Under the pieces are notes generated by a model. It was not told the DNA's origin. It made no database searches and worked only from the letters and a program-made list of their open reading frames with translations. A stretch of DNA of 64,000 bases from Neorhizobium galegae bv. officinalis (GTDB lineage Bacteria; Pseudomonadota; Alphaproteobacteria; Rhizobiales; Rhizobiaceae): positions 1 to 64,000 of the forward strand of contig CCRI01000008.1 of the NCBI GenBank assembly GCA_000985875.1, read 5' to 3'. Shown one piece after another: positions 1 through 64,000 of this stretch (position 1 is the first letter of the stretch; each line of letters begins with the position of its first letter). Position numbers and translations under genes: made by a program.

Positions 1-314
1 GCTTCCGGCTCGGCCTTGCGCTGGCGCTGCGGCTGTTCCTGCTGCTGGGCCTGGGGCGGTGCCTGCGGCCGTTCGGCCGGAGCCTGCTGTTGCTCTTCCG
101 GCGGCTTGCGGCGCGGGCGCGGCTGTCCTTCGCCTTCCTGGGCGCCCGGAGCGCCTGGCGGCACGATGATCTGTTGCTGGACCTGGACGACGCCCGGCAT
201 CTGGCCGGCTTCCATAGCGGGTCTCATAGGGGTGGCACCGGCCGGCTGAAGCATCAGCGGCAGCGACACGAAAGGTGCTGCGACACTGGCGAACAGTCTG
301 AATTTTTTCGACAT
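1..314 (-). CDS. OmpA-family-like outer membrane protein, N-terminal part (runs off window)
   Basis: Open leftward frame cut by the window edge; only about 104 residues are visible. It begins with a clear signal peptide (basic SKKFRLF, hydrophobic core, cleavage near the Ala-Gly-Ala residues), followed by a low-complexity region rich in Gln, Pro, Arg and Glu. Two ATGs lie six bases apart; the one at 314 sits about 7 bases from an AGAGGA Shine-Dalgarno, while the one at 320 abuts it. This architecture (signal peptide plus a P/Q/R-rich linker) is what I recall for rhizobial OmpA-family proteins, but the diagnostic C-terminal peptidoglycan-binding domain is outside the window, so the family call is inference. 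Export to the envelope is well supported. Confidence 0.55.
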   Translation of the reverse strand, partial: MSKKFRLFASVAAPFVSLPLMLQPAGATPMRPAMEAGQMPGVVQVQQQIIVPPGAPGAQEGEGQPRPRRKPPEEQQQAPAERPQAPPQAQQQEQPQRQRKAEPE

Positions 315-623
315 GGACATTTCCTCTTCTAGGGTGTCATCCCTTTCACGCGCGTCCTCTGTTGCCGTTTTTCGGCGGACTTACGCGGCGCCTCAACTGA
401 ATTGCACCAAAATGGTTCCGTCGCAGCCTGTTGCGGATGGCCTGAACCTCGCATGAATGTGTTGTTCATCAGTCGGAGGCAACCAGACGTGCACGTAAAA
501 TGCCGTTGCAATTTTTCCCGAGCAGGTATCTAAAAATCCACTCGGAGCCCGCCTGTACGCGCGGCCCGTCTCCCTGCGGCCGAAAAAGACCAACACCGCA
601 GGTTGCCAACAGAGAGGATCAAA
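315..623. other. Divergent intergenic region
   Basis: About 310 bases separate the leftward OmpA-like gene from the rightward ABC binding-protein gene and must hold both promoters. I see no RNA gene, repeat family or convincing promoter hexamers. The short frames here have no ribosome-binding site or protein-like composition. Confidence 0.5.
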
Positions 624-1403
624 ATGAACATCTCCACCCGATTCCTTGCTGCCGCCTCGATCGCCGCCCTGTCGCTTTTCGCCGGTTCGGCGATGGCGCA
701 GGAGAAACTCGTGATCGGCACCGAAGGCGCCTACCCGCCCTTCAACAACCTGGAAGCCAATGGCCAGCTCACCGGTTTCGACGTCGATATCGCCAAGGCG
801 CTCTGCGACGAGATGAAGGTTACCTGCACCTTCGTCACCAATGACTGGGACGGCATCATTCCGGCGCTGCAGTCGAAGAAATTCGATGCGATCATTGCTT
901 CCATGTCGATCACCCCCGAGCGGAAGGAGCAGGTCACCTTCTCGAAGAAGTACTACAACACGCCGCCGGCCATCGCCGTCCCGAAGGATTCGCCGATCAA
1001 GGACGCGACCGCCGCCGGCCTCAAGGGCAAGACGATCGGCGCGCAGGGCTCCACCACCCATTCGAACTATGCCGAAAAGCATATGCCCGACTCGGAGCTG
1101 AAGCTGTATCCCACGGCTGACGAATACAAGCTCGACATCACCAACGGTCGCATCGACGCCGTCATCGACGATATCGTCGTGCTGTCGCAGTGGATCAAGT
1201 CGGATGCCGGCAAGTGCTGCAAGATCCTCAGCCCCCTGCCGATCGACGTCGAGATCAACGGCGAAGGCGCGGGCATTGCTGTCCGCAAGGGCGAAACCGC
1301 ACTGGCCGACAAGTTCTCGGCCGCCATCGTCGCGATCCGCGGCAACGGCAAATACAAGGCCATCAACGACAAGTATTTCGATTTCGACGCCTACGGCCAG
1401 TAA
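624..1403 (+). CDS. Polar amino-acid ABC transporter, periplasmic substrate-binding protein
   Basis: 259 residues, usual for the HisJ/ArgT/OccT class (solute-binding family 3). A Sec signal peptide spans about residues 1-25 with cleavage after Ala-Met-Ala. Family landmarks follow: EGAYPPFN, the GFDVDIAKALC signature, DWDGIIPAL, and SITPERKE, where the Arg normally contacts the ligand carboxylate. The expected substrate is a basic amino acid or opine-like compound delivered to the two permeases downstream; the exact ligand cannot be read. The start at 624 is preceded by GAGAGGATC at good spacing; an upstream in-frame ATG at 603 lacks a site. A terminator-like hairpin follows the gene, a common way to make more binding protein than permease. 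Confidence 0.9.
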   Translation: MNISTRFLAAASIAALSLFAGSAMAQEKLVIGTEGAYPPFNNLEANGQLTGFDVDIAKALCDEMKVTCTFVTNDWDGIIPALQSKKFDAIIASMSITPERKEQVTFSKKYYNTPPAIAVPKDSPIKDATAAGLKGKTIGAQGSTTHSNYAEKHMPDSELKLYPTADEYKLDITNGRIDAVIDDIVVLSQWIKSDAGKCCKILSPLPIDVEINGEGAGIAVRKGETALADKFSAAIVAIRGNGKYKAINDKYFDFDAYGQ

Positions 1404-1428
1404 TCGACCGGAGAACCCGGTTACCGTG

Positions 1429-1464
1429 CGGCGGGAGGCTTGCCCTTCCGCCGTTTTTCTTTTT
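1429..1464 (+). terminator. Rho-independent terminator/attenuator between binding-protein and permease genes
   Basis: Nine-base stem (CGGCGGGAG paired with CTTCCGCCG, one G-U pair), 7-base loop, then TTTTTCTTTTT. It lies 25 bases after the binding-protein stop and 60 bases before the permease start, so partial read-through would lower permease expression relative to the binding protein. Confidence 0.75.
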
Positions 1465-1523
1465 AATGGCGTCAACACAAGACAAAAGCGGCACACAAAA
1501 AGGCCGCAGGGGAAAACGACCTT

Positions 1524-2306
1524 ATGAGCGGATTCTTTTCCGCCCTCTTTTCAGCGCTTGATCCGCTTTGCGGGCCTGTCGGGCTTTTTTCACTGTTCGG
1601 TTCCGGTAGCCTTGTCGCCTGCGGCGAGGCCGGCTGGGGCGACGAGATCGCCTTTGGCGTCAAGGTGACGATCACGCTCGCCATCGCCACCCTGCCCGTC
1701 GGGCTGGTCATCGGTTTCCTGATTGCGCTTGCGGCGCAATCCGAGGACAAGCTGCTGAAGCTCGCCGCCGGCATCTACACGACGATCTTCCGTGGCCTGC
1801 CCGAACTGCTCACCCTGTTCATCGTCTATTACGGCATGCAGATCCTCATCCAGGCGGTGCTCGCATCTTTCGGGTACGAGGGACGCGTCGAGATCAATGC
1901 CTTTTTCGCCGGCATGGCGGCGCTCGCCGTTGTCTTCTCCTCCTATTCCTCCGAAGTCCTGCTGTCGGCCTTCCGGGCGATCCCGCGGGGCCAGTACGAG
2001 GCGGGCGATGCGCTCGGTCTTCACCGCTCGCGCACCATGCTTCTCGTCATTCTGCCGCAGCTCATCCGCATCGCGCTGCCCGGCCTCACCAATCTCTGGC
2101 TGATCCTCTTGAAGGACACGTCCTACGTCTCGGTCATCGGGCTTGCCGACATCCTGCGCCAGACCGGCATTGCCGCACGCGTCAGCAAGGAAGCCTTTTT
2201 CTTCTACAGCATCGCCTGCCTGCTCTATCTGATCCTCGCGATGATCTCCTCCGTCGGCCTCGGCTTTGTCGAGCGCTGGGCGAAACGTTCGGAGGGGCAT
2301 CGATGA
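1524..2306 (+). CDS. Polar amino-acid ABC transporter permease (HisQ/OccQ type)
   Basis: 260 residues with about five predicted membrane segments and the BPD_transp_1 EAA loop (near residues 150-185: AFRAIPRGQYEAGDALGL, then a hydrophobic ILPQ stretch) that docks onto the ATPase. FRGLPELLTLFIVYYG matches the GTP/FRG-PLL signature of the His/Glu/Gln/Arg/opine permease family. It probably forms the inner-membrane heterodimer with the next gene, whose start overlaps its stop by four bases (ATGA). Reading may depend on passage through the hairpin at 1429. Confidence 0.9.
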   Translation: MSGFFSALFSALDPLCGPVGLFSLFGSGSLVACGEAGWGDEIAFGVKVTITLAIATLPVGLVIGFLIALAAQSEDKLLKLAAGIYTTIFRGLPELLTLFIVYYGMQILIQAVLASFGYEGRVEINAFFAGMAALAVVFSSYSSEVLLSAFRAIPRGQYEAGDALGLHRSRTMLLVILPQLIRIALPGLTNLWLILLKDTSYVSVIGLADILRQTGIAARVSKEAFFFYSIACLLYLILAMISSVGLGFVERWAKRSEGHR

Positions 2307-3133
2307 GTTATGTCAAGGAACTGATTCCACCGCGCGCGCCGCCGGCCCTGGCCGTCAGGTCGCTGGCTCCGGCGCGTGTTGCCGGCATCGCCGTCCTCTT
2401 GCTTTGGGCAGCCCTTGCGATCGCGCTCGCCTTCATGATGATCAACGGCTGGGATCAGGACAAATTCCAGCGTTATGGCCCGCGCTATCTCCACGGCCTC
2501 TGGACCACCATCTCGCTGGTCGGCCTTTCCGTCATCCTCGGCGCCATCCTCTCGGCACCGATCGCCTTTGCCCGCATGGCGAAGAACAAGGTGCTGAACA
2601 GCATCGCCTACGCCTATGTCTACGTGTTTCGCAGCACGCCGCTGCTCGCCCAGCTCTTCCTGATCTATTACGGGCTCGGCAGTTTCCGCCCGCAGCTCGA
2701 ATCCGTCGGCCTCTGGTGGTTCTTTCGCGAAGCCTGGTATTGCGGCCTTTTCTCGCTGACGCTCAATACCGCCGCCTATCAGGCGGAAATCCTGCGCGGC
2801 GCGATCGAAAGCGTGCCGCGCGGCCAGCACGAAGGCGCCGCAGCACTCGGCCTTTCGAAACGCAACGCCTTCCGCAAGGTCATCCTGCCCCAGGCGCTGA
2901 TCGTCGCACTGCGCCCTTACGGCAACGAGATCGTGCTTCTGATCAAGGGATCGGCGGTCGTCGCGATCGTCACCGTCTACGACCTGATGGGCGAGACGCG
3001 TTACGCCTTCTCCCGCACGTTCGACTACCAGAGTTATCTATGGGCGGCGATCTTCTATCTCGCCATCGTCGAAGCGCTGCGGCACCTCTGGGCCTTCATC
3101 GAGGCGCGCCTGACGCGCCATCTGAAGCGTTAG
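2303..3133 (+). CDS. Polar amino-acid ABC transporter permease (HisM/OccM type)
   Basis: 276 residues; slightly longer N-terminus than its partner, then about five to six membrane segments. The family signature FRSTPLLAQLFLIYYG and the EAA loop (ESVPRGQHEGAAALGLS, followed by VILPQAL) are intact. Translationally coupled to the preceding permease by a 4-base overlap. No ATP-binding subunit follows: the next gene rightward is the unrelated usg. The ATPase must be encoded elsewhere or shared with another importer. Confidence 0.9.
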   Translation: MSYVKELIPPRAPPALAVRSLAPARVAGIAVLLLWAALAIALAFMMINGWDQDKFQRYGPRYLHGLWTTISLVGLSVILGAILSAPIAFARMAKNKVLNSIAYAYVYVFRSTPLLAQLFLIYYGLGSFRPQLESVGLWWFFREAWYCGLFSLTLNTAAYQAEILRGAIESVPRGQHEGAAALGLSKRNAFRKVILPQALIVALRPYGNEIVLLIKGSAVVAIVTVYDLMGETRYAFSRTFDYQSYLWAAIFYLAIVEALRHLWAFIEARLTRHLKR

Positions 3134-3283
3134 CAGCACTCGCAGATCAGAGCTGCTAACATACTGAAAAATATCACGAATGCGTTCTTAAGGTGCAATT
3201 GTAAAGCTTCGGTTAACCGTGGCATGCTCCCCTATCGAATGACGCAACGACGTCAGTTCGAAACAACAAACGGGAACTGCTGC

Positions 3284-3547
3284 ATGTCTGAAATGGAAAT
3301 GATGCTGAAAGGCTACGGGCTGACGACCGCCCAGATCTTCTACCGCATGCCGGACCATCCGGCCCTGCTGCAAAGCTATGTCTGGCAGAACTACGACCTG
3401 GCCCCGGATTTCCCCGAGATGAACGGTTTTCTGAAATTCTGGCAGGAGAAGCTCGACGGCCCGCTCCATTCCGTCCGCTATGTCCATCGCAAGCTGATCT
3501 CGGCCAGCGAATGGCGGGCGGTGAAGGGCGAGTTCATCCTGCACTGA
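3284..3547 (+). CDS. Usg-like family protein
   Basis: 87 residues, starting MSEMEMMLKGYGLTTAQIFY, with the conserved core YRMPDHPALLQ, W-x-dYDLAPDFPE and GPLHSVRY. This matches the alphaproteobacterial Usg-like family (Pfam Usg), a small soluble protein of unknown function. The ATG at 3284 is preceded by GGGAA at about 7 bases; an in-frame ATG at 3224 would add an uncharacteristic Arg/Asn-rich leader. Single gene between the ABC permease and the methyltransferase, with non-coding gaps on both sides. Confidence 0.8.
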   Translation: MSEMEMMLKGYGLTTAQIFYRMPDHPALLQSYVWQNYDLAPDFPEMNGFLKFWQEKLDGPLHSVRYVHRKLISASEWRAVKGEFILH

Positions 3548-3647
3548 CCCGCGTCTCCTCGTTCGCAGGATAACGGCTCCGCGCTGCGGCGATTGCCAAA
3601 CGCGTGCCTTCGGCTTAAAGCCGCTTGCGAAACGAAGGACGCGAACC

Positions 3648-4469
3648 ATGAAGAAGATCGACGAGGAAGCCCTGGCAGAGGCCTATAACCGCGCGCTGGC
3701 GCTGGAAAAGGCGGGCGATATCGACGCAGCCGTCAAGGCCTATGAGCAGGTGCTCGAACTCGATCCCGAGGACCACGGCGGTGCCGCCGTGCGCATCGCA
3801 GCCATGGGCCGCGGCGAGACGCCCCCCAAGGCGCCGGACGCCTATGTGGAAACCCTGTTCGACCAGCACGCCGAAAGCTTCGAGGACATTCTCGTCGAGC
3901 AGCTGGGTTATGCCGTACCTGTGATCGTGCGCCAGCGCCTGCAGGAGCTGAAGCTCGGGCCGTTCAAGCGGATGCTCGATCTCGGCTGCGGCACGGGACT
4001 GACCGGCGGCACGCTCCGCGACATGGTCGACGACATCACCGGCATCGACATTTCCGAGAACATGGTTGAGATCGCCCACGAGAAGGATCTCTACGAGACG
4101 CTTTACGTGGCCGAAGTCGAGGATTTCCTCGAAGACAATGACGACGAACCCTTCGACCTCGTGACCGCCACCGACGTGCTGCCCTATCTCGGCGCGCTGG
4201 AACCGCTGTTCTTCGGCGCGGCAGAAAACATGGCTCCCGGCGGCCTGTTCGTCTTCTCCTCGGAGACCCTGCCCGACGAGAGCTTCGCCGGCCGGCCCTA
4301 CATTGTCGGCCCGCATCAGCGTTTCGCCCATGCGGAAACCTATGTCCGCGAACGCCTCGCCGCCACCGGCTTCGAGCTACTCGAAATCTCCGACATCAAC
4401 GTGCGCATGCAGGACGGCAACCCGACGCCGGGACATCTGGTGATCGCCAAGTTGACGATAAAATCATGA
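3648..4469 (+). CDS. TPR-containing class I SAM-dependent methyltransferase
   Basis: 273 residues. The N-terminus (about 7-42) is a single TPR-like helical hairpin (AYNRALALEKAGDIDAA...YEQVLELDPED). From about residue 105 a Rossmann methyltransferase begins with motif I LDLGCGTGLTGG, then the acidic DITGIDIS strand that binds the SAM ribose, and motif IV-like FDLVTATDVLPYLG. It is the contractile TPR-methyltransferase type often called a predicted methyltransferase, TPR repeat family. The substrate is unknown. No coupling with neighbours; a GAGGTT/AACCTC hairpin lies just after the stop. Confidence 0.8.
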   Translation: MKKIDEEALAEAYNRALALEKAGDIDAAVKAYEQVLELDPEDHGGAAVRIAAMGRGETPPKAPDAYVETLFDQHAESFEDILVEQLGYAVPVIVRQRLQELKLGPFKRMLDLGCGTGLTGGTLRDMVDDITGIDISENMVEIAHEKDLYETLYVAEVEDFLEDNDDEPFDLVTATDVLPYLGALEPLFFGAAENMAPGGLFVFSSETLPDESFAGRPYIVGPHQRFAHAETYVRERLAATGFELLEISDINVRMQDGNPTPGHLVIAKLTIKS

Positions 4470-4581
4470 CAATCGAGGTTGCGGGCTCAACCTCTGAGCA
4501 CGCGCAATTGCAGACAACCTCACCGCGACATCATGGGTGGACCAAACCATCTTCTCATCACGTCGCTTCACCGATAGTTTG

Positions 4582-4604
4582 CCCTCCGCAACGGAGGGAT
4601 TCGG
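4582..4604 (+). promoter_or_regulatory. Hairpin sequestering the Shine-Dalgarno of the DinB-family gene
   Basis: CCCTCCG (4582-4588) pairs perfectly with CGGAGGG (4592-4598) across a CAA loop. The right arm is the Shine-Dalgarno itself, 6 bases from the ATG at 4605. The site is therefore fully buried in a GC-rich stem, pointing to translational control by melting, a protein or an RNA. The pairing is visible directly; a regulatory role is inference. Confidence 0.5.
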
Positions 4605-5159
4605 ATGACGCCGCAGCGCTATCTTCTTGCCCAGGCCTATAACAATGCCTGGGCCAACCACCGGCTGCTGAAAGCATGCGGAGAGCTTTCACGGGAAGAG
4701 CTGGACGCGACGCGGGTCAGCTTCTTCCCGTCGATCATCCACACGCTCAACCATATCCTCACCGTCGACTGGCTCTATATCAGCGCGCTCGAAGGCAATT
4801 GCCTCGGCCCCGCCGCCTTCGAGCCGGAAATCCCCTGTCCCGTCTTTGCCGATCTCGATCGCGAACAGCGCGCCGCCGACCGCCGCCTCATCGATCACTG
4901 TCGAAGCTTGGATGAGAAAACCATCGCCGAGGACATCCGCATTCCGAGGGCGACATTCGTGCAGGTCGAACCTGCCGATCGCCTGCTGATGCATCTCTTC
5001 CAGCACCAGATCCATCACCGCGGCCAGGTTCACGCCATGCTGTCGGGAACCTCGGTCGAACCGCCGCAGCTCGACGAGTTCTTCTGCGCGGGCGAAGACC
5101 AGTTGAGAAAACAAGATTTTGCCGAACTCGGCTTCACCGAAGCAATGATCTGGAGTTGA
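4605..5159 (+). CDS. DinB-family metalloprotein
   Basis: 184 residues, a four-helix bundle of the DinB/YfiT superfamily. The three metal-binding histidines are visible: one in the helix HTLNHIL (about residue 48) and two in HQIHHRGQVHAML (about 138-146). The NNAWANHRLL start and the W in the metal-binding helix are typical. DinB-like proteins act in damage response or as metal-dependent thiol transferases; the specific activity is unknown. Its stop lies 2 bases before the CopD-like gene, so the two are probably co-translated. Ribosome binding is masked by the hairpin at 4582-4598. Confidence 0.85.
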   Translation: MTPQRYLLAQAYNNAWANHRLLKACGELSREELDATRVSFFPSIIHTLNHILTVDWLYISALEGNCLGPAAFEPEIPCPVFADLDREQRAADRRLIDHCRSLDEKTIAEDIRIPRATFVQVEPADRLLMHLFQHQIHHRGQVHAMLSGTSVEPPQLDEFFCAGEDQLRKQDFAELGFTEAMIWS

Positions 5160-5161
5160 CC

Positions 5162-5572
5162 ATGCTGTATTTCGTCATCAAGGCCCTGCACATTCTGTCT
5201 GACTTCCTGCTGATCGGCGGCATGCTGATCAATGCCTTCGTCATCGGCATGGTACCGCCGACCATCCGCACCGGCGTGATCTCGGCGCTCAGGAAATACG
5301 ACCGCACCGTCACCACCGCAGCGCTTGGCGGCGCCTGGCTTTTCGGCCTGTGGCTCGCCTTCGGCTACGGTTTTTATACGTCCGGCTGGTTCGGCTTCAA
5401 GTTCCTGATCGTCCTCATGCTGTCAGCCCTGCACGGCATGCAGGGCGCCTGGATGCGCCGCATGGAAGCCGATCCGCATCTCGACCCGCCGGCCTTCGTG
5501 CGCGCCGGCCTGCCGATCGTCCTCGGCTCGGTCGTCGTCATCGTCGCGCTTGCGGTCATCAAGCCTTTCTGA
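5162..5572 (+). CDS. CopD/HemJ-like integral membrane protein
   Basis: 136 residues with about four transmembrane helices. The opening FVIKALHILSDFLLIGG with its early His, the central HGMQGAWMRRME loop and the hydrophobic end closing in VIKPF resemble the CopD/HemJ group of small haem-associated membrane proteins. It lacks other residues I would expect of a true protoporphyrinogen oxidase HemJ, so I leave the function open. GGAG six bases upstream supports ATG 5162 rather than the TTG at 5156. Lies directly after the DinB-family gene in the same unit. Confidence 0.65.
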   Translation: MLYFVIKALHILSDFLLIGGMLINAFVIGMVPPTIRTGVISALRKYDRTVTTAALGGAWLFGLWLAFGYGFYTSGWFGFKFLIVLMLSALHGMQGAWMRRMEADPHLDPPAFVRAGLPIVLGSVVVIVALAVIKPF

Positions 5573-5714
5573 ACCCGCCGCCCGGTCCCTGGCAATTTTC
5601 AGCCTGCGGCCAGCGGAACCGACAAACCGAAATCTGCGCTTTTCACCGAACTGCGCTTTTCCGAAGGTCCGCTTTGCTCTAATCCTCTGCCCAACAAAAT
5701 TGTGGAGGTTCAGC

Positions 5715-6587
5715 ATGGCGAAAGTGGCATTCATCGGTCTCGGGGTGATGGGTTATCCCATGGCGGGGCATCTCAAGGTCAAGGGCGGCCATGACGTGAC
5801 CGTCTACAACCGCACGGCTGCCAAGGCCGAGGACTGGGCCAAAAAATTCGGCGGCAAGGCGGCCGCCACGCCTGCCGAAGCGGCCAGGGATGCCGATTTC
5901 GTGTTCGTCTGTGTCGGCAACGACGACGATCTCCGCTCGGTGACAATCACCGAAACGGGCGTCCTCGCCGGCATGAAACCGGGCGCGATCCTGATCGACA
6001 ACACCACCGCCAGCGCCGAAGTCGCCCGCGAGCTCGATGCCGCGGCACGGGAAAAGGGCGTGGGCTTCATCGACGCGCCCGTCTCCGGCGGCCAGGCAGG
6101 TGCCGAAAACGGCGTGCTCACCGTCATGTGCGGCGGTGACGAGGCGACATTCGAGAACGCCAGGCCGGTGATCGACGCCTATGCCCGTATGGTCGGCCTC
6201 ATGGGTCCGGCGGGCAGCGGCCAGCTCACCAAGATGATGAACCAGATCTGCATCGCCGGGCTCGTCCAGGGGCTGGCCGAATCGATCCATTTCGGCAAGC
6301 AGGCCGGCCTCGACATCGAGAAGGTCATCGAGGTGATTTCCAAGGGTGCCGCCGGCTCCTGGCAGATGGAGAACCGCTACAAGACGATGAATGCCGGCAA
6401 ATACGATTTCGGCTTTGCGGTCGACTGGATGCGCAAGGATCTCGACATCGTGCTGACCGAAGCCCGCCGCAACGGCGCCAAGCTGCCGGTCACCGCACTC
6501 GTCGACCAGTTCTACGGCGACGTCCAGGCGATGGGCGGCAAGCGCTGGGATACGTCCTCGCTGCTCGCACGGCTGGAAAAGAAATAG
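5715..6587 (+). CDS. NAD(P)-dependent beta-hydroxyacid dehydrogenase (3-hydroxyisobutyrate dehydrogenase / tartronate semialdehyde reductase family)
   Basis: 290 residues. N-terminal Rossmann fold FIGLGVMGYPMAGHL with an Asn-Arg (YNRT) after the second strand that favours NADP(H). DAPVSGGQAGAENG is the substrate-binding signature and GSGQLTKMMNQI contains the catalytic Lys. Reduces or oxidises a short beta-hydroxyacid in the cytoplasm; family members act on 3-hydroxyisobutyrate, tartronate semialdehyde or glyoxylate/succinic semialdehyde, and sequence alone does not decide which. GGAGG lies about 8 bases before ATG 5715. Followed after 7 bases by the AlkD-like gene. Confidence 0.9.
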   Translation: MAKVAFIGLGVMGYPMAGHLKVKGGHDVTVYNRTAAKAEDWAKKFGGKAAATPAEAARDADFVFVCVGNDDDLRSVTITETGVLAGMKPGAILIDNTTASAEVARELDAAAREKGVGFIDAPVSGGQAGAENGVLTVMCGGDEATFENARPVIDAYARMVGLMGPAGSGQLTKMMNQICIAGLVQGLAESIHFGKQAGLDIEKVIEVISKGAAGSWQMENRYKTMNAGKYDFGFAVDWMRKDLDIVLTEARRNGAKLPVTALVDQFYGDVQAMGGKRWDTSSLLARLEKK

Positions 6588-6594
6588 GCCAGTC

Positions 6595-7284
6595 ATGATC
6601 GGCCCCTCCTCCGACGTCGCCGGGATCATCGCGCATCTCGAAACGCTGCGATCGGAGGAGAACATCCTGGGGATGGCCCGTTTCGGCATTGTCACCGACC
6701 GGGCGATCGGCATTTCCAATCCCGACCTGCAGAAGATCGCGCGGGCGATCAAACGCGATCATGGCCGGGCGCTGGACCTCTGGCGCACCGGCATTCGGGA
6801 AGCCCGCATGCTGGCGATCTATACCGCCCATCCCGCGTCGCTGACGCCAGCCGAGGCGCGTGGATGGTCGGAGGATTTTACCTCCTGGGAAATCGTCGAC
6901 ACTGCCGCCGACCTTTTCACCGAAACGCCGTTCTGGCAGCAACTCGTCGCGGATTTCGCCGCAGACGACCGCGAATTCGTCCGCCGCACCGCGTTTGCGA
7001 TGATCGCCGGCGCCGCCGTCCATCGCAAGGACGAGCCGGACGCCACCTTCGTCGCCTATCTGCCGCTGATCGAGGCGTGTTCCGCCGACCCGCGCAATTT
7101 CGTGAAAAAGGCGGTCAACTGGGCGCTCCGCAATATCGGCAAGCGCAACCGCACCTGCCACGCCCCCGCACTTGCACTCTCCGAAAAGCTCGCCGCCTCG
7201 CCGGACAAGACCGCCCGCTGGATCGGCAAGGACGCCGTCAAGGAACTGTCGAGCGAGAAGCTTCTGGCGCGGTTGAAAGCTTAG
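6595..7284 (+). CDS. AlkD-like DNA alkylation repair protein
   Basis: 229 residues made of HEAT-like helical repeats. Recognisable features are GISNPDLQKIAR, the REARMLAIY helix, DFTSWEIVDTAA, the repeat RRTAFAMIAG and NFVKKAVNWALRNIGKRN, all characteristic of the AlkD/DUF-type alkylpurine glycosylase family. Expected role: recognises bulky or cationic alkyl-purine lesions and excises them without base flipping. Probably read through from the reductase gene 7 bases upstream. Its stop overlaps the stop of the convergent AraC gene by four bases. Confidence 0.85.
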   Translation: MIGPSSDVAGIIAHLETLRSEENILGMARFGIVTDRAIGISNPDLQKIARAIKRDHGRALDLWRTGIREARMLAIYTAHPASLTPAEARGWSEDFTSWEIVDTAADLFTETPFWQQLVADFAADDREFVRRTAFAMIAGAAVHRKDEPDATFVAYLPLIEACSADPRNFVKKAVNWALRNIGKRNRTCHAPALALSEKLAASPDKTARWIGKDAVKELSSEKLLARLKA

Positions 7285-8033
7285 CCGGCTTTACCAGCCC
7301 GATAGTGCCGCGGCGTCGCGCCCGCAAACGTCCGAAACGCCTTGATGAACGAACTCGTGCTTTCGAACCCGCAGGCGAGCCCGATCTCCGTCACCGGCTC
7401 CTGCCCGGCCAGCAGCATCTCCTTGGCCTTCACCATCCGCGCCCGATGCCGGAAATCGCGAAAACTCATGCCGAGTTCCGCATCGAACCGCCGTGACAGC
7501 GTCCGTTCCGAGAGACGGGCAACCTCCGCCAGGGCGCCGAAGTCGAGATCCCGGTCGAGCTGTTCCAGCATCCGGTCGACGGCGACCGTCATGCCCGGCG
7601 ACTGCGGTTTCGGCAACCAGGTCTCGTCCTCGTCCGCAGCAAGCTCTCCCGCCACGGATGCGAGCGCCTTGAAGAACCCATTCGCGGCTTCGTCGGCCGC
7701 ATCGCGTCCTGCATCCCAACGCATGACATGCAGGGTCATCTGCCGCGCCAGCTCGGAAAGGCCGAAGACCCGGCAGGCCGGCAGCGGCGCTTCGAATTCG
7801 CGATCGCCGAACAGAACGGAGGACGCCGTGGCCATCCCCTTGCTGCGCACGGCAATCACCGTTCCCCGCGCGATCAGCGCCGCCCTTTGCGGCGGCAGCA
7901 TCCAGCGGCGGTCGCCGATATCGAGAATGAAGGTGCCAGCCGAAGCGTAAAGCAGATAATCGGCATCGAAGGCCCGTTCGATCTCGAACGGCTCGTCAAA
8001 GACCCGATGATAAGCATGGGAAATCGTCGCCAT
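7281..8033 (-). CDS. AraC-family transcriptional regulator
   Basis: 250 residues. The N-terminal ~90 residues form a cupin-like sensor (DADYLLYASAGTFILDIGDRRWMLPP). The C-terminal ~100 residues contain two helix-turn-helix units: ALAEVARLSERTLSRRF and EIGLACGFESTSSFIKAF, ending in TPRHYR, the standard AraC end. It is the downstream member of a leftward series after the SnoaL-like gene (16 bases apart), suggesting co-transcription. Target genes unknown. Convergent with the AlkD-like gene, with the stop codons overlapping. Confidence 0.9.
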   Translation of the reverse strand: MATISHAYHRVFDEPFEIERAFDADYLLYASAGTFILDIGDRRWMLPPQRAALIARGTVIAVRSKGMATASSVLFGDREFEAPLPACRVFGLSELARQMTLHVMRWDAGRDAADEAANGFFKALASVAGELAADEDETWLPKPQSPGMTVAVDRMLEQLDRDLDFGALAEVARLSERTLSRRFDAELGMSFRDFRHRARMVKAKEMLLAGQEPVTEIGLACGFESTSSFIKAFRTFAGATPRHYRAGKAG

Positions 8034-8049
8034 CGCTGCCGAACTTGTT

Positions 8050-8466
8050 CTACGCCGCCTGCTGCCCCCGCATCTGCTTTAGCAGTTCGGCGGTGTCGAG
8101 CAATGCGCAATGGCGGACGATCTTGCCGTCCTTCAAGACAAAGGACCGGTAGGCACGCACGCGGATCGGATTGCCGGAGGGTTCGACGCCCTTGAAAGCC
8201 GCCTGGTGTGTGCCGCGCAATGTCAGCTCGCACATGACGCCATCGTCTTCGGCGGTCATCCGCTCGATCGACCAGACCGCATCCGGCATGATCCGCTTCT
8301 GCACCGCCACCATGGCGCAATGCCCCTCGGCATTGGCGGGCGAATAGACGGTTTCTTCGTAATCGGCCGCGAAAAAATCCGCGAAACGTTCTGTCAGACC
8401 GCGGTTCCAGATCTCTTCGATATATCCGCCGACGATCGCCTTATTGGCCTTGGCCTGATCCTGCAT
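8050..8466 (-). CDS. SnoaL-like / NTF2-fold polyketide-cyclase-like protein
   Basis: 138 residues from ATG 8466, which has GGAG six bases upstream; in-frame ATGs at 8487 and 8478 are alternatives giving up to 145 residues. The cone-shaped NTF2 fold is suggested by VGGYIEEIWNRGLTERFADFF, the ADYEETVYSP strand and the end FVLKDGKIVRHCALLD typical of SnoaL/ester-cyclase relatives. Catalytic function is not predictable; such proteins are small-molecule isomerases, cyclases or binding proteins. It lies between an Lrp regulator and the AraC regulator on the same strand. Confidence 0.75.
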   Translation of the reverse strand: MQDQAKANKAIVGGYIEEIWNRGLTERFADFFAADYEETVYSPANAEGHCAMVAVQKRIMPDAVWSIERMTAEDDGVMCELTLRGTHQAAFKGVEPSGNPIRVRAYRSFVLKDGKIVRHCALLDTAELLKQMRGQQAA

Positions 8467-8568
8467 GGGAAGCTCCATCTCTTTCAATGAAGCCCAGATA
8501 AACGAAAACGGGCCGCCTCAACTCGGCCCGTCCTGCCAGAAAATGATCCCGATCCGCCAATCGGCAGA

Positions 8569-9057
8569 TTATTCCTCGCCCGACTTCTGGTTGTCCAGCA
8601 TCATGTAGTCGAGCGGCAGTTCGGTCGTGTATTTGATCTGCTCCATCGCAAAGACCGAGGAGACGTCGCGGATTTCGATCTTGGCGATCAGCCGCTTGTA
8701 GAAGGCATCATAGGCGCCGATATCCGGCACGACCACGCGCAGCAGGTAATCGACGTCGCCGCTCATGCGGTAGAATTCGACCACTTCCGGGAAATCCACC
8801 ACCACTTCCGAGAACCGTTTCAGCCATTCGATCGAGTGGCTGGCGGTGCGGATCGAGACGAAGACCGTGACCTTGGTGTTGACCTTGACCGGATCGAGCA
8901 GCGCCACGCGGCGACGGATGACGCCATCCTCTTCCATCTTCTGGATGCGGCGCCAGCAAGGCGTGGTCGAGAGACCGACCTTCTTCGCGAGGTCCGCGAC
9001 GGCGAGAGTGGAATCTTCCTGCAGAATACGTAGGATCTTGCGGTCGAGGCGGTCCAT
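8569..9057 (-). CDS. Lrp/AsnC-family transcriptional regulator
   Basis: 162 residues. N-terminal winged HTH (LDRKILRILQEDSTLAVADLAKKVGLSTTPCWRRIQKMEEDGVI) and C-terminal RAM effector domain with VEFYRMSGDVDYLLRVVVPDIGAYDAFY. Such proteins form octamers and sense amino acids, controlling amino-acid metabolism or export. Separated by 80 bases from the SnoaL-like gene and 49 from the upstream glycosylase-like gene. No adjacent amino-acid gene reveals the effector. Confidence 0.92.
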   Translation of the reverse strand: MDRLDRKILRILQEDSTLAVADLAKKVGLSTTPCWRRIQKMEEDGVIRRRVALLDPVKVNTKVTVFVSIRTASHSIEWLKRFSEVVVDFPEVVEFYRMSGDVDYLLRVVVPDIGAYDAFYKRLIAKIEIRDVSSVFAMEQIKYTTELPLDYMMLDNQKSGEE

Positions 9058-9106
9058 TCAGTTCCCTTTCGAAATGATTTTTCGTTATACACGTAATTCG
9101 TAGCAG

Positions 9107-9772
9107 TTAACCGAAATTTGTTTCACGTATCAAGCTATCCACATGCTGTCGCAGCACCGGCAGCAGATCCGCCTCGAACCACGGATTCTTTTTGAGCCAG
9201 CCGGTATTGCGCCAGCTCGGATGCGGCAGCGGCAGGATCCTTGGACCTTGATTGGCGAAGACGTAGTCGCGCCATTTCTGAACCGTTTCTGTCATGCCCC
9301 TGCGTCGTCGGCTCCCCAGATGCCAGGCCTGCGCATAACCGCCGACGGCGAGAACCAGTTCGATCTGCGGCATGGCAGCGATCACCCGGTCGCGCCAGAA
9401 CGGCGCGCATTCGAGCCGCGGTGGCAGGTCGCTGCCCTTGGCATCATAGCCGGGAAAACAGAAGCCCATCGGCACGATCGCGAACTTTTCCGAATCGTAA
9501 AACTCTTCACGGGTCACCGCCATCCAGTCGCGCAGGCGGTTTCCCGAGGCATCGTTGAACGGCAGCCCGCTTTCGTGCACCCGCAGCCCCGGCGCCTGGC
9601 CGGCGATCAGCACCCTCGCGGTCTTCGACAGCACGGCCACGGGCCGGGGCTCATGCGGCAGACGGTCGCCCTCGCCCTTCGCCGGCGCGTCGCGACAGAT
9701 GCGACAGGCAGCGATCATGCGGGCCAGATCGGCGATATCTTCCTCGCCACTGGCGATTTTATTGCTGCTCAT
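9107..9772 (-). CDS. Uracil-DNA glycosylase superfamily protein
   Basis: 221 residues. The UDG-superfamily active-site block AGQAPGLRVHESGLPFNDASGNRLRDWM and the distal LPLPHPSWRN loop are intact. A paired Cys motif (CRICRD, about residues 23-26) near the N-terminus recalls the Fe-S families 4/5, but I do not see the full four-Cys set clearly. Likely excises uracil or another damaged base, or acts as a DNA-binding relative. ATG 9772 overlaps the stop of the thermonuclease gene (ATGA), so the two nucleic-acid enzymes are translationally coupled. Confidence 0.85.
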   Translation of the reverse strand: MSSNKIASGEEDIADLARMIAACRICRDAPAKGEGDRLPHEPRPVAVLSKTARVLIAGQAPGLRVHESGLPFNDASGNRLRDWMAVTREEFYDSEKFAIVPMGFCFPGYDAKGSDLPPRLECAPFWRDRVIAAMPQIELVLAVGGYAQAWHLGSRRRRGMTETVQKWRDYVFANQGPRILPLPHPSWRNTGWLKKNPWFEADLLPVLRQHVDSLIRETNFG

Positions 9773-10335
9773 TGCCAGGCCATCACCCGCTTCGCCCAAG
9801 CCATGAACGCCTCCACCAGACTCGTGTCGTCCATCATGCCGCGGCTGGCGCGCCAATCGCGCGGGCTTTCGAACTGGCCGGCCCACAGGCCCAGCCGTTC
9901 GCGCCGCGCCGCCACCTGTTCCTGCGCATAACGCCCGGAGGCGACGGCAAGGCCTTGCCGCACCAGCGTACCGTTGACGCTCGTCGTACCTGACCGGCAG
10001 CGCACCAGAAGCCTGCGATATTTGTCCCGCTCGCGACCGAGGCATTCGGCCTCGCCGTCTGCGACGAGCCGGACCAGCAGCCGTCTCGCCTCTTCCCCGC
10101 AGGCCCATGGCCTGCCGCGACCGTCTTCGCAGGTCTGATCGAGTTCCGGCGCATCCACGCCCTGCAGCCGCAGGCGCTCGCCACCCACCGCCAGCGTGTC
10201 ACCGTCGATCACATGGAACGGGCCGTGCACGGTGCTGTCGGCCGCCTCGTCCAGCTTGGCGGCGATCAGCACCAGAAGGATAAAGAAGGCCGCGAGAACC
10301 GCGCCATTGCGAATAACCCTGAATGTTCGAGCCAC
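9769..10335 (-). CDS. Thermonuclease (staphylococcal nuclease-like), membrane-anchored or secreted
   Basis: 188 residues. A hydrophobic N-terminal helix (about 10-27, AVLAAFFILLVLIAA) acts as anchor or signal. The SNase OB fold follows: VIDGDTL (metal-binding Asp), RLQGVDAPELDQTC (catalytic Arg, Asp and Glu) and ERDKYRRLL (second catalytic Arg). Paired cysteines (DQTC/WAC/ECL) fit an extracytoplasmic location. It degrades DNA/RNA in the periplasm or outside. First gene of a leftward series, coupled to the glycosylase gene. Confidence 0.87.
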   Translation of the reverse strand: MARTFRVIRNGAVLAAFFILLVLIAAKLDEAADSTVHGPFHVIDGDTLAVGGERLRLQGVDAPELDQTCEDGRGRPWACGEEARRLLVRLVADGEAECLGRERDKYRRLLVRCRSGTTSVNGTLVRQGLAVASGRYAQEQVAARRERLGLWAGQFESPRDWRASRGMMDDTSLVEAFMAWAKRVMAWQ

Positions 10336-10455
10336 AATCCAGCCTTATTGGAAAACGGAAGCTTCAGGAAAATGGCAAACAAAACCTTTCCCGGCAGGAC
10401 TCTCTTAAGGATTTGGCCATACTCTCTCAACACCCGGGGTATCAGTTCAGTGGCC

Positions 10456-11991
10456 ATGAGTAACGGCGTCAGCACTTCGACCGACAAGAATATCGTTGAT
10501 CGCTCGCGCAGCCACCGCAACAAGGCTGTGTCGAAAGCCGTGCGCGCCACCCGGGAACGACTGCAATCCAGCTCCCAGGGCAATCAGGTCTTCGACCGCG
10601 ACATGATCGCCATGCATGTCAATGCCGTGCTGCAGAGCGCATCGGTCATGCCGATCTTCATCGTCGTGGTGACGGCGATCGGCGTCTATCTCAACCCGAA
10701 TGCCAATCTCTTTGCCTGGGCGCTGCTGATGTTCAGCGTCCATGCGATCAACGTGCTGCTCGCCCGCCGCGCGAGCCGCACGGACATCGCCTCGACCGAG
10801 GTCCAGAAATGGCGCCGCAGGCTGCTTGCCGCGCAGATGATCGTCGGCGCCGGCTGGGCGCTGTTTGCGCTGCAGAACTGCAATGCCTGTTCCGGCGACA
10901 GCTACTATTTCTACAAGGGCGCCGTCCTCCTCTTTGCGATCTCGATCACCGCAATGAGCAGTTTTATGCTGCGGCTCGGCGTGCTGTTCGGCTTCCTGCC
11001 GATGATCCTGGCGCTGCTTGCCACCGCCGTCCTGTCGCGCAATGTTCTCGATATCGGCATGACGGCGATCTGCGCCACCGCGGTCGTCTTCTTCCATTAT
11101 ATCGCCGACCGGCTCTATCGCTCCAACCTGACGCTGATGTCCTATCAATCCGAAAAGGACGACCTGATCGCAGAGCTGGAAGTGGCCAAATCCATGTCGG
11201 ACGAGGCCCGCCGCCGCGCCGAGGAGGCGAACCTCGCCAAGTCCCGGTTCCTCGCCTCGATGTCACACGAGTTGCGCACGCCGCTCAACGCCATCCTCGG
11301 CTTCTCCGAAGTCATGAGCTCGGAGGTTCTCGGACCGCTCGCCAACCCGACCTACAAGGAATATGCAGGCGACATCCACCGTTCCGGTCAGCATCTCCTC
11401 AACCTGATCAATGAGATCCTCGATCTGTCCCGCATCGAGGCCGGGCGTTACGACCTTGCCGAAGAATCGCTGTCGCTGCTGGAAATCGCCGAGGATTGCA
11501 TCGGCATGGTGCAGCTGCGCGCCAGCGCCAAGAACATCTCGATCAGCCAGCAGTTCGAACCCCACCTGCCGCAGGTCTGGGTGGATGAAAAATCGATGCG
11601 CCAGGTTCTCCTGAACCTGCTTTCGAACGCCGTCAAATTCACGCCGCAGGGCGGCGAGGTTACCGTCAAGGTCGGCTGGACCGCCGGCGGCGGCCAGTAT
11701 GTGGCGATCAAGGACAACGGACCCGGTATTCCGGAAGAGGAAATCCCGGTCGTGCTCTCGGCCTTCGGCCAGGGCTCGATCGCCATCAAGAGCGCCGAAC
11801 AGGGCACCGGCCTCGGCCTGCCGATCGTTCAGGCCATCCTTGCCAAGCACGACGGCCAGTTCATCCTGCGCTCCAAGCTGCGCGAAGGCACCGAGGCGAT
11901 CGCCATCCTGCCGGCGACCCGCGTCCTGCAGAGCGTGCCGGCCGTCGCCGACGCCCAGACTGTCGCCCGCCGCCGCAAGAGCTTCGCCTGA
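10456..11991 (+). CDS. Membrane sensor histidine kinase (PleC/DivJ/PdhS-like)
   Basis: 511 residues from ATG 10456; the frame stays open upstream but that part antisenses the nuclease gene. About six hydrophobic segments (residues ~60-215) form a membrane sensor, then a coiled linker. The HisKA domain has SMSHELRTPLNAILGFSEVM with the phospho-His, and the HATPase domain has the N box LLNLLSNAVKFT, DNGPGIPEEE and GTGLGLPIV. The ILGFSEVM...Y-EYA-DIH-SG-HLL pattern is the alphaproteobacterial cell-cycle kinase style. No response regulator is adjacent, so it is an orphan kinase probably feeding a distant regulator such as DivK/PleD (inference). Confidence 0.88.
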   Translation: MSNGVSTSTDKNIVDRSRSHRNKAVSKAVRATRERLQSSSQGNQVFDRDMIAMHVNAVLQSASVMPIFIVVVTAIGVYLNPNANLFAWALLMFSVHAINVLLARRASRTDIASTEVQKWRRRLLAAQMIVGAGWALFALQNCNACSGDSYYFYKGAVLLFAISITAMSSFMLRLGVLFGFLPMILALLATAVLSRNVLDIGMTAICATAVVFFHYIADRLYRSNLTLMSYQSEKDDLIAELEVAKSMSDEARRRAEEANLAKSRFLASMSHELRTPLNAILGFSEVMSSEVLGPLANPTYKEYAGDIHRSGQHLLNLINEILDLSRIEAGRYDLAEESLSLLEIAEDCIGMVQLRASAKNISISQQFEPHLPQVWVDEKSMRQVLLNLLSNAVKFTPQGGEVTVKVGWTAGGGQYVAIKDNGPGIPEEEIPVVLSAFGQGSIAIKSAEQGTGLGLPIVQAILAKHDGQFILRSKLREGTEAIAILPATRVLQSVPAVADAQTVARRRKSFA

Positions 11992-12036
11992 CCGGTCGCT
12001 CTTTTCCGCATCGCGGTTTGCGTGCATAATGCTGCC

Positions 12037-12267
12037 ATGACCAAACTTCTCGACCGAGCCATAGAAGCAGCCAGGGAACTTCCTGCCGAAATGCAGGATG
12101 AGATCGCCGAGATTCTTCTGAGCTTCATGGGCAAAGATGACGAAGGGGTTTATCAGCTTACGCCCGAAGAAGAGGCTGATCTGGAAGAGGCCGATCGAGA
12201 AATCGAACGCGGAGAAATCGCGACGGAAGAGGAAGTCCGCGCGATGTGGGCCAAATACCGCCTGTGA
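12037..12267 (+). CDS. Putative antitoxin of a ParE/RelE-type module
   Basis: 76 residues, strongly acidic in the second half (PEEEADLEEADREIERGE). The first half is a helical MTKLLDRAIEAARELPAEMQDEIAEILL that resembles small antitoxins annotated beside RelE/ParE toxins. The acidic C-terminal part would wrap the basic toxin. ATG 12037 is chosen; an in-frame GTG at 12022 would add five residues. Its stop overlaps the toxin GTG start (GTGA), the usual coupling in which antitoxin is made first. No canonical ribbon-helix-helix motif is evident, so DNA binding is uncertain. Confidence 0.7.
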   Translation: MTKLLDRAIEAARELPAEMQDEIAEILLSFMGKDDEGVYQLTPEEEADLEEADREIERGEIATEEEVRAMWAKYRL

Positions 12268-12539
12268 AGCTTCGCTATACGACCAGAGCTCTCCGAGAAA
12301 TCGACGAGGCTATCTCCTATATCGGCAGCCACTCTCCGCAAGGAGCAGACAACGTCGCTGCACGCATCCGCGGAGCGTTGATGTTCTTGAGCGAGCAACC
12401 GTTCGCGGGTAGTCGCACGCCGAGAAAAAACACCCGCCGCTTTTTCCTCAAACCCTACCCCTACACTGTCTATTACCGTGTTGGCGCCGACGAAATCATA
12501 ATTCAGCGCTTCCGCCACGCGTCTCGCAAAAGCCAATAG
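12264..12539 (+). CDS. RelE/ParE-family toxin
   Basis: 91 residues from GTG 12264. Typical features are the N-terminal strand KLRYTTRALREIDEAISYI, the central NVAARIRGALMFLSEQPFAGSRTP and the C-terminal PYTVYYRVGADEIIIQRFRHASR. The YTVYYRV and final Arg/His-rich strand match ParE (gyrase-targeting) more than RelE (ribosome-dependent mRNase), but the target is not proven. An in-frame GTG at 12246 is possible but would lie deeper in the antitoxin gene. Ends 10 bases from the convergent dgkA stop. Confidence 0.85.
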   Translation: MKLRYTTRALREIDEAISYIGSHSPQGADNVAARIRGALMFLSEQPFAGSRTPRKNTRRFFLKPYPYTVYYRVGADEIIIQRFRHASRKSQ

Positions 12540-12548
12540 TCGGCAACC

Positions 12549-12941
12549 TCACCCCAAAACACTCTGCACCACCACATAAAGCGCAAAAAACCCGTTGGCA
12601 CACAGCAGGCAGAAGACCGCGAAGGAGCCGAGATCCTTGGCGTGGCGGCCGACGGTGGAGATTTCCGGAGAGATGCGGTCGACCAGTTCCTCGATCGCGG
12701 TATTCAGCGATTCCACCGCAAATAGCACCAGCATCAGGATACCGAAGACGAAATAGTCGAGCGCGCCGGCGCCGACGACCGCAAAGAGCACGAGGGCTGC
12801 CGCGAAGGCGATCACCTCGTGGCGAAAGGCTTCCTCCTGCCACAGGCGCGCCAGCCCCTGCATGGAATAGCGGAATGCCGCGATCACCCGGCGAATGCCG
12901 GTCGCTCTTTCGATATTGCTGTCGAGCGGCGTCTTTTCCAT
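12549..12941 (-). CDS. dgkA: Diacylglycerol kinase
   Basis: 130 residues, three transmembrane helices. The catalytic signature FAVESLNTAIEELVDRIS, with the metal-binding Glu and Asn residues, and AKDLGSFAV match DgkA. It phosphorylates diacylglycerol with ATP at the inner membrane to recycle lipid made during membrane-derived or osmoregulated glucan modification. It lies 6 bases downstream of cobT on the same strand, so transcription from the cobT promoter is likely; a functional link with cobalamin is not expected. Confidence 0.93.
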   Translation of the reverse strand: MEKTPLDSNIERATGIRRVIAAFRYSMQGLARLWQEEAFRHEVIAFAAALVLFAVVGAGALDYFVFGILMLVLFAVESLNTAIEELVDRISPEISTVGRHAKDLGSFAVFCLLCANGFFALYVVVQSVLG

Positions 12942-12947
12942 TCGGGC

Positions 12948-13967
12948 TCAGTGGCTCTTGTTGCTGACGCCGGCCTGTTCGAAGGTCGCCATGCCGGAAT
13001 GGCAGGCGGCGGCGGCCTTGACGATGCCGGCGGCAAGCGCCGCACCGGTGCCCTCGCCGAGCCGCATGCCGAGCGCCAGAAGCGGCGTCTTGCCGAGCTG
13101 TTCGATCGCACGCAGGTGTCCCGGCTCGCCGGAGACATGGCCGATCAGGCAGTGGTCGAGCGCTGCCGGATTGGCGGCCTTGAGGATCGCGGCAGCGGCC
13201 GTCACCACATAACCGTCGAGCAGGACCGGGATTTTTTCGACGCGCGCAGCCAGGATCGCGCCGGCGATCGCGGCGATCTCGCGGCCGCCGAGGCGGCGCA
13301 GGATTTCCAAGGGATCGCTCAGGTGGTCCTTGTGGAATTCGACGGCGGCCTTCACAGCCGCAATCTTGCGCTCCATGAATTCGCCATGAGAGCCGGTGCC
13401 GGGGCCGACCCAGTCCTCCGCCTCGCCGCCATAAAGCGCGAGGTTGATGGCGGCGGCGATCGTCGTGTTGCCGATGCCCATTTCGCCGATGCAGAGGAGA
13501 TCGGTGCCGCCGGCGATGGCCTCCATGCCGAAGGCCATGGTCGCGGCGCAGTCGCGCTCGGACAGGGCCGCCTCGCTGGTGATGTCGCCGGTCGGGTAAT
13601 CGAGCGCCAGGTCGAAAATCTTCAGGCCGAGATCATGGGTGACGCAGATCTGGTTGATCGCCGCACCGCCGGCTGCGAAATTTTCCACCATCTGCTGGGT
13701 CACCGACGACGGGAACGGGGTCACGCCGTGGCGGGTGACGCCGTGATTGCCGGCGAAGATCGCCACCAGCGGCCGGTTGACGGCAGGCGCGCGGCCCGTC
13801 CACGCAGCAAGCCAGAAGGCAATTTCCTCAAGCCGGCCAAGCGCACCCGGCGGCTTGGTGAGCTGCGCATCGCGCTCGCGCGCCGCGACCAGCGCCCGCG
13901 GGTCCGGTCCGGGAAGATTTTGCAGCAGGACACGGAAATCGTCGAAAGGCAGGCCGCTCACGCTCAT
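12948..13967 (-). CDS. cobT: Nicotinate-nucleotide--dimethylbenzimidazole phosphoribosyltransferase
   Basis: 339 residues, the family length. KPPGALGRLE, the FAGNHGV motif, GEMGIGNTT and the C-terminal GMRLGEGTGAAL (with the catalytic Glu) are all present. Transfers phosphoribose from nicotinate mononucleotide to 5,6-dimethylbenzimidazole to give alpha-ribazole phosphate for the lower ligand of cobalamin. ATG 13967 fits the usual N-terminus; the longer frame upstream is not protein-like. Divergent from cobS with a gap of 111 bases, so the two nucleotide-loop genes share a control region. I saw no cobalamin riboswitch there. Confidence 0.95.
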   Translation of the reverse strand: MSVSGLPFDDFRVLLQNLPGPDPRALVAARERDAQLTKPPGALGRLEEIAFWLAAWTGRAPAVNRPLVAIFAGNHGVTRHGVTPFPSSVTQQMVENFAAGGAAINQICVTHDLGLKIFDLALDYPTGDITSEAALSERDCAATMAFGMEAIAGGTDLLCIGEMGIGNTTIAAAINLALYGGEAEDWVGPGTGSHGEFMERKIAAVKAAVEFHKDHLSDPLEILRRLGGREIAAIAGAILAARVEKIPVLLDGYVVTAAAAILKAANPAALDHCLIGHVSGEPGHLRAIEQLGKTPLLALGMRLGEGTGAALAAGIVKAAAACHSGMATFEQAGVSNKSH

Positions 13968-14078
13968 GGAAAGTCTCTCTTGTGGCTCGGTCTCGTATCG
14001 CGGCCGGGAAAACTTGTCTTTCCCGGCAAATCGCGCTTCTGTGCGCAAACTCATAGTCGGGTCGGAAGGGAGGAACAA

Positions 14079-14855
14079 CTGCCAAACGCAACGGAATTCA
14101 TCGCGGACCTCGCCCGCTCGGTCGGGTTCCTCAGCCGCCTGCCGGTGCCGGACCGATTCTTCCGCGGCCATGACGGCACGATCTCGCGGGCGGTGCGGGC
14201 ATTTCCCATCGCGGGACTGATCATCGCGGCCCTGCCCGCGCTTGTTCTCGTTCTACTGCAATCCGGCGATCCTCTGCTCGTTTCGCTCGTCGCACTTGCG
14301 CTGCTGACGCTGCTGACCGGCGCGCTCCACGAGGACGGGCTTGCGGATGCGGCGGATGGTCTCGGCGGCGGACGGGACAAGGACCACGCGCTTCTAATCA
14401 TGAAGGACAGCCGGATCGGCGCCTATGGCGTCGTGGCGCTGGTGCTGTCCTTCGGCCTGCGCGCTTCGGCGCTTGCGGCACTATTCCGCGAGGATGCGGT
14501 CACGGCGGCGCTCGCCGTGCTTGCCGTTGCCGCCGTCAGCCGCGCGATCCTGGTCGCCCATTGGCGCGCGTTGCCGTCGGCGCGGGAAAGCGGTGTCGCA
14601 GCCGGCGCCGGCCTTCCGGAAGACAGCGCCCGCAATATCGCGCTGTTTACCGCCGCTGCCATCGCGCTTGTCCTTCTCGTCCCCGTTCTCGGCCTGCCGA
14701 AGGTTCTGTTGTCGCTGATCGTGGCGGCGCTCGCCGGGCTCGGTTTCACCCGTTTCGTGCGTCACAAACTCGGCGGCCATACGGGCGATACGATCGGTGC
14801 TACTCAACAATTGAGCGAGATCGCCATGCTGGCCACTCTTGCTCTTGCCGCGTGA
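14079..14855 (+). CDS. cobS: Adenosylcobinamide-GDP ribazoletransferase (cobalamin synthase)
   Basis: 258 residues if started at CTG 14079. The protein is a multi-pass inner-membrane enzyme with the conserved RLPVPDRFF start, the GALHEDGLADAADGLGGG acidic motif, KDSRIGAYGV and a C-terminal GHTGDTIGA. It joins adenosylcobinamide-GDP to alpha-ribazole (phosphate). No ATG, GTG or TTG lies at a sensible place: the frame between 14043 and the conserved FIADLARSVGF has only CTG 14079, which stands 5-6 bases after a strong GGAAGGGAGG. A rare CTG start is therefore my best reading. Confidence 0.88.
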   Translation: MPNATEFIADLARSVGFLSRLPVPDRFFRGHDGTISRAVRAFPIAGLIIAALPALVLVLLQSGDPLLVSLVALALLTLLTGALHEDGLADAADGLGGGRDKDHALLIMKDSRIGAYGVVALVLSFGLRASALAALFREDAVTAALAVLAVAAVSRAILVAHWRALPSARESGVAAGAGLPEDSARNIALFTAAAIALVLLVPVLGLPKVLLSLIVAALAGLGFTRFVRHKLGGHTGDTIGATQQLSEIAMLATLALAA

Positions 14856-14874
14856 AACCCCGATATACTGAGAC

Positions 14875-15096
14875 ATGATTTCGCCCTGCACCCTTGTCTG
14901 CTCGATCGACCTCAAGACCGGCTATTGCTTCGGCTGCGGACGGACGCGCGACGAGATCGCCGCCTGGATGGACTATACGGATATCGAGCGCCGTGCGCTG
15001 ATGGAGACGCTTCCCGCACGGCTTGAAACCGTCGAGCGAAAGCCGCGGCGGGAGACACGCCGCCAGCGTTTGATGAAGGAACGCGACACCGCATGA
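14875..15096 (+). CDS. DUF1289 domain protein
   Basis: 73 residues. Four Cys at positions 5, 9, 18 and 21 in the pattern C-x3-C-...-C-x2-C within SPCTLVCSIDLKTGYCFGCGRTRDEIAAW, the DUF1289 signature and a likely zinc or Fe-S site. Function unknown; it is a small cytoplasmic protein. It lies 19 bases after cobS and its stop overlaps the next start by four bases (ATGA), so it is coupled to the protease gene. Confidence 0.88.
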   Translation: MISPCTLVCSIDLKTGYCFGCGRTRDEIAAWMDYTDIERRALMETLPARLETVERKPRRETRRQRLMKERDTA

Positions 15097-15797
15097 ACGC
15101 GCTCACCGGCATCCTCATCGTACTTGGCATCGGCCTCGCATTCCTGATCTTCAATCACGATGCCGGTCAGACCTTCGGCATCGACAACGACGATTTCGGC
15201 CAGATCATCTATCTTCTGCCGATCGCCGGCCTGCTCGCCGTCGGGATTCTCGCCGGCCGGCGTGGCCATGCCGGTGAGGTGCTGCGCAATATCGCCCTCT
15301 GGCTGCTGATCATCCTCGGGCTGGTCACCGCCTATCTCTACCGCGACGACGCCCGCAACGTCGCCGCCCGCGTGACTGCGGGCCTGCTGCCCGGCACGGC
15401 CGTGGTCACGACGACGAGCGACGGTCTCAACGAGGTCATCATCCACAAGACCCGGGGCAGCCATTTCCAGACCAATGTCAGCGTCCAGGGTAAAGTCCTG
15501 CCGATGCTGGTCGATACCGGCGCCAGCACCGTCGTGCTTTCCTACGATGATGCCCGCGCCATCGGCCTCAATCCGCAGAGCCTCGATTTTTCAGTGACCG
15601 TGATGACCGCCAACGGCCGGGCGATGGCAGCGCCCGTCCGCCTCGACGAGATCTCCATCGGCCCGATCGTGCGGAAAAACATCCGGGCGATGGTGGCGGA
15701 AGACGGACGGCTCGGCGAGAGCCTGCTTGGCATGAGTTTCCTCTCCACCCTCGGCTCCCTGCAGATGCAGACCGACGAACTGAGATTGCGGGACTGA
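15093..15797 (+). CDS. Retropepsin-like aspartic protease (TIGR02281 type), membrane-anchored
   Basis: 234 residues. Three N-terminal hydrophobic segments (about 3-18, 37-53, 68-84) precede a periplasmic-style retropepsin domain. The active-site motif MLVDTGASTVVLS is complete, with the flap and the later GESLLGMSFL motif matching the clan AA TIGR02281 family found in rhizobia. One Asp per chain implies dimerisation to form the active site. The substrate is unknown. Translationally coupled to DUF1289; convergent with the AraC gene, the stops two bases apart. Confidence 0.88.
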   Translation: MNALTGILIVLGIGLAFLIFNHDAGQTFGIDNDDFGQIIYLLPIAGLLAVGILAGRRGHAGEVLRNIALWLLIILGLVTAYLYRDDARNVAARVTAGLLPGTAVVTTTSDGLNEVIIHKTRGSHFQTNVSVQGKVLPMLVDTGASTVVLSYDDARAIGLNPQSLDFSVTVMTANGRAMAAPVRLDEISIGPIVRKNIRAMVAEDGRLGESLLGMSFLSTLGSLQMQTDELRLRD

Positions 15798-15799
15798 CC

Positions 15800-16777
15800 T
15801 CAGCCGAAATCGCGGATGGCTTCCCCGTCACCCTTGTTGCGGAAATGGCTCGGCGGCGTGCCGATGATGCGTTTGAAGGCACGGCTGAAGGAGGCCTCGG
15901 CATCGTAGCCGAGCCGTTCGGCGACCGTCGCGACGCGTTCGCCGTCGCGCAGCCATTGCCGCGCCTGGTGCATGCGCACCCGCGCCACGTAGCGCGCCGG
16001 CGTTTCGCCGACCACGCGCAGAAACCGTTCGGCGAAGCCCGACCGCGAAGCACCCATCAGCCGGGCAAGCGAGGCGATGTTCCAGTCGCGTTCCGGCTGA
16101 AGATGAATGGCGGCCAGCACCCGGCCGACGTCGGGATTGCGCACCGCGGCGATCCAGCCTGTCGTGTCGCCGCAGCCGTGTTCGACCCAGGTGCGGATCA
16201 GCGTCGCGGTCAGGACGTCGGCGAGCCGTGCAAGAATGCCGCCGGCGCCGACCCGGTCCATGTCCACCTCGCGCGCCATGGCATCGAGAAGATGCGGGAT
16301 CGACGGCTCGTTCCTGGCGAGATCGCTGGTCAGCATCGCCTCGGGCATCAGTTGCAGGAGCGGATGCAGCTTGTCGATGTTGAAGCGCATCGAGGCGGTC
16401 AGCGCCACGGTGCCGCCGCAGGCATCGGCGCATTGCACGTCGAAGACGCCCTGGCAGACCTCCTTGCGCCCAAACCGGTCGAAGGGGAGCGGCGCCAGAC
16501 CGGGAAGGCTTGCGATCACATGTGCATCGCCGCGCGGCAGGAGGGCCGCATCGCCCTGCCGCAATTGCAGCCATTCGCCCGACGGCGTCTGCAGCCATGC
16601 ATTGCCCGACGAAATGAAATGGAACCGCGCCGCCTCCTGCGCCGGGAAGGACGTCGCCCAGGGCTCGGCGAGCCGGCAGCGTCCGTATTCGACGCCGTCG
16701 AGCCTTAACCCCCGCAACATCTCGGTGAGCGGATCGGAGACGTCAGACGGGGCTTCTCTGGACGAACGGTCAAGCAT
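15800..16777 (-). CDS. AraC-family regulator with cupin (AraC_binding_2/cupin_6-like) sensor
   Basis: 325 residues from ATG 16777. N-terminal cupin sensor about residues 15-190 (RFHFISSGNAWLQ, LRQGDAALLPRGDAH). C-terminal tandem HTH: IASLARLMGASRSGFAERFLR and TVAERLGYDAEASFSRAFKR, ending IGTPPSHFR. The frame is open further upstream but antisense to the MFS gene. It is divergent from the MFS exporter start 100 bases away, the classical layout for a local regulator sensing the exporter's substrate (inference). Confidence 0.9.
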   Translation of the reverse strand: MLDRSSREAPSDVSDPLTEMLRGLRLDGVEYGRCRLAEPWATSFPAQEAARFHFISSGNAWLQTPSGEWLQLRQGDAALLPRGDAHVIASLPGLAPLPFDRFGRKEVCQGVFDVQCADACGGTVALTASMRFNIDKLHPLLQLMPEAMLTSDLARNEPSIPHLLDAMAREVDMDRVGAGGILARLADVLTATLIRTWVEHGCGDTTGWIAAVRNPDVGRVLAAIHLQPERDWNIASLARLMGASRSGFAERFLRVVGETPARYVARVRMHQARQWLRDGERVATVAERLGYDAEASFSRAFKRIIGTPPSHFRNKGDGEAIRDFG

Positions 16778-16877
16778 ATCGGATTTTCTAGCATGGAAAG
16801 TACAGGTTGTCACGCCTAAGTCTGGTCCATCCTCCCGGTACGGTCCGCCGTGCCACCTCCCAAGACAGGACATGACC

Positions 16878-18101
16878 ATGACTGACAGCACTTTCGAAGA
16901 GGACGATGCCGTGCGCGACGCATCGTCCCCGAACACATCGGCCAAGGCCCGTTGGGACGCGGTCATCGCGCTCACCCTCGGCGTTTTCGGCCTCGTGACG
17001 GCGGAGTTCCTGCCGGCGAGCCTGCTCACTCCCATCTCCGCCGATCTCGGCATCAGTCCCGGCGTCGCCGGCCAGACGGTGACGGTGACCGCCGTCGTCG
17101 CGGCGTTCGCCGGCCCCGCAGTCGTGATCGGCACCCGCAGCTTCAACCGGCGCTGGACGCTGTTCGGGCTGACCGCCCTTCTCATCCTCTCCTGCGCGCT
17201 TGCCGCCCTTGCCAATGGCCTGACCGTGCTTCTCGTCTCCCGCGTGCTGCTCGGCGTCGGGCTCGGCGGCTTCTGGGCCATGGCCGGGGCGCTTGCCATG
17301 CGGCTCGTGCCAATGAACCACCTGCCGCGCGCCATGGCGATGATCTTCACCGGCGTTTCGGTGGCGACCGTCATGGCAGCACCGCTCGGCGCCTATATCG
17401 GCTCCACCCTCGGCTGGCGGGCGGCCTTCGTGCTCGCCGGCGCGGTCGGCGTGCTGGCGCTGCTCGCCCAGGCCGTTACGGTCCCTTCGCTGCCGCCTGC
17501 CGGCCACGCCGGGCTCGGCACGCTGGCGGAGGTCCTCAAGCGGCCGAAGATCCGGATCGGCCTCATCGCGACGCTGCTTATAGTCGCCGGCCATTTCGCT
17601 GGCTTCACCTATATCCGCCCCTATCTGGAAGACGTTCCGCGGCTTGACGTCGAGATGGTCTCGCTCGTCCTGCTCGCCTATGGCGTCGGCGGTTTCTTCG
17701 GCAATATCGCCGGGGGGATGATCACCGAACGCAGTTCGACGCTCGGGGTCGTCTTCGCCTCCGGCCTGATCGCCGTGTCCGCCGTGCTTCTCGTTACCCT
17801 TGGGGCTTCGACGGCGGCAGCAGCGGTTGCCATCACGCTCTGGGGTTTTGCCTTCGGCGCCCTGCCGGTCAGCATCCAGAGCTACATCACCCGTGCCGCC
17901 CAGGACGAGGCGGAAAGCGCCGGCGCCCTGCTGCTGACGACCTTCCAGATCGCCATATCCAGCGGTGCCGTGCTCGGCGGCCTGCTGATCGACGCTCAGG
18001 GACCGCTCGGCGTCATGACCTTCCTCGGCATCGCATCCGTTCTCGGTGGGTCGGTCATGGTCATGCGCGGCGGACGCCAGGTGCAGCTCAGCCAGGGCTG
18101 A
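16878..18101 (+). CDS. MFS transporter, drug/purine-type efflux (NepI/AraJ-like)
   Basis: 407 residues with about 12 hydrophobic segments. The opening ALTLGVFGLVTAEFLPASLLTPISADLGIS is the hallmark of the DHA1 efflux branch (AraJ, NepI, SotB). Motif-C-like GLGGFWAMAGALAMRL and the AGALLLTTFQIAISSGAVLGGLLID region agree. Probably exports a small metabolite or drug by proton antiport. ATG 16878 sits 7 bases from AGGA; ATG 16872 is too close. Likely controlled by the divergent AraC regulator. Confidence 0.88.
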   Translation: MTDSTFEEDDAVRDASSPNTSAKARWDAVIALTLGVFGLVTAEFLPASLLTPISADLGISPGVAGQTVTVTAVVAAFAGPAVVIGTRSFNRRWTLFGLTALLILSCALAALANGLTVLLVSRVLLGVGLGGFWAMAGALAMRLVPMNHLPRAMAMIFTGVSVATVMAAPLGAYIGSTLGWRAAFVLAGAVGVLALLAQAVTVPSLPPAGHAGLGTLAEVLKRPKIRIGLIATLLIVAGHFAGFTYIRPYLEDVPRLDVEMVSLVLLAYGVGGFFGNIAGGMITERSSTLGVVFASGLIAVSAVLLVTLGASTAAAAVAITLWGFAFGALPVSIQSYITRAAQDEAESAGALLLTTFQIAISSGAVLGGLLIDAQGPLGVMTFLGIASVLGGSVMVMRGGRQVQLSQG

Positions 18102-18117
18102 GCCTGCCCTCGAAACC

Positions 18118-18151
18118 GTTATCGGCTGCGATCAGTTGCGCAGCCGATAAC
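18118..18151. terminator. Perfect 13-bp hairpin between convergent MFS and ABC permease genes
   Basis: GTTATCGGCTGCG (18118-18130) pairs exactly with CGCAGCCGATAAC (18139-18151) across an 8-base loop. It overlaps the last codons and stop of the ABC permease gene and lies 17 bases after the MFS stop. It has no U-run on either strand, so it may act as a bidirectional block or 3' stabiliser rather than a classical terminator. Confidence 0.5.
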
Positions 18152-18893
18152 CCGTCTTGAAGATCCACCCGAGGATCGACAGGCAGATGACCAGGAACAG
18201 GCCGATCATGCCGAGGCTGATCATCGGATTGACGTCGGCGATCTCGTAGAAGCTCCAGCGGCAGCCAGAGACGAGATAGAGGACAGGATTGAAATGACTG
18301 ACCGTCTGCCAGAAGGGCGGCAGCATGTTGATCGAATAAAAGCTGCCGCCGAGGAAGGTCAAAGGCGGCACGACCAGCATCGGGATGATGTTGAGCTGCT
18401 CGAAATTCTTCGCCCAGATGCCGATGATGAAACCGAACATGCTGAAGGTGATCGCTGTCAGCACCAGGAAAAGCACCATCATGAACGGATGGGCGATGCG
18501 GATGTCGACGAAGAAGGAGGCGGTGGCGAGGATGATCACCCCGATGATCAGCCCCTTGGTCGCGGCGGCACCGACATAACCGATGATGATCTCGGTCATC
18601 GCCACGGGTGCGGAGAGAATCTCGTAGATCGTGCCGGTGAATTTCGGGAAATAGATGCCGATCGACCCGTTGCTGATGCATTGGGTCAAAAGCGTCAGCA
18701 TGATCAGGCCGGGCGTGATGAACGACCCGTAGGAGACACCCTCGACCGTCTGGATGCGCGAGCCGATCGCGGTGCCGAAGACAATGAAATAGAGCGAGGT
18801 GGTGATGACCGGCGAGATGACGCTCTGCAGCAGCGTGCGCTGCAATCGAGCCATCTCGAAGAGATAGATGGACTTGATCGCTTCGAAATTCAT
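18132..18893 (-). CDS. ABC-2 type exporter permease (YadH-like)
   Basis: 253 residues with six hydrophobic segments. The ABC-2 signatures [14 protein letters not shown], the [24 protein letters not shown] loop and [18 protein letters not shown] match the YadH/NodJ-type permease family. With the upstream ATPase it forms an inner-membrane exporter of unknown substrate. Coupled by a 4-base overlap to the ATPase gene. Its last codons form one arm of the convergent hairpin. Confidence 0.9.
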
Positions 18894-19816
18894 GCGTCTT
18901 CTCCCACCAGCGCCACGAAAATATCCTCAAGCGAGCTCTGTCGCGTGGAAAGATCGCGGAAATGAATGTTTTCTGCGGCAAGTGTCGACAGCAGCGATGC
19001 GATCGTGCCCTGCCCTTCCTCGCCCTGGTATTCGTGGACCAGCGCCGTCCCGTCGTCTGAAAGCGTCAGGTTGTAGGCACTCAGGCTTTCAGGCAGCGCC
19101 TTCAGAGGCTCTGTCAGCTCGAGCCGGAGCTGCTTACGGCCGAGCTTCTTCATCAGCGCCGCTTTTTCTTCGATCAGCAGCAGCTTGCCACCGTTGATGA
19201 CGCCCACCCGGTCGGCGATCTCTTCCGCCTCCTCGATATAATGGGTGGTGAGGATGATGGTCACGCCGCTCGCACGCAGCTTCTCGACCAGCTGCCACAT
19301 CTCCCGGCGCAGGTTGACATCGACACCGGCGGTCGGCTCGTCGAGGAAGAGAATTTTCGGCTCATGGGCGAGCGCCTTGGCGATCATCACCCGCCGCTTC
19401 ATGCCGCCCGAAAGCTCGCGCAGCATGCTGTCCTTCTTGCTCCACAGCGACAGTTCCTTGAGGATGCTCTCGACGAGCGCCGGATTGGGCTTCTTGCCGT
19501 AGACGCCGCGGGAAAAATTCACCGTGCTCCAGACTGTCTCGAACATGTCGGTCGTCAGTTCCTGCGGTACCAGCCCGATCTGCGAGCGCGTCTGACGGAA
19601 GTCCCTGACGACGTCGTGGCCGCCGACCAGCACCTTGCCGGTCGAAGGATTGACGAGGCCGCAGATGATCGAGATCAGCGTCGTCTTGCCGGCTCCGTTG
19701 GGGCCGAGAAGCGCGAGGATCTCTCCTTCCTCGATCTCGAGGTCGACACCCTTCAGCGCCTGGAACCCGTTCTCGTAGGTCTTGGTGAGTTTATCTATGG
19801 AAACAACGGAGGCCAT
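18890..19816 (-). CDS. ABC exporter ATP-binding protein (YadG-like)
   Basis: 308 residues from ATG 19816. Complete nucleotide-binding domain: Walker [11 protein letters not shown]-loop GLVPQE, signature LSGGMKRR, Walker [13 protein letters not shown] and switch His in LTTHY. A C-terminal ~90-residue extension ([11 protein letters not shown]..) is typical for the YadG/CcmA-like exporters. Powers the permease encoded next. A TTG at 19834 could extend it six residues, but the ATG fits better. Confidence 0.92.
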
Positions 19817-19917
19817 GCGGGACGGTCTTCTCAAGGAATCGATTTGCGGGATGCGCCGCGAATATAGGCACCCAAACCCTCGAAACCATCCCTCGTGGAA
19901 GAATATTGCTCACGGTT

Positions 19918-20736
19918 TCAGAGGATAATCGACGTGAAGAATTGCGCCGAGATGAGGATCAGGAAGATGCCGAAGCCGATTTCGAGCTGCCGCTTCGACA
20001 TGACATGCGCCAGCCGCGCACCGATCGGCGCCATGTAGAGCGTGATCGGGATCAGCAGCGCCACAGCCAGCCAGTTGATATAACCGGTCGAGAACGGCGG
20101 CAGGCCGGGCTTCCCCCAGCCGCCCCGGACATAACCGGCGAGCCCCGGCAGCGAAATCAGCACGCCGACGCCCGAGGAGGTCGCCACCCCCTGGTGGATC
20201 GACCGGCCGTAGAGGGTCATGAACGTGTTGTTGAGGATGCCGCCGCCGATGCCCATCAGGCCGGACAGTATGCCGATACCGGTACCGACCAGGAACTTGA
20301 GAGGATTGCCCGGCAGGTCATCGCCAAGCTTCCAACTGGCGCGATTGAAGATCATCCGGAAGGCAAGCACGAGCGCGATGACCGCGAAGATCAGCTGCAG
20401 TTCCGCGCTGGTCGCCTTGGCGGCGATGACGGTTGCAACCAGCGTGCCGAGCGGCACCGCGACGAGCCAGCCCTTCAGCAGATCGGTATCGACCGCGCCG
20501 CGCTGCCGGTGCGCCATGTAGGAGCGGATCGAGGTGGGCACGATGATCGCCAGCGACGTGCCGAGCGCCAGCTGCATGCGCACGTCCTCGGGAACGCCGA
20601 GCAGGCCGAAGACATGGAAGAAGATCGGCACTAGGATCGCACCGCCGCCGATTCCGAACATGCCGGCGAGAATCCCGGCGACCGCGCCGCCGGCCAGAAG
20701 CGCCAGGATGAAGGGGAAAATCGCTGCGATGGACAA
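19918..20736 (-). CDS. TauE/SafE-family (sulfite exporter/DUF81) permease
   Basis: 272 residues from TTG 20736, which has GGAG 8 bases upstream and brings the protein straight into its first helix; ATG 20781 would add 15 residues rich in Arg and lacks a site. About eight membrane segments with the internal repeat signature GGAVAGILAGMFGIGGGAIL and GLMGIGGGILNNTFM that defines the family. Probably exports a small anion (sulfite, sulfonate) or imports formate-like compounds; substrate unknown. Separate transcription unit from the ABC exporter. Confidence 0.87.
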   Translation of the reverse strand: MSIAAIFPFILALLAGGAVAGILAGMFGIGGGAILVPIFFHVFGLLGVPEDVRMQLALGTSLAIIVPTSIRSYMAHRQRGAVDTDLLKGWLVAVPLGTLVATVIAAKATSAELQLIFAVIALVLAFRMIFNRASWKLGDDLPGNPLKFLVGTGIGILSGLMGIGGGILNNTFMTLYGRSIHQGVATSSGVGVLISLPGLAGYVRGGWGKPGLPPFSTGYINWLAVALLIPITLYMAPIGARLAHVMSKRQLEIGFGIFLILISAQFFTSIIL

Positions 20737-20956
20737 ATTGCGGTCTCCAGTCCGACATCGGGTCCGAAGAAGGAGGTTCATCCACTGCCGCTGTCATTTT
20801 TCCGTGACGTTCTTACAGCATTGTCCCCATCAGGCAAGCAACGGTCCCGCCTTTTACGCCGCACGTAACCTCTTGCGCGACCGTCATGACCAGAGCGTTT
20901 CAGTCATTCTCATTTCCGCTTGCCGCATGCGTACTGTTTTCAAGTATAAGTTCTTG

Positions 20957-21032
20957 CGTAACCGGAAGCACGGCTCCTCCCCGCGAGCCCCACCTCCACC
21001 CTCGCCGGCTCCCTGAGCCGGCTTTCTTTTTT
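20957..21032 (+). ncRNA. Candidate small RNA with anti-Shine-Dalgarno loop and strong terminator
   Basis: Between the leftward TauE gene and the leftward MmcQ gene, on the opposite strand, there is a hexamer pair (TTGCCG 20920-20925, TATAAG 20945-20950, 19-base spacer) followed by about 75 bases ending in a perfect terminator. The body has a hairpin GGCTC/GAGCC exposing a CTCCCCG loop and a second C-rich segment CACCTCCACC. Exposed CCUCC-type loops plus a U-rich 3' end are the pattern of the rhizobial alpha-r14/cuckoo-type Hfq-dependent sRNAs. No protein frame fits. The 5' end is estimated. Confidence 0.5.
21004..21032 (+). terminator. Strong Rho-independent terminator (orphan, no gene upstream on this strand)
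   Basis: GCCGGCTC paired with GAGCCGGC (8 bp, perfect), CCT loop, then TTTCTTTTTT. The neighbouring genes run the other way, so it must end a transcript starting in the intergenic space, supporting the sRNA call. Confidence 0.8.
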
Positions 21033-21279
21033 GACGGGCGGTTCGAGCCGATCCGGCTCAGGTGCTTGAGTGAGACCCGGCACGCCATGGGCTTGGTCAG
21101 CGCGCCGGGTCCCGTTGCCGCAGCAGGGGTAAGGCCGCGGGGGGGCGGGCTGCGGCGTCGCCACTCTTGCTTCGCCGGCGCTTATGGTTCCAGTTTGGTT
21201 TCCGGATATGGTTTATGGACGGTTAATGTCCACAGGCTGACAGTCGCTTCGTGTCTCAGGGGTATCGGGCTCGGGCAGT
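21033..21279. other. Intergenic, no gene recognised
   Basis: Rest of the 540-base gap between the TauE and MmcQ genes. It contains an 8-bp inverted repeat GACCCGGC/GCCGGGTC (around 21074-21113) and a short TGGAC/GTCCA stem near 21216-21233. Frames here are not protein-like. Confidence 0.4.
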
Positions 21280-21603
21280 TCAGGCGCGGCGTTTGCCGGG
21301 AAGCGCATGCCGCCACGCCGTTTCCAGCGCGTCGCGGAGATCCGCCTCTTCGAGTTCCGAGAGAATCGCCGTCGTCCAGCCCTGACGGCCCCAGGCGTTC
21401 GGAACCGGCGAAAAGGCGTTCGGCAGCATCTCGCATTTGATCTGCTGCTCGTCCGGCGTGAACTTGAAATTCGCGGTCAGTCCGTCGGCCACCAGCGTAA
21501 CGTAGATGCGCCTGACCTTGAACGCCGCCCTGTCGAAATGCGGTGCTTCGGCGGTTCCTTCCAGGGCAAGGGCCAGATTGCGGAGCATGTCGGCATTGGT
21601 CAT
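21280..21603 (-). CDS. MmcQ/YjbR-family protein
   Basis: 107 residues with the CyaY-like fold of the MmcQ/YjbR family: ALALEGTAEAPHFDRAAFKVRRIYVTL, FKFTPDEQQIKCEMLPNAFSPVPNAWG and W-T-A-I-L-L-like helix followed by DALETAWRHALP. Members are small DNA-binding-like proteins with no firmly established role. It starts 9 bases after the extensin-like gene ends, so it likely rides on that transcript. Confidence 0.85.
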   Translation of the reverse strand: MTNADMLRNLALALEGTAEAPHFDRAAFKVRRIYVTLVADGLTANFKFTPDEQQIKCEMLPNAFSPVPNAWGRQGWTTAILSELEEADLRDALETAWRHALPGKRRA

Positions 21604-21612
21604 CGCCGGACC

Positions 21613-23061
21613 TCAGCTGCAATAGCGCTTGCCGCTCCTGCGGGAGCGCAGGTCGAAGTGAAAATGGTTCCAGTGTTCCGCGTTGCTGCCCGGACCCAGC
21701 ACGGTGTTGAAATATTTGCAGCTGTCGTTGCGCACCGCCTTCAGGAGACCGCCTTCGCGCATCGAGAACAGGCCCTTCTTGCGCACGTCGATCTCGTGGC
21801 CGTCCTTCAGGACGATCTGACCGATATCGATGGCGTTGCCCTTGGCATGCTCGGACATCGGGTTGTTGCGCTGGTTGCTGTTGTTCATCCGCCGGCAGGA
21901 ATAACCGCCCATCGGCACGATCTTCTGGATGCCGGTGAGATAGCGGTAGCGGGCGGAAGGAGCGAGCTCGTTCTTGACCCATTTGGCAAAGGCGAGCGTC
22001 GTCTGGCAGTTCAGCGTGACGGCCGGCTTGACGTCGATATTGCCGGACAGGCCGGAGAGTTTCACCGGATAAGGCACCCTGCAGCTCGGGCCTGCGTCGA
22101 TGGGCGGCCGGTCGTCGAATTCGACGCCGAGGCGCCTCAGCTCCGCGCGGCAGCTCACTTCCGACCGCGGCATCACATCGCGCTGCCAGGGCATATCGCG
22201 CTGGCTCATCGGGCCGCTGTCGCTCATCGGGTTGTTGGGGCGTAGCATCGCCACCTGCTGGGTGCCGGCAGGTGCCCGGCTTGGCGGGATGACGCGAGAC
22301 CCGTCGCTCCAGGTCATATCGTTGTTCGCCAGGTCGCCCTGCAGGCCGGCGCCCTGGCGCTTCGGCGGCACGAGCACGCGGTCGTCGTTCGTGGACTGGG
22401 GCATCTGCTGCGAGATCGGCTGGCGGCGTGGCTGCAGCGCGCGGGGATTGTCGGTGCCGATGCCGTCGACGACGGGCTGGTCGCCGACACCTTCGGCGAT
22501 ATCGGAATCCTGCTCCTCGGCAAGTCCCGTCACGTCGCTCTCGTCGGGACCGAAACCAAGTTCGGCGTCGATGTTGACGCCCTCTTCCGGAATGGTCATC
22601 GGTCCGGCATTGCGGGCCGTGTTGCGGCCTCCGACGGATGCCTGCTGCTGCATCGCCTCGTCGCTGTCGATCATCGGCAGGCGGCCCTGGCGGGCGGGCG
22701 CCGGCTGCTGCGACACAGGTGCATTCAGGGGCGCGGACTGCACCTCAGCCGGGGCCCGCAGGTAATGGCCGCCGTCATTGGCGCCGGAACCGGGATAGGC
22801 CGAATTGGGGTAACCGGTGCCGGCGAGATTCGGCGTGTCCGCGTAGTTCACGCCGCTTGCCTGCGAAACCGGGGCCGGGTTCGTGGGATAGGCCTGCTGG
22901 GAAACCCGCTCGCCCGGGATGTCGCGCATCGGCTGGATCGCCCCGACCCGGCCATTGTCGATCGGCGCGGGCGGAACGAGGTCCCCGGCGGAACAGGCAG
23001 CCAGCATTGTCGGGATGATCAGCGAGCCGATCACCCGCCGAGAAAGGGGAGCATACGCCAT
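21613..23061 (-). CDS. Extensin-like C-terminal domain lipoprotein
   Basis: 482 residues from ATG 23061. A lipoprotein signal (hydrophobic GSLIIPTMLAAC, lipobox LAAC with Cys about 23) anchors it to a membrane. The next ~300 residues are low complexity (Gln, Pro, Asn, Asp). The last ~170 residues form the extensin-like domain, with CRAELRRLGVEFDDRPPI, the paired Cys (CRVPYP, TLNCQTTLAFAKWV), YSCRRMNN and the C-terminal HWNHFHFDL-like zinc motif of LAS-superfamily peptidases. Likely a cell-wall or periplasmic hydrolase. The N-terminus lies close to the end of the degraded oxidoreductase gene. Confidence 0.88.
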   Translation of the reverse strand: MAYAPLSRRVIGSLIIPTMLAACSAGDLVPPAPIDNGRVGAIQPMRDIPGERVSQQAYPTNPAPVSQASGVNYADTPNLAGTGYPNSAYPGSGANDGGHYLRAPAEVQSAPLNAPVSQQPAPARQGRLPMIDSDEAMQQQASVGGRNTARNAGPMTIPEEGVNIDAELGFGPDESDVTGLAEEQDSDIAEGVGDQPVVDGIGTDNPRALQPRRQPISQQMPQSTNDDRVLVPPKRQGAGLQGDLANNDMTWSDGSRVIPPSRAPAGTQQVAMLRPNNPMSDSGPMSQRDMPWQRDVMPRSEVSCRAELRRLGVEFDDRPPIDAGPSCRVPYPVKLSGLSGNIDVKPAVTLNCQTTLAFAKWVKNELAPSARYRYLTGIQKIVPMGGYSCRRMNNSNQRNNPMSEHAKGNAIDIGQIVLKDGHEIDVRKKGLFSMREGGLLKAVRNDSCKYFNTVLGPGSNAEHWNHFHFDLRSRRSGKRYCS

Positions 23062-23181
23062 ACCAGTTGCCACTCTTCCGGTGCCGAAATGACACACGCT
23101 GAGAGTTTAGGCAAAGTCGGTAAATGAACCTTTGAGGAATCAAGGCCCTTTCGTGACCTTTCGATGCAATTTGCGGTCGTT

Positions 23182-23741
23182 TCAGGATGCTCGCCTTCCC
23201 GTGGCCGCCATTCTGGCGACCCATTTCGCGCCATCGAAATTCCCGGCATTGACCGTGCCGGCCGGATGCCGGCGAAATGCAGGATGCCGATTTTCAGCGC
23301 TTTCAGGCTGTGGCATCCGTAGACGATCCGGTAGTACCAGGCAGGCATGCCCATGGTGATCACCACCCGCGCCGACTTGCCGCTCAGAAGGCCGCTGTCG
23401 AACGGTCCCCGCGACGTATCGTAGGCAAAGCCCGGCCGCGCCACCTGTTCCAGGAACGCCTTGACGAGCGCCGGCATCGAGCCGAGCCAGAGCGGATAGA
23501 CGAAGACCAAGTGGTCCGCCCGTCTGATCTTCACCTGCGCGTCGAGGATCGGCGGGCTGAGCGTCCCGTGCTGCTGCTCCTTCTGCGAGGTCAGGAACGG
23601 CACGCCGATGCGGGCGAGCTCGATGCGCTCGACAGAATGCCCGCCGGCCTCGGCTCCCCTGGCATAGGCGTCGGCCAGCGCATGACAGAGATGCGGCTCG
23701 GCGGCGTCCGGGTGTCCCTGGATGATCACGATCCTCGTCAT
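23182..23741 (-). pseudogene. NAD(P)H-dependent flavodoxin-fold oxidoreductase (MdaB/NQO-like), apparent frameshift
   Basis: From ATG 23741 the frame encodes RIVIIQGHPDAAEPHLCHAL, FVYPLWLGSMPALVKAFLEQV and VVITMGMPAWYYR, all family motifs of FMN-dependent quinone reductases. After HFAGI (about 23250) the same frame turns non-protein-like and runs on to 23031, inside the extensin signal peptide. One base out of phase, a sensible end appears (GTVNAGNFDGAKWVARMAATG, stop at 23182), giving about 186 residues, the family length. I read this as one missing base: a real frameshift or a sequencing error. Confidence 0.65.
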
Positions 23742-23823
23742 CATAGTCTCCGTTGAAGGTGCCCGAGCGTTTAGGGACAACGGAGGTCCGCGTATTTGAC
23801 CCTCGTCAATGCGGCCGGCGTCA

Positions 23824-23857
23824 AAAGGCCGCCGGGCTTGTCGCGCCGGCGGCCTTT
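23824..23857 (-). terminator. Rho-independent terminator of the chemoreceptor gene
   Basis: 12-bp perfect stem (AAAGGCCGCCGG with CCGGCGGCCTTT) and 10-base loop, 26 bases past the chemoreceptor stop. On the minus strand the stem ends in TTTT. Could also act weakly on the plus strand. Confidence 0.75.
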
Positions 23858-23882
23858 GTCTCTTAGCGGTGATCAGTGCGGA

Positions 23883-25721
23883 TCAGGCGGCGCGGGCGCG
23901 CGACACATGACCGGCGTGGGCCCCGCGGCCGCCGTCAGCGAGCCTGAAGGCCGAAAGAAGGCCCTGCAGGTGCAGGCTCTGTTCGGCAAGCGTCTGGCTC
24001 GCCGCGGTGGTTTCCTCGACCATCGCCGCGTTCTGCTGGGTCATCTGGTCCATGTGGTTGACGGAGGAATTGATCTCCTGAAGCCCGGTCGCCTGTTCGC
24101 GGGCGGCCGTCGCAATCGTGTCCACATGGGCGTTGACCCGTTCGACAAGGGTGGCGATTTCGACCAGCGCGTCGCCGGTGGAGCGCACCAGCGCCACGCC
24201 GCCTTCCACCTCGCGGGCGGAATTGCTGATCAGCGTCTTGATCTCCTTGGCGGCATTGGCGGAACGCTGCGCCAGTTCACGCACTTCCTGCGCCACGACC
24301 GCAAAGCCCCTACCCGCCTCGCCGGCCCGCGCCGCCTCGACGCCGGCATTCAGCGCCAGAAGGTTGGTCTGGAAGGCGATCTCGTCGATCACCGAGATGA
24401 TCTGGTTGATGCGGCTGGAGCTCTCCTCGATGCGGCCCATGGCGTCGATCGCATTGCGGACGATCTCGCCCGAGCGGCCGGCGCTGTCCTTGGTCTCGCT
24501 GACCATGGTGCGGGCCTCGACCGCCCGTTCGGATGCGGTGCGGACGGTTGCAGTGATCTCGTCGAGCGCCGCTGCGGTCTCTTCGAGCGCCGCCGCCTGC
24601 TGCTCGGTGCGCTTGGAGAGATGGCCCGTCGCTCCGGAAATGTCCGAGGCGCTGTCGCGTACGACGAGGCTCGTCTCGGAAATCGCCGCGATCGCCTGGT
24701 GCAGCGAACTGACCGCGGCATTGAAGTCGTGGCGGAGTTTCGCATAGTCCTCGCCGATATCGGCAAGCGCCACGGAAAGGTCGCCCCCGGCCAGCGCCTC
24801 GAGCGCCCGGCCGAGCTCGCTGATCGCGCGTCCCTGGCGATCGGCGGCAGCCGTCATGGTGCGCTCGTTGTCGGAACGCTCGCTGGCGATCATGCGGGCC
24901 TGTTCGGCCTCGCGAGCCTGCAACTGGGCGCGTTCGTCGACGGAGTCGCGCAGCACGGAAAGCGCCCGGGCCATGTCGCCGATCTCGTTCTTCTGTTCGG
25001 TGCAGGGGACGGTGACACGCGCCTCGCCCGATGCGATCGACTGCAGAGCCTGCTTGATCTTGCCGATCGGGCCGGTCACCGTCTTGACCACGAATGTGGC
25101 GCCGGCGATCAGCACCAGCGCGCCGATGCCGAACATCGAGGCGAAGTTGATCGCGTCGCGCCGGAACATGGCGTGCAGGTCGTCCACATAGACGCCAGTG
25201 CCGACGATCCAGCCCCAGGGAGCGAAACCGGCCACATGCGAATACTTCTCGACCGGCTGCTCGGCGCCGGGCTTCGGCCAGTAGTAATCGACGAAGCCCT
25301 TGCCGGTCGAGCTTGCCTTGACGGCGTTGACGAACTCGACGAACAGGAACTTGCCGTTCGGATCCTTGTCGTTCGACAGGTCCTTGCCGTTCAGCTCCGC
25401 CTTGATCGGATGCATGACCATCCGCGGCAGCATGTCGTTGATCCAGAAATAGCCGCTGCCCTCGCCGTAACGCATCACCGAGATGACGGCCTTGGCTTCG
25501 CTCTGGGCCTGTTCGCGGGTCATGGCACCCGAAGCCTCCAGAGCCTGGTATTTCTTGAGCACGGTCAGCGCCACATCGTTCATCTGAGCAAGGCCCGCCT
25601 TCCGTTCCCGTTCCGACGAGGCGTAGCTCTGGAACAGGCTGAAGGTCATGGCGCCGCCCAGAATGACGAGCGACAGCAGCACGAGACTATAAAGGCGCCA
25701 GGAAATGGCGAGACGTTGCAT
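23883..25721 (-). CDS. Methyl-accepting chemotaxis protein with Cache sensor
   Basis: 612 residues. TM1 about 9-30, a periplasmic single-Cache domain to about 190 (GYFWINDM, DPNGKFLFVEFVN, GFAPWGWIVGTGVYVDD), TM2 about 192-214, HAMP about 215-268, then the signalling domain with the hairpin tip IDEIAFQTNLLALNAGVEAARAGEAGRGFAVVAQEVRELAQRSA. The sCache_2 class usually binds small carboxylates or similar ligands. The C-terminus ends in Ala/Arg without a CheR/CheB-binding pentapeptide. Transmits to CheA-CheW; single-gene unit. Confidence 0.93.
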   Translation of the reverse strand: MQRLAISWRLYSLVLLSLVILGGAMTFSLFQSYASSERERKAGLAQMNDVALTVLKKYQALEASGAMTREQAQSEAKAVISVMRYGEGSGYFWINDMLPRMVMHPIKAELNGKDLSNDKDPNGKFLFVEFVNAVKASSTGKGFVDYYWPKPGAEQPVEKYSHVAGFAPWGWIVGTGVYVDDLHAMFRRDAINFASMFGIGALVLIAGATFVVKTVTGPIGKIKQALQSIASGEARVTVPCTEQKNEIGDMARALSVLRDSVDERAQLQAREAEQARMIASERSDNERTMTAAADRQGRAISELGRALEALAGGDLSVALADIGEDYAKLRHDFNAAVSSLHQAIAAISETSLVVRDSASDISGATGHLSKRTEQQAAALEETAAALDEITATVRTASERAVEARTMVSETKDSAGRSGEIVRNAIDAMGRIEESSSRINQIISVIDEIAFQTNLLALNAGVEAARAGEAGRGFAVVAQEVRELAQRSANAAKEIKTLISNSAREVEGGVALVRSTGDALVEIATLVERVNAHVDTIATAAREQATGLQEINSSVNHMDQMTQQNAAMVEETTAASQTLAEQSLHLQGLLSAFRLADGGRGAHAGHVSRARAA

Positions 25722-25932
25722 GAGGTCCCCCTTATGTGCAATTCGCCTTAAATTCTAATGGCCGTTGGTTACCAGGTGGTGAAGCGCACGAAAATCGCGA
25801 TTGACGCGAATTAGCCCGACCTAAATTATTGATGTTGCAACATTTTTTCTTTGAGTTTCCTTCCTCCTCGCGTCCGGTTAGTCTCGCGGCGGGAGGAGTC
25901 GCCCTGGAAACCGCTGCGAAAGAGAGATGACG

Positions 25933-26322
25933 ATGACAGCAACTGCCAAGCCTACCGGCGAACTGACGCTCCGCACCCTGGCAATGCCGGCGGATGCCAA
26001 CGCGGCCGGCGACATTTTCGGCGGCTGGGTGATGGCACAGATGGACTTGGCGAGCGGCATCCGCGCCGCCGAACGCGCCCGCGGCCGCGTGGTCACCGCC
26101 GCGGTCAAGGAAATGGCGTTCGAACTGCCGGTCAAGATCGGCGACACGCTGAACATCTACACGGAAATCACCCGCGTCGGCCGCTCGTCGATCACGCTTA
26201 TGGTGGAGGCCTGGGCGCAACGGGCGCGCCACCGGATGATCGAGAAAGTCACCGCAGGAACCTTCATCATGGTGGCCCTCGACGAAGACGGCCGCCCGGT
26301 GCCGGTGCCGGCCGAGGAATAG
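25933..26322 (+). CDS. Acyl-CoA thioesterase (YciA/hotdog family)
   Basis: 129 residues from ATG 25933 (GAGAG six bases upstream; ATG 25927 abuts that site). Single hotdog domain with the signature NAAGDIFGGWVMAQMDLASG (catalytic Asp), VVTAAVKEMAFELPVKIGD and the basic strand near the end. Hydrolyses short- to medium-chain acyl-CoA in the cytoplasm. The C-terminal tail is short, unlike longer acyl-CoA thioesterases. Probably co-transcribed with the membrane-protein gene 17 bases downstream. Confidence 0.88.
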   Translation: MTATAKPTGELTLRTLAMPADANAAGDIFGGWVMAQMDLASGIRAAERARGRVVTAAVKEMAFELPVKIGDTLNIYTEITRVGRSSITLMVEAWAQRARHRMIEKVTAGTFIMVALDEDGRPVPVPAEE

Positions 26323-26338
26323 GAAGCGGGGAACAACC

Positions 26339-26926
26339 ATGGATGCCGCGACCGCCGCCGAAACCTTCACGCATATCCGCGTGGTCATGGGCATGGTGGT
26401 GAGCCTCAGCCTGGCGCGGTTGCTGAACGGCCTCGCCGGCATCGTCCAGCATCCGCGCGCCGCGCGCATCTACCCCGTCCATCTCGGCTGGGTAGCGTTC
26501 ATGTTCCTGTTCCTGGTGCATTTCTGGTGGTGGGAATACCGGCTGCACGCCCTGCCGGTCATCGGTTTTGCGGCCTATCTCTTCCTGATCGCCTTCTGCG
26601 CGCTGTTCTTCTTCCTCTGCGCCCTGCTCTTTCCCACCTCGATGCAGGATTACGACGGCTACGAACATTATTTCATGTCGCGGCGGACTTGGCTCTTCGG
26701 TTTCCTGGCGGCAATGCTCATCACCGACATCATCGATACGGCGCTGAAGGGATGGGATTATTTCCTCTCGCTCGGCTACGAATATCCAGCCCGCACCGCG
26801 ATCTATATCGTGCTCAGCATCATCGCCGCGATCACCGCCGACCGACGCTACCACGCCGGTTTCGTCATCTTCGCGCTCGCCTATCAGCTCTATTGGATCT
26901 TTCGGGTCTACGACATCCTGGCATAG
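26339..26926 (+). CDS. Conserved integral membrane protein, function unknown
   Basis: 195 residues, about six hydrophobic segments (for example ARLLNGLAGIV, WVAFMFLFLVHFWWWEY, FLFLIAFCALFFFLC). Aromatic clusters (FWWWEYRLH, YDGYEHYF) are conspicuous. I do not recognise a family with certainty. GGGGAACAACC precedes ATG 26339. It lies behind the thioesterase gene and convergent with DUF1501. Confidence 0.7.
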   Translation: MDAATAAETFTHIRVVMGMVVSLSLARLLNGLAGIVQHPRAARIYPVHLGWVAFMFLFLVHFWWWEYRLHALPVIGFAAYLFLIAFCALFFFLCALLFPTSMQDYDGYEHYFMSRRTWLFGFLAAMLITDIIDTALKGWDYFLSLGYEYPARTAIYIVLSIIAAITADRRYHAGFVIFALAYQLYWIFRVYDILA

Positions 26927-26941
26927 CGCAACCCCGCCCGA

Positions 26942-28120
26942 TCACCCCCTCAGATAGGCCGAGGACGTATCGAAACTCAGGCCGGGAAAGACCTTGGCGG
27001 TGAGAGTGTCGGGCTCGATGCCGAACTGCCTGTAGAGCATGGCGGCGGCAACCTCGCGCACGTCGCCGGTCGGCATCAGGTCGCGGCGGTCGAGCAGCTT
27101 GTCTTCGGAAAGGCCCGGCCACTTGCCCAGGACCTTGCCGCCAGGGATCGCCCCGCCGGCGAGGACCGCAAGCCCGCCGGTTCCGTGGTCGGTGCCGTTG
27201 GTGCCGTTCTCGCGCGCCGTGCGGCCGAATTCGGTCATTGCCAGCACGGCGGTCTTCTTCCAGGCGTCTTCGCCGAGCGCTTCCTTCAGCGTGAGGATCG
27301 CGGTCGAGAGATCGCCGACGGCTTTCCTGAACTGCCCCTGCTGGCCCACATGGGTATCCCAGCCGTTGATCGAGAAGCTGGCGATCCGGTAGTCCTCGCG
27401 CAGCATGCCGCCGGCGAGTTTCGCCATGTCGGCAATGCCAGCGCCCCGCTTGGCATCGCCATAAAGCGAGTCCGCCGACATGTCGGTCTTCTTCGCCTCC
27501 TCCATCGCCTTGGCAAACGCCGGGTCGCCGGCATACAACCGGTCGAGAAAGGCGATCTCGTCCTGCGCCAGCGCGAAATTGCTCTGTGACGACCAGGAGT
27601 CGGCCTCGTTCGGTCCGCTGAGGATCAGTTCCATCGAGGTATTGATGTCGATCGCCCTGCGGGCGTTCGAGCGCGGGATGACAGCCAGCGTGCGGTTCAG
27701 CCAGCCGGTGCGCTCGCCCTTGCCGTTGCCGCCCGTCTCCAGCATGTCCTGGCCGTCGAAATGGCTGCGCTGGTCCCGATAGGGCGTCGAGACCGCGTGC
27801 ACGAAGGAGAGCTCGCCCGCCTGCCACAAAGGCATCAGCGCGGAGGCTGCCGGATTGAGACCGAAGAAACCGTCGAGATCGATGAGGCCCGTATCGGGCC
27901 TCAGGCCCAGTTTCGGCCTCAGCGCCGCATAGGCCGGATCGCCGTATGGCTGCACGAAATCGAGCCCGTCCATGGCGCCGCGCAGGATGATCGTCACGAA
28001 CCGGTTGTCGCCCGGCATCGCGGCAAAACTCACCGGCGTCAGGACGGAGGCTCCCGCCGCACAGCAAGCGCCGGCCAGAAAACCGCGGCGAGACAAAGCA
28101 AAGCCGTGTTGAAAGCTCAT
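26942..28120 (-). CDS. DUF1501 protein with Tat signal
   Basis: 392 residues. N-terminal twin-arginine signal (ALSRRGFLAGACCAAGASVL), then the alkaline-phosphatase-like DUF1501 core: FVTIILRGAMDGLDFVQPYG, HAVSTPYRDQRSHFDGQDML, SFSINGWDTHVGQQGQF and TEFGRTARENGTNGTDHGTGG, where the Asp/His residues suggest metal coordination. Secreted folded protein of unknown activity. It follows the DUF1800 gene by three bases; these two families occur together in many bacteria, so a joint export or surface function is likely. Confidence 0.9.
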   Translation of the reverse strand: MSFQHGFALSRRGFLAGACCAAGASVLTPVSFAAMPGDNRFVTIILRGAMDGLDFVQPYGDPAYAALRPKLGLRPDTGLIDLDGFFGLNPAASALMPLWQAGELSFVHAVSTPYRDQRSHFDGQDMLETGGNGKGERTGWLNRTLAVIPRSNARRAIDINTSMELILSGPNEADSWSSQSNFALAQDEIAFLDRLYAGDPAFAKAMEEAKKTDMSADSLYGDAKRGAGIADMAKLAGGMLREDYRIASFSINGWDTHVGQQGQFRKAVGDLSTAILTLKEALGEDAWKKTAVLAMTEFGRTARENGTNGTDHGTGGLAVLAGGAIPGGKVLGKWPGLSEDKLLDRRDLMPTGDVREVAAAMLYRQFGIEPDTLTAKVFPGLSFDTSSAYLRG

Positions 28121-28123
28121 TTC

Positions 28124-29596
28124 CTATCTCCTGTTGAATTCAGGGGACGCCAGCACCATCGTGATGCCGTGAACCTTGTTGGGCGCCTGCGCGATGACCC
28201 TCGCGGTTTCGGGATGGGCGGCATCGGCAAGTGCGGCCTGAAGGAAAACGGATGGCTCCATCTTCTGCCCGAAGATACGCGCGACCATTCGCGACCACGA
28301 AATCCGCTCGCTGAGCTGGCTGGGGGTCAGCCATACGCTCGTTTCATCCGCAAAACCTGCGGGGCTCGGCGGCTGCCAGATCGGTTGGCCCATGCGCTGC
28401 AGCGCGCCGAGCGTCAGGGCATTGGCGCGCCCCGCCTTCTTCTTGGTGTCTTCCCTCGCCGCCATGCCGGCCAGGTCCATGGCCTTCTGGACCGGACCCT
28501 CGTCTTCGTCGCCGTCATCCATGTCGCGCAGCAGATTGCCGAAATTCTTCTCCGGCAGATCGAGCGCGCGGAAACCGGAGACCACGAATTCGAACGGCTG
28601 CTTGATCTTCCGGCCGGGATCCGACCAGGCACGCGGATGCGCGAGCATGGCGCGATAAACCTCGGTCAGATCGCCGCGGCTCTTCGTCCAGGCCGCAACC
28701 ATCGCCTCGACCATCTCCGCGGGCGCGTCGTCGGCAATGAAATGGCGGACGAGCTTGCCGCAGATATGCTGCGCGGTCTTCGGATTGGCGGCCAGGTCTT
28801 CGAGCATCAGGACATGGTCCTGACCGTCGCCCTCGTCGTCGCGATAGGTCCGGCCGAGCAGGTCGACGGGTCCCGCCTCGGCGAACCGGGGCTGATAGAC
28901 GACCTGCATGGCGCGATCATCGACGGAAAGTCCCGTCAGGATCAGCGCGGCGGCCCGCACGTCCTCCTGGGTATAACCGCTGCCGGCGCCCAGGGTGTGG
29001 AGTTCGAGCAGCTCGCGGCCGAGGTTTTCATTGAGCCCGCGCCCGTTCTTGCGGGCGGCGACGGAATCGGGTCCGACGCTCTGGTCCTGGTCGAGATAGA
29101 TCAGCATGGCCGGATGCAGGATGGCGGCGGACAGCAGCTTGATGAAGGAGCCGCCGAGATTGGGGCGGATCGCCTGCGCCTCGTAGAGCGGCACGATCAT
29201 CCGCATCGGCAGCGACTTCATCACGCTGGTCGAAAAATGGTCGACCCAGAAGCTCGCAAGGCGCTCATAGAAGCCGAGCGGAGAATGGATCGCCTGGGCA
29301 AGTCGCGCCATCGCATCCTGCCGGTAGATGCGCCGCGCCTCGCCCTGGGTCGCCTTGCGGACGTCTTCGTTCGGATTGCCGGCCCTGCGCGCTTTCGCCT
29401 CGGCGGCGAGGAGCGAAACGACACGGGTTGCCGTGTCTAGCCGGCCAGCTATACCCTCGCGCGGAAAACGGGGCTTTCCGGAAGCCCCTTCCTCGATCTG
29501 TCCCAGCAGTGCCTCGACATCGCGGGGCGGCTCTTCGCCGGGGCGAAGACCATAACCGTATCGTATGGCGGCCAGGGTCGGGGTGGGAAGAGCCAT
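28124..29596 (-). CDS. DUF1800 protein
   Basis: 490 residues with the DUF1800 hallmarks: an N-terminal AIRYGYGLRPGE, FWVDHFSTSVM, GRGLNENLGRELLELHTLG, YTQEDVRAAALILTG and the later FWADDAP/PFEFVVSGFRAL region. No obvious signal peptide is seen at its N-terminus (MALPTPTLAAIRYGYG). The family is of unknown function, paired with DUF1501 as here. It is the first gene of the leftward pair. Confidence 0.9.
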   Translation of the reverse strand: MALPTPTLAAIRYGYGLRPGEEPPRDVEALLGQIEEGASGKPRFPREGIAGRLDTATRVVSLLAAEAKARRAGNPNEDVRKATQGEARRIYRQDAMARLAQAIHSPLGFYERLASFWVDHFSTSVMKSLPMRMIVPLYEAQAIRPNLGGSFIKLLSAAILHPAMLIYLDQDQSVGPDSVAARKNGRGLNENLGRELLELHTLGAGSGYTQEDVRAAALILTGLSVDDRAMQVVYQPRFAEAGPVDLLGRTYRDDEGDGQDHVLMLEDLAANPKTAQHICGKLVRHFIADDAPAEMVEAMVAAWTKSRGDLTEVYRAMLAHPRAWSDPGRKIKQPFEFVVSGFRALDLPEKNFGNLLRDMDDGDEDEGPVQKAMDLAGMAAREDTKKKAGRANALTLGALQRMGQPIWQPPSPAGFADETSVWLTPSQLSERISWSRMVARIFGQKMEPSVFLQAALADAAHPETARVIAQAPNKVHGITMVLASPEFNRR

Positions 29597-29931
29597 TGAA
29601 TCACTCCTCTTTGGACCCCCTCAGAGTCCCGAAAAAATGTGTTGGAAACCAAAAGGAATTGCGGCCATTTCGTGACATGGACAATTTGTAATTCACGACC
29701 GGCCGGGAAGTTCCAGCGGGGCGCGAAAAATCGGGTTTATTGCAGGATCTTCCCTAGCCTCGGAACAACTCGGAGGCATTCGCACAATATTGAGGCGCAG
29801 ACGGCGGACGATTACCTATTCATTTAGGATAAATCGGTCGGCTTGAGGAAGATCTCCCGAAAGCAAGACTTTCTTATCGCCGTCGTTCGATAGTGTCGGC
29901 ATTGATCCGGAACTCCAGCCCAAGCAGATCG
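29597..29931. other. Divergent intergenic region, no gene
   Basis: About 335 bases between the DUF1800 start and the GGDEF-EAL start. It is AT-richer than the genes and should hold both promoters. A short palindrome CCTA...TAGG (29814-29827) is visible. A GTG at 29893 in frame with the GGDEF-EAL gene is an alternative start. No RNA gene seen. Confidence 0.45.
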
Positions 29932-31926
29932 ATGGAAGCCGAACTCAGAACAGGTCAAGTCGACCCGGCCCTCGCACTGGACGTGAAGCGGGCACAAGCT
30001 TCGACCATGCTCGAACGCCTGGCCTCGACGCTCGCTACCAATGCCGCGATATCCGCTTCGGCACTTTTCGTCACCACGATCGACCGTGGCCTGACCTTTC
30101 CGGCCACCCTCTGGTTCATGGCGGTGATCGCAAGCCTGGTCCTGCGCATCGTCCTGGCCTGGATCCTGGCGCGTTGGGAAACGGTCGAACATGCTCCGCA
30201 ACAGGCACTGGACGTGCTGACCTTCGGGGCACTCGTCAGCGGCCTCGCCTGGGCCGCTCTTCCGCTGACCGTACCCGATTTCCATGCGCTTGGCGGAGAT
30301 AGCGGCCTCTATCTGATCATGTGCGGCATGGCGACCGGCGCGGTGCTCATGGGCGTCGGCCACAACCCGGTTTCCCTCGCCTTCGCAATACCGCCCAACA
30401 TCTCGGTGATGGTGTCGCTTGCCGCCAGCGGCGGCGCCGGCGGCTGGCTGCTCACCATCGACGTCGTGGCGCTGACGCTGGTGCTGATCCGCAGCAGCCG
30501 CACCAGCGAGGCGACCTTCGTCGGCAACGTGCTCGGCAAACTGAAGGCGACGGCGCTTGCCGATTCCCTCTCCTGCGCCAACTCAGACATCCTGCGCGCC
30601 AACTACCGGCTGGAAGTGCTGGCTAATTGCGATCCGCTGACCGGGCTTGCCAACCGTGCCGCCTTCAATACCGCCCTCGATGCGGGGATTTCCGCCGCCC
30701 GCGCCACGGAAGAGCAACTGGCCCTCCTCATCCTCGACCTCGACCGCTTCAAGACGGTCAACGATACGCTCGGTCACAGCGCCGGCGACGCCCTGCTCGT
30801 CGAGGTCAGCGATCGGCTGCGCTCGGCGATCGACGGCAAGGGCACCATCGCCCGGCTCGGCGGCGACGAGTTCGCGATCATCCTCGGCGGCGCAGATGCC
30901 GCCGGAACTGCCCGGGATTTGGCGAGGCGCATTCTCGAGCACAGCCGCCAGCCGGTCATGCTCGAGGGCCAGCCGACCGTCGTCGGCACGTCGATCGGCC
31001 TGGCGCTCTTTCCCCTGCATGCGGATACGGCGGAAGACCTGTTCATCAGTGCCGACATGGCGCTCTACAGGGCCAAGGACGGCGGCCGGCGCCAGTGGCG
31101 CGAATTCGAGCCCGCCTTCCGCTCCCAGGCCGACCGTCAGAACCAGATCGAGCAGGAACTCGCAGACGCACTTGCCGCCGGCGACGTCGAGGCCTGGTTC
31201 CAGCCGCAGATCGACCTCGCCTCCCAGCAGATCACCGGTTTCGAGGCGCTGGTGCGCTGGCACCATCCCTATCTCGGGCCGATCGCGCCGCCGGAAATCG
31301 TCGCCGCCGCGCAGGCAGGCAATCTTGCCGACCGGCTGACCGCGACCATCGCCGAAGCCGCCTGCGGCCTGCTGACCCGCCTGCCCGCGCTCGGCCTGCC
31401 GCGCGCGACCGTCGCGATCAACGTCTCGCCGCGCGAGTTCGACCTCTATTCGGTCACCGACGTGCTCGACCGCATCACCGCCGCCCACCGCATCGATCCG
31501 GCGCTGTTCGAGATCGAGATCACCGAGGAGGCGATCCTCGATACGCTGGTCGCCGGCGAGCAGCTGAAGCGCATCGAGCGTTCCGGCTACAAGCTCGCCG
31601 TCGACGACTTTGGCGCCGGCCATTCCTCGCTTGCATACCTCGTGGCGCTGAAGGTCGACCGGCTGAAGCTCGACCGGCGCTTCATCACCGGCGTGCATCT
31701 CAGCCGCCAGAACCAGGAGATCGTCGGCGCCATGGTCGGCCTCGGCCGGGCATTGTCGATGGAGGTGGTGGTCGAAGGCGTCGAGAGCGCGGAAGAGGCC
31801 AATGCGCTGAAAGCGCTCGGCTGCCAGTTCGCCCAGGGCTATTTCTTCGGCCGCCCGATGCCGGCCGAACGCATCCCCGGCTGGATCGAATGCCGCCGCG
31901 CCACCACCCAGCGCCAGGTGGCGTAA
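29932..31926 (+). CDS. GGDEF-EAL protein (cyclic di-GMP turnover)
   Basis: 664 residues from ATG 29932. About five hydrophobic segments in the first 200 residues form a membrane sensor. GGDEF domain about 225-390: LDLDRFKTVNDTLGHSAGD and intact RLGGDEFAI. EAL domain about 405-650: FEALVRW, INVSPREF, EIEITEEAI, DDFGAGHSS, KLDRRF, EGVES and QGYFFGRP, so phosphodiesterase residues look complete. It may both make and degrade c-di-GMP, which controls motility and surface growth. GTG 29893 is another possible start. Membrane topology inferred from hydrophobicity. Confidence 0.9.
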   Translation: MEAELRTGQVDPALALDVKRAQASTMLERLASTLATNAAISASALFVTTIDRGLTFPATLWFMAVIASLVLRIVLAWILARWETVEHAPQQALDVLTFGALVSGLAWAALPLTVPDFHALGGDSGLYLIMCGMATGAVLMGVGHNPVSLAFAIPPNISVMVSLAASGGAGGWLLTIDVVALTLVLIRSSRTSEATFVGNVLGKLKATALADSLSCANSDILRANYRLEVLANCDPLTGLANRAAFNTALDAGISAARATEEQLALLILDLDRFKTVNDTLGHSAGDALLVEVSDRLRSAIDGKGTIARLGGDEFAIILGGADAAGTARDLARRILEHSRQPVMLEGQPTVVGTSIGLALFPLHADTAEDLFISADMALYRAKDGGRRQWREFEPAFRSQADRQNQIEQELADALAAGDVEAWFQPQIDLASQQITGFEALVRWHHPYLGPIAPPEIVAAAQAGNLADRLTATIAEAACGLLTRLPALGLPRATVAINVSPREFDLYSVTDVLDRITAAHRIDPALFEIEITEEAILDTLVAGEQLKRIERSGYKLAVDDFGAGHSSLAYLVALKVDRLKLDRRFITGVHLSRQNQEIVGAMVGLGRALSMEVVVEGVESAEEANALKALGCQFAQGYFFGRPMPAERIPGWIECRRATTQRQVA

Positions 31927-31959
31927 ACCGGCCCCGCCCCGAAAATCCGTTTCCCTTTT

Positions 31960-31974
31960 GTACTCGTTTTGTGA
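31960..31974 (+). promoter_or_regulatory. Weak LexA-box-like site upstream of uvrB
   Basis: GTAC, 7 bases, GTGA: six of eight positions match the alphaproteobacterial LexA consensus GTTC-N7-GTTC. It lies about 46 bases before the uvrB start, in a position fit for repression. Two mismatches make it only suggestive. Confidence 0.25.
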
Positions 31975-32019
31975 CCTGCCCCTCTTCACTTTCGCGATGA
32001 CTCTCTCCATATTCGCGGC

Positions 32020-35142
<3,123 letters not shown>

Positions 35143-35331
35143 ATTGACGGATCATTCTCAAAGATCGATTTGGATTTCAGCTTTACAGGAAGCCGGTGAA
35201 TGCATCAGAGCGGGGGCAGACAACAGCTCCCCGTAGCAGTTACTTGATCCGGTAAGGCGCTAGAACCTTACTTTAAGTTGCGCGAACCCGTGGAATCGCA
35301 CTAACCTTCGCTGATTGCTTAGGTGGCCTAT
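35143..35331. other. Leader region of the AIPR gene
   Basis: 189 bases between uvrB and the AIPR gene, turning AT-rich midway. GTAAGG/CCTTAC inverted repeat (about 35251-35270, 8-base loop) could be an operator or hairpin. No gene seen. Confidence 0.4.
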
Positions 35332-37035
35332 ATGCATCGGGTTATAAAAAATCACTTTGATAATTTTGTTAAGAAATACAATCTCGCTCATACGGAAAGT
35401 ATGAACTTCGAGGCTTTTTCAGCCTACTGCATTGCGAAGCATTTTACGTTCGACAACGTAAATCCTGAAGCTCTTGTGTACGAAGGCGACGAACCTGGAA
35501 TAGATTCCGCGTTTTTCATATGTGACGAGGCGATCATCACATCAATAGATGAGATTAACGCCCTCTTCGAAAAAAAGAAAAACAATCACGATATCGTATG
35601 CGTCCTCATTCAGAGCAAGACATCCGAAACTTGGAACAAAAAAGAAATAAATACATTTGAAAGCGCCGTTCTTGACTTTATGTCAGAGAATAGCGAGCAC
35701 AAGTACAACGAAGAGCTAAATGAACGAAAAGAAGTTTTTAATATAATAATAAAGAATGTTGGGAAGATAAAAAACGGACGACCGAGAATTCAGTGCTTCT
35801 TTGTAAATACCGCCAATGAAGCTTCTGATAGCGAAATATTGTCTGCCGAGCGTACGTTAAAAAATAGACTTGATGACACAGGTCTATTTTTCTCGTCAGA
35901 AGCCAGTCTAATCGGCCGCGAGAAGTTGCTCGCATACTGGATCAAATCTCAAGGCGCATACGAAACCACTTTTGAGATTATCGGCTCGGCTTCCTTTCCA
36001 AAAAGCGCCGGCATTGAAGAAAGCTACGTCGTTACAATATCCGCCAAAGAATTTACTTCCAAAGTTTTAACAGATGAAAATGGAAGCCTAAGAAAATCTA
36101 TATTTGAAGAAAATGTGCGAGACTTCATCCCATTTGACGGAAGCGAAATTAATACCGAAATAGGAAACACTATCCGGAATGAAGATCGCGCACAGCGGTT
36201 CGGCATTATGAACAACGGGCTAACCATAATCTCACCAGACGTAAGACTACAGAGTAACGAAATATATATATCGAACTATCAGATTGTGAACGGCTGCCAA
36301 ACTTCGAATGTACTCTTTGAGAATTCGGAGATACTGAATGATAAAATAACTATTATGGCGAAGATAATTGAGACAGACGACCAGGATATAGTCGATGATA
36401 TTGTTAAATCAACGAACAGGCAGAACAAAATTGAAGAACACCAATTCCTAGCAACACTGGATAGCGTGAAGGCAGTGGAGCGTTACTTTGTTGCAAGAGG
36501 CGGCGATGAAGAGCACCGGCTTTATTTTGAGCGTAGACCAAATCAATACGGAAGAGATGATATTCCCGGAATCAGAATATTTGATCTGAAGGAGCTAGCG
36601 CGTTGCACGGGTGCCATGTTCCTCGACAAACCTGATGTCGCAAGTCGATACCCGAATCAACTAGTTGAAGAGTTGCAGGGGATTGTGTTCGACCCAAGAA
36701 ACAAAGAAGAGATCTTCTATACCGCCGCCTATTGCAGTTATAGACTTAAGCTTTTACATAGCAACAACAGAATTGACAAGATATTGAATAGATTCAAGTG
36801 GTACTCACTCATGGCGATACGTTATATGATTTGCGGTTCCGCTCCAGCAAATGTAACGTCAGCAAAGGTGGAGAAGGATTGCGAGTCTATTATTGATATC
36901 ATTTCGAAGAATGACGAGACTTGTATTGCTCTTTGCAATGACATTGCTAGGCGCTTTTCGACCTTGGCAGAGGTGGATCGGGACCGTTTAAGGACGACTA
37001 GATTTGTCTCCGAAGTTCGGGAAGCAATGGCTTAA
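35332..37035 (+). CDS. AIPR-family (abortive phage infection) protein
   Basis: 567 residues from ATG 35332 (AGG about 9 bases upstream; GTG 35323 is an alternative). The central motif MNNGLTIISP (about 290) and NYQIVNGCQTSNVLFEN (about 315) define the AIPR family, named for AbiR-type phage resistance. The N-terminal part has GIDSAFF (about 54) and VLIQSKTSE (about 90), spaced like the D...(Q)xK of PD-(D/E)xK nucleases, so it may cleave nucleic acid. The gene is markedly AT-rich (runs such as AATATAATAATAAAG), unlike its GC-rich neighbours, and stands alone without methylase or transposase. Function as single-gene phage defence is inferred from the family. Confidence 0.8.
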   Translation: MHRVIKNHFDNFVKKYNLAHTESMNFEAFSAYCIAKHFTFDNVNPEALVYEGDEPGIDSAFFICDEAIITSIDEINALFEKKKNNHDIVCVLIQSKTSETWNKKEINTFESAVLDFMSENSEHKYNEELNERKEVFNIIIKNVGKIKNGRPRIQCFFVNTANEASDSEILSAERTLKNRLDDTGLFFSSEASLIGREKLLAYWIKSQGAYETTFEIIGSASFPKSAGIEESYVVTISAKEFTSKVLTDENGSLRKSIFEENVRDFIPFDGSEINTEIGNTIRNEDRAQRFGIMNNGLTIISPDVRLQSNEIYISNYQIVNGCQTSNVLFENSEILNDKITIMAKIIETDDQDIVDDIVKSTNRQNKIEEHQFLATLDSVKAVERYFVARGGDEEHRLYFERRPNQYGRDDIPGIRIFDLKELARCTGAMFLDKPDVASRYPNQLVEELQGIVFDPRNKEEIFYTAAYCSYRLKLLHSNNRIDKILNRFKWYSLMAIRYMICGSAPANVTSAKVEKDCESIIDIISKNDETCIALCNDIARRFSTLAEVDRDRLRTTRFVSEVREAMA

Positions 37036-37092
37036 TAGATATCAATCTTACTTTACCCTCATATAACTGATGCTTAAGGGTACGAGGAAAGC

Positions 37093-37122
37093 CGTCCCGC
37101 GGGTTAAGCCCAAAGATGGCGG
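37093..37122 (+). repeat. Degenerate ATCCTCGGG-type palindromic repeat right of the AIPR gene
   Basis: GTCCCGCGGGTTAAGCCCAA with following AGATGGCGG aligns with GTCCTCGGGTTAAGCCCGAG-GATGACGG of the same family, with a few mismatches. Lies 57 bases after the AIPR stop. Confidence 0.5.
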
Positions 37123-37267
37123 TGAAGAATTGGCTCGCTGACGGTGGAAGCGTTCAACATACCAGCCCGTTCTTCGCCCCTTAACCACAGTCACCTTCTC
37201 CCCCACTATCCTTCCACCCCTCCCTCGCCTAAACATCTCCTCACATCCAAACGGGGACGACTCACCC

Positions 37268-37708
37268 ATGCGCGCACCAGCCATCGTCTTCGGACTGCTG
37301 TTTTCCCTGCTGGCCGCAACCGCCGCCGAGGCGCGCACCTACGCTTCCCCGCAGGCGCTGATCAAATCGCTTTATGCCGACACGATCGACCCGGCCGAGG
37401 ACGATGCGCCCTCGCCCTATTCCGCCTATTTCTCCGAGGCGCTCAACGAGAGCCTGGCGGCGAATGGCGATGCGGTGGATTTCGATCCGATCCTTGCCGG
37501 GCAGGATGGCGTTGCCAGCAATGTCCGGCTGACCCCGCCGATCATCCTCGGCGACACGGCCGAGCTGGAAGTGTCCTTCCGCAACGGCAAACGCTCGGCG
37601 ACGCTCTATTACACGCTGGTGCGCGAGAACGGCGGCTGGAAGGTGGACGACATCGCCGACCAGTCCGGCGACGACCCCTGGAGCCTTCGGGACTTGCTGG
37701 GGCAGTAG
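37268..37708 (+). CDS. DUF3828-type secreted protein
   Basis: 146 residues with a signal peptide (about 1-22, ending AEA). The mature part has SPQALIKSLYADTID, SEALNESLAAN, FDPILAGQDGVASN and VRENGGWKVDDI, matching DUF3828 family proteins. These resemble NTF2/SnoaL-like periplasmic domains of unknown function. GC-rich like the chromosome, so not part of the transferred AIPR segment. AACGGGGACGA precedes the start. Confidence 0.78.
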   Translation: MRAPAIVFGLLFSLLAATAAEARTYASPQALIKSLYADTIDPAEDDAPSPYSAYFSEALNESLAANGDAVDFDPILAGQDGVASNVRLTPPIILGDTAELEVSFRNGKRSATLYYTLVRENGGWKVDDIADQSGDDPWSLRDLLGQ

Positions 37709-37797
37709 GGGGCGGGGTTTTACGCGGGGGGCGTCGCCACCTTCCTTTCTCCGGCCCGGACGTCTCCTCTGCGGCCTTTTGGCAGTACCTTTCCCTC

Positions 37798-37937
37798 ATT
37801 CCTGTGCTTGTCACAGGAATCCAGCAGCGCCGCGTCGGCGGCGCGTAAGACTCTACTTCCCTCGACCACCAACACGAAAAATGTCCCCTCGCCGTGCAGA
37901 CGCACGGCGGCTGGATCCCTGTGACAAGCACAGGAAT
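37798..37937. repeat. Inverted repeat pair (ATTCCTGTG type) flanking 84 bases
   Basis: 37798-37825 and 37910-37937 are inverted copies matching at 27 of 28 positions. Each copy is itself a small palindrome (ATTCCTGTG...CACAGGAAT). Together they would form a long hairpin around a loop containing a GTGCAGACGCACGGC stem. Size and structure suit a miniature mobile or REP-like composite; no target duplication was identified. Confidence 0.7.
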
Positions 37938-38323
37938 AGGAGGAGACGTGGTACCTCGCCTTATGCCTGCCGGGGATGCGCCCAAACACCTCTTCCAACC
38001 CTTTCAACGCCTTACCCAAAATCTCCACCCTCTCTCATCCCCGCCCTCCCAACCCGTGCCTACAATCCCACCGTTCCGTCACGGATACACCGGCAGGCGT
38101 GCCGGCGAGGCGGGACCGGCGCCGGGTAGGCAGGAAACGACGTAAGTCCTTCCATTCGGGGTTCGCGGAAAATGGTCTCCCTCCGGCGACACGGGGAGAG
38201 ACGAAGGCAAACGGACCGAGCCTTCGTCTCTTGAAGCCCGAAACAGCGCGCCGGGCGTGCCTGTGCGGCACACAGGGTGGCAAACCGGATGGTTTCGCCG
38301 GGCTTTGACAAGTCCGACCGACC

Positions 38324-38352
38324 CTCGTCCTCGGGTTTAACCCGAGGACGAG
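38324..38352. repeat. 29-base near-perfect palindrome (CTCGTCCTCGGGTT type)
   Basis: CTCGTCCTCGGGTT, central T, AACCCGAGGACGAG: 14-bp arms, same family as the copies in uvrB. Confidence 0.75.
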
Positions 38353-38437
38353 GATTCGGACGGGCGCCACGGGTCAGACGAACATCGTCCGGGAAGGCCA
38401 CGGCAGAGGGGCCGAAGTCGCGGGCATAAACAGCCGA

Positions 38438-38497
38438 ACGGGGCGCTGAGAGGTGTCACTTATTACTTACCTTACGAGGCAGCTTTCAGCGCCCCGT
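38438..38497. repeat. 12-bp inverted repeat with 36-base loop
   Basis: ACGGGGCGCTGA (38438-38449) and TCAGCGCCCCGT (38486-38497) are exact complements. The loop is AT-rich. It lies 60 bases before the Cys/Arg-rich hypothetical gene and may structure its leader. Confidence 0.6.
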
Positions 38498-38499
38498 CC

Positions 38500-38524
38500 G
38501 ATCCTCGGGTCAAGCCCAAGGACG
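38500..38524 (+). repeat. Diverged ATCCTCGGG-type repeat
   Basis: GATCCTCGGGTCAAGCCCAA followed by GGACG: left arm intact, right arm with one changed base. Adjacent to the 12-bp inverted repeat. Confidence 0.55.
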
Positions 38525-38556
38525 AAAAGAAAATCTAGGATCGCCAAGGAGTTACC

Positions 38557-38946
38557 ATGCCTTACGAAAAGCCGCCCATCGAAACCTATCTCGCCGCCCG
38601 CACCGCCGAAATGCTCGCCCTGCCCCACATGGCCTGCCGCCGGCGTTCATGCCGCCGCCGGAATGCCTGCTACTGGCATTTCAAATCGAACAACGAACCC
38701 TGCTGCCTGCAGAACCTGGACGCCGCGCAGCGCCAGGTTTTCGATGCGGTCTACGATGAGGCACGCGGCGCCCGCGATCACCTCGGCCGAAACGGCCTGA
38801 TGTTCGCCTCGCGCCGGCCCGGCTGGCGGGCGCTGGAGGATGCCGGCGTCGAGATCGCCCGCACCGCCGTTTCGAAAACGGATCGCAGACGCTGGAACGC
38901 CTATCGGCGCGAGCGGGAAAAGCTGCCGCCGCCGGAGGGCGAATGA
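38557..38946 (+). CDS. Cys/Arg-rich hypothetical protein
   Basis: 129 residues. A basic, Cys-containing N-terminal cluster (Cys at 27, 32, 38, 49 and 50 with CRRRSCRRRNACYWHF and EPCC) suggests a metal site or nucleic-acid binding. The second half is charged helix (FDAVYDEARGARDHLG, RRRWNAYRREREKLPPP). AAGGAG 8 bases before ATG 38557 supports translation. I do not recognise a named family; rhizobial homologues are plausible. Confidence 0.6.
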   Translation: MPYEKPPIETYLAARTAEMLALPHMACRRRSCRRRNACYWHFKSNNEPCCLQNLDAAQRQVFDAVYDEARGARDHLGRNGLMFASRRPGWRALEDAGVEIARTAVSKTDRRRWNAYRREREKLPPPEGE

Positions 38947-39039
38947 TCAGGAATGTCGGGGAATGTGGAAATGGTGCAAGGGGGGCGATTGTGACGCACC
39001 GCCCCCGGCCGCTCGCTTTGGCTCGCGGCGTTCCTCGCT

Positions 39040-39064
39040 GCAATCGATCCACTGGATCGATTGC
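39040..39064. repeat. Short palindrome (GCAATCGATCC type)
   Basis: GCAATCGATCC, ACT, GGATCGATTGC: 11-bp arms. It lies next to a CGGGCTTCGCCCG hairpin (39066-39078) just past the fpr stop; together they could terminate fpr on the minus strand. Confidence 0.6.
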
Positions 39065-39086
39065 TCGGGCTTCGCCCGACCGCTCG

Positions 39087-39914
39087 TCACCCCACAAACG
39101 CCCTTTCGATGACGAATTCGCCGGGCTTGTTGTTCGACCCTTCCACAAGGCCGGCCTTTTCGAGCAGGTCCTTTGTGTCCTTCAGCATCGCGGTCGAGCC
39201 GCAGATCATGCCGCGGTCGACGGCGGGGTCGAGCGCCGGCACGCCGAGATCGGCGAACAGCTTGCCGTTCGCCATCAGGTCGGTGATGCGGCCCTTGTGG
39301 GAGAATTCCTCACGGGTCACGGTCGGGTAATGCTTGAGCTTGTCGCCGACCAGTTCCGCCAGAAATTCGTGGTTGCGGATCTCCTCAATGAGGTCGAAAC
39401 CGTATTTCAGCTCGGCGACATCGCGGCAGGTATGGGTGAGGATGACCTCGTCGAACTTCTCATAGGTCTCGGGGTCGCGGATAAGGCTGGCGAAGGGCGC
39501 GATGCCGGTGCCGGTCGAGAACATGTAGAGCCGCTTGCCGGGCGTCAGCGCGTCGAGCACCAGCGTGCCGGTCGGCTTCTTGCGCATCAGCACCGTGTCG
39601 CCCGGCTTGATCGCCTGCAGGTGCGAGGTCAGCGGGCCGTCCGGCACCTTGATCGAGAAGAATTCCAGCTCCTCGTCCCAGGCCGGGCTGGCGATCGAAT
39701 AGGCGCGGTAGACCGGCTTGTCGCCGACCATCAGCCCGATCATCGCGAACTCGCCCGAACGGAAGCGGAAACCGGCCGGCCGGGTCATGCGGAAACGGAA
39801 CAGGCGGTCGGTATAATGCTCGACGGCGAGCACCGTCTCGGCATACACGCCGTCCGGGATCTTGGCCGGAGCCTGGGCCGCCACGAAATCATCGGTCTTT
39901 GCTGGAGCGTTCAT
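39087..39914 (-). CDS. fpr: Ferredoxin--NADP+ reductase
   Basis: 275 residues. FAD domain with FRSGEFAMIGLMV, YRAYSIASPAWDEELEFFSIKVPDG and LTSHLQ; NADP domain with FSTGTGIAPFASLIRDPETYEKFDEVIL and MICGSTAMLKD. C-terminal extension ending ERAFVG is typical of the bacterial subclass I FprA/FNR. Delivers electrons between NADPH and ferredoxin; placed next to the sulfite reductase operon it is an obvious electron source for it. A 148-base gap separates it from the DUF934 gene, so it has its own promoter (TATATT at 39957-39962 on the minus strand is a candidate -10). Confidence 0.93.
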   Translation of the reverse strand: MNAPAKTDDFVAAQAPAKIPDGVYAETVLAVEHYTDRLFRFRMTRPAGFRFRSGEFAMIGLMVGDKPVYRAYSIASPAWDEELEFFSIKVPDGPLTSHLQAIKPGDTVLMRKKPTGTLVLDALTPGKRLYMFSTGTGIAPFASLIRDPETYEKFDEVILTHTCRDVAELKYGFDLIEEIRNHEFLAELVGDKLKHYPTVTREEFSHKGRITDLMANGKLFADLGVPALDPAVDRGMICGSTAMLKDTKDLLEKAGLVEGSNNKPGEFVIERAFVG

Positions 39915-40062
39915 GCCTATCGGTCTCTTCGTCTCGTCGTTTTTTCGCAGAAGCGAAATATACCATATGGCCCCGCATTTGAAGGCATCCGCGTGTCTTT
40001 GTCGCAGAGCTTCAGGAAATTACATGCGGGAAATTCACCTTTCGGCCCGTCGTTCCCCGGCC

Positions 40063-40572
40063 TCAGGCCGTCACCGTGCGACGGCGCCAGCTGTAACCCT
40101 CGCCCTTTTCGGCGTGGCGGGCCGTCGGCTGGTAGTGCTCGGCGATGCCCGGCAGCCGGCCCTCCTCGAGCCGCTTCAGCGCCGTGGCGTTCTTCACCGA
40201 AAAACTGTCTATGCCACAGCGCAGCATCAGCGGCACCTGGTCGATCAGCACGTCGCCGACCGCCCGCAGCTCGTTCCTGTAGCCGAGCCGGTCGCGCAGC
40301 AGCGAGGCATGGCTGAAGGCACGGCCGTCGTTGAAGGCCGGAAAATCCACCGCAACGATCTCGATGCGGTAGAGATAGGGTTCGAGCTTGCGCACGTCGT
40401 CCGCGGGCCGGATCAGCACGCCGAGGCCGACGTCGTTGCTCTCCTCGGCCCGGGCGATCATCTCGTCGAGCGGCAGCAGCGCCTTCTGGTCTTCGGTCGC
40501 CTTCACCTCCTCGGTCTCGATCACCCAGGGGTCATTCTCGACGAAGCCGGTTTCTCTCCAGATACGGGTCAT
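40063..40572 (-). CDS. DUF934 protein of the sulfite reductase operon
   Basis: 169 residues. The core LGVLIRPADDVRKLEPYLYRIEIVAVDFPAFNDGRAFSHASLLRDRLGYRNELRAVGDVLIDQ matches DUF934 proteins found beside sulfite reductase genes in alpha- and beta-proteobacteria. Its role is unknown, possibly oxidoreductase assembly. Starts one base before the cysI stop, so the two are co-translated. Confidence 0.88.
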   Translation of the reverse strand: MTRIWRETGFVENDPWVIETEEVKATEDQKALLPLDEMIARAEESNDVGLGVLIRPADDVRKLEPYLYRIEIVAVDFPAFNDGRAFSHASLLRDRLGYRNELRAVGDVLIDQVPLMLRCGIDSFSVKNATALKRLEEGRLPGIAEHYQPTARHAEKGEGYSWRRRTVTA

Positions 40573-42246
40573 TTACGCGGCCTCCGCCTTGGCATCGCCA
40601 TAGAGCGCTTCCTTGAAAGGCTGAGGCCCGACGCGGCGATAGGCTTCGAGGAAGGTCTCCTCCTTCGAGGTGCGAAGGCCGAGATAGGTGTCGACGATGG
40701 TTTCCACCGCGTCGGTCACCTTGTTCGGCTCGAAGCCGCGGCCGATGATCTCGCCGATCGAGGTGTTCTCGTCGCCGGAACCGCCGAGCGTGATCTGGTA
40801 GAGCTCGGCGCCCTTCTTCTCGACGCCCAGCAGGCCGATATGGCCGACATGGTGATGGCCGCAGGCATTGATGCAGCCCGAGATTTTTATCTTGAGCTCG
40901 CCGATTTCGGCCTGGCGTTCCGGCGAACCGAAGCGGGTGGAGATTTCCTGCGCAAGCGGGATCGAACGGGCGTTCGCCAGCGCGCAATAGTCCAGCCCGG
41001 GACAGGCAATGATGTCGGTGATCAGCCCGGCATTGGCGGTCGCGAGGTTGTGGGCCACCAGCGCCCGGTAGAGCGGCTCGAGATCGGCCAGCGCCACATG
41101 CGGCAGGATGACGTTCTGCTCGTGGCTGATGCGGATCTCGTCGAAGGCGAATTCCTCCGCCAGATCGGCGATCGCGTCCATCTGCACGTCGGAGGCATCG
41201 CCCGGAATGCCGCCGATGGGTTTAAGGGATATCGTCACCATGCCGTAGTCGGGATGCTTGTGCGGTTGCACGTTCTGGTCGACCCAGCGGGCGAAGTTCT
41301 CGTCGGTCTTCTTCCAGCCGGCGAGCTGCGGCCAGCCTTCGGCCCGATCGACCAAGGCCGGCGGCGCGAAATAGGCGGTGATCGCCTGGATGTCCTTCTC
41401 CGGCAGCTTCAGCTCGGTGCCCTGCAGATGGGAGAATTCCTCCTCCACCTGGCGGGCCAATTCCTCGGCACCGGTCTCATGCACGAGGATCTTGATACGC
41501 GCCTTGTACTTGTTGTCGCGACGGCCGTGCAGATTGTACACGCGCATGATCGCGGTCGTGTAGGAGAGCAGGTCTTCCTCGGGGAGGAAATCCTTGATCT
41601 TCCGGGCGATCATCGGGGTGCGCCCCTGCCCGCCGCCGACATAGACGGCAAAGCCGATCTGGCCGTCCTCGTTCTTCTTCAGGTGCAGGCCGATATCATG
41701 CACCTGGATCGCGGCACGGTCGCGCTCGGCGCCGGTGACGGCGATCTTGAATTTTCTGGGCAGGAAGGAAAATTCCGGATGGACCGAGGACCACTGGCGC
41801 AGGATTTCGGCGTAAGGCCGCGGATCGGCAACCTCATCGGCGGCAGCACCGGCGAAATGGTCGGCGGTGACGTTGCGGATGCAGTTGCCCGACGTCTGCA
41901 GCGCATGCATCTCGACGCTGGCGAGCTCGGCCAGGATATCCGGCGTGTCGGAGAGTTTCGGCCAGTTGTACTGGATGTTCTGGCGTGTGGTGAAATGCCC
42001 GTACCCGCGGTCGTATTTGCGGGCAATATGGGCGAGCATCCGCATCTGCTTGCCGTTCAGCGTCCCATAAGGGATCGCGACGCGCAGCATGTAGGCGTGC
42101 AGTTGGAGGTAGACGCCGTTCATCAGGCGCAGCGGCTTGAAAGCATCCTCGGCCAGCTCACCGGCGAGGCGGCGGCCGACCTGATCGCGGAACTGCTCCA
42201 CGCGGCTCGAAACAAAAGCGTGGTCGAATTCGTCGTAACGGTACAT
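40573..42246 (-). CDS. cysI: Ferredoxin-type sulfite (nitrite/sulfite) reductase
   Basis: 557 residues from ATG 42246. Duplicate siroheme/[4Fe-4S] reductase fold. HFTTRQNIQYNWPKL and TSGNCIRNVTADHFAG bind siroheme. The cluster ligands lie in the second half: CPGLDYC and SGCINACGHHHVG, the C-x5-C / C-x3-C pattern. The YGTLNGKQMRMLAHI start is typical of the one-subunit ferredoxin type. Reduces sulfite to sulfide; nitrite is an alternative substrate but operon context (cysG, DUF2849, DUF934) favours sulfite. Seven bases after DUF2849. Confidence 0.92.
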   Translation of the reverse strand: MYRYDEFDHAFVSSRVEQFRDQVGRRLAGELAEDAFKPLRLMNGVYLQLHAYMLRVAIPYGTLNGKQMRMLAHIARKYDRGYGHFTTRQNIQYNWPKLSDTPDILAELASVEMHALQTSGNCIRNVTADHFAGAAADEVADPRPYAEILRQWSSVHPEFSFLPRKFKIAVTGAERDRAAIQVHDIGLHLKKNEDGQIGFAVYVGGGQGRTPMIARKIKDFLPEEDLLSYTTAIMRVYNLHGRRDNKYKARIKILVHETGAEELARQVEEEFSHLQGTELKLPEKDIQAITAYFAPPALVDRAEGWPQLAGWKKTDENFARWVDQNVQPHKHPDYGMVTISLKPIGGIPGDASDVQMDAIADLAEEFAFDEIRISHEQNVILPHVALADLEPLYRALVAHNLATANAGLITDIIACPGLDYCALANARSIPLAQEISTRFGSPERQAEIGELKIKISGCINACGHHHVGHIGLLGVEKKGAELYQITLGGSGDENTSIGEIIGRGFEPNKVTDAVETIVDTYLGLRTSKEETFLEAYRRVGPQPFKEALYGDAKAEAA

Positions 42247-42253
42247 GACTTCC

Positions 42254-42568
42254 TCAAACTGCGATGAAGGCCGGGTCGGCGGGACGGTAGCCGGCAGCAT
42301 ATTCCATGGTCGGGCCCTGGGCACGAATACGTTCGCGAAGGCGCAGAGGCCAGAGCTTGCCGTCCTGCTCCTGCACGTCGACGACGGCAACGTCAACCAC
42401 CCGGTTCTCGGCAAAATCGCGCTTGCCGATCGCCTCCAGCGAGGCCACGGCCTCCGCATGGCGGGCGACGATCGCGTCCTGCAGGTTTTCCACCCAATGG
42501 CCGTTCGCGTCGAGCCAGACGGCGATGCCGTCCGCGAGGCGGTTGGCGGTCAGAACCTTGTCGGTCAT
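42254..42568 (-). CDS. DUF2849 protein of the sulfite reductase operon
   Basis: 104 residues with KVLTANRLADGIAVWLDANGHW, VVDVAVVDVQEQDGKLWPLRLRERIRAQGPTMEYAAGY, matching DUF2849 proteins located between cysG and cysI in rhizobia. Role unknown. Overlaps the cysG stop by four bases (ATGA) and precedes cysI by seven. Confidence 0.87.
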   Translation of the reverse strand: MTDKVLTANRLADGIAVWLDANGHWVENLQDAIVARHAEAVASLEAIGKRDFAENRVVDVAVVDVQEQDGKLWPLRLRERIRAQGPTMEYAAGYRPADPAFIAV

Positions 42569-44043
42569 CCTTGCATTCCTACTTCCTGGCCTACTTCCTG
42601 GCTCATGTCCTCGCGCACCCTGGCTTTGAAAGCCGATAGCGGTTCGGACTTGTTGAAATTCGCACCGGCGACGGCTTCGCCGATGATCACCATGACCGGG
42701 CCGGAAAGATCGTCGCGGGCTTCGAGATCCGGCAGTTCACGGAGGACACCATGAAAAAGCCGGCGGTCGGCGCGGCTGGCATTCTCGATCACGGCGACCG
42801 TGGTTTCCGGCGCAAGGCCGGCGCCCATCAGGCGTTCGGCGACAGAGGCGGCGACAGTGCGGCCCATATAGACGGCGATCGTGGCGCCGGAGATCGCAAG
42901 GCTCGCCCAATCGGGCAGGACATCGCCGGTCAGGTCATGGCCGGTGGTGAAGATCAGTGAGGAGGCAACGCCGCGCAGCGTCAGCGGCAGGTCGAAATCG
43001 GCGGCGGCGGCAAAGGCCGAGGTGATGCCGGGCACGATCTCATAGGTGACACCGGCTTCGCGCAGTGCCGCCATTTCCTCGCCGGCGCGGCCATAGACCA
43101 GCGGATCGCCGGACTTCAGGCGCACGACGCGCTTGCCTTCGCGGCCGAGCCTGACCAGCAGCTTGTTGATCTCGTCCTGGGACTTCGAATGGCAGTTCTT
43201 GCGCTTGCCGACCGACAGGCGCTCGGCATCGCGGCGGCCCATGTCGACGATCGCCTGCGGCACCAGGGCGTCATAGACGATCGCGTCGGCCTCCATCAGC
43301 ACGCGCTGGGCCCGCAGCGTCAGAAGGTCCTCGGCGCCGGGGCCGGCGCCGACCAACCATATATGGCCTGCGGCGCGACCCGAGGTCGACAGAAGCGCAT
43401 TGGCGGATCGGCGGGCGGCGGCGATATCGTTGGCATCGACGGCGCTTGCGACATCGGCCGAGAAGAAGCGGCGCCAGAAGATGCGGCGCGATACGCCACG
43501 CGGCACCAGTCGTTCGGCAGCATCGCGATATTCGGCAGCAAGGCGCGCCAGAAGCCCAAGCGACGGCGACAGCATCTGGTCGATGCGGGCGCGGATCATC
43601 TGGGCGAGAACCGGACCGGCACCTTCCGTGCCGATGGCGATGGCGACCGGTGCGCGGTTGACGAGGGCCGGCGTGTAAAAATCGCAGAAATCCGGCTGAT
43701 CGACCGCGTTGGCGGGCACTTTTTCGGCGCGGGCGGCAGTGACGATCGCACGATCCAGCGCGGCATCGCCGGTTGCGGCGAACACCATCACCGCGCCCCT
43801 GATCTGATTTGAGACCTTGTCCGGCGAGAAGTCCGAATGAACGATCTCGATGCCCTGAGCGGCCAGCCAGCCGGCATAGTCCTGATCCGGTGCGGAGGCG
43901 CAAGCGACGATGTCCGCATCGGTGTTGCGCAACAGCCGGGCCTTGGCATAGGCTTCGTCACCATTGCCAAACACGACAACGCTCCGTCCGCTGACGCGGA
44001 AGAAAGCCGGAAAGACCGACAGGCGTTGTTGGCTTGGAGACAT
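42565..44043 (-). CDS. cysG: Siroheme synthase (precorrin-2 dehydrogenase/ferrochelatase + uroporphyrinogen-III methyltransferase)
   Basis: 492 residues from ATG 44043 (AGGA 7 bases upstream; ATG 44049 is too close). N-terminal NAD-binding part (VVVFGNGDEAYAKARLL, GDAALDRAIV, FCDFYTPALVNR), then the SAM methyltransferase with LVGAGPGAEDLLTLRA, VGKRKNCHSKSQDEIN, RLKSGDPLVYGRAGEE and VPGITSAFAAAA. Makes siroheme for the reductase in the same operon. Heads the leftward operon cysG-DUF2849-cysI-DUF934. Confidence 0.94.
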   Translation of the reverse strand: MSPSQQRLSVFPAFFRVSGRSVVVFGNGDEAYAKARLLRNTDADIVACASAPDQDYAGWLAAQGIEIVHSDFSPDKVSNQIRGAVMVFAATGDAALDRAIVTAARAEKVPANAVDQPDFCDFYTPALVNRAPVAIAIGTEGAGPVLAQMIRARIDQMLSPSLGLLARLAAEYRDAAERLVPRGVSRRIFWRRFFSADVASAVDANDIAAARRSANALLSTSGRAAGHIWLVGAGPGAEDLLTLRAQRVLMEADAIVYDALVPQAIVDMGRRDAERLSVGKRKNCHSKSQDEINKLLVRLGREGKRVVRLKSGDPLVYGRAGEEMAALREAGVTYEIVPGITSAFAAAADFDLPLTLRGVASSLIFTTGHDLTGDVLPDWASLAISGATIAVYMGRTVAASVAERLMGAGLAPETTVAVIENASRADRRLFHGVLRELPDLEARDDLSGPVMVIIGEAVAGANFNKSEPLSAFKARVREDMSQEVGQEVGMQG

Positions 44044-44278
44044 GCGCATATCCTGAATCATATGACAGCAATATCCACAATAACGCATCGGAATTGAAGG
44101 AATGGATATTCGAACTGGATTGCGAGCCGGTATTTCTGTTTTACGATCAACCGGTTCTTGAGCAAAAGCCACCGCAAACGATATTTCTCTAGTATTTCTG
44201 TAGACTAAAGTGTTTTTTGCCTCGATCCCCTCATTCCGCGCCATAAACTGCCTAGACACCTTGCAACAAAGAGTTCCC
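44044..44278. promoter_or_regulatory. Divergent control region with three TATTTCT direct repeats
   Basis: 235-base AT-rich gap between cysG (leftward) and the deaminase (rightward). TATTTCTG at 44131 and 44193 and TATTTCTC at 44182 are direct repeats, spaced 51 and 11 bases, close to whole helical turns. An AACCGGTT palindrome lies at 44150-44157. Suggests a regulator site; no factor can be named. Confidence 0.4.
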
Positions 44279-44857
44279 ATGACAATCGCCGCCCGCCTTC
44301 TCGACGTCATCGAAAACGACATATTGCCCCTCACTGAAAAGGGCGTTGCCACCGGCAACAAGGTTTTCGGCGCGGCGATCCTCAAGAAATCCGATCTGTC
44401 GCTGGTGATTGCCGAAACCAATAACGAACTCGAAAATCCGCTGTGGCACGGCGAGGTGCACACGCTGAAGCGCTTTTATGAAACCACGCGAGATCTTCCC
44501 ACCAAGGATTTGATTTTCCTGTCAACTCACGAACCATGTACGATGTGCATGTCGGCAATTACCTGGGCCGGGTTCGACAATTTCTACTATTTTTTCAGCC
44601 ACGAGGATTCGCGCGACGCCTTCGCCATTCCGCATGACCTGAAGATCCTCAAAGAGGTGTTCGGGCTGGAGCCCGGCGGCTACCGGCGCAACAACGCCTT
44701 CTGGCATTCCTACGCCATTGCCGACCTCGTCGAGAGCGAGGAAGAGCCGCTTCGCACCGCGCTCAAGGCGCAGACGACCCGTATCAAGGCCCGCTATGAC
44801 GGGCTTTCCGGCGTCTACCAATCGTCCAAGGACAAGAACAGCATTCCGCTCGCCTGA
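44279..44857 (+). CDS. Cytidine/guanine-type deaminase (CDA superfamily)
   Basis: 192 residues from ATG 44279. Zinc site intact: WHGE (His57, catalytic Glu59) and PCTMC (Cys87, Cys90) in the nucleoside/tRNA-adenosine deaminase pattern. The strand FGAAILKKSDLSLVIAETNNE precedes the site. The substrate is uncertain: the HGE with G rather than A, and long C-terminal helices, point away from TadA to a base or pterin deaminase. Divergent from cysG; followed by mazG after 26 bases. Confidence 0.82.
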   Translation: MTIAARLLDVIENDILPLTEKGVATGNKVFGAAILKKSDLSLVIAETNNELENPLWHGEVHTLKRFYETTRDLPTKDLIFLSTHEPCTMCMSAITWAGFDNFYYFFSHEDSRDAFAIPHDLKILKEVFGLEPGGYRRNNAFWHSYAIADLVESEEEPLRTALKAQTTRIKARYDGLSGVYQSSKDKNSIPLA

Positions 44858-44883
44858 CATTCCGACATTGAAGGACCAAGAAG

Positions 44884-45717
44884 ATGGAAGCATCGAAGGA
44901 TATTTCGCGGCTGATCGAGATCATGGCGGCGCTGCGCACGCCGGTCACCGGCTGCCCCTGGGACCTCGAGCAGAATTTTGCGACCATCAAGCCCTATACG
45001 ATCGAGGAGGCCTACGAGGTGGCCGATGCGATCGAGCGCAACGACATGGACGATCTTTGCGAGGAACTGGGCGACCTGCTGCTGCAGGTCGTATTTCATG
45101 CTCGCATGGCCGAGGAAGCCGGCGAATTCGCCTTCGGTGACGTGGTGCAGGCGATCACCAAAAAGATGATCCGCCGGCACCCGCATGTCTTTGCCGCTTC
45201 GGATGCCGCAACGCCGGATGCGGTGAAAGTGCAGTGGGACGACATCAAGACGGAAGAGAAGCGCGAGCGGGCAGAGCGGCGGGCACGACGGGGCATTACG
45301 GAAGATTTCAAGGCCGGATACCTGGGAAGCGTCCATCGCGCCCAGCCGGCGCTGACCGAAGCGCTGAAGCTGCAGCAGCGGGCGGCGAAGGTCGGCTTCG
45401 ACTGGTCGGAGGCCGAGCCCATCCTCGACAAGATCGAGGAAGAGGTCGGCGAACTGCGCGAGGCGCTGCGCGACGGAAACCAAGGCAAGATCTCGGACGA
45501 ACTCGGCGACCTGATCTTCGCGCTGGTCAATATCGGCCGGCATGTGAAGGCCGACCCGGAAGAGGCGCTGCGCGGCACCAATACGAAATTCAGGCGGCGA
45601 TTCAATTACATCGAGACGTCGCTTGAAAAGTCGAGTCAGACGCTGGAAGAGGCAACCCTAGAGCGCATGGAAGAGCTCTGGCAGGCTGCAAAGGCGATCG
45701 AGCGGCAGATCGGCTAG
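44884..45717 (+). CDS. mazG: Nucleoside triphosphate pyrophosphohydrolase MazG
   Basis: 277 residues with two MazG domains. The N-terminal one has LRTPVTGCPWDLEQNFATIKPYTIEEAYEVADAIE and the EExxE/ExxD metal motif EELGDLLLQVVFHARMAEE; the second has EEVGELREA and ELGDLIFALVNIGRH. Hydrolyses non-canonical NTPs or ppGpp-related nucleotides to monophosphates. In rhizobia mazG lies near hflX, as here after an interrupted stretch. GGACCAAGAAG precedes ATG 44884. Confidence 0.93.
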   Translation: MEASKDISRLIEIMAALRTPVTGCPWDLEQNFATIKPYTIEEAYEVADAIERNDMDDLCEELGDLLLQVVFHARMAEEAGEFAFGDVVQAITKKMIRRHPHVFAASDAATPDAVKVQWDDIKTEEKRERAERRARRGITEDFKAGYLGSVHRAQPALTEALKLQQRAAKVGFDWSEAEPILDKIEEEVGELREALRDGNQGKISDELGDLIFALVNIGRHVKADPEEALRGTNTKFRRRFNYIETSLEKSSQTLEEATLERMEELWQAAKAIERQIG

Positions 45718-45730
45718 GAGATGTGGAGCT

Positions 45731-45950
45731 TTATTTGACCCATAAGATTGTTACGGCGAGCGCGATCACGGCTCGATAGTTACGGGCAGTCTTTATCATA
45801 TCTCGTGGCAACGCGGCGAAACTGTTTGAGCTTGGACAAGCAGCATTCGATCGGGTGGCATTGGGCATAAAGTTGTTTGTCGACCGGATATTTCTGGGCG
45901 CGTGATGGGTTATCCGGAAGGATTCCGCACGGCAACGGGAAATGGAGTCA
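45731..45950 (-). pseudogene. IS5-family transposase remnant (C-terminal end), frameshifted
   Basis: Across two frames the minus strand reads ILPDNPSRAQKYPVDKQLY, then CCLSKLKQFRRVATRYDK, then (one base out of phase) TARNYRAVIALAVTILWVK and stop. This is the C-terminal end of IS5/IS427-type transposases. The extra base at about 45799 destroys the frame; upstream parts are absent and no inverted repeats are evident. A fossil insertion, not active. Confidence 0.75.
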
Positions 45951-46030
45951 AGTCTCGCGCAAGTTGTTTCCATCTAGGGTAGTGGCGCTGGAATCACCGG
46001 CGCCACCATTTCACGCAGGAGGACGATCCA

Positions 46031-46975
46031 TTGGTTGCCTTGACAGGTTTGTTTACAGCGACGACCGATTATCGGCAGAACCTCCGTTCGACGCCACCGT
46101 CCGCTTCCGCTCAATCTCGCGAAGAAAGAGATCAGAAAGTCAATGCTGCAATCGCGAACGGTGCCTCGCAGAACGAGCTGAAAGCCGCTCTCATGGAGGC
46201 GGCATTTAATCGCTACAGCGAGGAGGAGCTCGTTGCGGACGAACAGCGGATCGAAACGGCGGAAGTCCTCAAAGCGCGATTGCGGGAGGGTATCGACGAC
46301 CCGGAAGAAGCTCTGAAAGCCAAGGCGGCCCTCGTGGCGCCCGGGCCCTGGTCCGATGAGGAGAAGCTGAAGCTCGCGCGATCCCTGGAAGCGAGTGGCC
46401 AATTGGACGGTCTGGTGAGTGAACGGCTTGCGCAACAGAGAGAGCGCACCAGAAGAGAAATGCAGCTCAATTTCGTTACGATCGAGGAGCTGAAAAACCA
46501 GGATCATTCCGGCTGGACGCCTGATCCGGAAATATGGAAACCGGGACCGCAGGGGGTGGGCTGGGTTTTTGCCCTGTCGAGAGAGGAGCTCATTGCAAGG
46601 GGCATTCTAATCGAGCCAACCGCGGAAATGATGGCCGATCTCGCGGCGCTCAAGACGAACGCAGCGCAGGAGCTTGCCGACCTTCGGGCGCGGAGCGAAA
46701 CAAATCCCGATCTCTACGCCCCTGTCGTGAAGAACAACGTGATCAACGAGGTCAACGTTGCGACCCTTCTCAAGGAAGATATCAGACCCCGGATCGACTA
46801 TATCAGCCTGCTGATCCGCAGCGGCGAGGCGGACAAATATCCGTTTCAGGCAGGCTATGGCGACAGAACGACGACCTCGGCCACCGAATATCTCTTCTGG
46901 CTTCAGGAACGGTCCATGGAGCTTCAGGAAGACGGAACGTATTTGCCCGGAATGTTCCCGGGTGCTGGCGCTTGA
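46031..46975 (+). CDS. Orphan hypothetical protein
   Basis: 314 residues from TTG 46031, which has GGAGGA seven bases upstream. No signal peptide or membrane segment. Composition is charged and helical (EERDQKVNAAIANGASQNELKAALMEAAFNRY...). A middle block HSGWTPDPEIWKPGPQGVGWVFALSREEL and YISLLIRSGEADKYPF look conserved-like but match no family I know. It follows an IS5 remnant, so it may be a transferred gene. No partner gene adjacent. Confidence 0.55.
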   Translation: MVALTGLFTATTDYRQNLRSTPPSASAQSREERDQKVNAAIANGASQNELKAALMEAAFNRYSEEELVADEQRIETAEVLKARLREGIDDPEEALKAKAALVAPGPWSDEEKLKLARSLEASGQLDGLVSERLAQQRERTRREMQLNFVTIEELKNQDHSGWTPDPEIWKPGPQGVGWVFALSREELIARGILIEPTAEMMADLAALKTNAAQELADLRARSETNPDLYAPVVKNNVINEVNVATLLKEDIRPRIDYISLLIRSGEADKYPFQAGYGDRTTTSATEYLFWLQERSMELQEDGTYLPGMFPGAGA

Positions 46976-47192
46976 AGACTGTCTTCGAACGTGATCTTCG
47001 CACTTTAGCCAAGGTCCATGCGGCGTCTGATTCTAGATCGCAGGAAACTGCATTTCCTGCGTCCGTATACCTTTAGGAGTCCACGCCCCTTGGGGGTATA
47101 TCCATCCCACAAGCGGCCGGGGTGTCAGTGTCAGCCGCTCCCGATCCCGAAGAATTGGCGTCAGCCGCAGCGCAGAAAGGAGCGCCGAGTTA

Positions 47193-48212
47193 TCAGGCTA
47201 TCCGCTCGGTGGCCGCGAGTTTTGCCACCCGGCCTTCGAAATGGCGGTTGAGCGCCTTCCGTGAGGGTTTCTCCACGAGATAAAAGCTCGCCAGTGCGGT
47301 CGCCACGGCAGCCAGAAGCAACACAGGCGTCGGTGCTGCGCCTTCGCGGTAGAGCTTGTAGAAGGGCTGCTGCCACAGATAGAGCGAGAAGGACCATAGT
47401 CCGGCATAGGTGAGCACCTTGGTCGACAGCGCCTTGCGGAAGACCGGCGCCGCGCTGTCGATCGTGGTGATCGATAGTGCCAGCATGGCGGTCGACAGGC
47501 CGAAGGAGAGGACCTGGAATGGCATCCCCTTCGCCACGACCGCGATCAGCAGCGCCAGCGGCGAGACCCACCAGGGAGCCTGGCGATTGCGCAGGAACAG
47601 CCAGAGACCGCCAGCGATGAATATGCCGGCAACGGAGACGTCGCTGCGCCAGTGGGTATAGAGAACGCTGGCGCCGAGTTCGGTGCGAACGATGCCGTTC
47701 AGCATGGCAGCAGTGCCAAGCGCGATGATGAGAGCGGCGACCGGAAACAGCCAGCGGCGGGACAGGAAGGCAATACCGGCCAGAAGAATATAGGCATGTT
47801 CCTCGACGCAGAGCGACCAGAGGTGATCAAGCAGTGCCACCGGATGCGTATAGACCATGGCGTAGTTGAGCGTGAACGTCAGGGCCAGCACCGCCGCGAC
47901 AGGGCCGTGCGAGATCTGGGTGCCCTGGAAGGCAAGCGTGGTGATGACGACGAATGCGAAGAGTGCCGGGTAAATTCGCGAGAAACGCCTGAAGAAGAAG
48001 GTCGGCAATTCCGCCCGTTTCACGAACAGGATTTCCGACATCAGCCGGCCGGACAGAACGAAGAACAGGTCGACCCCGAACGTACTCGCCCCCGGCCAGA
48101 AATCATCGAGCCAGAAATGGCCGACGATCACGCAGATGACCGCAATACCTCGCCATCCATCGAGATAGTCCAGGTGCTTTCCGGTCTCTTCCTGCGGCCG
48201 ACTCTGCATCAT
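47193..48212 (-). CDS. Acyltransferase 3 family membrane protein
   Basis: 339 residues from ATG 48212. About 10 hydrophobic segments. Signature LDYLDGWRGIAVICVIVGHFW, with the catalytic-region His, then STFGVDLFFVLSGRLMSEIL, RRFSRIYPALFAFV and HLWSLCVEEHAYI. This is the OafA/OatA O-acyltransferase type. It likely acetylates a surface polysaccharide, lipid or peptidoglycan. No polysaccharide gene adjacent, so the target is unknown. Leftward, convergent with the orphan gene. Confidence 0.9.
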   Translation of the reverse strand: MMQSRPQEETGKHLDYLDGWRGIAVICVIVGHFWLDDFWPGASTFGVDLFFVLSGRLMSEILFVKRAELPTFFFRRFSRIYPALFAFVVITTLAFQGTQISHGPVAAVLALTFTLNYAMVYTHPVALLDHLWSLCVEEHAYILLAGIAFLSRRWLFPVAALIIALGTAAMLNGIVRTELGASVLYTHWRSDVSVAGIFIAGGLWLFLRNRQAPWWVSPLALLIAVVAKGMPFQVLSFGLSTAMLALSITTIDSAAPVFRKALSTKVLTYAGLWSFSLYLWQQPFYKLYREGAAPTPVLLLAAVATALASFYLVEKPSRKALNRHFEGRVAKLAATERIA

Positions 48213-48348
48213 TGCGCCACCCCTGTTGTCGGCCGGTGAATGATATTGCGGGAATCGTGGCCGTCCTCGTCGGCTCATGTTGCACCGCAAAAAGCAGGCA
48301 ACATCATGGCGCCGAACCCGACGCGGAAGTCGCGTATGGCGCGCTTCC

Positions 48349-49776
48349 CTATCGCTCCCAGTCTTCCTTCGCCGCCTTCGGTCCATTGCCGAGCTTGCGC
48401 TCGAATTCGGCGGCCTCGGCTTCGGACATGCGGACGTCCAGGGTGACGGAACCGTCCTCGTTGTCCTCGCGGCCGTCGACGACGGCGTTGCTGTAGACCC
48501 AGGAGACGATGGAGAGCTGATCCGCCGGGATGACGATCGAGGTTTCGGTGAGCACGCCGGAGAGGCGTTTCGAGATCTCGTCCATCAGGGCATCGACCCC
48601 CTCGCCCGAGATCGCCGAGACCGCCATGACGTTCTCACGGCCGGCAGCGCGTTCGGCGATCGCCTCATGGGCTTCCGGGTCGAGCCGGTCGATCTTGTTC
48701 CAGACCTCGATGATGCGCTTGGCGGCTTCCTTCTCGTCGATGCCGAGATCGGAAAGGATGCGCATGACGTCGCCGGCCTGGGCGGCGTTGTCCGGATCGG
48801 ACATGTCGCGCACATGCAGGACGAGATCGGCTTCCAGCACTTCTTCCAGCGTCGCGCGGAAGGCGGCGACCAGATGGGTCGGCAGATCGGAGATGAAGCC
48901 GACCGTATCGGAGAGGATCACCGTGCGGCCATGCGGCAGCTTCATGCGGCGAAGCGTCGGATCGAGCGTCGCAAACAGCATGTCTTCGGCCAGCACGCCG
49001 GCACCGGTGATGCGGTTGAACAGCGTCGACTTGCCGGCGTTCGTATAACCGACAAGCGCCACGATCGGGTGCGGCACCTTGCGGCGCTTGGCGCGGTGGA
49101 GCTGGCGGGTGCGCACGACCTGTTCGAGCTCGCGCTCCAGCTTGACGATGCGTTCCTGCAGCAGCCGGCGGTCGGCTTCGATCTGGGTTTCACCGGGGCC
49201 GCCCATGAAGCCGGCGCCACCGCGCTGGCGTTCAAGGTGGGTCCAGCTGCGGACCAGGCGGCCCTTCTGGTAATTCAGATGCGCCAGATCGACCTGCAGC
49301 GTGCCTTCCTTGGTGGAGGCACGGCGACCGAAGATCTCGAGGATCAGGCCGGTCCGGTCGATGACCTTGGCCTGCCATTCCTTCTCGAGATTGCGCTGCT
49401 GCACCGGGGTCAGCGGGTGATCGACGATGACGAGGCCGGCATCGTGCTCGTCGAGCAGCGCCTTGATTTCCTCGATCTTGCCGCTGCCCATCAGCGTTCC
49501 CGGACGGGGCTGGCTGATCGGAACGATCAGCCCCTGCACGATCTCCAGGTCGATTGCTCGTGCCAAGCCGATCGCCTCTTCGAGACGGGCTTCGTTGGAG
49601 CGCTGCGGTGCGGGGGCCTGACTTGCGTCGCCCTGCCCGGCCTTCGACCGTCCCTGCTTGAGGACCGGCACGATGACGAGTGCGCGCATATCGTCCCGGC
49701 GCTTTTCAGCCTCCGGGACCATGGATTCATTGGAAGTATCGCGATTTGAAATCTGTTCTGTCCTGTTAGGCCGCAT
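48349..49776 (-). CDS. hflX: GTPase HflX
   Basis: 475 residues from ATG 49776, which overlaps the end of hfq by 11 bases. N-terminal HflX domain with [80 protein letters not shown]-type motif, and G domain: [34 protein letters not shown] ribosome-binding GTPase that rescues or dissociates stalled ribosomes. Coupled to hfq as in most proteobacteria. Confidence 0.95.
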
Positions 49777-50008
49777 TCTCTTCGGTTTCGAACATCTGCA
49801 TGGGCTGGCCCGGCATGATGGTCGAGATCGCGTGCTTATACACGAGCTGAGAGTGGCCGTCACGGCGAAGCAGGACGCAGAAGTTGTCGAAAGAGGTTAC
49901 GACACCTGTCAGCTTCACCCCGTTGATCAGGAAAATCGTCAGGGAAATCTTCTGCTTGCGAACGGTATTGAGAAATAAATCCTGCAGGTTCTGAGAACGT
50001 TCCGCCAT
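49766..50008 (-). CDS. hfq: RNA chaperone Hfq
   Basis: 80 residues from ATG 50008. Sm1 ([36 protein letters not shown]) and Sm2 ([12 protein letters not shown]) complete, length typical for rhizobia. Hexamer that pairs sRNAs with mRNAs. Upstream ATG 50038 is in frame but not protein-like. A 107-base gap to dat holds its promoter; it is followed by hflX. Confidence 0.97.
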
Positions 50009-50115
50009 AGCGCCGCTTCTTTCTTTTTTGCCGGCCAAAAGCCGGAATCATGATCAAGCTTGATAAGAGACGGCAGGGAAGCGCCCCGTGCTTCCCTTCC
50101 CCCGATGTTTGACTA

Positions 50116-50979
50116 TCAAATCGCCGTCTTTTCCGCAACGTCGAAAAAGGTGTCGCGAATACTTGACGATACAGTGCCCGGATGGCCGTTGGCCACCGGC
50201 CTGTTGTCGATTTCGACGATGGGCACGCAGATCCCGGTGGCGGAGGTGAAAAACACCTCGCGGGCGGCCAGCATCTCTTCCGTCCTGAACTCGCGCTCGA
50301 CCACCTTGAGCCCGAGTTTTCTGGCGACGTCGATGAGCGTCGTGCGGGTGATTCCCTTGAGGATGCCGTGCTCGGCCGGACGGGTCACCAGTTCGCCGTC
50401 CGGCGTGACGATCCAGACATTCGATGAGGCGCCTTCCATGACGATGCCGTTGCGATCGATGAAGATCGCATCCTGGGCGCCGGCTTCCTTCGCCTGCTGC
50501 TTGGCGAGCACGTTCGGCAGCAGACCGACCGTCTTGATGTCGACGCGGTCCCAGCGGTTCTCGGGCAGCGTGATGACCTTGATACCGTTCGCATATTTCT
50601 TCGCGGCGACCGAAGGATCGGTGCTCTTGGCGGTGATGGTGATGGTCGGCGGCGTGCCCTCTGCCGGGAAGTAGTGGTCGCGGCGGGCGGCACCGCGCGT
50701 CACCTGCATGTAGAAGATGCCGTTCGTCACCCGGTTGCGGCGGAGCACCTCGCGGATGACGACGGTGAGCGCCGCGCGGCTCATGGGCGATGCCATCCTC
50801 AGTTCGCTCAGCGAGCGGTCGAGGCGGTCGAGATGCCGGGTCAGGTCGACGATCATGCCGTGACGGACTTCGCAGACCTCATAGACGCCGTCAGCGAACT
50901 GGAACCCGCGATCCTCGACATGCACCGCGGCTTCGGAATGGCGAACATATTGTCCGTTCACATAGGCAATTCTCGACAT
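50116..50979 (-). CDS. dat: D-amino acid aminotransferase
   Basis: 287 residues, PLP fold type IV. RGFQFADGVYEVCEV, DRLDRSLSELRMASP, RVDIKTVGLLPNVLAKQQAKEAGAQDAIF (PLP Lys in the IKT motif) and EGASSNVWIVTPDG are intact. Interconverts D-amino acids with 2-oxoacids, likely supplying D-Glu or D-Ala for peptidoglycan. Twenty-nine bases downstream of trkA, so in the long ntr transcript or coupled to it. Confidence 0.92.
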   Translation of the reverse strand: MSRIAYVNGQYVRHSEAAVHVEDRGFQFADGVYEVCEVRHGMIVDLTRHLDRLDRSLSELRMASPMSRAALTVVIREVLRRNRVTNGIFYMQVTRGAARRDHYFPAEGTPPTITITAKSTDPSVAAKKYANGIKVITLPENRWDRVDIKTVGLLPNVLAKQQAKEAGAQDAIFIDRNGIVMEGASSNVWIVTPDGELVTRPAEHGILKGITRTTLIDVARKLGLKVVEREFRTEEMLAAREVFFTSATGICVPIVEIDNRPVANGHPGTVSSSIRDTFFDVAEKTAI

Positions 50980-51008
50980 CGGATGTCCCTGCTCTTTTCT
51001 AAAATCGG

Positions 51009-52385
51009 TCAGAAATACTGGATGGAAACGCGGAAAAGCTGCTCCACATGGCGCACGGCTTCGGCGGTGGCAAACAGCACCACCCGGTCGCGCGCCTTGA
51101 TCTTGGTGTCACCGTTCGGGCGGATGACGGTCTCGCCGCGGTAGATCGCGCCGACACGGATGCCGTCCGGAAGTTCGAGTTCGCGGAACGGCCGGCCGAC
51201 CAGCGGGGAGGTTTCCAGCGCCTCGGCCTCGATGATCTCGGCAGCGCCGTTCTCGACCGCGTAGACGGAACGGATGCGGCCCTTGCGGACATGCTGCAGC
51301 ACGCGCGAGATCGTCACGGCACGCGGATTGATCTGCGCATCGATGCCGAGCGCGTCGGTAACCTGATGGAACGAGGTGGAATTGATCAGCACGAGGTTCG
51401 ACTTGCAGCCGAGCGATTTCGCCATGACCGCGCCGAGGATGTTGATCTGGTCGCTGTTGGTGAGCATCACGATCAGGTCGGTTTCCTGGATATCCGCCTG
51501 GGTCAGGATGTTCTGGTCGAGTGCCGAGCCGTGCAGCACGATGGTATTGCGCAACTGCTCGGAAACCGCGACCGCCTTGTCACGATCGCTCTCGATGATC
51601 TTCAGCCGCGTCCTCGGCTGGTGTTCCTCGATGGTCCGGGCGACGTAATATCCGATATTGCCGCCGCCGGCGATGATGATGCGGCGCGCCTCCTGCTCCT
51701 CGTGGCCGAACAGGCCGAGCGTGCGGCGAATGTGTTCGCGCTGGCAGATGACATAGGCGAGATCGCCGACTTCGAGCTCATCGGCGGAACGGGCGACGGT
51801 CAGGACGCCATTGCGGACGATGCCGACCACGGTCGCCATCAGGTCCGGGAAGAGATCGGAGAGCTGGTGGAGCGGCGTTGCGACCACCGGGCAGTCCTCC
51901 ATGCACTCGATCGCCACCATGGTGATGTGATCGTCGGCGAACTTGACGACATCGGTGGCGCCGGGGAAGGAGATGCGCCGCAGCACCATCTTGCCGACCT
52001 CGATCTCCGGCGAGATCGTCACGTCGATCGACATGTTCTGGCGGCTGAAGAGATCGGCATATTCCGGCTTCAGATAGTTCTGGGCGCGGATGCGGGCTAT
52101 CTTGGTAGGTACGGAGAAAAGCGCCTGCGCGACCTCGCAGGCGACGATATTGACCTCGTCGTAGAGCGTCACCGCGATGATCATGTCGGCGTCTTCGGCA
52201 CCGGCCTTTTCCAGCATGTCCGGATGGGCGCCGTGGCCGACGTAACCCTTAACGTCGAGCGTCTCGGTGATCGCAGCGATCAGCGTCGCCGAGGTGTCGA
52301 TGACGGAGACGTCATTGTCCTCCTGCGACAGCCGTTCGGCGATGCCGTAGCCCACCTGCCCCGCGCCGCATATGATCACCTTCAT
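51009..52385 (-). CDS. trkA: Trk potassium uptake regulator TrkA
   Basis: 458 residues, a duplicated RCK/KTN-NAD layout. First Rossmann GAGQVGYGIAERLSQEDNDVSVID, second GGGNIGYYVARTIEEHQPRTRLKIIESDRDKAV; each is followed by a TrkA-C domain (GAIYRGETVIRPNGDTKIKARDRVVLFA). Binds NAD(H) and gates TrkH/TrkG potassium channels. Three bases after ntrX. Confidence 0.95.
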   Translation of the reverse strand: MKVIICGAGQVGYGIAERLSQEDNDVSVIDTSATLIAAITETLDVKGYVGHGAHPDMLEKAGAEDADMIIAVTLYDEVNIVACEVAQALFSVPTKIARIRAQNYLKPEYADLFSRQNMSIDVTISPEIEVGKMVLRRISFPGATDVVKFADDHITMVAIECMEDCPVVATPLHQLSDLFPDLMATVVGIVRNGVLTVARSADELEVGDLAYVICQREHIRRTLGLFGHEEQEARRIIIAGGGNIGYYVARTIEEHQPRTRLKIIESDRDKAVAVSEQLRNTIVLHGSALDQNILTQADIQETDLIVMLTNSDQINILGAVMAKSLGCKSNLVLINSTSFHQVTDALGIDAQINPRAVTISRVLQHVRKGRIRSVYAVENGAAEIIEAEALETSPLVGRPFRELELPDGIRVGAIYRGETVIRPNGDTKIKARDRVVLFATAEAVRHVEQLFRVSIQYF

Positions 52386-52388
52386 CGG

Positions 52389-53753
52389 CTACACACCGAG
52401 CGACTTGAGCTTGCGGTGCAGGGCCGAGCGTTCCATGCCGACAAATTCCGCGGTGCGGGAAATGTTGCCTCCGAACCGGTTGATCTGGGCGATCAGGTAG
52501 TCGCGCTCGAACATTTCGCGGGCTTCGCGCAGCGGCAGCGTCATGATGTGGTAGTCGCCCTTGGCGGAGACCTTGGGCAGCATGTCGCCGAGATCGGTCG
52601 GCAGCATGTCGGCTGAAATAGGCGAATCCGGGCCGTCGGAACGGGCAAGGATCATCAGCCGCTCGATATTGTTGCGCAGCTGGCGGATATTGCCCGGCCA
52701 GTCATGAGCCTGGAGAACGGCCATGGCGTCCTCACCGATCTTGCGGGGGCGGATGCCGGCCTGTTCGGAAATCTGGCGCATGAACATGTCGACCAGGAAA
52801 GGAATGTCCTCGCGGCGCTCGGCCAGCGCCGGCACCTTGACCGGCACGACGGCCAGCCGATGGTACAGATCCTCGCGGAACGAACCGTCGGCGATCAGGC
52901 TTTCGAGATTGTAGGCGGTGGACGAGATGATGCGAACATCGACCTTGACGCGCTTGGAACCGCCGACGCGCTCGAACTGCTGGTCGACCAGCACGCGAAG
53001 GATCTTGTTCTGCGTCTCGCGCGGCATTTCTCCGACTTCGTCGAGATACAGGATACCGCGATGGGCCTCCTCCAGCGCGCCGATCTTGCGCGCCTGGCCA
53101 GGCGCACCCTCGGTGCCGAACAGTGCCATCTCCATGCGGTCTGGCGTGATCGTCGCAGCGTTCAGCGCCACGAACGGACCGGTCACGCGAGACGACCGCT
53201 TGTGGATCATCCGCGCCACCAGTTCCTTGCCGGATCCGGAGGGGCCGAGGATCATCACGCGGCTGTTGGTGGGCGCGACCTTCTCGATGGTCTGGCGGAG
53301 CTGCGAGACGGCAACCGACGTGCCGACCAGTTCGGCCGCGTCGCCGGTGCGTTTCTTGAGCTCCGTCACCTCGCGCTTCAGCTTGGAGTTTTCCAGCGCC
53401 CGCTCGGCGATCAGGATCAGCCGGTCGGCCTTGAACGGTTTTTCGATGAAGTCGAAGGCGCCGCGCTTGATCGCGGACACCGCCGTCTCGACATTGCCGT
53501 GGCCGGAGATCATCACGACGGGCAAATCGGGGTGCCGGCTCTTGACTTCGTCGAGCAGCGCCAGACCGTCGAGCTTGGATCCCTGCATCCAGATATCCAG
53601 GAAAACCAGCCGCGGCACGCGATCGGATATCGCTGCCAGCGCGCTGTCGCTGTCATGTGCCGTGCGGGTTTCATGCCCCTCATCGGACAAAATACCTGAA
53701 ACGATATCGCGGATATCCGCCTCGTCATCTACGACCAGAATATCAGACGCCAT
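52389..53753 (-). CDS. ntrX: Nitrogen assimilation response regulator NtrX
   Basis: 454 residues. Receiver with VVDDEADIRDIVSGIL, VFLDIWMQG, MISGHGNVETAV and the KP..FIEKPF motif; AAA+ domain with Walker A LGPSGSGKE; Fis HTH EFVGMERSALHRKLKSLGV. The usual GAFTGA sigma-54 loop is replaced by GAPGQAR, as known for alphaproteobacterial NtrX, so it probably works without sigma-54. Overlaps ntrY by 11 bases. Confidence 0.95.
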   Translation of the reverse strand: MASDILVVDDEADIRDIVSGILSDEGHETRTAHDSDSALAAISDRVPRLVFLDIWMQGSKLDGLALLDEVKSRHPDLPVVMISGHGNVETAVSAIKRGAFDFIEKPFKADRLILIAERALENSKLKREVTELKKRTGDAAELVGTSVAVSQLRQTIEKVAPTNSRVMILGPSGSGKELVARMIHKRSSRVTGPFVALNAATITPDRMEMALFGTEGAPGQARKIGALEEAHRGILYLDEVGEMPRETQNKILRVLVDQQFERVGGSKRVKVDVRIISSTAYNLESLIADGSFREDLYHRLAVVPVKVPALAERREDIPFLVDMFMRQISEQAGIRPRKIGEDAMAVLQAHDWPGNIRQLRNNIERLMILARSDGPDSPISADMLPTDLGDMLPKVSAKGDYHIMTLPLREAREMFERDYLIAQINRFGGNISRTAEFVGMERSALHRKLKSLGV

Positions 53754-56016
53754 AAGCCAATTCCTTGTTATTATCCGTTCCCGGTACTGCCACCTGTTCC
53801 AGATGCGGCAGCAGCACCCTGATCATGGCGCCCTTGCCATGATCGAAATCGGCGGGAGCATCGTGCAGTTCGAGCTGCCCGCCGTGTTCTTCGATGATCT
53901 TCTTGACGATGGCGAGCCCCAGACCCGTGCCCTTGTCGCGCATGGTCATGTAGGGCTCGAGAATGCGGTGCCGGTTTTCGGCCGGAAGGCCGCTGCCGTT
54001 GTCGATGATATCGACCACATAGGCATCCCGTGCCTCATCGTAGACCGAGCGGACCTTGACCTTGCGGCCGTCGCGCTCCTGATCGCTCGGCACCGCCTCG
54101 ATCGCCTCGACGGCGTTCTTGATGAGGTTACCGAAGGCCTGGCCGAGCATGCGCGCATCGAACATGCCCTTCAGCGGCTCGTCGCCAAGCTCGCGGATGA
54201 AATCCACATGGGTCGTGCCCATCTCGCGCAGGAAGATCGCGTCGCGCAGGATGTCGCGCAGATCGGCCTCTTCCTTGGCGGGCTTCGGCATGCGGGCAAA
54301 GGAGGAGAATTCGTCGACCATGCGGCCGATATCGCCGACCTGGCGGACGATCGTATCGGTGCACTGGTCGAAGACGGCGCGGTCGTCCTCGGCGATCTGC
54401 TTGCCGTAGCGGCGCTTGAGGCGTTCGGCCGAAAGCTGGATCGGGGTCAGCGGGTTCTTGATCTCGTGGGCAATGCGGCGGGCGACGTCCGCCCAGGCGG
54501 TCGAACGCTGGGCGATGACGAGATCGGTGATATCGTCCAGCGTGACCACATAGGAATCGTGCGCGGCGCGCTGTTCCTCGCGGGTAACCTGAACCGACAG
54601 CGTCCGCTCCTTGCCGCCGCGGATCAGATTCACCTGCTTGCGGAATTCGCCGCGGGCCCTGGTGCGCGCCTCGGTGAGGACGTGGTCGATCTCGGGGGCG
54701 ACATCCTGCAGCTTCTCGCCCATCAGCTGTTCGGCGGAAACGCCGAGGAAATGCTCCGCCGACGGATTGACGATGGTAATGCGGCGGTCTTCCTCGACGC
54801 CGATGACGGCGGCGGTGACGCCGGACAGCACCGCCTCGATGAACCTGCGGCGATCGTCCACTTCATCCTTGGCTTCGAGGATCTCGTCGCGCTGGCTGCG
54901 GATCTCCGAAATCATCTTGTTGAACGTGCGCGACAGGCTGCCGACGTCGCCATCGGCGGCGCGCACCGGCACGACGACGTTGAGATTGCCGGTCGCCACG
55001 CTGTCGGCGGCGCTGATCAGCAGCCGGATCGGCCGGACGATGCGGTCGGCGACCGCGATCGCCGTCCAGATCGCCGCGAGCAGCACGATCAGCGCGAAAC
55101 CGAGATAGAGCACCGCAAAGGCGATCTGCAGCGATGTGCGGCCGGCTTCCATCGCCTGGTATTCGGCGGCGTTCTCCTCCATCAGCCGCATCGCCGAGAT
55201 GACCTTCGGATCGACAGCGCGGATCGTATAGAGGTAGGAACCCGGAATGGCATCGAGCTTGATGACGGCGCCGACGAGGTTGGTGACACCTGGCGGGATC
55301 AGGGTCGGCTGGCCGGCCGCCGCCGTCTTCAGCGCATCCTCCGGGATCGCCGGCAGCGGCTTTTCCGTCTTGATGTCGGCCTGGACGATCGCCTGCCCGT
55401 CTTCGCGCACCAGGAAGGCCCCGAGCATGCCGCGGCCCCGCGCCTGGCGGGTCATCAGGTCCACGAACCCCGTACGATCGAGATAGAACATCGGCCGGTT
55501 GCGCTCGAGGTCGTTCGACATCGACACGGTCTGGCCCTGAAGATAGCTGGCATTCTCGAGCATGTAGGCGCGTGCCACGTCCTGGGACGACTGCACGATC
55601 GACTGCGTCCGCAGCGAGAACCAGCGGTCAAGACCGACATTGAGCGTGAGGCTGGCGAAAATCGCCACCAGAACCGCCGGCGTGATCGCCACGATCGAGA
55701 ACAGAACGACGATACGGACATGCAGGCGGGCGGCGGCACGGCCGCGGTTGCGCGCCCTCACCAGCCGGACGATCTCGCGGCCGATCAGATACATCAGGCC
55801 GAGAATGAAAAGCGAGTTCAGCGCGGCCGAGGCGATCACGACATTGGTGGTCGGGGCGATCGGCGTCAGGCCAAGCAGGATGAACAGCGTCACCGACGCG
55901 CAGATCAAGGCTCCGCCGGCGAGCAGAAGGCCGGGGAGCGCAAACGACGCGCGCCGATCCTGCACTGACACCGCTGGCTCGTCTTCGGCCATCGGCGCTG
56001 TTACGCCTTCCGTCAT
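53743..56016 (-). CDS. ntrY: Nitrogen/redox sensor kinase NtrY
   Basis: 757 residues from ATG 56016 (GGAG 8 bases upstream; an in-frame GTG at 56091 would add 25 residues). Several N-terminal membrane segments (about 30-110 and 290-315) flank a periplasmic region. HAMP (RLLISAADSVATGNLNVVVPV), PAS (AVIGVEEDRRITIVNPSAEHFLG), His[23 protein letters not shown] with phospho-His, and ATPase DNGSGLP, GTGLGLAIVKKI. Phosphorylates NtrX. Followed directly by ntrX. Confidence 0.95.
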   Translation of the reverse strand: MTEGVTAPMAEDEPAVSVQDRRASFALPGLLLAGGALICASVTLFILLGLTPIAPTTNVVIASAALNSLFILGLMYLIGREIVRLVRARNRGRAAARLHVRIVVLFSIVAITPAVLVAIFASLTLNVGLDRWFSLRTQSIVQSSQDVARAYMLENASYLQGQTVSMSNDLERNRPMFYLDRTGFVDLMTRQARGRGMLGAFLVREDGQAIVQADIKTEKPLPAIPEDALKTAAAGQPTLIPPGVTNLVGAVIKLDAIPGSYLYTIRAVDPKVISAMRLMEENAAEYQAMEAGRTSLQIAFAVLYLGFALIVLLAAIWTAIAVADRIVRPIRLLISAADSVATGNLNVVVPVRAADGDVGSLSRTFNKMISEIRSQRDEILEAKDEVDDRRRFIEAVLSGVTAAVIGVEEDRRITIVNPSAEHFLGVSAEQLMGEKLQDVAPEIDHVLTEARTRARGEFRKQVNLIRGGKERTLSVQVTREEQRAAHDSYVVTLDDITDLVIAQRSTAWADVARRIAHEIKNPLTPIQLSAERLKRRYGKQIAEDDRAVFDQCTDTIVRQVGDIGRMVDEFSSFARMPKPAKEEADLRDILRDAIFLREMGTTHVDFIRELGDEPLKGMFDARMLGQAFGNLIKNAVEAIEAVPSDQERDGRKVKVRSVYDEARDAYVVDIIDNGSGLPAENRHRILEPYMTMRDKGTGLGLAIVKKIIEEHGGQLELHDAPADFDHGKGAMIRVLLPHLEQVAVPGTDNNKELAYGV

Positions 56017-56236
56017 CGAATCCACTCCGATCCCCAAAACCCTCGCGGGAGACCGATCCAACCCGGTCGGACCGGGCGAAGCGACAGCCACTTTCCAGAA
56101 AAGGGCTGGCCTACCCCCTCAACGGCCGCCACTCCGTCGAGCATTCACCAAACCCTGCGTGACCTTTAAGCAACGCAATGTGGCGAAAATGCAACGATGA
56201 GCGGAAGGTGTCAAGCAGTCGGGAACAAACTAACCA

Positions 56237-57684
<1,448 letters not shown>

Positions 57685-57688
<4 letters not shown>

Positions 57689-58833
57689 TTTACGCTTCCT
57701 GTGGAGTTCAAGGCGCGGCCGTCCATGGCCTCTTCCTTGTGCATGGGCATCAGAACACGGAATATCGTCCGGCGCGCCTGGCTGTCGCATTCGACGATGC
57801 CGCCATGGCCGCCGATGATCTTGGCGACCAGGGCCAAGCCAAGGCCGGAGCCGTTCGTCTTGGTGGTGATGAAGGGATCAAAGAGATGCGGCACGAGATC
57901 GGTCGGAACGCCCGGGCCGTTGTCGATGACGCAGAATTCGAGCGGCAGGGAAATCTTGTCCCGCGTGCCGGCGACCGAAAGCTTGATGCCGGGGCGATAG
58001 GCGGTGGTCAGCATGATTTCGCCGTCCGGCTGGTCGCCGACCGCTTCGGCCGCGTTCTTGATGAGGTTGAGGAAGACCTGCACCAGCTGGTCGCGGTTGG
58101 CGAACACCGGCGGCAGCGACGGGTCGTACATTTCGGAAATCTTGATGTTGCGGGCAAAACCGGCCTTGGCGACCGCCTTCACGTGATCGAGCACCGAATG
58201 GATGTTGAGCGGCACCCGGTCGACCGGCCGTTCGTCGGAAAAGACTTCCATGCGATCGACCAGCGAGACGATTCGGTCGGTCTCGTCGCAGATCAGCTGG
58301 GTCAGCGCCCGGTCGTCGTCGGGAACGACACTTTCCAGAAGCTGGGCGGCGCCGCGGATGCCCGAGAGCGGGTTCTTGATCTCGTGGGCGAGCATGGAGG
58401 CCAAACCCGTCACCGAACGGGCCGCGGCGCGATGGGTGAGCTGGCGGTCGATCTTGTCCGCCATCGACCGTTCCTGGAAGACGACGACCACCGAACCCGG
58501 CTCGCTGACAACAGGCGCGACATAAAGATCGACCAGCTTGTCCTGGCCGAGACGTGGCGACGAGAGGTCGACGCGGTATTCGTTGACGGGCGCCTTGCGC
58601 TCGCGCACCTGGTCGATCAGGGCGAGAAGCGGGCTGCCGAACGGGATGAAGGTGGAGATCTTGTTCTTGGCGAGGTGGGAAGCGCTGGCGCCGAAGAAGG
58701 CCTCCGCCTCCCAGTTCGCGAACGCGACCTTGCCCGCCGCATCGACCAATATCACCGGGTTCTGCACCGAGTTGAGGACAGCCATGGCGAGCGCGTTGCC
58801 CATCGTGGCATCCTGCGCCGGGGACTTGCTCAT
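57685..58833 (-). CDS. ntrB: Nitrogen sensor kinase NtrB
   Basis: 382 residues, soluble. PAS ([28 protein letters not shown]), His[24 protein letters not shown] with phospho-His, and HATPase [33 protein letters not shown]. Phosphorylates or dephosphorylates NtrC according to PII/nitrogen state. Its start overlaps the dusB stop by four bases, forming the classical nifR3-ntrB-ntrC operon. Confidence 0.97.
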
Positions 58834-59849
58834 GCGGCCTCCTTCTGAGCGGCGGCGGCTTGCCCGCCGAGCGCTGCAATCATCCGGCGCGAGACATCGG
58901 CCGGGTCTTTCGAAATCATGATGGCGGCCTTTTCTTCGACGGGCAGACCCGATGCATAGCGGTCGAGATACCAGCCGAGCTGTTTTCGCGCATGGCGCAG
59001 GCCGGCCTCGCGGCCGTAGAGTTCCAGCATCGCTTCATAGTGTTCGACGACCAGATCGGCGATCTCGGCCTGCGTCGGCGCGGCGTGGCCGGCAAGCCAG
59101 CCGACATGCCAGGGACGCCCCTGAGCACCGCGCCCGACCATGACCGCATCGGCCCCGGAGCGCGAAAGGATAGCTTGAGCGTCCTCGGGCGATTCGACGT
59201 CGCCATTGGCGATCAGCGGGATGGAGATCGCGTCGCGCACCGCGCGAATCGCATCCCAGTTCGCCCTGCCCTCGTAGAACTGCATGCGGGTGCGGCCGTG
59301 GATCGTCACCAACTGGATGCCTGCCTGTTCCGCCCGGCGGGCGATCTCCGGCGCATTGATGGAATTTTCGTCCCAGCCGAGCCGCATCTTCAGGGTCACG
59401 GGCACGCTGACGGCGTTGACCGTCGCCTCGATCATGGACAGGGCGTGGTCCGGATCGCGCATCAGCGCGGAGCCCGAATAACCGCCCGTCACCTTCTTGG
59501 CCGGACACCCCATGTTGATGTCGATGATGTCGGCGCCGTTATCGGCGGCGATTTTCGCGGCTTGCGCCATCGGCTGCGCCTCGCGGCCGGCGAGCTGCAC
59601 CACGTGCGGCGAAATCCCGGCGCCCTTGAGCCGCGCCCATGATTCGCCTCGGTTCAGAATCAGCTCGCCGCTGGCAACCATTTCCGTTACGACCAGCCCG
59701 GCTCCATAACGCCAGGCAAGCTGCCGGAACGGCAGATCGGTGACGCCGGACATCGGCGCCAGGACCACCCGGTTGCGAATGGCGACAGGCCCGATCTGAA
59801 AAGGCTGGGCAAGATCTTGAGAACTCAAATGATGATCTTTCGGGCACAT
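58830..59849 (-). CDS. dusB: tRNA-dihydrouridine synthase DusB (NifR3)
   Basis: 339 residues from ATG 59849. FMN TIM barrel with [37 protein letters not shown] (catalytic Cys), [33 protein letters not shown] and [11 protein letters not shown]. Reduces uridine in the D-loop of tRNAs. No Shine-Dalgarno precedes ATG 59849; an internal TTG at 59828 is possible. The gene name nifR3 comes from this ntrBC linkage. Confidence 0.95.
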
Positions 59850-59864
59850 GAGATTGTTGCACTA

Positions 59865-59893
59865 TTTTTATTCAGGTCTCGGGCGTTTGCCAA
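59865..59893 (-). promoter_or_regulatory. Candidate sigma-70 promoter of dusB-ntrB-ntrC
   Basis: Minus strand: TTGGCA (59893-59888), 17-base spacer, TAAAAA (59870-59865). Transcription would start near 59858, only about nine bases before the dusB ATG, so the mRNA would be nearly leaderless. Confidence 0.4.
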
Positions 59894-60007
59894 GAGCAAT
59901 TCCGGAACTGCGTTATTTTTGAGCGGCATGCTGGAATTCAGGCTTTTGGTCCTATAGTTCTGCGCCTGTCAATCCAAAACGAATTACGGGTCGGGGACGA
60001 CAAAGCC

Positions 60008-61228
60008 ATGACAATCGGTCCCAAGACAATCGGTATCGTCATCGTCGCCGCAGGCCGCGGGGAACGGGCCGGTTCCCCTGAGGACGGCCCCAAACAGTAC
60101 AGGCGGATCGGGAGCAAGCCGGTCATCGCCCATACGCTCGAACGATTTCTGACCTGGCCCCGCAGCGGCCCGATCGTCGTTGTCATCCATCCGGACGACG
60201 AGGCGCTGTTCGCGGCGGCAACCGTCGGCGTCAAGGGAGCGGCGGGCGTGATCACCACGTTCGGCGGCGAAACACGGCAGCGCTCGGTCTACGAAGGCCT
60301 GCGCGCCCTCTCTGGCACCGAGGCGACCCATGTGATGATCCACGACGCGGCGCGGCCCTTTATCGACCACGGCGTGCTCGAGCGGGTGGCGCGGGCGCTC
60401 GACGAGGGGCAGGACGGCGTGCTGCCGGCCGTTCCCGTCAGCGACACGCTGAAGCGCGGCGGTTCCGACGGACTGGTGCACGAAACCGTACCGCGCGCCG
60501 GGCTTTATGCCGCGCAGACGCCGCAGAGCTTTGTCCTCTCCGAAATCCGCACCGCCCATGAAAAGGCGGCGGCACTGCGCCGCGAGGATTTCACCGACGA
60601 CGCCTCGATTGCCGAATGGGCCGGCCTGCCGGTCACACTGGTGGAAGGATCGGTCGACAATATCAAACTCACCGTGAAGCGGGATATCGCCATGGCCGAC
60701 GAAAAACTCTCGCAGACCCGCTCCTCGGCCGCGCTTCCCGATGTTCGCACCGGCAACGGCTATGACGTGCACCAGCTGGAACCCGGCGACGGCGTGACGC
60801 TCTGCGGTGTGTTCATTCCGCACGACCAGAAGCTCAGCGGCCATTCCGATGCCGACGTCGCGTTGCACGCCTTGACCGACGCGCTGCTCGCCACCTGCGG
60901 CGCCGGCGATATCGGCGACCATTTCCCCCCCTCCGACATGCAGTGGCGCGGGGCGGCGTCGAAGATCTTTCTCGACCATGCGGCAAAGATCGTCCGCGAG
61001 CATGGCGGCACGATCATGAACGCGGATATTTCGCTGATCGCCGAAGCACCGAAGATCGCCCCGCACCGCCAGGCAATGCGCGAAAACCTTTCGGACATCC
61101 TCGGCATTTCGCTCGACCGCTGCTCGGTGAAAGCGACCACCAACGAGAAGATCGGCTTTGTCGGCCGTCGCGAGGGCATCGCCGCGATCGCCACGGCGAC
61201 GGTGGTCTATCGCGGAGACGCCGCGTGA
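60008..61228 (+). CDS. ispDF: Bifunctional IspDF (MEP cytidylyltransferase / MEcPP synthase)
   Basis: 406 residues. IspD half (1-~235): [43 protein letters not shown] and [15 protein letters not shown]. IspF half (~240-406): [12 protein letters not shown] (zinc Asp/His), [26 protein letters not shown] and [22 protein letters not shown]-like end. Catalyses steps 3 and 5 of the MEP isoprenoid pathway; the fused form is common in alphaproteobacteria. TGAG overlap with cinA. Confidence 0.95.
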
Positions 61229-61722
61229 GCCTGTTTCCCGCCGATATCGAGGACCAAGCCAGGCGGATCATCATGGATTTTACCGCGCGCGGGTTGATGG
61301 CCGCGACTGCCGAATCCTGCACCGGCGGGCTGATCGCCGGGGCGCTGACGGAGATCTCGGGGTCGTCGGCCGTCGTCGACCGCGGTTTCGTCACCTATAC
61401 GAACCAGGCGAAGATGGACATGCTCGGGGTGTCGGATGCCACGCTGGCGACGCATGGCGCGGTTTCCAAGGAAACGGCGCTGCAGATGGTGCATGGCGCG
61501 CTTTATCGCTCAAAGGGGGCCGTGGCTGTAGCCGTGACTGGTATTGCAGGTCCCGGCGGTGGATCGGCAGACAAGCCGGTCGGGCTTGTGCATCTGGCCG
61601 CGAAGAGCCGCGCCGGAAAGCTCCTGCACCGGGAAATGCGCTACGGCGATATCGGCCGGACGGAAGTCAGGCTCGCGACCGTGCGGACCGCGCTGGAAAT
61701 GCTGGCCGAAGCTGCAACCTGA
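61225..61722 (+). CDS. CinA C-terminal-type nicotinamide-nucleotide amidohydrolase (PncC)
   Basis: 165 residues from GTG 61225, whose G-T-G-A overlaps the ispDF stop. [59 protein letters not shown] and [19 protein letters not shown] are the PncC domain signature with the catalytic Ser and Lys region. Deamidates nicotinamide mononucleotide. The N-terminal ADP-ribose-binding part of full CinA is absent. Confidence 0.92.
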
Positions 61723-61758
61723 CCGAGGTTCCGGCCGCAGACTGACTAGGCATTCCGA

Positions 61759-62586
61759 TCAAGGATCTGGGCAGAGCGCAGCGACATCCGGCCCGAAATC
61801 TTCCGCGCTGACCTTCTCACGGTCCCACCATGTCTTGCCGTCTTTCATGAAAGTGGTCGCCATCCACTGATCCATCGTTTCGCGCAGCTTCGTCGCCGCC
61901 GCCTGGAACTTGGGGCTTGCCCGAACCTCCTCGAAACATTTCACCACCTTTGGCTGAGAGGGCAGCGCGCGCGTGACGTAAAGCATGTGAAAATCCAGGC
62001 TGCTCAGCGCCTCGCCGGTTTCGACCGCGGCTACCTTTGCCGCATCGGCTGCCGAGAGATCGATATCCAGGGTCTCGATATGGACGCGTTCGCCGGGCTT
62101 GCGACCGGGAATGCTGAACTGGTCACCATCGACGCCATAGCTGCGGCTGACGATGTCGATGTCCTGAAGTTTCGACGAGACGATGCCGGTGGTCGCGAAT
62201 GCCAACAGAGAGGTCTTCGGATCGGACTTGGGAAACTTTTCAGTCTGCCTGATCTGAGCGACCTTGCCGACCGGCAGGGAGCCTGGCTCGGGCTCATGGG
62301 TCAGGCGCACATTCAGGAAGATTTCGAATTGCGCGATGCGGCGCGGAAACATTTCCCGATCGACGAAAACACCCATGGCTGGCGTGGCGGCGTCTTCCGA
62401 ATGCACAACGAACTTGAGCTCCGGCGACAGCCAGTATGCCCCGCTGATCGCCTTGCCGTCCTTGTCCGAGACGATCACATAGGTACCGGGCTGGCGAAGC
62501 TTCGAGAGATCGGCTGCAACGGCGGGCATCGCCAGGAGTACGGCCGGAAACACCGGCCACATCATGCGTGAGAGATGTCCTGCCAT
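61759..62586 (-). CDS. Secreted hypothetical protein
   Basis: 275 residues from ATG 62586 (GGAGG five bases upstream). Signal peptide about 1-24 (MWPVFPAVLLAMPAVAA). Mature part begins LSKLRQPGTYVIVSDKDGKAISGAYWLSPELKFVVHSEDA and ends DGKTWWDREKVSAEDFGPDVAALC. No recognised family. Envelope protein, perhaps periplasmic; convergent with the cinA gene and upstream of nothing obvious. Confidence 0.65.
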   Translation of the reverse strand: MAGHLSRMMWPVFPAVLLAMPAVAADLSKLRQPGTYVIVSDKDGKAISGAYWLSPELKFVVHSEDAATPAMGVFVDREMFPRRIAQFEIFLNVRLTHEPEPGSLPVGKVAQIRQTEKFPKSDPKTSLLAFATTGIVSSKLQDIDIVSRSYGVDGDQFSIPGRKPGERVHIETLDIDLSAADAAKVAAVETGEALSSLDFHMLYVTRALPSQPKVVKCFEEVRASPKFQAAATKLRETMDQWMATTFMKDGKTWWDREKVSAEDFGPDVAALCPDP

Positions 62587-62665
62587 GCCAGCCTCCCCTG
62601 CGGTGAGGAGACTATCCGCCAGAGCGAGGCGGTTCGCAAGAGCGGGTGCTATTTCGGCAAGCGGG

Positions 62666-63133
62666 TCAGGTGTAGATCTTGTCGGCCCTTGTTTCGAAGG
62701 CTTCCGCGAACATGCGGAAGGCGCGGTCGAACATCGAGCCCATCAGGGCGCCGAGGATCATGCTCTTGAACTCGTAGTCGATGTAGAAATGCACGATGCA
62801 CCCCTCCGGGCCGGCATTCGGCGAGCCGTCGGCCGCCGGCTCGAAGCTCCAGCGGTTGTCGAGATATTTGAACGGGCCCTCGATATATTTGACGTCGATG
62901 ATCCGCTCGGCGGGATTGAGCAGGACCTGGGTGGTGAAGGTCTCGCGGATCGCCTTGTAGCCGACCGTCATATCGGCCACGAGCAGCGTCTTGCCGTCGC
63001 GCTCCTTGGAGGAACGTACGGTCAGCGCTTCGCAGAGCGGGAGGAATTGCGGATATTTTTCGACATCGGCAACGAGCGCGTACATCTTTTCAGCGCTGTG
63101 CTTGACGGGACGGCGGATTTCGAACTTTGGCAT
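62666..63133 (-). CDS. RatA/COQ10-type START-domain protein
   Basis: 155 residues. FEIRRPVKHSAEKMYALVADVEKYPQFLPLCEALTV, DMTVGYKAIRETFTTQVLLNP and LDNRWSFEPA match the polyketide-cyclase/COQ10 family, to which E. coli RatA belongs. In alphaproteobacteria it more likely assists ubiquinone handling than toxin action. In many rhizobia it lies near lipA. About 9 bases after the P-loop kinase gene. Confidence 0.9.
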   Translation of the reverse strand: MPKFEIRRPVKHSAEKMYALVADVEKYPQFLPLCEALTVRSSKERDGKTLLVADMTVGYKAIRETFTTQVLLNPAERIIDVKYIEGPFKYLDNRWSFEPAADGSPNAGPEGCIVHFYIDYEFKSMILGALMGSMFDRAFRMFAEAFETRADKIYT

Positions 63134-63142
63134 GATTCCGAG

Positions 63143-63736
63143 TTAAGCGTCCGCTCCGACAAGATCAAGGAGATCGCGCATCTCGGACCTCGATTTCAAC
63201 ATCAGAACGGGCTTTCCAGCTGCTTGCGCAGCCAACCCCGCAAGCACGCGCGGTCCATAAACCTTCTCCCAGGTCCACACGAACCGGAAGAACTGCCACT
63301 CCATCTTCTCCACGCAACCGGGTGCCATTTCCGGGCGGGTGCGGCCCCTGTTGGTGATCCAGCGGCTTACGATTCCCCAGATGCACAGCCAACGCGGCAT
63401 GCGCACCCAAATGACGAGGTCGGCACGCGGAACCCGAATGTCGAAAGTGGAGGTATTGGTGCCGTCCATGATCCAGCGTTCACCGGCGGCAAACTCGGCG
63501 AGGAGTCGATGCTGTTCCTGCCTTTCACGCTGCACCCAGCCGGGCAGCCAGAGCACGTCCCGGTCGATCGAGATGTAAGCAAGCCCGAAACGGCGGGCGA
63601 TCTTCTGCGATAGCGTCGATTTACCGCCGCCGGAACAGCCGATGACCAGAATTCGATCGGCCCCGCGGATCTTGTCTGCCGCTTCGGCAATTCCCACGTA
63701 ACGGATCGCATTCACGCCAGATTCCATGTCCATCAT
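63143..63736 (-). CDS. P-loop kinase-like protein (AAA/FlaR-type)
   Basis: 197 residues from ATG 63736; ATG 63733, six bases from GGAG, and ATG 63727 are alternatives. Walker A VIGCSGGGKSTLSQKIA, then ISIDRDVLWLPGWVQRER, a DGTNTSTFDIRVPRADLVIWVRMPRW LID-like region and a Trp-rich C-terminal half. Resembles topology-modulation/adenylate-kinase-like proteins. Substrate unknown. Leftward, followed by the RatA-like gene. Confidence 0.82.
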   Translation of the reverse strand: MMDMESGVNAIRYVGIAEAADKIRGADRILVIGCSGGGKSTLSQKIARRFGLAYISIDRDVLWLPGWVQRERQEQHRLLAEFAAGERWIMDGTNTSTFDIRVPRADLVIWVRMPRWLCIWGIVSRWITNRGRTRPEMAPGCVEKMEWQFFRFVWTWEKVYGPRVLAGLAAQAAGKPVLMLKSRSEMRDLLDLVGADA

Positions 63737-63805
63737 GCTCTCCCGTGAATCAGGCTCTCGGCATCGTGATCGGCGGTAACAGCCAATGACGACAGGAGGA
63801 TTTCA

Positions 63806-63850
63806 ATGTCAGGCAGACGGCGCTATAGAGGCCGCCGAATGCGATCGTGA
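63806..63850 (+). CDS. Small ORF, 14-residue arginine-rich peptide
   Basis: AGGAGGA (63794-63800) lies 5 bases from ATG 63806, one of the best ribosome-binding sites in the window, followed by MSGRRRYRGRRMRS and TGA. Eight of 14 residues are basic. Could be a leader peptide, a small basic protein, or chance; no family known. Confidence 0.3.
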   Translation: MSGRRRYRGRRMRS

Positions 63851-64000
63851 CAGGGCGTTAACTCGAACGTCGGAGTGACCGGCTCAACCACCGGTTATCT
63901 GTTGATGTCAGATGGCATTCAGATTAATAAGATTTAATGTAGCATCCATCCGGTTGTAGTGATCAGAGTCGCAAGCAAGCGTACAATTGGTATAATCAAC
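63851..64000. other. AT-rich window end
   Basis: No gene recognised in the last 150 bases. AATAAGATTTAATG and other AT-rich motifs suggest a promoter for a gene beyond the window. Confidence 0.35.

Follow-up and report, generated by a model that had tools for sequence, protein, structure and literature searches.

Does the gap between a sulfite exporter gene of the TauE/SafE family and a YjbR gene in Neorhizobium galegae bv. officinalis hold a gene for a small regulatory RNA and, if so, where does this gene begin and end, and to which RNA family does it belong? The question was raised by a sequence-only reading of the window (the whole 64,000-nt stretch of DNA analysed, from a genome of 6.4 Mb), in which an orphan plus-strand terminator, preceded by promoter-like hexamers and a C-rich hairpin, was taken to mark a short sRNA at 20920–21032. 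A DNA search of 60 genomes recovered the region in eight (its own genome included); once all loci are set in the same orientation, their alignment shows stronger conservation between about 20791 and 20890 than in the hairpin that had been singled out. A protein-coding explanation of the region was set aside in view of indels of 1–3 nt across relatives; a 184-aa open reading frame at 20886, which passes through the terminator, was rejected as coding. The features discussed below are collected in Table 1.

Table 1. Features of the region between the TauE/SafE and YjbR genes, in window coordinates.
Feature	Coordinates	Strand	Basis or remark
TauE/SafE family gene (PF01925), sulfite exporter	19918..20781	minus	divergent neighbour of the RNA
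Conserved block CTGTCAT-N6-GTGACG-N9-CATTGT	20791..20828	plus	consensus over 29 loci
Whole RNA, about 200 nt	20832..21032	plus	conserved alignments and terminator distance; 5′ end inferred
5′ structured domain	20833..20924	plus	R1 matches, covariation, G-U vs A-C strand test
P1 stem, GGCAAGC/GCTTGCC	20833-20839/20918-20924	plus	closes the 5′ domain
P2 stem, ACGGTC/GACCGT	20841-20846/20879-20884	plus	
P3 stem, CGC/GCG	20848-20850/20875-20877	plus	
Apical hairpin TACG-CCGCA-CGTA	20855..20867	plus	fold
Outer stem P4	20964..20997	plus	weak at this locus; relatives have CGGAG/CUCCG-like arms
Hairpin P5, GGCTC-CTCCCCGC-GAGCC	20972..20989	plus	fold; presumed seed in loop
P5 loop CUCCCCGC	20977-20984	plus	presumed seed
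Intrinsic terminator	21004..21032	plus	scan and conservation
Second conserved RNA element, two hairpins	21057..21191	minus	fold and covariation; downstream of YjbR
YjbR gene	21280-21603	minus	other flank of the RNA region

A covariance model of the 92-nt 5′ domain (R1) was built from 16 sequences, with locus L017 left out, and run against related genomes under strict filters that lose weak matches. With these filters 29 of the 57 genus genomes gave a match (one each) and 28 gave none, and the five matches among 394 sampled genomes of the family all fell within the genus. When the 29 sequences are aligned to the model, 98.0% of the cells pair and five pairs show changes on both sides; none of 500 shuffles – a control that ignores the relatedness of the sequences – reached any of the five measures. 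Because this alignment is itself fitted to R1, the count was repeated on a structure-blind MAFFT alignment (A10) of 27 of the 29 loci, L112 (in which the 3′ arm P1′ was mis-set) and L116 being left out. Here 97.6% of the cells pair and three pairs show two-sided changes (4 of 500 shuffles do as well); the covariation score was reached by no shuffle in 500 and the number of further pair types by eight, and sliding the partner along the alignment leaves at most 35.4% of cells paired.

The same alignments carry information on the strand. Read as plus-strand RNA, the structure-blind alignment contains 12 G-U cells compared to three if read as minus, and the model alignment 14 compared to two. P1 is nearly invariant, with two G-U changes as its only variation in the structure-blind alignment, and the weight of the covariation therefore rests on P2 and P3; the GCCGC within the apical hairpin stretch is retained in nearly all relatives. 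Together with the bias in G-U pairs, the compensatory changes seen in the inner stems argue that the domain is plus-strand RNA: comparison among relatives shows a 5′ domain under selection for base pairing on that strand.

Downstream of this domain, the orphan terminator seen in the sequence-only reading is present, with a stem (21004–21022) of eight pairs, seven of them GC, followed by TTTCTTTTTT. The scan alone is not clearly beyond chance, since over both strands of 1.4 kb it finds two sites resembling a terminator where 1.1 would be expected; what makes the terminator credible is its conservation across loci. A script found it in 23 of the 29 (one of these, L109, being an odd match), and it is also visible by eye in L093, L107, L112, L115 and L116.

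The C-rich hairpin (P5) likewise holds up. The segment 20952–21032 folds on its own (z −2.8), and UCCCC in the loop is unpaired with probability 0.85–0.99 in the window RNA. The motif [UC]CCCCG[CU], which covers the UCCCCGC loop, is retained in 21 of the 29 loci and absent from eight; across the 21 the mean unpaired probability of the loop ranges from 0.32 to 0.99 and is at least 0.83 in 17. In 20 of these 21 loci the flanks can form a stem of at least four pairs, compared to a mean of 6.5 and a maximum of 12 out of 22 when flanks are shuffled (the total of 22 includes one match, in L117, that falls outside the RNA); nine of the 21 loci are nearly identical, so these counts overstate independence. 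An automatic consensus fold of 20 3′ halves (from an imperfect alignment) recovered the terminator but, in place of P5, gave a pairing between CGG and the loop's CCG, with no pair changing on both sides. This counts against an exposed loop, and the case for the 3′ part consequently rests on sequence conservation and on single folds. From these, comparison shows a conserved hairpin predicted to present UCCCCGC. A further stretch, CACCTCCACC, which had also been thought freely exposed, does lie at 20991–21000, and part of it is occupied by the outer stem P4, which surrounds P5 and occurs in relatives as CGGAG/CUCCG or CGGAAG/CUUCCG. Its UCC is unpaired with a probability of only about 0.3 in the window RNA; since in many relatives this position forms the 3′ arm of P4, it is mainly the P5 loop that would be exposed.

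Do the two parts belong to one RNA? In 22 of the 23 loci with a script-found terminator, the terminator ends 180–202 nt past the start of the 5′ domain (P1), which makes a single RNA of about 200 nt likely, in the order 5′ domain, linker, C-rich hairpin domain and terminator. The full-length alignment takes in 22 of the 29 loci, and alignment A7 takes in 20. The initial estimate of about 75 nt thus falls well short; the span 20920–21032 covers the 3′ third and misses the 5′ part with the domain at 20833–20924. We consider it very probable that a structured plus-strand RNA gene, present as a single copy in its genome, lies at this locus, and probable that it extends from 20832 to 21032.

Upstream of the RNA lies the conserved block at 20791, separated from it by a nearly fixed spacing. 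Most of the block is retained in loci that have no TauE gene; it is weaker in L113–L117, and its −10-like part is lost in L113, L114 and L117. The palindrome within it, TGTCAY-N6-GTGACG, has two sites in the genome, the other being inside an ABC ATPase gene. The block is probably a promoter or operator; no sigma-factor signature was recognised in it. Given that GTCAT and GTGAC can pair, it could instead form the 5′ end of the RNA, which would then be nearer 240 nt long.

The hexamers from which the shorter transcript had been proposed fared poorly. A promoter scan of 20300–21700 returned no sigma-70-like site, the putative −35 (TTGCCG, 20920–20925) overlaps the 3′ arm of P1, and a −10-like hexamer (at least 4 of 6; A2, T6) 15–19 nt after CTTGCC occurs in one of 29 loci, in a count for which the script's anchor lay a few bases too early in L111 and L113. 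An sRNA of about 75–80 nt from an internal promoter near 20952, alone or beside the long form (as might result from processing), is accordingly thought unlikely. AAGTAT does stand 17 nt after CTTGCC in seven of 29 loci and GAGTAT in three more, the 3′ half folds independently, and processed short forms are possible in rhizobial sRNAs, to judge from the accessible text on EcpR1 (PMC4414408); but the hexamers are poor, CTTGCC is retained even where no −10-like hexamer follows, and the domain upstream, on the same strand, shows selection at the level of RNA. The conservation of that domain might alternatively be that of DNA, with palindromic −35 elements or operators of divergent TauE and sRNA promoters: GGCAAGC/GCTTGCC offers CTTGCC outward on both strands, and P1 hardly varies. 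Set against these points are the compensatory changes in P2, the one-strand G-U bias in P2 and P3, the absence from the plus strand of a conserved −10 at the right distance, and the persistence of the arrangement after loss of TauE, which together render the DNA explanation very improbable.

Loss of TauE bears as well on whether the element is a cis-acting leader or riboswitch of that minus-strand gene. It lies directly upstream of TauE in 18 of the 29 loci (window neighbours mapped onto the loci); in the remaining 11 the gene is missing, with an ABC-transporter ATPase gene in its position, and the RNA is retained. Retention in these 11 loci indicates an independent gene and not a TauE leader; with wobble pairs favoring the plus strand and the terminator on that strand, the leader hypothesis is largely refuted and we give it almost no credence. 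The TauE protein itself has its nearest named relatives, among the matches listed (which may omit records very close to this genome), in Neorhizobium vignae and N. galegae (95% identity), with 97% identity to N. tomejilense over part of the protein. On the other flank, two relatives (L004/L013 and L005) have further genes inserted between the RNA and YjbR/extensin, two small ORFs whose products by eye resemble an antitoxin-like protein and a GNAT-like one, and the RNA stays in place.

To which family, then, might an independent RNA gene of about 200 nt belong? No Rfam 15 family lies above its gathering cut-off in the window; among the weaker matches to the region GadY comes first (20.7 of 45 bits, E 0.11). 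The sequence-only reading had suggested kinship with alpha-r14 (NfeR1/Smr14C2, RF02344; the 'cuckoo' RNAs, whose loop motif is described in the available parts of PMC3927594, PMC7143759 and PMC10746234). There are points of likeness: this RNA is probably trans-encoded, as they are, and both kinds come from rhizobia, have an intrinsic terminator and carry a C-rich loop whose sequence would allow pairing with ribosome-binding sites. The alpha-r14 RNAs, in contrast, carry three hairpins with unpaired CCUCCUCCC, where this RNA has one hairpin with a UCCCCGC loop, and their model has 123 positions and five copies in this genome, where this RNA has a 92-nt 5′ domain and one copy. With 150 of 315 first-look candidates scored, the ar14 model (cut-off 58.8 bits) finds those five copies elsewhere in the genome at 88–112 bits, and at E ≤ 10 it does not list the present locus; nor is ar14 among the matches of a more permissive Rfam scan of the region. 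In control genomes the same search gives sub-threshold matches in nine of 14 and none above the cut-off. The true copies, at G000:C14:163142, C8:155990, C1:71619, C16:100566 and C21:76323, contain three CCUCCUCCC-type motifs; one of them is on the window's contig, outside the window. Membership of alpha-r14 is ruled out by the absence of a match at E 10 together with the single C-rich hairpin.

Other rhizobial RNAs offer partial resemblances. EcpR1 (SmelC291, sra33) has, in the accessible text of PMC4414408 and PMC3927594, two conserved loops, one GC-rich (UCCGCCGCAUCU) and one C-rich (UCCUCG), and the widely kept GCCGC(A) in the 5′ domain of this RNA recalls the first of these. EcpR1, however, lies downstream of divK-pleD and has a main form of 101 nt with two stem-loops, and this RNA shares neither the neighbors nor the architecture; the two are set apart on place and architecture and not by comparison of models. 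The exact SL1 loop UCCGCCGCAUCU is absent from the locus, whose neighbors are TauE and YjbR and not divK-pleD, and the rest of the genome has 10 sites with this 12-mer compared to seven for its reversed control. PmaR (C10) of Agrobacterium also has an accessible C-rich loop but differs in being a single long stem between two hypothetical genes and, as far as the available part of the source goes, is confined to Agrobacterium and one Rhizobium strain (PMC6234868). AbcR1/AbcR2 (alpha-r15) share anti-Shine-Dalgarno motifs, and their targets include ABC transporters (PMC7143759, as far as its accessible text goes); they differ in being RNAs of 114–120 nt from a tandem locus beside lsrB. Since no Rfam family matches, the ar14 test was negative, and place and architecture differ from those of EcpR1, the RNA is taken as a new family. 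The original proposal is supported in so far as it concerns an orphan plus-strand sRNA candidate that lacks an Rfam match and has an exposed C-rich loop, and the best reading is a new sRNA family which, as far as searched, appears limited to part of Neorhizobium. The literature searched (mostly open-access main texts) yielded no description of this RNA and no study of sRNAs in Neorhizobium.

What such an RNA might do is suggested by its loop. Transcribed from the conserved block at 20791–20828, it would be stabilized by its 5′ domain (or the domain would hold a protein), and the C-rich loop would pair with purine-rich ribosome-binding sites (GGGGA or GGAGG), blocking translation of several mRNAs. 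Repression of this kind is inferred from the loop and from the precedents of NfeR1, AbcR and EcpR1, as given in the accessible parts of PMC10746234, PMC7143759 and PMC4414408. NfeR1, the founding alpha-r14 RNA, is described there as Hfq-independent (PMC10746234). The window does encode an Hfq-like protein, as the sequence-only reading had stated (about 49766–50008, minus strand, recognised by eye from the translation); lying 29 kb away, this gene says nothing about whether the RNA binds Hfq.

The loop is complementary to GCGGGGA(GGA), and GCGGGGA-N2-10-ATG occurs at 121 sites in the genome compared to 22 for the reversed control. Just three of 12 sites chosen among the matches listed precede open reading frames of at least 250 aa (cheB, an ABC permease and a LivG-like ATPase), and the pattern was for this reason dropped as a target list. 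Several GCGGGGAGAAGG...ATG sites, for instance G000:C4:325895, C15:120319 and C6:17260, precede no real gene and are probably copies of a dispersed repeat. Two of the three genes were also set aside: the cheB site is not conserved (five of 15 RNA-bearing genomes, one of six others), and the LivG-like gene has a match of 92% identity in two of 15 genomes and of 72–77% in four. At the permease, the start region GCGGGGAGGA complements UCCUCCCCGC (20975–20984) over 10 nt, 6 nt before the ATG, with two of the 10 RNA bases sitting in the P5 stem. GCGGGGA is found there in 12 of the 13 RNA-bearing genomes that have a match to the gene (15 searched), the thirteenth having GTGGGGA, and in none of the three genomes that have the gene and no R1 match (six searched). 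An ordinary Shine-Dalgarno sequence forms part of the motif, which also overlaps the end of the upstream gene, and the genomes that gave no R1 match are more distantly related; for these reasons the evidence is suggestive only, and the permease is put forward as a candidate target. Its neighbors, judged by eye, we take to be an ABC ATPase and a cytosine-deaminase-like protein.

The same RNA could work otherwise, as a sponge, a protein-binding RNA or a positive regulator whose loop acts outside ribosome-binding sites. PmaR provides the precedent, its accessible C-rich loop mostly raising its targets and, in the available text, reportedly not serving as an anti-Shine-Dalgarno (PMC6234868), and the 5′ domain is present in eight loci that lack the loop motif. 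The loop, on the other hand, complements GGGGAG/GGAGG well and the one conserved complementary site is located on a ribosome-binding site, so we regard such a role as having a small chance. For the proposal that the RNA acts mainly through pairing of its loop at ribosome-binding sites, the chances seem to us evenly balanced. The account as a whole – a new plus-strand sRNA of about 200 nt whose C-rich loop would pair with ribosome-binding sites – we hold to be moderately likely.

Beyond the terminator, on the minus strand, lies a second conserved RNA element, which is a separate lead beside the plus-strand RNA. It carries the C-runs CCCCCC and ACCCC in the loop of its first hairpin and, compared with shuffled sequence, folds better when read as the minus strand (z −2.8), an advantage not seen for the plus strand (z 0.4). 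An alignment of 11 sequences has 98.2% of its cells paired, with two-sided changes at six pairs (3 of 500 shuffles do as well); no shuffle in 500 reaches the covariation score, and the further pair types (298 of 500) show no excess. A model of the element (R2), built from 11 sequences obtained by a motif search of the collected loci, finds a second, diverged copy in the same genome (42 bits) and has matches in two other genus genomes (two in G398, one in G027); matches of 20–26 bits in 13 further genomes of the family are regarded as chance. All three loci with diverged copies (L204, L205 and L190) contain a TfuA gene, and the one of them tested for YcaO has a YcaO gene too. A weak 6C match in the region (18.1 of 47 bits) did not recur in six other loci, of which three carry diverged copies. 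Upstream of the element, at about 21210–21226 on the minus strand, is a conserved stretch which in several relatives reads TTAA-N7-TAAACC and which we take to resemble a CtrA site. A reading that joins both elements sees the intergenic region as a small regulatory cluster of two convergent C-rich RNAs: the 5′ domain of the first would sense a protein or ligand and gate the seed loop or terminator, and the second would be the minus-strand, two-hairpin RNA with C-runs and a diverged copy near TfuA/YcaO, unrelated in structure to the first. This combined reading strikes us as decidedly doubtful.

The gap upstream of TauE was also seen in the Agrobacterium group (L033, L034, L036–L038, L041, L042, L045) and in Sinorhizobium/Ensifer (L035, L040, L043, L044, L046, L048, L051). 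Loci of Agrobacterium and Sinorhizobium have at the same place a TGTCAY-N6-RTGAY-like block, C-rich hairpins and, in most cases, a terminator, and are possibly expressed counterparts. The Agrobacterium set shows no two-sided change and R1 gives no good match to the look-alike loci L033, L034, L039, L048 and L051; these loci were therefore rejected as members and are treated as positional look-alikes.

As this locus illustrates, when an sRNA is called only from its terminator, the greater part of the RNA can be overlooked and the arm of a stem mistaken for a promoter. For Neorhizobium, whose members are legume symbionts and soil bacteria, the comparison adds a putative sRNA family supported by covariation, with probable boundaries and a testable candidate target.
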